The notes under the pieces: generated by a model
What the model was told of the DNA's origin: nothing
What the model saw: the letters and a program-made list of their open reading frames with translations, nothing else
Database searches by the model: none
Translations under genes and position numbers: made by a program
Part shown: positions 1-34,769 of the stretch, piece after piece
How the letters are laid out: the number at the start of each line of letters is the position of its first letter
Position numbering within the stretch: position 1 is the first letter of the stretch
Assembly: GCA_945971755.1 (NCBI GenBank)
Contig: CAMFPJ010000002.1
Coordinates: 1 to 34,769, forward strand
DNA length: 34,769 bases
From: an uncultured Clostridia bacterium
Lineage (GTDB): Bacteria > Bacillota > Clostridia > Oscillospirales > Acutalibacteraceae
Reading direction: 5' to 3'

Positions 1-125
1 TTTTTATGAATTTCAAATCTTTTCAGCTTTCGAACTCCCGAAACAGTGAAAAATCAGTTTATATACTTTTGTATTATATGGTATGTAATAGCTAAAACAA
101 ATGATATAACTAAGGTTTGGGCGGA

Positions 126-836
126 TTAGCCGCCTAAGTATGCTTTCTTAACCTCTTCGCTTTGCATAAGCTCTGTGCCTGTGCCTGAAAGAGCGATTTT
201 TCCGTTTTCGAGTACATAGGCTCTGTCGGAAATTGCAAGGGATTTACCTGCATTTTGCTCAACTAAAAGAATTGTTGTGCCTCGCTTGTGAAAGGTTTTG
301 ATAATATCAAACACCTGGTCAACAAGAAGGGGAGAAAGACCCATAGAGGGCTCGTCAAGCATAAGTAATTCCGGGTTGCTCATCATAGCTCTGCCCATAG
401 CCAGCATTTGCTGTTCACCGCCGGAAAGTGTACCCGCCATTTGATTTTTTCTTTCTTCCAATCGGGGGAACCACTCATATATTTCCGTAATATTTTGCTT
501 GATTTTAGTTTTATCCTTTTGTGAGTATGCACCCATAATAAGATTGTCATAAACGGAAAGCTCTTGAAAAACTCTTCTGCCTTCGGGAACCTGCGCAATA
601 CCTAAATTAACAATTTTGTGGCAGGGCATATTGGTGATATCTTTACCGTTGTAGGTTACTGTGCCGCCGCTTGTGGGAATAAGACCGTTTACGCTTTGCA
701 TAGTGGTAGTTTTACCTGCGCCGTTGGCGCCTATAAGCGTAACAATCTCGCCTTTATTAACCTCAAAGCTGATTCCGTCTAATGCTTTAATAACACCGTA
801 GTGTACCTGGAGCTGTTTTACTTCTAACAATGCCAT
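126..836 (-). CDS. livF: Branched-chain amino acid ABC transporter, ATP-binding protein LivF
   Basis: Walker A GANGAGKTT, signature LSGGEQQ, Walker B LLMLDEPSMGLSP; last gene of a livJHMGF-ordered cluster. Confidence 0.96.
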   Translation of the reverse strand: MALLEVKQLQVHYGVIKALDGISFEVNKGEIVTLIGANGAGKTTTMQSVNGLIPTSGGTVTYNGKDITNMPCHKIVNLGIAQVPEGRRVFQELSVYDNLIMGAYSQKDKTKIKQNITEIYEWFPRLEERKNQMAGTLSGGEQQMLAMGRAMMSNPELLMLDEPSMGLSPLLVDQVFDIIKTFHKRGTTILLVEQNAGKSLAISDRAYVLENGKIALSGTGTELMQSEEVKKAYLGG

Positions 837-839
837 AAC

Positions 840-1610
840 TTAACCTCCGATATACGCCTTAATAACCTCAGGGTCATTAAGCGCTTCTTCTGCAGTGCCT
901 TCGGCAAGCGTTGTACCAAAGTTTAATACCGTGAGTTCATCACAAAGTCCCGATACGAATTTTAAGTCGTGCTCAATAAGAAGAATTGTCATATCAAATT
1001 CATCGCGGATTCTTCTTACTATTCTCATAAGGTCCTCTGTTTCGTTGGGATTCATACCTGCTGCAGGCTCGTCAAGGAGCAAAAGCTTTGGGTTAGTGGC
1101 AAGAGCGCGGGCAATTTCAAGCTTTCTCTGTTTGCCGTACGGAAGGTTACAGGCAAGGTTGTTTCTTTCTTCATAAAGGTCAAAAATCCTTAAGATTTCT
1201 TTTGCCTTTTCTCTGCAACGGATTTCGGTATCAAAGTGCTTGGGTAGTCTTAGCATACTTGCAAAGGGAGTGCACTTAAATTCCGGTTGATTATGAAGTC
1301 CGACCATAACATTCCTAATAACACTCATATTGTTGAAAAGACGAATATTCTGGAATGTACGGGCAATACCCTCGTGATTGATTTTTTCCTGAGTTTTGCC
1401 TGTAAGCTCTTTGCCGTCTAAATAAAACGTGCCGGTTGTTGGCTTATAAACGCCTGTGAGCAGATTAAAAACGGTAGTTTTACCCGCGCCGTTAGGGCCT
1501 ACAAGACCGTAAAGCTGATTTTTCTTTATTTTAAGGTTAATATCGTCAAGCGCTTTAAGACCGCCGAAGGAGATACCGAGATTTTTTGTTTCAAGTAAAT
1601 ATTCTGCCAT
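840..1610 (-). CDS. livG: Branched-chain amino acid ABC transporter, ATP-binding protein LivG
   Basis: True N-terminus MAEYLLETKNLGISFGG; Walker A GPNGAGKTT, LLLLDEPAAGMNP. The track ORF extends upstream to 1814, but the first 68 aa are out-of-frame livM sequence. Confidence 0.95.
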   Translation of the reverse strand: MAEYLLETKNLGISFGGLKALDDINLKIKKNQLYGLVGPNGAGKTTVFNLLTGVYKPTTGTFYLDGKELTGKTQEKINHEGIARTFQNIRLFNNMSVIRNVMVGLHNQPEFKCTPFASMLRLPKHFDTEIRCREKAKEILRIFDLYEERNNLACNLPYGKQRKLEIARALATNPKLLLLDEPAAGMNPNETEDLMRIVRRIRDEFDMTILLIEHDLKFVSGLCDELTVLNFGTTLAEGTAEEALNDPEVIKAYIGG

Positions 1611-1611
1611 C

Positions 1612-2754
1612 TTATTTATCTCCTTTCTCTGCCGTGTCCGACTCAGCTTCATCATTATTGGGAAGGTTGGCTGTAAGAACCTCATCCATAGGGATTTTAG
1701 TGGGAACTCTTCTCCAGTCCACCTCGTCATCGTGAATTGTTTCGGGATTTTTATTTTTCTTTGCAGGATTGGAAACAGATAGCTTATCCTTAACCTTTTT
1801 AAGTGCGGGGGCATTGTTGAATATAACTACAATAATAAGAATTATAGCGTAAACAGCCTGCTTAATTTCTGCCATATCTCCTGAAAGATTGTTTTGAAGT
1901 AATGCGTTGATGTAAACGATAAGGGATGCAGAAATTATTGAGCCGCGCATACTGCCGATACCGCCCAGAACTACCATAACAAGTATTTCGATAGAGTAGT
2001 TGTATGTGAAAGCGTCTTGGCGAACAGTGGAGAGTGAATGTCCGTAGAGAACACCTGCAACACCTGCAAAGCAAGCGGCAAGTGCGAACACAAATAATTT
2101 GTAGTATGTTACATTTATACCCATAGATTTTGCCGCAATTTCGTTATCGCGAATAGCGGTAATTGCTCTGCCGTGCTTGCTTCTTATGAGACTTTGGCAA
2201 AGGAATAATACAATGGTAAGAGTAATAAGGGTAATTATAAAAAGGGTTGTGCCCTCAAACTTTTTAGTAGACATACCCATAGCGCCGCCGAAGGTTTCGC
2301 TTGAGGTGTTGTTGAATATGTTACGGATAATTTCACCAAATGCTAAGGTAACAATTGCTAAGTAGTCGCCTTTAAGTCGCAGTGCCGGTAAACCTACAAT
2401 AAAGCCTAAGACGGTAGCAACTAATCCGCCTACAATCATAGCGAGAACAAGAACTAAAATTTTGTTGTCGATAACGCCGTACATATAATTTGCAAAAAAG
2501 CAACCGATATATGCGCCTGCGCACATAAATCCTGCATGTCCTAAGGATAACTCACCTAAGAAACCGACAACTAAGTTAAGCGATACTGCCAGAATTGCCG
2601 AATAGCCCATTTTTATAATAAGGCCTGTCAATGACCTGCCTAAAAGTCCGAATTGATCGGCAATAATCAAAACGGCTAAAAGAGCAATAAGCACAAAATA
2701 ATTGATGTTATTTTTTAACTTGAAGGATTGTTTAATGTTTTTTATATACTGCAT
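1612..2754 (-). CDS. livM: Branched-chain amino acid ABC transporter permease LivM with a hydrophilic C-terminal tail
   Basis: Multi-TM permease; GELSLGHAGFMCAGAY and GGIGSMRGSIISA motifs typical of LivM. Confidence 0.94.
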   Translation of the reverse strand: MQYIKNIKQSFKLKNNINYFVLIALLAVLIIADQFGLLGRSLTGLIIKMGYSAILAVSLNLVVGFLGELSLGHAGFMCAGAYIGCFFANYMYGVIDNKILVLVLAMIVGGLVATVLGFIVGLPALRLKGDYLAIVTLAFGEIIRNIFNNTSSETFGGAMGMSTKKFEGTTLFIITLITLTIVLFLCQSLIRSKHGRAITAIRDNEIAAKSMGINVTYYKLFVFALAACFAGVAGVLYGHSLSTVRQDAFTYNYSIEILVMVVLGGIGSMRGSIISASLIVYINALLQNNLSGDMAEIKQAVYAIILIIVVIFNNAPALKKVKDKLSVSNPAKKNKNPETIHDDEVDWRRVPTKIPMDEVLTANLPNNDEAESDTAEKGDK

Positions 2755-2756
2755 AA

Positions 2757-3650
2757 TTACACCTTAACCCTTCTCTTTTTACCTAAAAGACCGATGGGCC
2801 TGATAAGTAATATAAGTATTAAAATACCGAACTCTATAGCTAATGTGTATGAGCTAAGTGCGGGAATACTTTTGCAAATACTCTCAATAAGTCCCATAAG
2901 AATACCGCCCAACATAGCGCCCGGAATGGAACCGATACCGCCTATAACGGCGGCGGCAAATGCCTTTATACCGGGCATAGAGCCAAGTGTGGGGTTAACT
3001 GCCGGAATACCGAAAAGATAGAACAGTGCGGCGAATGCGGCAAGCGCTGAGCCTATGGCAAAGGTAATCATAATTATTTTATTTACATTTATACCCATAA
3101 GCTGCGCGGCACCCTTATCTTCGGAAACAGCTACCATAGCTTTACCTGTGCGAGTGTTTTTGATAAACACCGTTAATGCCACCATCAGTATTATACCGAC
3201 AACAAGCGTAACAACAGTACCCACGCTAACCTTTGCGGCACCTATATCAATATTTCCTAAATTAGGCATTGTGATAGGTAATGCTCTTGCACCGAACAAA
3301 AGCTGAGACGAACCTTGTAAAAAGTAGCTCACACCTATAGCGGTAATAAGAACCGCCAAGGGAGATGCTCCGCGAAGAGGTTTGTAAGCAATTTTTTCAA
3401 TAGTAACACCGAACACGGTGCATACAATAACCGAAAAAAGAATCGCTGCAACAAGTGTAAGCACGGGACCTCCTATATTCAAATTCATTACCGTTATGAA
3501 AATTGTGTAAGAACCTACCATGATGATATCACCGTGGGCAAAGTTCAACATTTTTGCAATACCGTATACCATAGTGTAGCCGAGGGCTATAAGTGCATAG
3601 ATAGCACCAAGGCTAAGACCATTGATAAGGACGCTTATAATCGTACTCAT
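2757..3650 (-). CDS. livH: Branched-chain amino acid ABC transporter permease LivH
   Basis: NGLSLGAIYALIALGYTMVYGIAKMLNFAHGDIIMVG motif typical of LivH. Confidence 0.96.
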   Translation of the reverse strand: MSTIISVLINGLSLGAIYALIALGYTMVYGIAKMLNFAHGDIIMVGSYTIFITVMNLNIGGPVLTLVAAILFSVIVCTVFGVTIEKIAYKPLRGASPLAVLITAIGVSYFLQGSSQLLFGARALPITMPNLGNIDIGAAKVSVGTVVTLVVGIILMVALTVFIKNTRTGKAMVAVSEDKGAAQLMGINVNKIIMITFAIGSALAAFAALFYLFGIPAVNPTLGSMPGIKAFAAAVIGGIGSIPGAMLGGILMGLIESICKSIPALSSYTLAIEFGILILILLIRPIGLLGKKRRVKV

Positions 3651-3747
3651 TCTATGTACCCCTTAAAAATATTTTGATGTTTTGTAGCTTACATCGGACA
3701 AAAACAAAGATTATTCGACTTTGTTTCTCTCCAATATAAGTTGCACC

Positions 3748-3779
3748 GCAACCGACGCGGTTCCCCGCATCGGTTGCGC
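3748..3779. other. Strong intercistronic stem-loop between livJ and livH
   Basis: cgcaaccgacgcgg ttcc ccgcatcggttgcg, about 14 bp stem with one mismatch/wobble; no adjacent T-run on either strand. Confidence 0.7.
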
Positions 3780-3809
3780 TGATTGACTTTAAGAATAATC
3801 TAATTCGGA

Positions 3810-4964
3810 TTAGAGTTCAACAATAACAGGAACCTTTGTGCAAGCGCCTGATGCGTCCCAAGTCATTTCACCTGTAAGGCCTTTAAGAACAAAGCCTTCT
3901 GCTGTGATTGCTACCTGAAGAGCGTCCGAAAGATCGCTTGCAGAAATGTTTGCATCGTCGATACCTGCAGCCTTCATACCTTCGAAAATAGCATAAACTG
4001 CATCGTAGCCGTCAGCTGCAAACTGGTCGGGCTTTTCGCCGTATTTCTCTTCATATGTTGCAACGAAAGCAGAAACTTTAGCGTCTGTGCTGTTTACATC
4101 GAAAGGAGTGATGTAGCTGATGTCGTTAGTAACAACCGCTTTGTCTATCTGCTCTGCAACACCGTCAAGACCGTCGCAGCCGAAGAGAGCGGCGGTAACA
4201 CCCTTGCTTGCGCAAGCGTTAGCAATAAGACCTGCTTCTGTGTAGTAAATAGGAAGGAAGATAACATCGCAATCCTTGAGGGCATCTACCTGAGCAGAGA
4301 AATCCTTCTTGTTGTCTGCGTCGAATGTACGAACTTCGAATGTTGTGCCAGATTTATCCATTTCAGCCTTAAATGCGTCGTAGATACCTGTTGAGTATGG
4401 GTCGCTTGTGTCGTAGATACAACCGATGTTTTTGTACTTAGCAACAAGCTTCTGAGCGGCAAGAGTACCCTGGTCAGGGTCGCCGAAGCAAACGCGGAAA
4501 GAGTTACTGCCGTATGAGATAACCTTGGCTGCGGAAGCAGATGGAGTGATGAAGAAGAGGTTGTCTTCTTGAGCTGCACCTGCAAAAGCCTCGCAAGAGC
4601 CTGATGTTACGGAGCCGAGAGAAACCTGCATACCCTCATCCATAAGAGCGTCGTAAGCGGTAGCGGCATCTGCGGCAGCAGCCTTGTCGTCTTTCATTTC
4701 GAACTTGAATGTAATGCCGTTAAGTCCGCCTGCGGCATTGATTTCTGCAATTGCAATCTCTGCACCGTTTTTAACGGAGATGCCGTATGATGAAGCATCG
4801 CCTGTTAAAGGACCTGTAGCACCGATGAAAATTTCTTTCTTAGCATCTGTGTTTGCGTTGTTTCCGCCGTCGTCGTTGTCTGCTTTTGTGCCACAAGCTG
4901 TGAAGCAACCAAGTACTAATGTGGCTACCAAAACAAGAGCGGCAACTTTCATGAATTTTTTCAT
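3810..4964 (-). CDS. livJ: Branched-chain amino acid ABC transporter substrate-binding lipoprotein
   Basis: Lipoprotein signal MKKFMKVAALVLVATLVLGCFTACG; IFIGATGPLTGDASSYG periplasmic-binding-protein fold; RBS aaggag upstream. Confidence 0.95.
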   Translation of the reverse strand: MKKFMKVAALVLVATLVLGCFTACGTKADNDDGGNNANTDAKKEIFIGATGPLTGDASSYGISVKNGAEIAIAEINAAGGLNGITFKFEMKDDKAAAADAATAYDALMDEGMQVSLGSVTSGSCEAFAGAAQEDNLFFITPSASAAKVISYGSNSFRVCFGDPDQGTLAAQKLVAKYKNIGCIYDTSDPYSTGIYDAFKAEMDKSGTTFEVRTFDADNKKDFSAQVDALKDCDVIFLPIYYTEAGLIANACASKGVTAALFGCDGLDGVAEQIDKAVVTNDISYITPFDVNSTDAKVSAFVATYEEKYGEKPDQFAADGYDAVYAIFEGMKAAGIDDANISASDLSDALQVAITAEGFVLKGLTGEMTWDASGACTKVPVIVEL

Positions 4965-5002
4965 AAGCTTTGTCTCCTTTTTTAAAATTGCTTATTTTTT
5001 AT

Positions 5003-5043
5003 AATAAAAAGAACTTTACCGTTTTTGAATTCGGCAAAGTCCT
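5003..5043 (-). terminator. Rho-independent terminator-like hairpin between the small Cys-rich ORF and livJ
   Basis: Minus strand: ggACTTTGCCG aattcaaaaa CGGTAAAGT tctttttatt; 9 bp stem with one G-U pair, followed by a U-rich tract. Confidence 0.65.
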
Positions 5044-5069
5044 TTCAATTATTGAACAAAAGTAAAACT

Positions 5070-5324
5070 TTACCTGCTTTTAAATTCTAACTTTTTAATT
5101 GTGAAAATATGCCCAAAACCGATAATAACGATTGGTAGAAGGATGCCTGCAGAAATTTCAATTCTGTTTAAAACTGCACCTAAAAATATAACAAGCACTG
5201 CCAAAAGGACAGTGCAAAGCAAGGATATGCAAGAGTTGAAAGAGCAAGGGCAAGCCGAAGTGCACGCTGCTTTGGAAGCACCGCACATAGTAGCATTAGA
5301 GAAACTTGAGCGTTCACTAAACAT
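5070..5324 (-). CDS. Uncharacterised 84-aa Cys-rich small membrane protein
   Basis: MFSERSSFSNATMCGASKAACTSACPCSFNSCISLLCTVLLAVLVIFLGAVLN...; RBS agaaggg 6-8 nt before the ATG; perfect-consensus promoter upstream; the track ORF start (5375) is probably too early. Confidence 0.7.
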   Translation of the reverse strand: MFSERSSFSNATMCGASKAACTSACPCSFNSCISLLCTVLLAVLVIFLGAVLNRIEISAGILLPIVIIGFGHIFTIKKLEFKSR

Positions 5325-5380
5325 TGTGTTACCCTTCTTTCGAATTTTTAAAGGTTTCCTTAACCTAAAATACATATCGA

Positions 5381-5409
5381 ATTATATGCTCTTTTTATCC
5401 TTTTGTCAA
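5381..5409 (-). promoter_or_regulatory. SigmaA-type promoter for the Cys-rich ORF (and possibly the liv operon)
   Basis: Minus strand TTGACA - 17 nt (aaaggataaaaagagca) - TATAAT; perfect consensus. Confidence 0.8.
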
Positions 5410-5633
5410 CAAAACATTGAAATTTCAACAAATTTAACAAACAGTCCCTTTGTTTTTTTTTGCTTTAATGTGCTAAAGTGCCGATATGTAAGCGGATTTA
5501 ACCGTGCTTTAGTGAGTGAAGCATAGCGTTTCAATTAAAAAAACGGGTTGTTGCAATAGTCAGTGAATGATTACGGCTTTCGGCAAAAATAATTTTGTTT
5601 CGCAAACAGAACAAAAAAGCCGGTGTTTTCGTA

Positions 5634-5661
5634 TTTACTTATTTTAAAAGCGTGGTATAAT
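5634..5661 (+). promoter_or_regulatory. Putative sigmaA extended -10 promoter for uvrBA
   Basis: TTTACT - 16 nt - TATAAT with extended TGG (gTGGTATAAT). Confidence 0.6.
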
Positions 5662-5746
5662 AAGGTGATATTAAAGATGAACAAATTCAAATGAAGGTAT
5701 AACTGCTGTTTCAAATTACAATAATTATACCGAAAGGGGCGAAAAT

Positions 5747-7699
5747 ATGCCGGACAAGTTTATTTTACATTCACCCTATAAACCGATGGGCGACCAACCG
5801 GAAGCTATTGCACAACTTGTTGACGGTGTGAACAAGGGCTATCAGGAGCAGACGTTACTTGGTGTAACAGGCTCCGGTAAAACATTTACTATGGCAAATG
5901 TTATTGCACAGCTTAACCGTCCAACTCTCGTTCTCGCTCATAACAAAACTCTTGCGGCGCAGTTGTGCTCCGAGTTTAAAGAATTCTTCCCTGAAAATGC
6001 CGTTGAATATTTTGTCTCCTATTATGACTATTATCAGCCTGAGGCTTATATAGCAACAACTGACACTTACATTGAAAAAGATTCATCAATCAATGATGAA
6101 ATTGATAAATTGCGTCACTCCGCAACATCTGCACTGTCTGAAAGACGTGATGTTATCATTGTGGCGAGTGTTTCCTGTATTTACTCACTCGGCGACCCCA
6201 TAGACTATCGAAATATGGTGCTTTCACTTCGCAACGGAATGAAAATTTCACGTGATGATGTTATTAAAAAACTTGTTTCGATGCAGTACGAAAGAAATGA
6301 CATTAACTTCATAAGAAATAAATTTAGAGTAAAAGGGGATATTATCGAAATTTTCCCTGTTTATTCAAATGATACAGCTGTGAGAGTTGAGTTTTTCGGT
6401 GATGAGGTTGACAGAATTTGTGAAGTTAATGCGCTTACAGGCGCAGTAAAGAATACGGTTTCACATGTTGCGGTTTATCCTGCTTCGCATTATGTTATTT
6501 CGCCTGATAAGCTTGAAAGGTCTCTTAAACAAATTGCGGAAGAAATGGAGCAAACCGTTGCAAACTTTGAAAAACAGGGAAAACTTATTGAAGCACAAAG
6601 AATCAGGCAAAGAACAGAATATGATATGGAAATGCTTCGGGAAACCGGTTTTTGTAAGGGAATTGAAAACTATTCCGCTGTTATGTCCGGCCGAAAACCC
6701 GGTGACCCGCCGTTTACGCTTTTAGACTATTTTCCTGACGATTTTCTGCTGTTTGTTGACGAATCACACGTCACAATTCCGCAGGTCAGAGCAATGTATG
6801 GCGGTGACCGTTCAAGAAAAGACAGTCTAATAAATTTTGGATTCAGACTTCCCTCGGCTTATGATAACCGACCGCTTACTTTTGATGAATTTTATTCTAA
6901 AGTCGGGCAAAAAATATTTGTAAGCGCAACACCGGGACCGTTTGAACTTGAAAAAAGTGTTTGCGTTGCTGAGCAGGTTATAAGGCCCACAGGCCTTCTT
7001 GACCCGGAAATTGATGTGAGGGGCACAGAGGGACAAATTGACGATTTGATTTCCGAAATAAATCTCAGAGTTGAGAAAAAGGAACGTGTCCTTGTAACTA
7101 CTCTTACAAAGAAAATGGCGGAAAACCTTACCGATTACCTTTCTCAACACGGAATAAAAGTAAAATATATGCACTATGACGTTGATACCATTGAAAGAAT
7201 GGAACTTATTCGTGATTTGCGTTTGGGTGAATATGACGTTTTAGTTGGTATTAACCTGTTGCGTGAGGGTCTTGATATCCCCGAAGTGTCTTTAATCGCT
7301 ATACTTGATGCTGATAAAGAGGGATTTTTGCGTTCGGAGACTTCGCTCATTCAGATAATCGGCAGAGCCGCAAGAAACGCAAACGGAAGAGTAATAATGT
7401 ATGCCGATTCTGTTACTCCGTCAATGGAAAGAGCAATTTCAGAAACATACAGGAGAAGAGAAAAGCAAATTGCATACAACGAAGCCAACGGAATAACGCC
7501 CGAAACAATTATTAAAGATGTCAGAGATATCCTTGAGATTTCCAAGAAAGAAAAATCAGGAAAACGAATGTCCTATAATGAGAAGCAAAAGCTTATTGCT
7601 GTTCTCACTGAGGAAATGAAGGCTGCTGCTAAAATTCTTGAATTTGAGCACGCGGCATATTTGCGAGACAAAATTGAGAAACTAAAATCTGAAAAATAA
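5747..7699 (+). CDS. uvrB: Excinuclease ABC subunit UvrB
   Basis: [40 protein letters not shown] beta-hairpin, C-terminal UVR domain; RBS aaagggg. Confidence 0.99.
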
Positions 7700-7709
7700 C
7701 GGTGAAATA

Positions 7710-10529
7710 ATGAGTCACGATAAAATTATTATTAAAGGTGCAAAAGAGAATAATCTTAAAAACATTGATGTTGAAATTCCAAGGGACAAGCTTGTAGTTT
7801 TTACAGGTCTTTCGGGTTCGGGAAAATCTTCATTGGCATTTGACACAATTTACGCAGAGGGTCAAAGAAGATACATTGAGTCTCTCTCGTCTTATGCCCG
7901 CATGTTTTTAGGTCAAATGGATAAACCTAATGTTGAGTCAATTGAGGGACTTTCTCCTGCAATTTCAATAGACCAAAAAACTACATCTAAAAATCCTCGT
8001 TCAACTGTCGGTACGGTTACCGAAATTTACGATTATTTAAGGCTATTATATGCAAGAATAGGCATTCCTCATTGTCCTGTTTGCGGCAGAGAAATTAAAC
8101 AGCAAACAGTTGACCAAATTGTTGACGCAGTTCTCGAATTTCCCGAAGGTACTAAGATTCAGGTCTTATCTCCTATAGTCAGGGCAAAAAAAGGCGAGCA
8201 CGTTAAAGAACTCCAAAACGCATCTAAAGCAGGCTTTGTAAGAGCCAGAATTGACGGAGAACTTTATGACCTCTCCGATGAAATTAAACTTAAAAAGACA
8301 AATAAGCATAACATTGAGATTATTGTTGACCGGCTCATAGTTAAAGACGAAATACGTTCACGCCTTGCAGATTCTATTGAAACTGCGACAAAAGAGTCAG
8401 ACGGTAACGTAATAATTGACGTAATAGGGAATAAGGAATATCTTTATTCTCTTAACTACGCTTGCCCTGAGCACGGAGTTAGCATTGACGAGCTTTCACC
8501 CAGAATGTTCTCGTTCAATAACCCATTCGGCGCTTGTCCTAAGTGTTCGGGTCTCGGTGTGTTTTTGAAAGTAAACCCTGACCTTATTATGCCGAATAAA
8601 AACCTTTCAATTTCAGCAGGTGGTATTTGTGCAAGCGGTTGGGGTAAGGCAGATTCGGGCTCAATCGCTGAAATGTATTACAAAGCTCTTGGTAAAAAAT
8701 ATGGCTTTTCTCTTGACACACCGCTGAAAGACATTTCAAAAGATGGTATAAATGCTCTGCTTTACGGTACAGAAGAAAAACTTGAAATGAAACGACCGAC
8801 TCTTTACGGTACAGGTGTTTATAATAATACTTTTGAGGGGATTGTTAATAATTTGGAACGCCGTTACAGAGAAGCTAAAAGCGACTGGGCGCGTTGGGAA
8901 ATCGAGCAGGTAATGACAACGTGTCAATGCCCCGAGTGTAACGGTACAAGGCTTAAACCCGAAGTACTTTCTGTCACAGTCGGAAAGAAGAATATCAGTG
9001 AGTTTTGCAATTTGTCCGTAACAAAAGCAATTGAATATATAGAAAATCTTAAACTTACCGACAGAGAACAAATCATAGGCGAAACCATCATAAAAGAAAT
9101 TGTTTCCCGACTTAAATTCTTGCAAAGTGTCGGTCTTGAATATCTTACTCTCTCACGTGCTTCCGGTACTCTCTCGGGCGGTGAAAGCCAAAGAATAAGG
9201 CTTGCAACACAAATCGGTTCTTCGCTTATGGGTGTTCTTTATATCCTTGATGAGCCGAGTATCGGACTTCATCAACGCGATAACGATAAACTGTTAGACA
9301 CACTTAAACACTTACGCGATTTGGGAAACACGTTAATTGTTGTTGAACATGATGAAGACACTATGCGAGAGGCTGATTTCATTGTTGACATTGGCCCCGG
9401 TGCCGGTATTCACGGAGGAGAAGTTATTTGTGCGGGTACGGCAGACGATGTAATGAAATGTAAAAATTCAATTACAGGTCAGTACCTTTCGGGAAAGAAA
9501 AAAATTCCGATACCTGAAACAAGAAGAAAAGGTAACGGAAAATTCCTTGAAATTAAAGGTGCACATGAAAACAACTTAAGAAATATTGATATTCAGATAC
9601 CATTGGGTACATTTACCTGTGTAACAGGCGTGTCAGGCTCGGGTAAATCATCACTTGTAAATGAAGTTCTTTATAAGTTCCTTGCAAATGAGCTTAATGG
9701 TGCTAAAAAACCTCTTGGTAAATTTGCAGATATTTTGGGTACTGAAAACACTGACAAGGTAATCAATATTGACCAATCTCCAATCGGCAGAACTCCACGC
9801 TCTAATGCTGCAACCTATACAGGAGTGTTTACTGATATCCGTAATCTTTTTGCATCAACGCAAGATTCAAAAATAAGGGGTTATACCGCAAGCAGATATT
9901 CCTTTAATGTTAAAGGCGGTCGTTGCGAGGCATGCCAGGGTGACGGAATTAAAAAAATTGAAATGCATTTCTTGGCAGACGTTTATGTTCCTTGTGATGT
10001 TTGTAAAGGTCAAAGATATAACCGTGAAACATTAGAGGTTAAATACAAAGGTAAAAATATATTTGAAGTGCTTGATATGACAATTGATGAAGCGCTTATA
10101 TTCTTTGATAATCAACCTCGTATCCGTGATAAACTTCAGACTATTGCTGATGTTGGTTTAGGATACATCAAGCTTGGTCAGTCCGCTACAACTCTTTCGG
10201 GCGGTGAAGCACAAAGAGTTAAACTTTCAACAGAACTTTCAAAACGCTCAACAGGTAAAACTGTTTATATTCTTGACGAGCCCACTACAGGACTTCACAC
10301 GGCGGATGTTCACAAACTTACTGAGGTTCTTCAAAGACTTGTTGATGCAGGGAATACAGTAATTGTCATTGAGCACAATCTTGACGTGATTAAATCATCA
10401 GATTACATTATTGACTTGGGTCCTGAGGGTGGTGACCGTGGCGGCACAATTGTTGCGAAAGGCACTCCCGAGGAAGTTGCAAAATGTCAAAAATCATATA
10501 CAGGTCAATACCTAAAAAAGGTTTTATAA
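7710..10529 (+). CDS. uvrA: Excinuclease ABC subunit UvrA
   Basis: Two ABC ATPase domains ([18 protein letters not shown]), zinc motifs CPVC and CEACQGDG...CDVC. Confidence 0.99.
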
Positions 10530-10537
10530 AAATAAGA

Positions 10538-10584
10538 AACGGTGTAATGGAATCTCTTTTCAGAGAACATTCTGTTACACCGTT
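10538..10584. terminator. Bidirectional terminator between convergent uvrA and the yfhO-like gene
   Basis: AACGGTGTAA...TTACACCGTT inverted repeat with flanking A/T-rich sequence. Confidence 0.7.
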
Positions 10585-10589
10585 ATTTA

Positions 10590-13382
10590 TTATTCGCTTG
10601 TTTTATCAGAAGGCGGATTTTCCAATTCCTTAGTTTTAATTACTTCCATATTCTCAAATTCATCATTTTTTTGACTGCTTTCAGCAATTTTCACTCTTTC
10701 CCAAAGGTTTGCTTTGGTTTTCTTAAAGAAAATTATTCTGCGCGATTTGAGAACAAATAAAATTAGTAGAGTGAAAGTAAATATTATTGAAAAATAACTG
10801 CATTGTGTGTAATAGGGGAGTTTGAACCGAAAAACAATATTGTGCTTTCCTGCACTTGTCTTAACACCTAAAAGTGCGTCGGAAATTTTTACAATGTCTT
10901 TTTCACTGACCTTATTACCGTCAATATAGACATTCCAGCCTCTGTCATAAGGAATTGATGTAAAAAGCGTTTCATTTTCTTTTGCTTCATAAGTTCCGCT
11001 AATATATGACTCGTTAAAACGTGTATATTCAATTTGTCCGTCATTCAATTTGTTGTAACCCTGTAAAAACTTTTCTTCGTCAATAGTAAATGCACAAAAA
11101 TCAACCGTCGCAAATGTTACATCATCCTTGAGAGGTATTTCAACTGAAATTTCATCACCTGTTTTATGATTGCCAAGGTCAAGGATATATCCGTCGGAAA
11201 CAGTCATGGAATTTTGAATTACAGGAGAATACACAACCACTGTATCAACATTTCTCGAATATAGATAGATATAAACATTGCCGTCTTTTGGAGCATTAAG
11301 AATAATTGTAGCGGCGGCATTTAATGCTCCGTCTGACTTTGTAAAAGTTAATGACTCGTTCTCTTTCTGTCCGTCGGTAACTGTCAATACATTGCTGTAA
11401 AGAATATCATAGTCATAAATTCTGTTATAAACATTGCTGATTCCTGTTGCTGCTTCAAAAAGCTGTTCTTGAGCCTCAACGGGATTTTTTGCATTTTCAG
11501 CCGAATATTTTTCAATATTGCTTGATACAGGGAACGCAATATTAAGAAAATAGTTGTTTTGGTAAGCCTTAAATGTGTTATTTTCAGCTAATTCGGTGTA
11601 ATAATTGTTTTCGGCAATATATCCGCTCTTATCGTAAATATATTTTAATGAAAACATTGAGTTATAAATCGGTGTCTGTGGGTTATAAGTGTAACTGTTA
11701 ATCTTATTTCCGTAAAGACCAATGTATTTCTGTAAGTTTGCTACCTTTTCATAAGCCATTGAAGAGAAAACCGAAACACCGTTATAGTTAAACCAGGATG
11801 GGTCCATTCTGGCTCTTGATTTAGTCAATTCTTCGCGGAAGAATAAATCTTTATTATTTTTGTGAATGGTTGACTGTATATCTTTGAAATCATCATAATC
11901 AATCGTAAAAGAACCCTTTGTTTGATTGGCAACATAATGCTCTGTGCTTGCTGAAATTGTTTCTGCAGTAACCGAGCAAAGCACCATGACCGACAGAGCA
12001 AAAGCTTGATTTTTTTTGCTTTGAAGCAGTCCTAAAACAACCGTAAACAAGAAAACAAAGCCTATACTTAAATAAACTGACATGTCATTTACATTTTTAG
12101 AAGTAAGCTCCTGGACAAGAACTATAAAGGCAATAACACCGACACCGGAGCAAATAATTGCTTTCCTGTCGGAAAATTCAATGTTTTTAATGGCCTTAAA
12201 TGCAAGAATTATCAGAATAAATGAATACATAAACGACTGTCTGTACGGTAAGTCGTTCGGAAAATGAAAACCGTGCCAAATAAAATTCAAATAGTTAATA
12301 TTAAAGCTGAAATACATTATTGCCAGCAGAACTGTTGAAGCAATTTTTTCTTTGACCGGTATTTTTTTTGAAAAAATGTAAAGCGGGATAAGCAAAACGG
12401 TGAGCATACCGCAATAAATATTCGGTAAAACGTCTTCTCCGCTGCTGCGAATTGTCGGTTCAAGGCTTGCAAGGTGATTTGCAAGGAAATCAAAAATGTT
12501 AAAGTAGAATTTGAATTCTGACGGGAATGTACCTTTGGTAGCAGAAGATGAACTCAAAATAAACATGAGCGGAACCAGCATAAATGTAAGAATCAGTGCT
12601 GCGCAGATTGATGCAAACGCAAATCTTATTCCGCTGTTTAAGAAAAATGAATTTTTGATTTTACCGATAAAAGATTTATTTTCAAGAAACATTTTTCTTG
12701 CTTTAATTTCATCAAATCGGCAAACATAATAATAAATAAAATACAAGCAAGAGAATATACAAACCATATATCCGATGTAATAGTTTGAAAAAATGCAATA
12801 CACAAGCGAAATAATGTAGGTTGTAATTTTCCCTTTGTCAATAATTCTTTCAATTCCAAGAACAACAAAAGGTAAAATATACATTGCGTCTATCCACATT
12901 ACATTCCAATAATATGCAATAAAGTATCCGGAAAAAGCGTACATAATGCCGAAAGCGCAAATTAGAGGGGAGTTAACATTCCGGGACTTTTTAAGGTAAT
13001 TTGCCATAGACATTGCAGATAAAACAGATTTAATAGCTATAAGTGACGCAACAGCTTCAAATGTGTTTTTATGTCCGAATAAAACTATAATGAATGAGAG
13101 TGGGCTTGAAAGATAATTATAGAAATTACCGAGAAACGGAAGCCCTAAAGCAGAATTCCAGGAATATGTGAATGTTCCGCTACCTGTAAGACGGTCGTAA
13201 AGTTCCGTAAACATTGGACCGTATTGATGGTAAAGGTCCATTCTGTAAATTATTCCGTCGCCGAACGGAATTAAATCAAAGCAATAATAAACAAGTAATA
13301 TTACAAATAAAGCAACTCCGCCTGTTAAAAACACGTACATATTGTCTTTCAAAAACTTTTTTATTTTATTCAACATAGGCAC
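10590..13382 (-). CDS. YfhO-family large integral membrane protein (putative glycosyltransferase-associated)
   Basis: 930 aa; N-terminal TM bundle with GDGIIYRMDLYHQYGPMFTELYDRL, C-terminal beta-rich domain SIPYDRGWNVYIDGNKV typical of YfhO. Confidence 0.85.
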   Translation of the reverse strand: MPMLNKIKKFLKDNMYVFLTGGVALFVILLVYYCFDLIPFGDGIIYRMDLYHQYGPMFTELYDRLTGSGTFTYSWNSALGLPFLGNFYNYLSSPLSFIIVLFGHKNTFEAVASLIAIKSVLSAMSMANYLKKSRNVNSPLICAFGIMYAFSGYFIAYYWNVMWIDAMYILPFVVLGIERIIDKGKITTYIISLVYCIFSNYYIGYMVCIFSCLYFIYYYVCRFDEIKARKMFLENKSFIGKIKNSFFLNSGIRFAFASICAALILTFMLVPLMFILSSSSATKGTFPSEFKFYFNIFDFLANHLASLEPTIRSSGEDVLPNIYCGMLTVLLIPLYIFSKKIPVKEKIASTVLLAIMYFSFNINYLNFIWHGFHFPNDLPYRQSFMYSFILIILAFKAIKNIEFSDRKAIICSGVGVIAFIVLVQELTSKNVNDMSVYLSIGFVFLFTVVLGLLQSKKNQAFALSVMVLCSVTAETISASTEHYVANQTKGSFTIDYDDFKDIQSTIHKNNKDLFFREELTKSRARMDPSWFNYNGVSVFSSMAYEKVANLQKYIGLYGNKINSYTYNPQTPIYNSMFSLKYIYDKSGYIAENNYYTELAENNTFKAYQNNYFLNIAFPVSSNIEKYSAENAKNPVEAQEQLFEAATGISNVYNRIYDYDILYSNVLTVTDGQKENESLTFTKSDGALNAAATIILNAPKDGNVYIYLYSRNVDTVVVYSPVIQNSMTVSDGYILDLGNHKTGDEISVEIPLKDDVTFATVDFCAFTIDEEKFLQGYNKLNDGQIEYTRFNESYISGTYEAKENETLFTSIPYDRGWNVYIDGNKVSEKDIVKISDALLGVKTSAGKHNIVFRFKLPYYTQCSYFSIIFTFTLLILFVLKSRRIIFFKKTKANLWERVKIAESSQKNDEFENMEVIKTKELENPPSDKTSE

Positions 13383-13401
13383 CTCAATTCAATATAGATT
13401 G

Positions 13402-13430
13402 ATTTTATCATAATAGTGTAATCTTTTCAA
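13402..13430 (-). promoter_or_regulatory. Putative sigmaA promoter for the yfhO-like gene
   Basis: Minus strand TTGAAA - 17 nt - TAAAAT with extended TGA. Confidence 0.55.
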
Positions 13431-13486
13431 GAAAAATTGTACTAAATACGGACAAGAACTCATATTGTTTCTTAGAGGTGAAAACA

Positions 13487-14476
13487 ATGGAAAATCATAA
13501 TATTACCGAACACGTACTGAACTGCATTGCTCCGAGAATCAGAAATGTGCTGATGAATATTTCATGCAATGATATACAGGAAATCAGACTTAGAAACTCC
13601 GGTCCTGTTGTTATTGTTAATTCATACGGTAGCAGTTTTGTTACTAAAAACGGACGTTTAACACAAATTCTTTCAGATCAATGCATTTACAGTGCTGAAT
13701 ATGAAATTACCGATACATTAAATAAGTGTTGCGGTTACTCTCTTCATACTCATACCAAAGATTTATTAAACGGTTTTGTAACTATTCCTTCCGGTGCCAG
13801 AGTCGGTGTTTGCGGTACGGCTGTATATGAAAACGGAAAAATTAAATCTGTAAAAGATATTTCTTCCGTCAACATCCGTATTCCGAGAAACGTCAAGGGA
13901 GCCTCTGATGAAATAATAAAAGCGGTATTTAATCACGGACTTCAAAATCTACTTATTGTTGGACCGCCTTCATCAGGAAAAACCACAATTATTAAAGATT
14001 TAGCGTATCAGATTTCTGACGGACGGCTCGGTAAATATTACAAAGTTTGTGTTGCAGACGAAAGAATGGAAATTTCCGGCAGCAGAGAGTTTTTAGGCCC
14101 GAACACAGATGTGATTAAGGGTTACCCGAAAGCCAAAGCAATAGACATCGCCGTAAGAACTATGTCGCCTGAAGTTATTATTTGCGATGAGGTTGGATTT
14201 AACGGAGAAACGGATGAAATTTTGCACGGAATAAACTGCGGAGTTAAATTCATTATAACCGCCCATGCAAATGAATATGATTTTAATTCAAGAAATGACT
14301 TGTTGTCTCTTTGCAAAATTGGGCAAATAAACAAAATAGTATTTCTAAGCGGCTCAAACATGCCCGGTAAAGTAAAAAGGATAGTAAACTGTAATGAACT
14401 ATTGGAAAATATTAGGAATAACACTGACGCTTCTGTCAGGAACACTTGTGAACCTTTACTGTATAAAACAAATTAA
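13487..14476 (+). CDS. spoIIIAA: Stage III sporulation protein AA (secretion-type ATPase)
   Basis: Walker A GPPSSGKTT; VGVCGTAVYENGKIKSVKDISSVNIRIPRN motif; first gene of a spoIIIA operon. ATG 13487 preceded by aggtg. Confidence 0.96.
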   Translation: MENHNITEHVLNCIAPRIRNVLMNISCNDIQEIRLRNSGPVVIVNSYGSSFVTKNGRLTQILSDQCIYSAEYEITDTLNKCCGYSLHTHTKDLLNGFVTIPSGARVGVCGTAVYENGKIKSVKDISSVNIRIPRNVKGASDEIIKAVFNHGLQNLLIVGPPSSGKTTIIKDLAYQISDGRLGKYYKVCVADERMEISGSREFLGPNTDVIKGYPKAKAIDIAVRTMSPEVIICDEVGFNGETDEILHGINCGVKFIITAHANEYDFNSRNDLLSLCKIGQINKIVFLSGSNMPGKVKRIVNCNELLENIRNNTDASVRNTCEPLLYKTN

Positions 14477-14900
14477 AAGACGCACAGAAGCAATAAGACA
14501 AATACTTTTAATGCTTGATTACATAGAGATTTCAATTAAATACCAAAACACCGATATTAAAGAAATCTTCAAAAAAATGAATATGAGTAATAAATTCTCA
14601 TATTTAGTTTTTATTGATAATATAATTAAACTTCAAGGTATAACAGATTACTCAAATATTCAGTTTAACACACAACAGATGAGGAACTTGTTTTCCTTAT
14701 ACTCTTGTGAGCTTTTAAGCGGATTTTTCTCTGTTCTCGGTAAAAGTGATTCTGAAGGTCAAGTGTCAAACTGCGAAACGTACAAAGAGTTTTTCAGAGA
14801 AGAATTAAGGCGAAATGAACGTGAAGAAGAGAAAAGAATTAAAACATTTTCATCTATCATTTTCGGTATAACTCTTTTGATTCTTATAATTATAATATGA
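14394..14900 (+). CDS. spoIIIAB: Stage III sporulation protein AB
   Basis: N-terminal TM MNYWKILGITLTLLSGTLVN and C-terminal TM as in SpoIIIAB; synteny. Overlaps spoIIIAA by 83 nt. Confidence 0.88.
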   Translation: MNYWKILGITLTLLSGTLVNLYCIKQIKRRTEAIRQILLMLDYIEISIKYQNTDIKEIFKKMNMSNKFSYLVFIDNIIKLQGITDYSNIQFNTQQMRNLFSLYSCELLSGFFSVLGKSDSEGQVSNCETYKEFFREELRRNEREEEKRIKTFSSIIFGITLLILIIII

Positions 14901-14907
14901 GGGAAAT

Positions 14908-15102
14908 ATGGACATTTCATTTTTATTCAAAATTGCAGGGATAGGGTTAATAGTTACGGTTATTAACCAAATGCTTTCAAAGGCAGGACGTGAGGAATAC
15001 GCAACTTTAACCGTACTTACGGGAATTGTTGTAATAATAGCTATGTTAATACCTCAAGTCGGTTCACTGTTTACAGATATAAAATCTATATTTGACTTAT
15101 GA
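14908..15102 (+). CDS. spoIIIAC: Stage III sporulation protein AC
   Basis: 64 aa two-TM protein, FKIAGIGLIVTVINQMLSKAGREEYA motif; synteny. Confidence 0.95.
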   Translation: MDISFLFKIAGIGLIVTVINQMLSKAGREEYATLTVLTGIVVIIAMLIPQVGSLFTDIKSIFDL

Positions 15103-15488
15103 CTTTAGTTATTAAAATTTCCGCGGCGGCGCTTGTTTATATTTGCTGTGCAATGTTAATTCGTCAGTACAGACCCGAATATGTTTTTCTGTTAAGATTT
15201 GGTGCAGTCGGAATTATTCTGTTCCTGATTTTAGGAGAAGCAAGCAATTTTATAGATTCCGTCAAAGAAATATTCACGGTGTTTAATATTTCGTCTGTTC
15301 ATTTGACCCTTCTGTTAAAAGTCAGCTTTGTTGCTTTAATAAGCGATTTCGTAACAGAAACCTTAAAAGATTCGGGGGATACTTCGCTGGCTTCTGTTGT
15401 AACGGTTGCAACAAGAGTTGTCATAATATCATTTTCCTTGCCGGTTCTTAAAAGTCTTTTAGTGATTTGCAGTGATTTAATAAAATGA
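15099..15488 (+). CDS. spoIIIAD: Stage III sporulation protein AD
   Basis: Multi-TM 129 aa protein; 4-nt ATGA overlap with spoIIIAC; synteny. Confidence 0.93.
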   Translation: MTLVIKISAAALVYICCAMLIRQYRPEYVFLLRFGAVGIILFLILGEASNFIDSVKEIFTVFNISSVHLTLLLKVSFVALISDFVTETLKDSGDTSLASVVTVATRVVIISFSLPVLKSLLVICSDLIK

Positions 15489-16576
15489 AAAAGGTAGTAT
15501 TAAGTTTTATAATATCGGTTTTAATAATTTTCTGTTATTCGTTACCGTGTAATGCACTCAATGACAGTTCCTCAATTCTCAAAGAATTGGACGGAGAAAC
15601 AAAAGAATATTTGTCTGCACTGGGAATTGACAGTGAAAACGGTGATGGAATAGAGAGTGTATCGTTAAAATCGGTTATTACTTTTTTAATAAGCCTCGTA
15701 ACGGACAGAAGCAAGAGAATTTCTTTGATTATAATTTCAGTTATTGCTGTAATAATTTTATCTTCTGTTATGGGTTCATTTTTAGAAGGCAACTCTTCAG
15801 CAAAAAAGATTTTGAACTTTGTTTCTGTTCTTTGCATCGTTACAGCAGTTATTGTTCCGTTAAAAGAATTGATTGTCAATGCAGGAGCAGTAATTAAAAC
15901 AGCAGCTATTTTTACCGACGCTTACATACCTGTTTTAGTGTCACTTATCGCAGCGTCAGGCAACCCAAAACTTGCAATTACTTATAATTCTTTTGCAGTT
16001 GTGCTGTCGTCTTTCATAAGTGAAATTTCAGACAAAATTTTTGTGCCCGTAATCAATATGCTCTTAGCTTTTAATATTCTTACGTCTTTCACATTTGAAA
16101 ATTATAAGCATAAAATGTTTAAGTCCGTAAAAAGGTTGATAATAATAATTTTATCCTTAATTTCAACGGTTTATACGGGACTTCTGACAACACAGAGTAT
16201 TCTCGCAGTTTCTTCAGATAGCCTGACCGTAAGGGGAATAAGATTTGTTTCGGGTACATTCATTCCCATTGTCGGTGCCGGAGTCAGTGAGTCTGTATCA
16301 TCTGTAATGAGCAGTCTTTCAATTATGCGAAATACAACCGGAGTTGTTGTTATTGTAATAATTGTACTCATTTTTTTGCCGATTATTCTTGACTTGCTTA
16401 TTTGGCACTATGCGCTTCAGTTTTGTTCAATAACAGCAGATATGTTCGAGAATAATGATATTTCGGTTATGCTTGATGAAATGTCATCGGTAGTTTCACT
16501 TATTAACACAGTACTTTTTTATGTTACTTTTGTTTTAATTATTTCAACGGGAGTAATTATTGTAATGGGTAAATAA
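15485..16576 (+). CDS. spoIIIAE: Stage III sporulation protein AE
   Basis: Signal peptide and multi-TM; RGIRFVSGTFIPIVGAGVSESVSSV motif; synteny. Confidence 0.95.
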   Translation: MKKVVLSFIISVLIIFCYSLPCNALNDSSSILKELDGETKEYLSALGIDSENGDGIESVSLKSVITFLISLVTDRSKRISLIIISVIAVIILSSVMGSFLEGNSSAKKILNFVSVLCIVTAVIVPLKELIVNAGAVIKTAAIFTDAYIPVLVSLIAASGNPKLAITYNSFAVVLSSFISEISDKIFVPVINMLLAFNILTSFTFENYKHKMFKSVKRLIIIILSLISTVYTGLLTTQSILAVSSDSLTVRGIRFVSGTFIPIVGAGVSESVSSVMSSLSIMRNTTGVVVIVIIVLIFLPIILDLLIWHYALQFCSITADMFENNDISVMLDEMSSVVSLINTVLFYVTFVLIISTGVIIVMGK

Positions 16577-16577
16577 A

Positions 16578-17006
16578 ATGGATTTTATTAAGAATTGGAT
16601 ATTTTCAATTTGTGGCGCTTCAATGGCGTCATCAATAGTAAAATTGATTTTTAACGGGTCAAAAATGTCAAAATCAGTCAACATTTTTCTTTCTCTGTTT
16701 CTTATGTTTTATATGATTTCTCCATTTGCCGGTGACAAAGTTAATGACATCGTGCAAACGTCAGGAGGAGTAGATGATAAGAATATTTATTCAGACTGCC
16801 GTTATAATGATTTTTTTGAATCAGCAATTGAAAGCGTTTGCGTAGAAGAGAACTGTAGAATTATTTCTTTTGAAATTGAAACCGAAGAACAAGACGGAGA
16901 GGTAATTGTTAACTGCGTCAGTGTAATAATTGATGACAAAGATAAATGCGAAACCGTAAAAAATAAAATCAATGAGAAATTCGGCTTTGAGGTGAATGTG
17001 AGTTGA
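16578..17006 (+). CDS. spoIIIAF: Stage III sporulation protein AF
   Basis: Two N-terminal TMs plus soluble domain; synteny. Confidence 0.9.
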   Translation: MDFIKNWIFSICGASMASSIVKLIFNGSKMSKSVNIFLSLFLMFYMISPFAGDKVNDIVQTSGGVDDKNIYSDCRYNDFFESAIESVCVEENCRIISFEIETEEQDGEVIVNCVSVIIDDKDKCETVKNKINEKFGFEVNVS

Positions 17007-17542
17007 CCCTTAAAAAGTTAATAAATAAAGAGTTCTTTATATCAAACAGGAAAACGCTGATATGTTTTATTGTCGGACTTCTCGGTATTCTCTTGATTTT
17101 TGCTTCTGAAGCGGTAAAAACAGATACAACAGACAAAAAAGAAGTTGATACCGATACTTTGTCATACACAGATGAACTCGAAGAAAAACTTGAAAACTTA
17201 ATTTCATCAGTTGAAGGCGCAGGAAAAACAAATGTTTTATTAACTCTTGAAGAAACTGAAGAGTACGTTTTCGCACAGGATACATCGTCAAGTATAAAAC
17301 AAGATTCTCAAAACAACACACAAAAAGAATATGTTATTGTTGATGACGGAAAAGGCAAAGGCGGACTTCTTATCAAAACAGTTAAGCCAAAGGTTCGCGG
17401 AGTAGCAATAGTTTGTGAAGGAGGAGATGACCCTTTAGTTCAACAAAGAATTTATTCTTGCGTAAGTGCTTCGCTTGGCATCAGCACAGCAAGAATTTCA
17501 ATATCAAAAATGACATCTTTGGAGGTAAATAATGAAAAGTAG
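17003..17542 (+). CDS. spoIIIAG: Stage III sporulation protein AG
   Basis: Single TM plus GAGKTNVLLTLEETEEYVFAQD and VRGVAIVCEGGDDPLVQQRI motifs; TTG start in a TTGA overlap. Confidence 0.94.
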   Translation: MTLKKLINKEFFISNRKTLICFIVGLLGILLIFASEAVKTDTTDKKEVDTDTLSYTDELEEKLENLISSVEGAGKTNVLLTLEETEEYVFAQDTSSSIKQDSQNNTQKEYVIVDDGKGKGGLLIKTVKPKVRGVAIVCEGGDDPLVQQRIYSCVSASLGISTARISISKMTSLEVNNEK

Positions 17543-18068
17543 AATTCTCAACAAAAGACAAATTGCTGCGGGAACGGCAGCCGTTGCGCTTTGTGCTGCA
17601 GTATTTCTTAATTGGTATTACACAAAGCAAGACATTAACACGACTCAACCGCCCGAAACCGAAACAAATGTAAATTTAGGTGATGCACAGTATGTAAGCA
17701 GTAATAATGTTACCACTGAAACCGACTATTTTATGACTGCTGAAATAAACCGTTCTAAAGCCCATGACAGTGCAAAAGAATACTTAAAATCAATTATTAA
17801 TGATGAAAATATTGATGAAGAAGAACGCGAAAACGCTAAAAAAAAGCTAACTGAAATTTCTAATGAGATTAAAACTGAAGCAGACATTCAAAATCTAATT
17901 ACGGCCCGACTAAACTGTAAATGCCTTGTCACTCTGAATGATGAAAAGGTTGAAGTTGTTTTACCAAAAGACACCCTCGGAGAAGACGGGTTGATTGCAA
18001 TTAAAGATATAATCATTAGTAATTCTAATGTTTCACCTGATAACATAACTGTTATTGAACTAAAATAA
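17532..18068 (+). CDS. spoIIIAH: Stage III sporulation protein AH
   Basis: Single TM (AAGTAAVALCAAVFLNWYY), C-terminal ring-building domain; synteny. Confidence 0.93.
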   Translation: MKSRILNKRQIAAGTAAVALCAAVFLNWYYTKQDINTTQPPETETNVNLGDAQYVSSNNVTTETDYFMTAEINRSKAHDSAKEYLKSIINDENIDEEERENAKKKLTEISNEIKTEADIQNLITARLNCKCLVTLNDEKVEVVLPKDTLGEDGLIAIKDIIISNSNVSPDNITVIELK

Positions 18069-18090
18069 CTGAATAATATTCATTTTTCTA

Positions 18091-18119
18091 TTGCTATTTT
18101 TCGGTTTAAGTGGTACAAT
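18091..18119 (+). promoter_or_regulatory. SigmaA-type extended -10 promoter upstream of nusB
   Basis: TTGCTA - 17 nt - TACAAT with TGG extended -10 (TGGTACAAT). Confidence 0.65.
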
Positions 18120-18166
18120 ATACAAAAATTGATGTATATACATTTTCGTACCGCTGAAAACTTATA

Positions 18167-18204
18167 ACACTCCCTGTTGTTTTTGGCGGGGAGTGTATTT
18201 TTTT
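18167..18204 (+). terminator. Intrinsic terminator/attenuator in the nusB leader
   Basis: ACACTCCC tgttgtttttggcg GGGAGTGT ATTTTTTTT, immediately abutting the nusB RBS ggagga. Confidence 0.8.
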
Positions 18205-18214
18205 GGAGGAAATT

Positions 18215-18619
18215 ATGACCCGTAAAGAAGAAAGAGAACTTGCCTTTACACTCGTGTTTGAAAAAATTTTTAATGAGGACCAAAGCGTTCAGGAAATTGT
18301 CGATGCCGCTTTGGAGGCAGAGCTTATTGAAGATAATACGTTCGCGGTTTCTCTTGCACAGTTAACAAGTGAGCACACGCAAGAGATTGACACGCTTATT
18401 GCTGAAAATTCTATAGGTTGGCGCATAGAACGTTTACCCAAAGTTTCACTTGCGATTCTGAGATTGGCACTTTGTGAAATATTCTATGTAGAATCAATTC
18501 CTGTTAAAGTATCTGCTAATGAAGCGGTTGAACTTGCCAAAAAGTTCGGAACACAGGATGACGCTTCCTTTATCAACGGAATTTTAGGCAAAATTATTAG
18601 AGAGAAAGACTTAAAATGA
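18215..18619 (+). CDS. nusB: Transcription antitermination factor NusB
   Basis: MTRKEERELAFTLVFE...; PVKVSANEAVELAKKFGTQDDASFINGILGKI; RBS ggagga. Confidence 0.97.
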   Translation: MTRKEERELAFTLVFEKIFNEDQSVQEIVDAALEAELIEDNTFAVSLAQLTSEHTQEIDTLIAENSIGWRIERLPKVSLAILRLALCEIFYVESIPVKVSANEAVELAKKFGTQDDASFINGILGKIIREKDLK

Positions 18620-19563
18620 GCTGGTTTATCGGTATTGATACAAGCAATTATACAACATCTGTTTCTGCATTTAACGGTAAAAATATGCTTTTTAGAAAAC
18701 GTCTTTTACCGGTAAAAGACGGTGAAAAAGGTATTCGTCAAAGTGATGCTGTTTTTCATCATACAGTTCAGCTACCTGAACTTCTTGAAAATTTGTGCTC
18801 TGAAATATCAGGAGATATTTCAGGAGTCGGTGTTTCCGTTAAACCGTCAAATCAAGAAGGCTCATATATGCCGTGCTTTTTATCAGGTGTTTCGGTGGCT
18901 CGCTCAGTTGCCTCTGTATTAAAAGTTCCGATGTATGAATTTTCACACCAGGACGGGCACATAGCCGCCGCACTTTTCTCTGCAAATAAACTTGATTTAA
19001 TAAACGAACAATTTTTGGCTTTTCACGTTTCGGGCGGAACTTCACAGGCAGTTCTTGTAACTCCGGACAAAAAATATTTTACTACCGAAATAGTTGCCGA
19101 TTCACTCGACCTTAAAGCAGGACAGGCTATTGACAGGGTGGGAATTATGCTCGGACTCAAGTTTCCTTGTGGCTCCGAACTTGAAAAGTTGGCGCTTAAA
19201 TCAAATAAAACTTACAATAAAATTCATGTTTTTCACCGAAATACGTCGTTCAGCCTTTCGGGTGTTGAAAATAAGTGCAAAGAAATGTTAGAAAACGGTG
19301 AATGTCATGCAGATATTGCACTTTATTGTATAAAATATATTGAATCTGCACTACTTGAAACTTGTGATTTATTATTAAAAAAACACAAGGAAATACCGGT
19401 AGTTTTTTCAGGCGGAGTAATGTCAAATTCAATTATCAGAAAAGATTTTGAAGAGAAATATTCGGCATATTTTGCAGAGCCGCAATTTTCCTCCGATAAT
19501 GCTTGCGGAATCGCTTACCTTACTTATTTATTGAATAAAAAAAGAGACGACAATGATATCTGA
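18616..19563 (+). CDS. TsaD/Kae1-like (peptidase M22 / O-sialoglycoprotein endopeptidase-annotated) paralog
   Basis: IGIDTSNYTTSVSAF ASKHA motif; HQDGH metal-binding HxxxH; HVSGGTSQAVLV; FSGGVMSN. Confidence 0.82.
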   Translation: MSWFIGIDTSNYTTSVSAFNGKNMLFRKRLLPVKDGEKGIRQSDAVFHHTVQLPELLENLCSEISGDISGVGVSVKPSNQEGSYMPCFLSGVSVARSVASVLKVPMYEFSHQDGHIAAALFSANKLDLINEQFLAFHVSGGTSQAVLVTPDKKYFTTEIVADSLDLKAGQAIDRVGIMLGLKFPCGSELEKLALKSNKTYNKIHVFHRNTSFSLSGVENKCKEMLENGECHADIALYCIKYIESALLETCDLLLKKHKEIPVVFSGGVMSNSIIRKDFEEKYSAYFAEPQFSSDNACGIAYLTYLLNKKRDDNDI

Positions 19564-20758
19564 TACTATTCTTTCGGTTTCTCAATTAAATAATTATGTA
19601 CGCTCGCTCCTTGATGGCGACGAACATCTAAAAAATGTTTTTGTATCGGGCGAAATTTCAAATTTTACCGAACATTTAAGAAGCGGTCATCTTTACTTAA
19701 CCCTTAAAGATAACACCGCTTCAATTAAAGCGGTAATGTTTGCCGGAAATGCCTCAAGGCTAAAATTTCGACCTGAAAACGGAATGTCTGTTATTGTTCG
19801 CGGCAGGGCGTCTGTTTATGAACGTGACGGCGCATATCAGCTTTATATTGACGATATGCAGCCTGAAGGGGTCGGCGCATTGGCTATAGCTTTTGAACAG
19901 CTTAAAGAAAAACTTTCAAAAGAAGGTATATTTGACGCTGAACACAAAAAAAACATACCATCTTTCCCAAAAAGAATTGGTGTTGTTTCTTCACCGACAG
20001 GTGCTGCTGTTCAGGACGTTTTGAATGTTCTCGCAAGGCGATTTCCGGTTACTGAGGTCATTTTTGCAGGTGTACCCGTTCAAGGTGAGGGTGCCGGTGA
20101 TATAATTGCCCGTGCAGTTGCAGATTTCAATTATCTAAACTGTGTTGATGTTATTATTATTGCCCGTGGCGGAGGTTCTGCGGAAGACCTTTGGGAGTTT
20201 AACAGCGAAAATCTTGCAAGAGAAATTTACAAATCAAACATACCGATAATTTCAGGTGTAGGTCACGAAACTGATTTCACAATTTGTGATTTTGCTGCCG
20301 ATTTACGTGCTCCGACACCCTCTGCGGCTGCTGAACTTGCAGTTCCGGACATATTTGAGTTAATAGGATATATCAATAATATAAAAGAACGTCTGCTTTC
20401 CTCAATTACATCTAAAATTTCTCTTGAGGAAATGCGTCTTGACAAAATCTCTGATACAGGCTTTTTGAAAAAACCGTCTGTTTATATTGATGAATGTGAA
20501 AAACGCTTAACAGAACTTAACAGACTGCTTAATATATACATTCAAAATGAGGTTGAAAGAAAAATAAATCAGTCATGTATGCTTGCTTCAAAGCTTGACA
20601 CGTTAAGCCCTGTGAAGGTTCTTTCACGCGGTTTTTCCATATTGAAATCGAACGGTGAAATTCTTGCTTCCGTAAAACAGGCACAGCCGGGCTTGAATAT
20701 AGAAATTCAAATGTCTGACGGTAAATTAAATGCTACAGTTACCGAAATTATGAAATAA
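19553..20758 (+). CDS. xseA: Exodeoxyribonuclease VII large subunit
   Basis: OB fold VSGEISNFTEHLRSGHLYLTLKD; GVVSSPTGAAVQDVLNVLARRFP; ARGGGSAEDLWEFN; GHETDFTICDFAADLRAPTPSAAAE. Confidence 0.98.
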   Translation: MISDTILSVSQLNNYVRSLLDGDEHLKNVFVSGEISNFTEHLRSGHLYLTLKDNTASIKAVMFAGNASRLKFRPENGMSVIVRGRASVYERDGAYQLYIDDMQPEGVGALAIAFEQLKEKLSKEGIFDAEHKKNIPSFPKRIGVVSSPTGAAVQDVLNVLARRFPVTEVIFAGVPVQGEGAGDIIARAVADFNYLNCVDVIIIARGGGSAEDLWEFNSENLAREIYKSNIPIISGVGHETDFTICDFAADLRAPTPSAAAELAVPDIFELIGYINNIKERLLSSITSKISLEEMRLDKISDTGFLKKPSVYIDECEKRLTELNRLLNIYIQNEVERKINQSCMLASKLDTLSPVKVLSRGFSILKSNGEILASVKQAQPGLNIEIQMSDGKLNATVTEIMK

Positions 20759-20769
20759 GGTGAACAAAA

Positions 20770-20964
20770 ATGGATATGAATTACGAACAGTCTGTAAAAA
20801 GACTTGAAGAAATTGTTTCTACACTTGAAGGCGGAAATCTTTCCCTTGATGATTCATTAAAGTTATATGAAGAGGGGGCTGTTCTCTCTGAAAATTGCAG
20901 AAAAATGCTTTCTCAAGCGAAACTTAAGATTAAAAACATAAATGAGGTAGCTGAAGATGACTGA
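20770..20964 (+). CDS. xseB: Exodeoxyribonuclease VII small subunit
   Basis: YEQSVKRLEEIVSTLEGGNLSLDDSLKLYEEG. Confidence 0.97.
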   Translation: MDMNYEQSVKRLEEIVSTLEGGNLSLDDSLKLYEEGAVLSENCRKMLSQAKLKIKNINEVAEDD

Positions 20965-21835
20965 ATTTACTGAATTTTCAAATGATATTGATTTAATAAA
21001 CCGTTTTATTGAAGAAAAAACCTTTTGTGGACTTGAAAATTCAATTGTGCTCAATGCAATGAAATATAGCATCAGCAACGGAGGGAAAAGAATCAGACCT
21101 CTTTTAACACTCTATTTTTCGGAACTTCTTGGCGGTAACATAGAGGTTGCGCTTAAATTTGGCTGTGCTCTTGAAATGATTCATACCTACTCTTTAATAC
21201 ACGATGATTTACCGTGTATGGATAATGACGATATGCGCCGTGGAAAACCATCTTGCCATATTGCTTTTGGCGAGGAAAATGCGCTTTTAGCAGGAGATGC
21301 ACTGTTAACCGAGGCTTTTTCAACTGTTGCTTCTTCAGGAGCAGACCCAAATGCAATTACACTTGCAACAAAGTACCTTTCCGAATTTGCAGGAATAAAG
21401 GGAATGGTTATGGGGCAAGTTCTCGATTTGCAGCTTGAAAAGAGTACTCCTACTCTTGAAGAAATCAAAAAAATGTATTCACTTAAAACCTCTGCTCTGC
21501 TTAAATGTGCATGTGTTTTAGGCTGTTTGACCACTAATGAAATTGACGTTAATATCATTGATAAAGCTTGTGAATATGCAGAAAACCTCGGACTTGCTTT
21601 TCAAATTACGGACGATATTCTTGACATAGTAAGCGATACGGAAACTCTTGGCAAGCCCGTTGGCAGTGATGAAAAAAACAATAAGCCTACTTTTGTAAAA
21701 CTTTACGGTATAGCTGAATCTAAAGTTTTAGTAAACGAACTGTCAAATAACGCCGTTGCCGTTCTTAAGTCATTTGGCGGTAATAATGAAAAACTAATAA
21801 ACTTGACCCTTGCACTCGCAACAAGGAAATTTTGA
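20957..21835 (+). CDS. ispA: Polyprenyl (farnesyl/geranyl) diphosphate synthase
   Basis: SNGGKRIRPLL; FARM-like DDLPCMDNDDMRRGKP; SARM-like QITDDILD. Confidence 0.95.
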   Translation: MTEFTEFSNDIDLINRFIEEKTFCGLENSIVLNAMKYSISNGGKRIRPLLTLYFSELLGGNIEVALKFGCALEMIHTYSLIHDDLPCMDNDDMRRGKPSCHIAFGEENALLAGDALLTEAFSTVASSGADPNAITLATKYLSEFAGIKGMVMGQVLDLQLEKSTPTLEEIKKMYSLKTSALLKCACVLGCLTTNEIDVNIIDKACEYAENLGLAFQITDDILDIVSDTETLGKPVGSDEKNNKPTFVKLYGIAESKVLVNELSNNAVAVLKSFGGNNEKLINLTLALATRKF

Positions 21836-21849
21836 TTGGAGTATTTATT

Positions 21850-23709
21850 TTGGATAACGCAGATTTATTAAGTAAAATTAAATCACCGTCCGATGTTAAA
21901 AAACTCTCAAAAAGTGAGCTTTCAAATCTTTGTGCAGAGATTAGGCTCCTTATGATTGAAACCGTTTCTCAAAATGGCGGGCATCTTTCTTCAAACCTTG
22001 GTGTTGTTGAACTTTCTGTTGCTTTACATAAAGTTTTTAATTCACCGAACGACAAAATTATTTGGGATGTAGGTCACCAGGTTTACGCTCATAAGCTTTT
22101 AACGGGACGCTACAATAAATTCAATACACTTCGCACGGAAGGCGGAATTTCAGGCTTTTCTTCACCTGAAGAAAGCGAACACGATATTTTTTACAGCGGT
22201 CATTCAAGTACTTCTGTTTCATCTGCACTTGGCGTTGCATTGTCAAATGCGATTAAAGGCAAAAAAGATTATACTATCGCCGTTATCGGTGACGGTGCAC
22301 TCACAGGCGGTTTAGCTTATGAGGCTCTTAATAATGCCGGGCGAACAAAGGCACGTCTTATTGTGATTCTCAATGATAATAAAATGTCAATTTCAGAAAA
22401 TGTCGGCTCAATGGCAAGGTATTTGGCTGTTATTCGTTCAAAGCCCGAATATTTCAGGCTAAAGGCTAAAACCGAATCTGTAATCAATAAAATTCCCTTA
22501 ATAGGAAAATCGCTTTCCAAAGAAATTTTCAACTTAAAAACGAGACTGAAGAACAGACTTTACAAAAGTACATTTTTTGAAGATTTGGGATTCAGGTATA
22601 TGGGCCCGATTGACGGTCATAATCTTGATCAGTTAATTGAAGCGCTTGAGTCGGCTAAGCTTGTAAAAGGACCTGTTCTTTTACACATCAATACTGTAAA
22701 AGGTAAGGGATATAACTTTGCCGAACAGTCTCCCAGTGAGTTCCACGGTATTTCCAAGTTTAATATAAATAACGGCGAAACAAATTTTGGCTCTGAAAAT
22801 TTTTCTTCTTGCTTTGGCTCAATTATTTGCGAGCAAGCAGAAATAGATAACAGCATTTGTGCAATAACGGCGGCAATGGCTCTTGGCACCGGTCTTAAAG
22901 ATTTTTCGGAAAAATTTCCAAACAGATTTTTTGATGTAGGAATTGCCGAAGAACATGCAATTACCTTTGCTTCAGGTCTTTCAAAGGGAGGAATGAAGCC
23001 GGTTGTTGCCATATATTCAACATTTTTGCAAAGGGCTTATGACCAGTTAATTCACGACTGCTCACTTCAAAATGCTAATGTGATAATTGCCGTGGACAGG
23101 GCAGGATTTGTTGGAGAGGACGGCGTTACACATCAAGGCCTTTTTGACGTTCCCATGCTTTTGACCGTACCCAATATTCAAATTTATTCTCCCTTTACTT
23201 TTAAGCGAATGAAAATTGATTTTGATGACGCCTTTTCCCATAATGGTCTTTTTGCCGTTCGCTACCCAAGAGGAAACGATACAGTACTTCCCGAAGGATA
23301 CGAAATCAGTGATAGGGACTATGACCTTTTTAACGAAAACGGCGAAGCTTTAATTGTAACGTACGGCAGAATTTCCGCAGAAGCAATGTTCGCAATAGAC
23401 AAACTTAAAGAAGAAAACAAAATCGTTTCATTACTTGTTCTCAATAAAATCAAACCCATTTCTAAAGACGTATTTAATATTGCTCTGACTTATAAAAATA
23501 TCGTTTTCTATGAAGAAAGTGAAAAGACAGGAAGCGTGGGTATGAATTTTGCAGAATGTCTTGCTGAAAAGAATTTCAAAGGTAACTTTGAACATATTGC
23601 GGTAACTGATGAGTTTGTTCATCACGCCTCTGTGTCATCTCTTATGAAAAAATTCGGCTTTGACAGAGATTCAATTTATAATAAATTTTCGGAGAAAACA
23701 AATGGCTGA
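21850..23709 (+). CDS. dxs: 1-deoxy-D-xylulose-5-phosphate synthase
   Basis: GHLSSNLGVVELSVALHKVF, GDGALTGGLAYEALNNAG, DRAGFVGEDGVTHQGLFD. Likely TTG start at 21850 behind ggag; the track start is TTG 21832. Confidence 0.96.
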   Translation: MDNADLLSKIKSPSDVKKLSKSELSNLCAEIRLLMIETVSQNGGHLSSNLGVVELSVALHKVFNSPNDKIIWDVGHQVYAHKLLTGRYNKFNTLRTEGGISGFSSPEESEHDIFYSGHSSTSVSSALGVALSNAIKGKKDYTIAVIGDGALTGGLAYEALNNAGRTKARLIVILNDNKMSISENVGSMARYLAVIRSKPEYFRLKAKTESVINKIPLIGKSLSKEIFNLKTRLKNRLYKSTFFEDLGFRYMGPIDGHNLDQLIEALESAKLVKGPVLLHINTVKGKGYNFAEQSPSEFHGISKFNINNGETNFGSENFSSCFGSIICEQAEIDNSICAITAAMALGTGLKDFSEKFPNRFFDVGIAEEHAITFASGLSKGGMKPVVAIYSTFLQRAYDQLIHDCSLQNANVIIAVDRAGFVGEDGVTHQGLFDVPMLLTVPNIQIYSPFTFKRMKIDFDDAFSHNGLFAVRYPRGNDTVLPEGYEISDRDYDLFNENGEALIVTYGRISAEAMFAIDKLKEENKIVSLLVLNKIKPISKDVFNIALTYKNIVFYEESEKTGSVGMNFAECLAEKNFKGNFEHIAVTDEFVHHASVSSLMKKFGFDRDSIYNKFSEKTNG

Positions 23710-24526
23710 AAAGAAAAGACTTGATACGGCAGTGTTTGAACTCGGTTTTTGCGACAGCCGTTCAAAAGCGTCTGCGTTGATAATGTCAGGCTCGGTTTAC
23801 GTGAACGGTCAAAAGGAAACAAAATCGGGATATGCCGTTAAACCTACCGATAAAATTGAATTAAAAGGAAAACAAATGCCCTATGTTAGCCGCGGCGGGT
23901 ACAAACTCGAAAAAGCGATGAAGCATTTTCCTATAACGCTTAAAGATAGTGTTTGTATGGACATCGGCGCATCAACGGGCGGCTTTACCGATTGCATGCT
24001 TCAAAACGGTGCAAAAAAGGTTTACTCAATTGATGTCGGTTACGGTCAGCTTGCTTGGAAACTTCGCACTGATGAACGCGTGGTCAATCTTGAGAGGACG
24101 AATTTTCGTTATTTAACTTCTGAAACAGTGATCGAAAAAATTGATTTCGCAAGCATAGACGTTTCATTTATTTCTCTGAAACTCATTTTACCCGTGCTTT
24201 TTGATTTCCTTAAAGAAGACGGACAGTGTGTTGCTTTAATTAAACCGCAGTTTGAAGCAGGACGCGATAAGGTCGGAAAAAAGGGAGTTGTGAGAGAACT
24301 TTCTACTCATATTCAAGTAATTGAATCAATTGTAAATTTTGCTTTTGAAACAGGATTTTCTGTTTTAGGACTTACTTTTTCTCCCATAAAAGGTCCCGAG
24401 GGGAACATTGAATATTTAATGTATATTTCTAAAGAAAAAACACCAAATATCTGTTTTGATACAGGACTAATTGAAAAAATTGCAGAAACATCTCATAATG
24501 AACTTCAAGGTGAGAGCGATGATTAA
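23702..24526 (+). CDS. tlyA: TlyA-family rRNA 2'-O-methyltransferase (hemolysin A-like)
   Basis: N-terminal S4 domain, RGGYKLEKAM, DIGASTGGFTDCMLQNGA; ATG 23702 preferred over the track start 23660. Confidence 0.95.
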   Translation: MAEKKRLDTAVFELGFCDSRSKASALIMSGSVYVNGQKETKSGYAVKPTDKIELKGKQMPYVSRGGYKLEKAMKHFPITLKDSVCMDIGASTGGFTDCMLQNGAKKVYSIDVGYGQLAWKLRTDERVVNLERTNFRYLTSETVIEKIDFASIDVSFISLKLILPVLFDFLKEDGQCVALIKPQFEAGRDKVGKKGVVRELSTHIQVIESIVNFAFETGFSVLGLTFSPIKGPEGNIEYLMYISKEKTPNICFDTGLIEKIAETSHNELQGESDD

Positions 24527-25376
24527 AATAGGAATTGTACCTAACCTTACTCGTGATAAGGCGGAAAGTGTTACCTTTGCGGTTACAGAAGTACTTGATA
24601 AACTTAATACAGAATACTTTTTTGAGCCGGAAACAAAATCGATTTTCGACAATAAATACAAATATTGTGGAAATCTCTATGAAGAAGCAGATGTTGTTAT
24701 CGCTATCGGCGGTGATGGCTCCTTTATCCACACGGCAAAGCAATGTGCAATAGCAAATAAACCCGTTCTTTGCATCAATGCAGGGAATTTAGCGTTTTTG
24801 GCAGGACTTGAAGCTAATGAACTTGATTTACTTTCAACGCTTTTGACAGGCAATTACACAAAAGAAAAGCACATGATGCTAAAATGCTATCTTGAGACTG
24901 ACAGTAATAAGAAAATGCTTGGCTATTGTCTTAATGATGTTGTTGTGGCAAGAGGCAAGTCGTTTAATGTTCTAAATCTTAACGCTTACTGTGACGGTAG
25001 AATTGTAAACTTTTACAGAGCAGACGGAATTGTTGTTTCAACACCTACCGGCTCAACTGCTTATTCCTGGTCAGCAGGGGGTCCTGTGATTGACCCTGCT
25101 CTTGAATGTATGATAATGACACCCCTTTGCACGCACTCTCCGCTTGACAGGTCAATGGTCTTTAACAGTTCTTCTAAACTTAGTGTTACAGCACCTGAAA
25201 ATGCAGGCAAAGAAATTTGTATTTCACTTGACGGTGAAACTAATATCGAAATGCCTGAAGGTGCAAAAGTTATTATTGAAAAATCTGAAATATCAGCAGA
25301 GTTTATAAGAATTAAATCTGACGAATTCTTTGACGTTCTGAATATTAAGCTTACTCAAAGGAGAATTGAAAAATGA
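24519..25376 (+). CDS. nadK: NAD kinase
   Basis: IGGDGSFIHTAKQ (GGDG motif), DGIVVSTPTGSTAYSWSAGGP; ATG 24519 behind aggtga. Confidence 0.97.
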   Translation: MIKIGIVPNLTRDKAESVTFAVTEVLDKLNTEYFFEPETKSIFDNKYKYCGNLYEEADVVIAIGGDGSFIHTAKQCAIANKPVLCINAGNLAFLAGLEANELDLLSTLLTGNYTKEKHMMLKCYLETDSNKKMLGYCLNDVVVARGKSFNVLNLNAYCDGRIVNFYRADGIVVSTPTGSTAYSWSAGGPVIDPALECMIMTPLCTHSPLDRSMVFNSSSKLSVTAPENAGKEICISLDGETNIEMPEGAKVIIEKSEISAEFIRIKSDEFFDVLNIKLTQRRIEK

Positions 25377-25816
25377 AAAGAGACAGACAAAAACTTATAA
25401 TTGATTATATTGAAAATAATAATGTTTCCACACAGGATGAAATAATTAAAATGCTTGAGGGTAACGGGTATAAAGTTACTCAGGCAACTATTTCAAGAGA
25501 TATTAAGGACTTAAAATTAGTCAAAGAACATTTCGGCAAAAATAAGACAAGATATGTAATCAGTAAAAGTGAAACTCATAATAATTTTGCAATGATTTTT
25601 TCACGTTCTGTTTTGTCAGTTGAGCTTGCCATGAACATTGTAGTTGTAAAATGTTATGTTGGCACGGCAAATGCCGCTTGTGTTGCTCTTGAAAATGTTC
25701 ATATGAGCGGTGTTGTCGGAGCAATTGCAGGTGATGATACCATTTTCCTTGCTTGTGATTCAATTGAAAACGCTGAAGCAAACCGTAACGTAATTATATC
25801 AATGCTTAAGGACTGA
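25373..25816 (+). CDS. argR: Arginine repressor ArgR/AhrC
   Basis: wHTH QATISRDIKDLKLV and C-terminal GVVGAIAGDDTIFL. Confidence 0.97.
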   Translation: MKRDRQKLIIDYIENNNVSTQDEIIKMLEGNGYKVTQATISRDIKDLKLVKEHFGKNKTRYVISKSETHNNFAMIFSRSVLSVELAMNIVVVKCYVGTANAACVALENVHMSGVVGAIAGDDTIFLACDSIENAEANRNVIISMLKD

Positions 25817-25820
25817 TATT

Positions 25821-27515
25821 ATGCTTGCAAACCTTAAAATCAGCAATATTGCAATAATAAAAGAGGCTGTTATTGATTTCGGTAACGGTCTTAATGTGCT
25901 TACCGGCGAAACAGGCGCAGGTAAATCCATTATTATTGATGCAATAAATGCGGTTTTAGGTGAAAGAACTTCAAGAGAACTTATTCGCACAGGAACTGAT
26001 TTTGCTGAGGTTTGTGCATTATTCCGGAATATAAATAATTCTGTAATAAATGTTCTTACAGAAATCGGTATCCGGCCTGAAGAAGATTCAACTCTTTTAA
26101 TTACCCGTAAAATGTTTGCTGACGGCAAGAATGTCTGCAAAGTAAACGGTCAGTCTGTCACCGTGTCAATGCTGAAAAAAATCGGTCAAACACTAATAAA
26201 TATTCACGGTCAGCTTGACAATCAAAATTTACTTAATGAAGAACATCATGTTTCTTATATTGATGCTTTTTCAGGAAATGAACTTATAAAAGAAGAATAT
26301 GTTACAGCTTACAATTCCTTTAAGGAAGCAGAAAGAAAATACAAATCATTTGTAAACAACGAATCGGAAAAAGCGAGAAAAATTGATATTTTAACTTATC
26401 AGACCGAAGAAATTGAAGCAGCAGACATAAAAACAGGGGAGTACGCTGATTTAATTAAGAGAAGAAGTTTTCTTCAAAACGCAGAAACACTCATTGAACT
26501 TGTGTCCTCTGCGCTTTCTGCTATTCAAGGCGAAGACGGGGAAAACGGTGCCGATTCCCTTGTCTCTTTTGCGTCATCTTCACTTCAAAAGGCTGCAGAT
26601 TACGATGATACATTAAAAACAGTATCCGAAACACTTACTGATATTTCTTATTCGCTTGCTGACTGTGCATCTGAACTTAACAGTTTTTTGTTTTCCGCTG
26701 ATATTGACCCCAAGGAACTCGATTTAGTAGAAGAAAGAATTTCTGTTCTTGAATCTATTTTCAAAAAATACGGCGAAACGGAAGAAGATGTTTTAGAGTA
26801 TCTTCAAAATGCGCAAAAAGAACTTGAAGAAATTACATTCTCAGACAAGATTAAAGAAAATCTGAAAGCAGAAGCAGACGAAAAAGAAAAACAAATGTTT
26901 AGATGTGCCGAAAAGTTAAGTGAAACACGTAAAAGAGCGTCTGAAATGTTTATTAAAACTGTAGAAAATGAACTTGAATTTCTTGAAATGCCGTCTATTG
27001 TATTTAAGGTGGTTCAAAATAAAGTTGAATGCAACGAAAACGGTCAAGATGAGATTTATTTCATGATTTCCGCTAATGCAGGTGAAGAGCCGAAGGCACT
27101 TTCTAAAATAGCATCAGGCGGTGAATTGTCAAGAATAATGCTTGCAATTAAAAATGTTCTTGCAAGTAACGATGAAATCCAAACACTTATTTTTGATGAA
27201 ATTGATACCGGTGTAAGCGGAAGAACAGCACAAAAAATCGGTATTAAACTCAAAGAGGTGTCGTTTGACAGGCAGGTGCTTTGCGTTACTCATTTGGCAC
27301 AGATTGCTTCTTTTGCTGACAGTCATTATTTGATTTCAAAGTCAGAACATGATAATAAAACATTTACCAATGTAAAAATTCTTTCGGATAGCGAGAGAAT
27401 TGATGAGCTTTCAAGAATTATAGGCGGAATTAAAAGTACTGATATTTCTAAAAAAGCCGCCGAAGAACTGATTGTTAACGCTAAAAATTATTTTGTTGAC
27501 AAAAAGCAAAATTAA
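25821..27515 (+). CDS. recN: DNA repair protein RecN
   Basis: GLNVLTGETGAGKSIIIDAI; ASGGELSRIMLAIK; LIFDEIDTGVSGRTAQKIG. Confidence 0.98.
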   Translation: MLANLKISNIAIIKEAVIDFGNGLNVLTGETGAGKSIIIDAINAVLGERTSRELIRTGTDFAEVCALFRNINNSVINVLTEIGIRPEEDSTLLITRKMFADGKNVCKVNGQSVTVSMLKKIGQTLINIHGQLDNQNLLNEEHHVSYIDAFSGNELIKEEYVTAYNSFKEAERKYKSFVNNESEKARKIDILTYQTEEIEAADIKTGEYADLIKRRSFLQNAETLIELVSSALSAIQGEDGENGADSLVSFASSSLQKAADYDDTLKTVSETLTDISYSLADCASELNSFLFSADIDPKELDLVEERISVLESIFKKYGETEEDVLEYLQNAQKELEEITFSDKIKENLKAEADEKEKQMFRCAEKLSETRKRASEMFIKTVENELEFLEMPSIVFKVVQNKVECNENGQDEIYFMISANAGEEPKALSKIASGGELSRIMLAIKNVLASNDEIQTLIFDEIDTGVSGRTAQKIGIKLKEVSFDRQVLCVTHLAQIASFADSHYLISKSEHDNKTFTNVKILSDSERIDELSRIIGGIKSTDISKKAAEELIVNAKNYFVDKKQN

Positions 27516-27523
27516 TGTATAAT
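27496..27523 (+). promoter_or_regulatory. SigmaA promoter for the T-box/tyrS transcript, -35 inside the 3' end of recN
   Basis: TTGACA - 16 nt - TATAAT, perfect hexamers. Confidence 0.8.
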
Positions 27524-27529
27524 ATTGAC

Positions 27530-27781
27530 GTAAAGATTATGACACGAAGAAGTAACAGTTACTTTAAGCAAAGAGAGTTTTCGGTCGGTGTAAGAAAACG
27601 TGAAGGTGCTGTGAAATACATCGTCGAGTTGTTGCCCTGAACTTTTATTAGGGGCAAACGGGAGTTCCCGTTACAGAACAGAGTAATGTCAGTTACTCGT
27701 TAAGGTCATTTTCGTGAGGAAATGGCAAATTGAGGTGGTATCACGGTTTTTCGTCCTCTGCTTTTTGCAGAGGGCTTTTTT
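27530..27781 (+). ncRNA. T-box riboswitch (tyrosyl-tRNA responsive) upstream of tyrS
   Basis: T-box core gaggTGGTatcacgg (27731-27745), Stem I with agagag and ggtg elements, candidate Tyr specifier TAC at 27617-27619, terminator CCTCTGC...GCAGAGGgcTTTTTT. Confidence 0.93.
27755..27781 (+). terminator. T-box terminator
   Basis: cctctgc tttt gcagagg gcttttttt. Confidence 0.9.
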
Positions 27782-27806
27782 ATTGCAAATAATTGGAGGT
27801 TTTTAT

Positions 27807-29033
27807 ATGGGAATTTATGAAGAATTACAAAGAAGAGGTCTTATTGCACAGGTTACCGATGAAGAAAAGATTCGTGACCTTGTAAATAACGGTAAGGCTA
27901 CATTCTATATCGGCTTTGACTGCACGGCAGACAGTCTTACTGCAGGTCACTTTATGGCTCTAACTCTTATGAAGCGTCTTCAAATGGCTGGTAATAAGCC
28001 GATTGCACTTATCGGCGGTGGTACAACAATGATTGGTGACCCGTCAGGCAGAACAGATATGAGAAAAATGCTCACTAAAGAAGATATTGACCATAACGCA
28101 GAATGCTTCAAAAAGCAAATGGAAAGATTTATTGATTTTTCAGACGGTAAAGCATTGATGGTTAACAATGCAGATTGGCTCTTAAATCTTAACTATGTTG
28201 AACTTCTTCGTGAGGTTGGCGCGTGCTTCTCAGTTAACAATATGCTTCGCGCAGAGTGCTATAAGCAGAGAATGGAAAAAGGTCTTTCGTTCCTTGAATT
28301 CAACTATATGATTATGCAAAGTTATGACTTTTACTATATGTTCAAAAATTATGACTGTAACCTTGAATTCGGCGGAGACGACCAGTGGAGCAATATGCTT
28401 GGCGGTACTGAACTTATCAGGAAAAAACTCGGTGAAGATGCACATGCAATGACCATCACTCTTCTCACTGATTCTCAAGGCAAAAAAATGGGTAAAACTG
28501 CCGGTAATGCTGTTTGGCTTGACCCGAATAAAACAAGTCCCTTTGAATTCTATCAGTACTGGAGGAATGTTGCGGACTCAGACGTTCTTAAATGTATCAG
28601 AATGCTTACATTCATTCCTGTCGATGAAATTGATAAGATGGATTCTTGGGAAGGCAGTCAGCTTAATACTGCTAAAGAGATACTTGCTTTTGAGCTTACA
28701 AAGCTTGTTCACGGCGAAGAGGAAGCAGTTAAAGCACAAGAAGCAGCAAGAGCAATTTTCTCAGGTGCAGGCAGTACAGAAAATATGCCGACTGTTGAAA
28801 TTACTGCCGACGACCTTACAGACGGTGCAATTTCAGTCGCCGATATAATGCTTAAAGCAGGAATTGTTAAGTCAAAAGGTGAGGCAAGACGAGCTATTGA
28901 ACAAGGCGGAGTATCAGTTGACGATGAAAAAGTCACAGATGCCTTCAAAAAACTTTCTGTGGCTGATTTTGAAAAAGGACACGTTGTAATCAAAAAGGGC
29001 AAAAAAGTGTTCTATAAGGCAATTCTCGCATAA
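27807..29033 (+). CDS. tyrS: Tyrosyl-tRNA synthetase
   Basis: YIGFDCTADSLTAGHF (HIGH-like), GKKMGKTAGNAVW (KMSKS-like), C-terminal S4; ATG 27807 behind ttggagg. The track start 27714 lies in the T-box. Confidence 0.98.
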   Translation: MGIYEELQRRGLIAQVTDEEKIRDLVNNGKATFYIGFDCTADSLTAGHFMALTLMKRLQMAGNKPIALIGGGTTMIGDPSGRTDMRKMLTKEDIDHNAECFKKQMERFIDFSDGKALMVNNADWLLNLNYVELLREVGACFSVNNMLRAECYKQRMEKGLSFLEFNYMIMQSYDFYYMFKNYDCNLEFGGDDQWSNMLGGTELIRKKLGEDAHAMTITLLTDSQGKKMGKTAGNAVWLDPNKTSPFEFYQYWRNVADSDVLKCIRMLTFIPVDEIDKMDSWEGSQLNTAKEILAFELTKLVHGEEEAVKAQEAARAIFSGAGSTENMPTVEITADDLTDGAISVADIMLKAGIVKSKGEARRAIEQGGVSVDDEKVTDAFKKLSVADFEKGHVVIKKGKKVFYKAILA

Positions 29034-29053
29034 GCAAAACTAACAAAACAAAA

Positions 29054-29096
29054 ATTTAAGGCTGTACTTGTGCATAATCAGTACAGCCTTTTCTTT
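29054..29096. terminator. Bidirectional terminator between convergent tyrS and the ACT gene
   Basis: AAGGCTGTACT tgtgcataatc AGTACAGCCTT TTCTTT; 11 bp perfect stem. Confidence 0.85.
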
Positions 29097-29112
29097 ATTT
29101 ATAGATTAAGTT

Positions 29113-29568
29113 TTAGTTAAACGCTTTGCAAAGTGATGAATAAACCGTTTCGCCGTCATGTGCATAAACAAGGACAGAAATATCAGCCTCAGAAGTTGTA
29201 ATCATTCTAACATCAATATTGTTCTCTGAAATAGCCTTGAAAGCTTTTGCAGCAACTCCCGGACATTCTTTCATTTCAGCACCGAAAACTGAAATTTTGC
29301 TGTTTCCTGAGCTTATAGCGAGTTTAACTTCGGGAAGAAGTTCACGAAGACGTGAGGCAACGGCAAAAAGCTTTCCAAGTTCTTCGTCTTTTACGGTAAA
29401 TGAAATACAGGGACTTGAAGCTTGCGGCGGAATTTGCGAAATCATATCAACATCAATTCCATCACTTGCAAGTAATTCAAATATTTTTGCTGTAACTCCT
29501 ATGTCAGCAGGGGAAGCATTAAGTGAAATAAGCGTTACATTTTCAATCATTGAAACTTCATAAGCCAT
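29113..29568 (-). CDS. Stand-alone tandem ACT-domain protein resembling the aspartokinase regulatory region
   Basis: 151 aa; VTLISLNASPADIGVTAKIFELLASDGIDVDMISQ and KISVFGAEMKECPGVAAKAFKAISENNIDVRMITTSE, as in LysC C-terminal ACT domains; no kinase domain. Confidence 0.85.
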   Translation of the reverse strand: MAYEVSMIENVTLISLNASPADIGVTAKIFELLASDGIDVDMISQIPPQASSPCISFTVKDEELGKLFAVASRLRELLPEVKLAISSGNSKISVFGAEMKECPGVAAKAFKAISENNIDVRMITTSEADISVLVYAHDGETVYSSLCKAFN

Positions 29569-29571
29569 AAT

Positions 29572-30330
29572 TTATACCTCTAAAATATCTTTCATTGAGT
29601 ACATTCCTGCATTTTGATTATGAAGGAATTTTGCCGCGTTAATTGCACCATTTGCAAAAAGCTTTTTTGAATATGCGGAATGAGAAATTTTAATAACCTC
29701 GTCAGTGCCAGCAAAAATAATTTCGTGCTCACCTACAATCGTACCGCCGCGGACAGAACTGATGCCGATTTCGTTCTTTGATCTCTTCATTCTCTTTGAA
29801 TGACGGTCAAATTCGTAAACAGGCTCTATTTCAAGCACGCTTGAAATTTCATCAGCAAGCAAAAGAGCAGTTCCGCTGGGAGCATCGATTTTTTGATTGT
29901 GATGCATTTCAACGATTTCAATATCAAAATCCGGTGAAAGGACAGATGCCGCCTTTTTAGCAAGTTCGGAAATAAGATTAACACCCAAACTCATATTTGC
30001 AGTAAAAAATACAGGAATATCTTTTGATGCTTCTTTAATCTTATTTAGACCTGTTTCATCAATACCTGTTGTTGCAACAACGGCAGGTATTTTTTTATCT
30101 GTTGCAAATTTAAGCATAGAAGAAAGCATAGCAGGGTGTGAGAAGTCGATAATCACATCAGCTTCAATCGAAACATCATCAAAAGAACGGTAAACGGGAA
30201 AATCAGTATTATCGCCGTAAGGGTCAACACCTGCAACGACCTTTACATTTTCAGTATTACAAGCACTTTCATAAACAACCCTACCCATTTTACCGTTAGC
30301 ACCGCATAAAAGTATCCTCATATTTTTCAC
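29572..30330 (-). CDS. dapB: 4-hydroxy-tetrahydrodipicolinate reductase
   Basis: LLCGANGKMGRVV; EMHHNQKIDAPSGTALLLADEI. Confidence 0.97.
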   Translation of the reverse strand: MKNMRILLCGANGKMGRVVYESACNTENVKVVAGVDPYGDNTDFPVYRSFDDVSIEADVIIDFSHPAMLSSMLKFATDKKIPAVVATTGIDETGLNKIKEASKDIPVFFTANMSLGVNLISELAKKAASVLSPDFDIEIVEMHHNQKIDAPSGTALLLADEISSVLEIEPVYEFDRHSKRMKRSKNEIGISSVRGGTIVGEHEIIFAGTDEVIKISHSAYSKKLFANGAINAAKFLHNQNAGMYSMKDILEV

Positions 30331-30343
30331 ATCCTAACTGAAA

Positions 30344-31231
30344 TTAGATTAAGTTATATTTCTTAAGAACCGTGCGTAGTTTTTCTGTTTTAGCATCGTC
30401 CATCTCGCAAAGCGGAAGACGAAGCGGTCCAACCTCCATACCCATCATATTCATTGCAACCTTAACGGGAATTGGGTTCACGTCCATAAACATAGAATTA
30501 CAAAGTTCTAAGTATTTAAGCTGAAGTTCAGCGCTTTCTTTGCATTTACCCTCAAGGTAAAGAGTAGGAATATCATGTGCAACCTTTGGGCAGATATTTG
30601 AAAGAACAGAAATCACACCCTTACCGCCAAGTGACATGATCGGTACGATTTGGTCGTCATTACCTGAATAAATATCTAACTTGTCACCGCAAAGTGCTAT
30701 GGTTTTTGCAATCTGTGAAAGGTCACCTGTTGCTTCTTTAGCAGCAACAATATTTTTGTGTTCTGCAAGTTCAGCATAAGTTTCAGGAAGCACATTACAG
30801 CCGGTTCTGCTCGGAACATTGTAAATAATAATGGGAGTTGATACTCTGTCTGCAATAAACTGATAATGCTTAGCAAGACCTCTTTGCGAGGCTTTGTTGT
30901 AATAGGGAGTAACAATCAAAAGACCGTCAGCACCCGCTTTTTCTGCATCATTAGAAAGCTCAACAGCATAAGCTGTTTCGTTACTGCCGGTGCCTGCAAT
31001 AACAGGAATTCTGTGATTAACAACATCTACCGTGTACTTTATAACGTCTAAGTGCTCTTTCGGGGAAAGAGTAGCGCTTTCTCCGGTTGTACCGCAAATT
31101 ACGATTGCGTCAGTTGAGTTTGCAATTTGGTCTTCAAGTATTTTTGCAAGACATTCGTAGTTTACACTGCCGTCTTCATGGAAAGGTGTGATGATTGCAA
31201 CACCGGCACCTGTAAAAATAGGTTTACTCAT
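30344..31231 (-). CDS. dapA: 4-hydroxy-tetrahydrodipicolinate synthase
   Basis: GTTGESATLSPKEH; YNVPSRTGCNV; AAKEATGDL. Confidence 0.97.
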   Translation of the reverse strand: MSKPIFTGAGVAIITPFHEDGSVNYECLAKILEDQIANSTDAIVICGTTGESATLSPKEHLDVIKYTVDVVNHRIPVIAGTGSNETAYAVELSNDAEKAGADGLLIVTPYYNKASQRGLAKHYQFIADRVSTPIIIYNVPSRTGCNVLPETYAELAEHKNIVAAKEATGDLSQIAKTIALCGDKLDIYSGNDDQIVPIMSLGGKGVISVLSNICPKVAHDIPTLYLEGKCKESAELQLKYLELCNSMFMDVNPIPVKVAMNMMGMEVGPLRLPLCEMDDAKTEKLRTVLKKYNLI

Positions 31232-31242
31232 AATTTTCTCCT

Positions 31243-32334
31243 TTAATCAAGATAGCCTTCGGCCGCTAAAAGCTCTGCCATAAGAACTGCGCCGCCTGCT
31301 GCACCACGGAGAGTGTTGTGTGAAAGGGCAACAAATTTGTAGTCATACTGCGTGTCTTCACGAAGTCTGCCGATTGAAATTGCCATTCCGCCCTCAAGGT
31401 CTCTGTGGATTTTTGTCTGCGGGAAATTCTCTTCTTCAAAGTAGTTAAGGAACTGCTTAGGAGCAGAGGGAAGATTCAATTCCTGTGCTTTACCTGAATA
31501 ATTCTTCCATACATTTAATATTTCTTCTTTTGTCGGTTTATTCTCAAATCTTACAAATGCTGCTGCCATGTGACCGTTTGAAACGGGAACACGAAGGCAC
31601 TGTGCAGTAAAGTTTGGTCTTGTTGAGTCAACAATTACATCGCCTTGAATCTCACCCCAAATTTTAAGAGGTTCTTTTTCACTCTTTTCTTCTTCACCGC
31701 CGATAAACGGAATAACATTATCAATCATTTCCGGCCAAGTGTCAAAGGTTTTGCCTGCACCTGAAATTGCCTGATACGTACAAACAAGAACATCTTTTAC
31801 TTTGTAGCCTGCTTTATCAAGAGGGAAAAGTGCAGGTACATAACCCTGAAGTGAGCAGTTGGGTTTAACAGCAATAAAGCCTCGTTTTGTTCCGAGACGT
31901 TTACGCTGTGCAGGGATAATCTCTGCGTGACTGTCATTAAGCTCGGGAAGAATCATGGGAACGTCCGGAGTGTGCCTGTGAGCGCTGTTATTTGAAACAA
32001 CAGGACATTCCGCCTTTGCATAAGCTTCCTCAAGCGCCTTTATTTCATCCTTCTTCATATCAACTGCGCAGAAAACAAAGTCAACCGATTTTGCGATTTC
32101 TTCAATATCTTCAGTTGCGTTTTTCACTATAATATCTTTCATACTTTCCGGGATAGATACATCCATGCACCACTTTGAGCCTACTGCATCTTCATATCTT
32201 TTACCTGCAGAACGGGGACTTGCGGCAAGAGTAGTAACATTAAACCACGGGTGGTTCTCTAAAATGGTCATAAAACGCTGACCGACCATGCCTGTTGCAC
32301 CGATAATTCCCACATTGTACTTTTTCACTTGCAA
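31243..32334 (-). CDS. asd: Aspartate-semialdehyde dehydrogenase (archaeal/fungal-like subtype)
   Basis: GIIGATGMVGQRF; catalytic KPNCSLQGYVPALFPL; YQAISGAGK. Confidence 0.94.
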   Translation of the reverse strand: MQVKKYNVGIIGATGMVGQRFMTILENHPWFNVTTLAASPRSAGKRYEDAVGSKWCMDVSIPESMKDIIVKNATEDIEEIAKSVDFVFCAVDMKKDEIKALEEAYAKAECPVVSNNSAHRHTPDVPMILPELNDSHAEIIPAQRKRLGTKRGFIAVKPNCSLQGYVPALFPLDKAGYKVKDVLVCTYQAISGAGKTFDTWPEMIDNVIPFIGGEEEKSEKEPLKIWGEIQGDVIVDSTRPNFTAQCLRVPVSNGHMAAAFVRFENKPTKEEILNVWKNYSGKAQELNLPSAPKQFLNYFEEENFPQTKIHRDLEGGMAISIGRLREDTQYDYKFVALSHNTLRGAAGGAVLMAELLAAEGYLD

Positions 32335-32368
32335 TTACCTCCAAAAAATGATATTCTATCATCTGTAT

Positions 32369-32404
32369 TAAAAAATCAGTAATGATTATTCCACCATTAC
32401 TGAT
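32369..32404 (-). terminator. Expression-platform terminator of the lysine riboswitch
   Basis: Minus strand ATCAGTAATG gtggaataat CATTACTGAT TTTTT; 10 bp perfect stem plus U-run. Confidence 0.88.
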
Positions 32405-32434
32405 ACGTTTCTCGGTATTAAGACGAATCAAAAT

Positions 32435-32600
32435 ACGAAAGCACTCCATCAGATGATGACAGTCACATTACTCTTAATAATGCAACCAGCGTTTGCCCAT
32501 TCAGGTAAGCAAATGCTTCGGCAATAAATCCTTTTTGACTTCATCTTAAGTCCCTGACAACTTCAAAAATCATACTGATATTTATTGCGCCTCAATCGCA
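32435..32600 (-). ncRNA. Lysine riboswitch (L-box) upstream of asd
   Basis: Minus strand conserved blocks: gaGGCGCaataaatatcAGTAtga ... ttattGCCGAAGCatttgcttacctgaatGGGCaaacGCTGG ... GACTGTCAtcatctgatgGAGTGCTttc, followed by a terminator and asd. Confidence 0.9.
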
Positions 32601-32605
32601 ATAAT

Positions 32606-32634
32606 ATAATAGCATTTTACACAGTATCTGTCAA
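32606..32634 (-). promoter_or_regulatory. SigmaA promoter for the lysine riboswitch/asd operon
   Basis: Minus strand TTGACA - 17 nt - TATTAT, placing the TSS just upstream of the aptamer. Confidence 0.78.
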
Positions 32635-32674
32635 ACATTTTTGTCAATTTTATCAACTTAACGGAGAAATATAT

Positions 32675-33703
32675 ATGAAAAAGTCTGATTTTTATTATGA
32701 TTTACCAAAAGAGCTAATTGCACAAACGCCGTTAAAGCAAAGAGACAACTCTCGAATGATGGTTATTAACCGTAAAACTCAGGAAATTGAGCATAAGCAT
32801 TTTTATGACATAATTGAGCTACTAAACAAGGGGGATTGCCTTGTTCTCAACAATACAAGAGTTCTTCCCGCACGAATTTACGGTACAAAAAAAGACACAG
32901 GTGCCACAGTTGAATTTCTACTTCTTAACAATTTAGGTAATGATGAGTGGGAAACTATAACAGGTCCGGGAAAAAGAGCAAAAGTCGGTACTGAGTTTAC
33001 TTTTGGCGACGGTATTCTTTCTTGCAAGGTCATTAAGGTACTTGAAAACGGTAACCGTATCGCAAAATTTTCTTATGACGGCTCAAATATTTACGAGGTA
33101 CTTGATAAAGTCGGCGAAATGCCGCTTCCTCATTACATAACCGAAAAACTTGAAGACAGGGAGCGTTACCAGACAGTTTACTCAAAGGAACTCGGCTCTG
33201 CCGCAGCGCCTACCGCAGGACTTCATTTTACCGAAGAAATAATGAAGAGAATTACTGATAAAGGCGTCAAGATTTGTTATGTTACATTGCACGTTGGCAT
33301 AGGTACTTTCAGACCCGTAAAAGCAGAGAACATTGAAGACCACAATATGCACTCCGAGCATTATGTTTTACCGAAGGAAACCGCCGATATCATCAATGAC
33401 ACGAAGAAAAACGGCGGTAGGGTAATTGCAGTAGGCACAACATGCTGCAGAACGCTTGAAAGCGTTGCCTCAAAATTCGGTGAAATAAGAGAATATGAAG
33501 ATTCAACCAATATTTTTATTTATCCGGGTTACGAATTTAAGTGCATTGACGCTCTGTTAACCAATTTTCATTTACCTGAGAGCACGCTTATTATGCTTGT
33601 TTCTGCTTTTTATAACAGAGAAAAGGTGCTTGAAGCTTATAATTCGGCAGTTAAAGAACGGTATAGGTTTTTTTCATTCGGTGATTGTATGTTTATCTAT
33701 TAA
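32675..33703 (+). CDS. queA: S-adenosylmethionine:tRNA ribosyltransferase-isomerase
   Basis: [51 protein letters not shown] 32675 behind cggag. The track start 32585 overlaps the riboswitch. Confidence 0.97.
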
Positions 33704-33712
33704 GGAGTATGT

Positions 33713-34769
33713 ATGTATAAACTTATCAAAAAAACAGGTAATGCAAGACGAGGCGAATTCATAACAGTTCACGGAACTGTTCAAACGCCTGCGTTTATGA
33801 ATGTTGCAACGCAAGGGGCGATTAAAGGCGGAGTTTCTGCAATTGACCTTAAAGAAAGTCTTAAAACACAGGTGATGCTTTGCAACACTTATCATTTACA
33901 TTTAAGACCGACTGATCAAAGAGTAAAAGAATTGGGTGGACTTCATAAAATTACCGGCTGGACAGGCCCGATTTTAACCGACTCAGGCGGTTTTCAGGTC
34001 TTCTCGCTTGCTGCTCTTCGCAATATTAAAGAGGAAGGTGTAACCTTTGCATCTCACATTGACGGTCACAGAATTTTTATGGGTCCTGAGGAGAGCATGA
34101 GAATTCAGTCAAATCTCGGTTCTACGATTGCTATGGCTTTTGACGAATGTGTAGAAAATCCTGCAAAATACGATTATGCAAAAATGTCTTGCGAGCGTAC
34201 AACTCGCTGGCTCTACCGTTGTAAGGATGAAATGGAAAGGCTTAATTCTCTTTCTGATACTCTTAATAAAAACCAGCTTTTATTCGGTATTAACCAAGGT
34301 TGTACTTACGATGATTTACGAATAAAGCACATGCAGGATATAGCAAAACTCGACCTTGACGGTTACGCAATCGGCGGACTTGCCGTGGGTGAGCCAAAAG
34401 AAGATATGTACCGTATTATTTCCGCTGTCGAGCCGTTTATGCCGGGGGATAAGCCTCGATATCTTATGGGAGTCGGAACACCCGGAAATATTATTGAAGC
34501 CGTAAGCAGGGGAGTTGACCTTTTGGACTGTGTGATGCCGAGCAGAAATGCACGTCACGGTCATTTGTTTACCGATGAGGGAATTATAAATCTTAATAAC
34601 AAAAAATACGAAAACGACGAGCTGCCAATCGACCCAATATGCGACTGTCCCGTTTGTAAAAACTTTTCAAGAGCCTATATTCATCACTTGATTAAAGCAA
34701 AAGAAATGCTTGCTGCAAGGCTTTGCGTTATGCATAATCTGTATTTTTATAATACACTTATGGAAAAGA
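33713..34769 (+). CDS. tgt: tRNA-guanine transglycosylase (C-terminus truncated by window end)
   Basis: My translation from ATG 33713 (RBS ggag): MYKLIKKTGNARRGEFITVHGTVQTPAFMNVATQGAIKG...LTDSGGFQVFSL...GGLAVGEP...zinc CDCPVCKNFSRAYIHH; open at 34769. Confidence 0.97.
   Translation, partial: MYKLIKKTGNARRGEFITVHGTVQTPAFMNVATQGAIKGGVSAIDLKESLKTQVMLCNTYHLHLRPTDQRVKELGGLHKITGWTGPILTDSGGFQVFSLAALRNIKEEGVTFASHIDGHRIFMGPEESMRIQSNLGSTIAMAFDECVENPAKYDYAKMSCERTTRWLYRCKDEMERLNSLSDTLNKNQLLFGINQGCTYDDLRIKHMQDIAKLDLDGYAIGGLAVGEPKEDMYRIISAVEPFMPGDKPRYLMGVGTPGNIIEAVSRGVDLLDCVMPSRNARHGHLFTDEGIINLNNKKYENDELPIDPICDCPVCKNFSRAYIHHLIKAKEMLAARLCVMHNLYFYNTLMEK

Follow-up and report, generated by a model that had tools for sequence, protein, structure and literature searches.

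A long, membrane-protein-like leader ORF as candidate attenuator of the livJHMGF operon in an uncultured Clostridia bacterium

In the stretch of DNA analysed here (34,769 nucleotides from an uncultured Clostridia bacterium, hereafter "the window"), a small transcription unit directly precedes an operon for a branched-chain amino acid importer. An initial annotation had described it as an orphan six-cysteine membrane protein equipped with its own promoter and terminator. Does this unit encode a protein in its own right, or does it serve the operon that follows? All of its parts lie on the minus strand. A promoter matching the consensus TTGACA-N17-TATAAT in 12 out of 12 positions (5381-5409) is followed by the ribosome-binding site AGAAGGG (5332-5338), located 7 nt before an ATG at 5324, by an ORF of 84 codons (5070-5324, stop included) terminated by TAA at 5070, and by an intrinsic terminator with a U-rich tail (5001-5046, arms 5032-5046 and 5007-5021). 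Perfect promoters of this kind number 16 in 670 kb of this genome, above the roughly one that its base composition would yield by chance. The terminator hairpin (5046-5007) folds with -17.5 kcal/mol (z -6.75) and surpasses all of 200 shuffled sequences; with its 10-nt loop it escaped a simple scanner. The initial annotation had placed all of these elements correctly, and we likewise recovered the compact arrangement of N-terminal cysteines (positions 14, 21, 25, 27, 32 and 37) and the two hydrophobic stretches behind it. The terminator ends just 42 nt before the ATG of livJ (3810-4964), the first structural gene, which encodes a substrate-binding protein (Peripla_BP_6) and is followed by livH, livM, livG and livF for the permeases and ATPases of the importer (126-3650), all identities being backed by Pfam. 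At this short distance, the unit and livJ cannot clearly be regarded as independent of each other.

If the ORF specified a genuine small two-transmembrane protein, it would be the first liv gene, its product would assist or modulate the importer, and the terminator would merely lower downstream expression by partial termination. Its own ribosome-binding site and two clear hydrophobic stretches argue for such a protein, and in being short, having two such stretches and neighbouring a transporter it resembles the small membrane proteins found beside transporters. Unlike these, it has no match in Pfam, NCBIfam, PHROGs or PDB sequences, in line with the family having gone unrecognised in the initial annotation. 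Searches in 38 genomes of the same genus and about 400 of the same family, in its own genome and in GTDB contigs, viral contigs, phages and plasmids did not yield a convincing relative of the 84-residue protein, and many of the weak matches were interrupted by stops or lay on the strand opposite a known gene, ybaB among others. At the DNA level, comparison of the locus with the genus genomes gave short chance matches only. The order livJ/ORF/uvrB is absent from the other genus genomes examined, where different genes occupy the uvrB side, and the junction is thus specific to this genome among those compared. When 670 kb of this genome (an incomplete assembly of 1.36 Mb, 85% complete) were scanned for small membrane ORFs rich in cysteine, no paralogue came to light. 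AlphaFold, run on the single sequence, returned a low-confidence helix (residues 29-81; pLDDT 65, pTM 0.33). At 39% G+C, the ORF stands above the sequence on either side (31% and 25%). Codon bias is intermediate: the synonymous score ranks at the 10th percentile among gene windows and higher than that of 92% of non-coding ORFs. On the opposite strand, an open frame of 141 codons was rejected as a gene on the grounds of a non-coding codon score and the lack of a Pfam match.

Counterparts emerged by position. Two further livJHMGF operons, one from Ruminococcaceae UBA1767 (L172) and one from genome G479 (L194), have the same layout as the window: a 12/12 promoter is followed by an ORF (81 codons in one, 87 in the other) behind a good ribosome-binding site, by a terminator and by the importer genes. 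In the genus of G479 the liv operon occurs in one of ten genomes, namely G479 itself, and the ORF likewise occurs only there; the congeners of G479 and G203 that were checked for further leader ORFs do not contain this liv operon. The proteins encoded by the three ORFs can hardly be aligned (identities of 24% and 16%), and against the six cysteines of the window ORF the counterparts have three and four, at different positions and without conserved spacing. The metal-binding, redox or palmitoylation role that had been suggested for the cysteine motif is therefore not supported. A homologous ORF with conserved cysteine spacing was not found in close relatives either, and still the locus is not spurious. 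What the three ORFs share is a two-part make-up: about 30 residues that are nearly devoid of Ile, Leu and Val and rich in Cys, Ser, Thr, Ala and Gly precede about 50 residues of which half are Ile, Leu or Val. In the window, codons 1-32 (5229-5324) contain none of these three amino acids, while they account for 25 of the 47 codons 33-79 (5088-5228), which include the two predicted transmembrane stretches and which we infer to be the control codons. Among 17,695 30-residue segments of the genome's proteins, only 3 resemble the N-terminus of the window ORF, and 10 and 12 resemble those of its counterparts. The Ile/Leu/Val fraction over 50 residues (0.50-0.52 in all three ORFs) falls within the top 0.1% of all segments, although for the window ORF it is not extreme once hydropathy is considered, as hydropathy-matched segments attain it in 9% of cases. 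The Ile, Leu and Val codons used are not obviously rare ones. A scan of 1.33 Mb of collected sequence for this composition plus a ribosome-binding site returned these three ORFs alone, which illustrates rarity and is not an independent discovery, since the criteria were derived from the same ORFs and the leader hypothesis itself was formed on these loci.

A further point concerns the stop codon. In the window, the segment GGUAAAGUUUU (5064-5074), within which the stop codon resides, can pair with 5033-5045, bases that also belong to the 5' arm of the terminator, so that a putative antiterminator helix and the terminator would compete for the same sequence. A helix at the stop codon can take in the terminator 5' arm in all three loci. 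When the 45 nt before the arm were shuffled 500 times, an equal or better helix was obtained in 36 cases for the window (p about 0.07), in 3 for L172 (p 0.006) and in 2 for L194 (p 0.004), with a combined p of 3e-4. A helix as strong was absent from all 69 ordinary gene-terminator pairs examined in the same genome. With longer upstream context, the window reached 101/500 and 197/500, which is not significant, and for the window itself the competition is therefore best termed suggestive. For a small membrane protein, such helices in three out of three loci would be unexpected, as would the low identity and the shifting cysteines of ORFs that share composition and not residues, and most of the 67 livJ loci that we compared lack an ORF of this kind altogether. 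Moreover, a terminator that renders livJ scarcer than a tiny protein would be odd for a binding-protein operon. The recurrence of ORFs of similar length and architecture in three liv operons keeps this explanation worth considering; all in all we judge it unlikely.

Could the unit and the operon be expressed independently of each other? In the set of 67 livJ loci, the position of the promoter was measured in each. A promoter of at least 10/12 lies no more than 135 nt from livJ in 56 of them, and livJ promoters elsewhere mostly score 10-12/12. For livJ of the window, the sole promoter of at least 10/12 is situated 445 nt upstream of the gene, and the ORF and the terminator occupy the gap. Six of the 11 loci that lack a proximal promoter combine a distal one (-239 to -451) with a terminator between promoter and livJ (L032, which is the window, L172, L194, L192, L217 and L173), as compared to a single one (L193) of the 56 loci with a proximal promoter (Fisher exact p = 3e-5). 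The consensus promoter thus probably drives the ORF and, by read-through, the liv operon. Two separate units, one an orphan gene complete with promoter and terminator and the other livJ under a promoter hidden in the terminator region, would find support in the strength of the terminator and in a promoter-like site of 9/12 (TTCAAA-17-TATTAT, 5029-5001) that could serve livJ and to that extent counts against a leader function. This site overlaps the terminator hairpin, though, weak sites of this type (itself included) numbered 5 in the scan versus 3.5 expected in shuffled sequences, and neither L172 nor L194 contains an equivalent, i.e., a promoter of at least 8/12 between terminator and livJ. 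We consider such a division into two units quite improbable. The terminator described as the ORF's own in the initial annotation is real and strong; we rather regard it as belonging to the liv leader. Least probable of all is a small RNA or structured leader with an accidentally open frame, to which the intermediate codon bias and the leader terminators without comparable ORF in L192 and L217 would lend some credit, against a ribosome-binding site, an ATG and 84 open codons with a rare two-part composition that recurs in two other operons, and against an Rfam search of the leader that gave nothing at gathering score (including no match to the T-box, RF00230) and, below it, chance-level matches to miRNA models of eukaryotes and to a single enterobacterial sRNA model.

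What can be read from the DNA is how the parts are ordered, that predicted helices overlap at the terminator, that livJ has no good promoter close by, that the codon content of the ORF is two-part and that the arrangement recurs in two further operons. On balance, these observations lead us to favor a translation-coupled attenuator, that is, a regulatory leader of livJHMGF with an exceptionally long, membrane-protein-like leader ORF. Transcription would start at the consensus promoter and pass through the 84-codon ORF first. With plentiful Ile, Leu and Val, the ribosome would cross the half that is dense in these codons and reach the stop codon, where it would cover the antiterminator arm; the terminator could then fold and transcription would end before livJ. 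Under limitation of these amino acids, or of translation as such, the ribosome would stall in the Ile/Leu/Val-dense part, the helix at the stop codon would capture the 5' arm of the terminator and the polymerase would read into livJ. That the polymerase reads through, that the ribosome stalls and that branched-chain amino acids are the signal we infer from sequence. The unit noted as an orphan cysteine-rich protein is real and most likely consists of an unusually long leader ORF; of the proposals in the initial annotation, the one that survives was made in passing and gave it a regulatory or accessory role for the neighbouring Liv transporter.

The proposed attenuator has much in common with the branched-chain leader attenuators of enterobacterial ilv and leu operons and of Staphylococcus aureus ilv-leu, where a Leu-rich attenuator peptide is encoded before the operon (PMC5794164): a promoter, an ORF dense in Ile, Leu and Val codons, a competing antiterminator and terminator, and an operon for the same amino acids. 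It differs in that the ORFs comprise 81-87 codons and not a few dozen, in that about 30 first codons lack Ile, Leu and Val and are rich in Cys, Ser, Thr, Ala and Gly, in the resemblance of the product to a membrane protein and in the downstream genes, which encode an importer instead of a biosynthetic pathway. Known leader peptides mostly have fewer than 40 codons. The length of 84 codons therefore counts against a leader function, as do the two hydrophobic stretches, which resemble those of a real membrane protein; a short leader, however, is typical of the family and is not required by the mechanism. Leader peptides do occur in Firmicutes, and many short "hypothetical" ORFs have been predicted to be leaders (PMC2965389). 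If our explanation is correct, ORFs annotated as orphan membrane proteins before transporter operons can be regulatory leaders that far exceed textbook length and that escape homology searches, as layout and composition alone are kept.

The cysteine-rich first part is not explained by sensing of Ile, Leu and Val alone. It may simply be the section that has to be translated without these amino acids, it may report other substrates, or, if a real small membrane protein is made, it may form one of its functional domains. Beyond the regulatory effect of its translation, the peptide could be functional itself or lack any function. Weak import of cysteine has been described for the LIV system of Escherichia coli (PMC7373191). 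We attach only a small probability to a dual-purpose element, in which the long ORF would act in cis as an attenuator and also yield a stable membrane protein. Were this the case, the first part, rich in Cys, Ser, Thr, Ala and Gly, and the second, dense in Ile, Leu and Val, would together allow a single ribosome read-out to report the wider range of substrates of LIV-type importers before the operon is switched.

Leaders of a different type are found at the same place in other genomes. In Anaerococcus degeneri, a T-box (L173:2718-2952) precedes the liv operon, and its terminator ends 32 nt before livJ. The specifier reads AUC (Ile), as deduced from an alignment with the tyrosine T-box of the window, which has UAC at this position. 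In a more distant relative, a liv operon of this kind is therefore controlled by Ile-sensing termination, which is an independent hint in favor of a leader function in the window. Place, operon and a terminator before livJ are the same as in the window, yet the T-box (RF00230) senses uncharged tRNA directly and without translation, and the leader of the window does not match it. T-boxes and leader peptides are known to be exchanged at the same gene (PMC2965389). One and the same operon would accordingly be equipped with different sensors in related Clostridia, be it an Ile T-box, a leader ORF or a plain promoter.

The remaining two loci with a distal promoter have leader terminators without a clear antiterminator and, as they lack an ORF like that of the window, count against the leader explanation. 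Upstream of livJ in L192 (genome G203), a 12/12 promoter is followed by a hydrophobic ORF of 37 codons and then by one of 30 codons, the stop codon of which lies inside the terminator hairpin. L217 (genome G619) has a leader of about 240 nt with a terminator, without an evident ORF and without an Rfam match, and is possibly an undescribed structured leader. In many genomes of the genus to which the window belongs, a recurring 5' UTR hairpin, CAATATGCAGGA ... TCCTGCAAA ... ATATTGGGAGG, adjoins the ribosome-binding site of livJ within the last 80 nt or so before the gene (L034-L037, L040, L041, L043, L044 and L048). It did not match Rfam in the four loci compared (L034, L036, L037 and L043) and could be a separate RNA element controlling liv. 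Within the operon of the window, a G+C-rich inverted repeat, GCAACCGATGCGGGG...CGCGTCGGTTGC, was spotted by eye in the gap between livJ and livH (about 3690-3780, minus strand); as a stabilizing or processing hairpin, it might hold expression of livJ at a higher level than that of the permease genes. Elsewhere in the window, the tyrosine T-box mentioned above (27530-27761, plus strand) lies before a tyrosyl-tRNA synthetase gene, with a 12/12 promoter ahead of the T-box at 27495. A lysine riboswitch (32431-32603, minus strand) is located before genes resembling asd, dapA and dapB.
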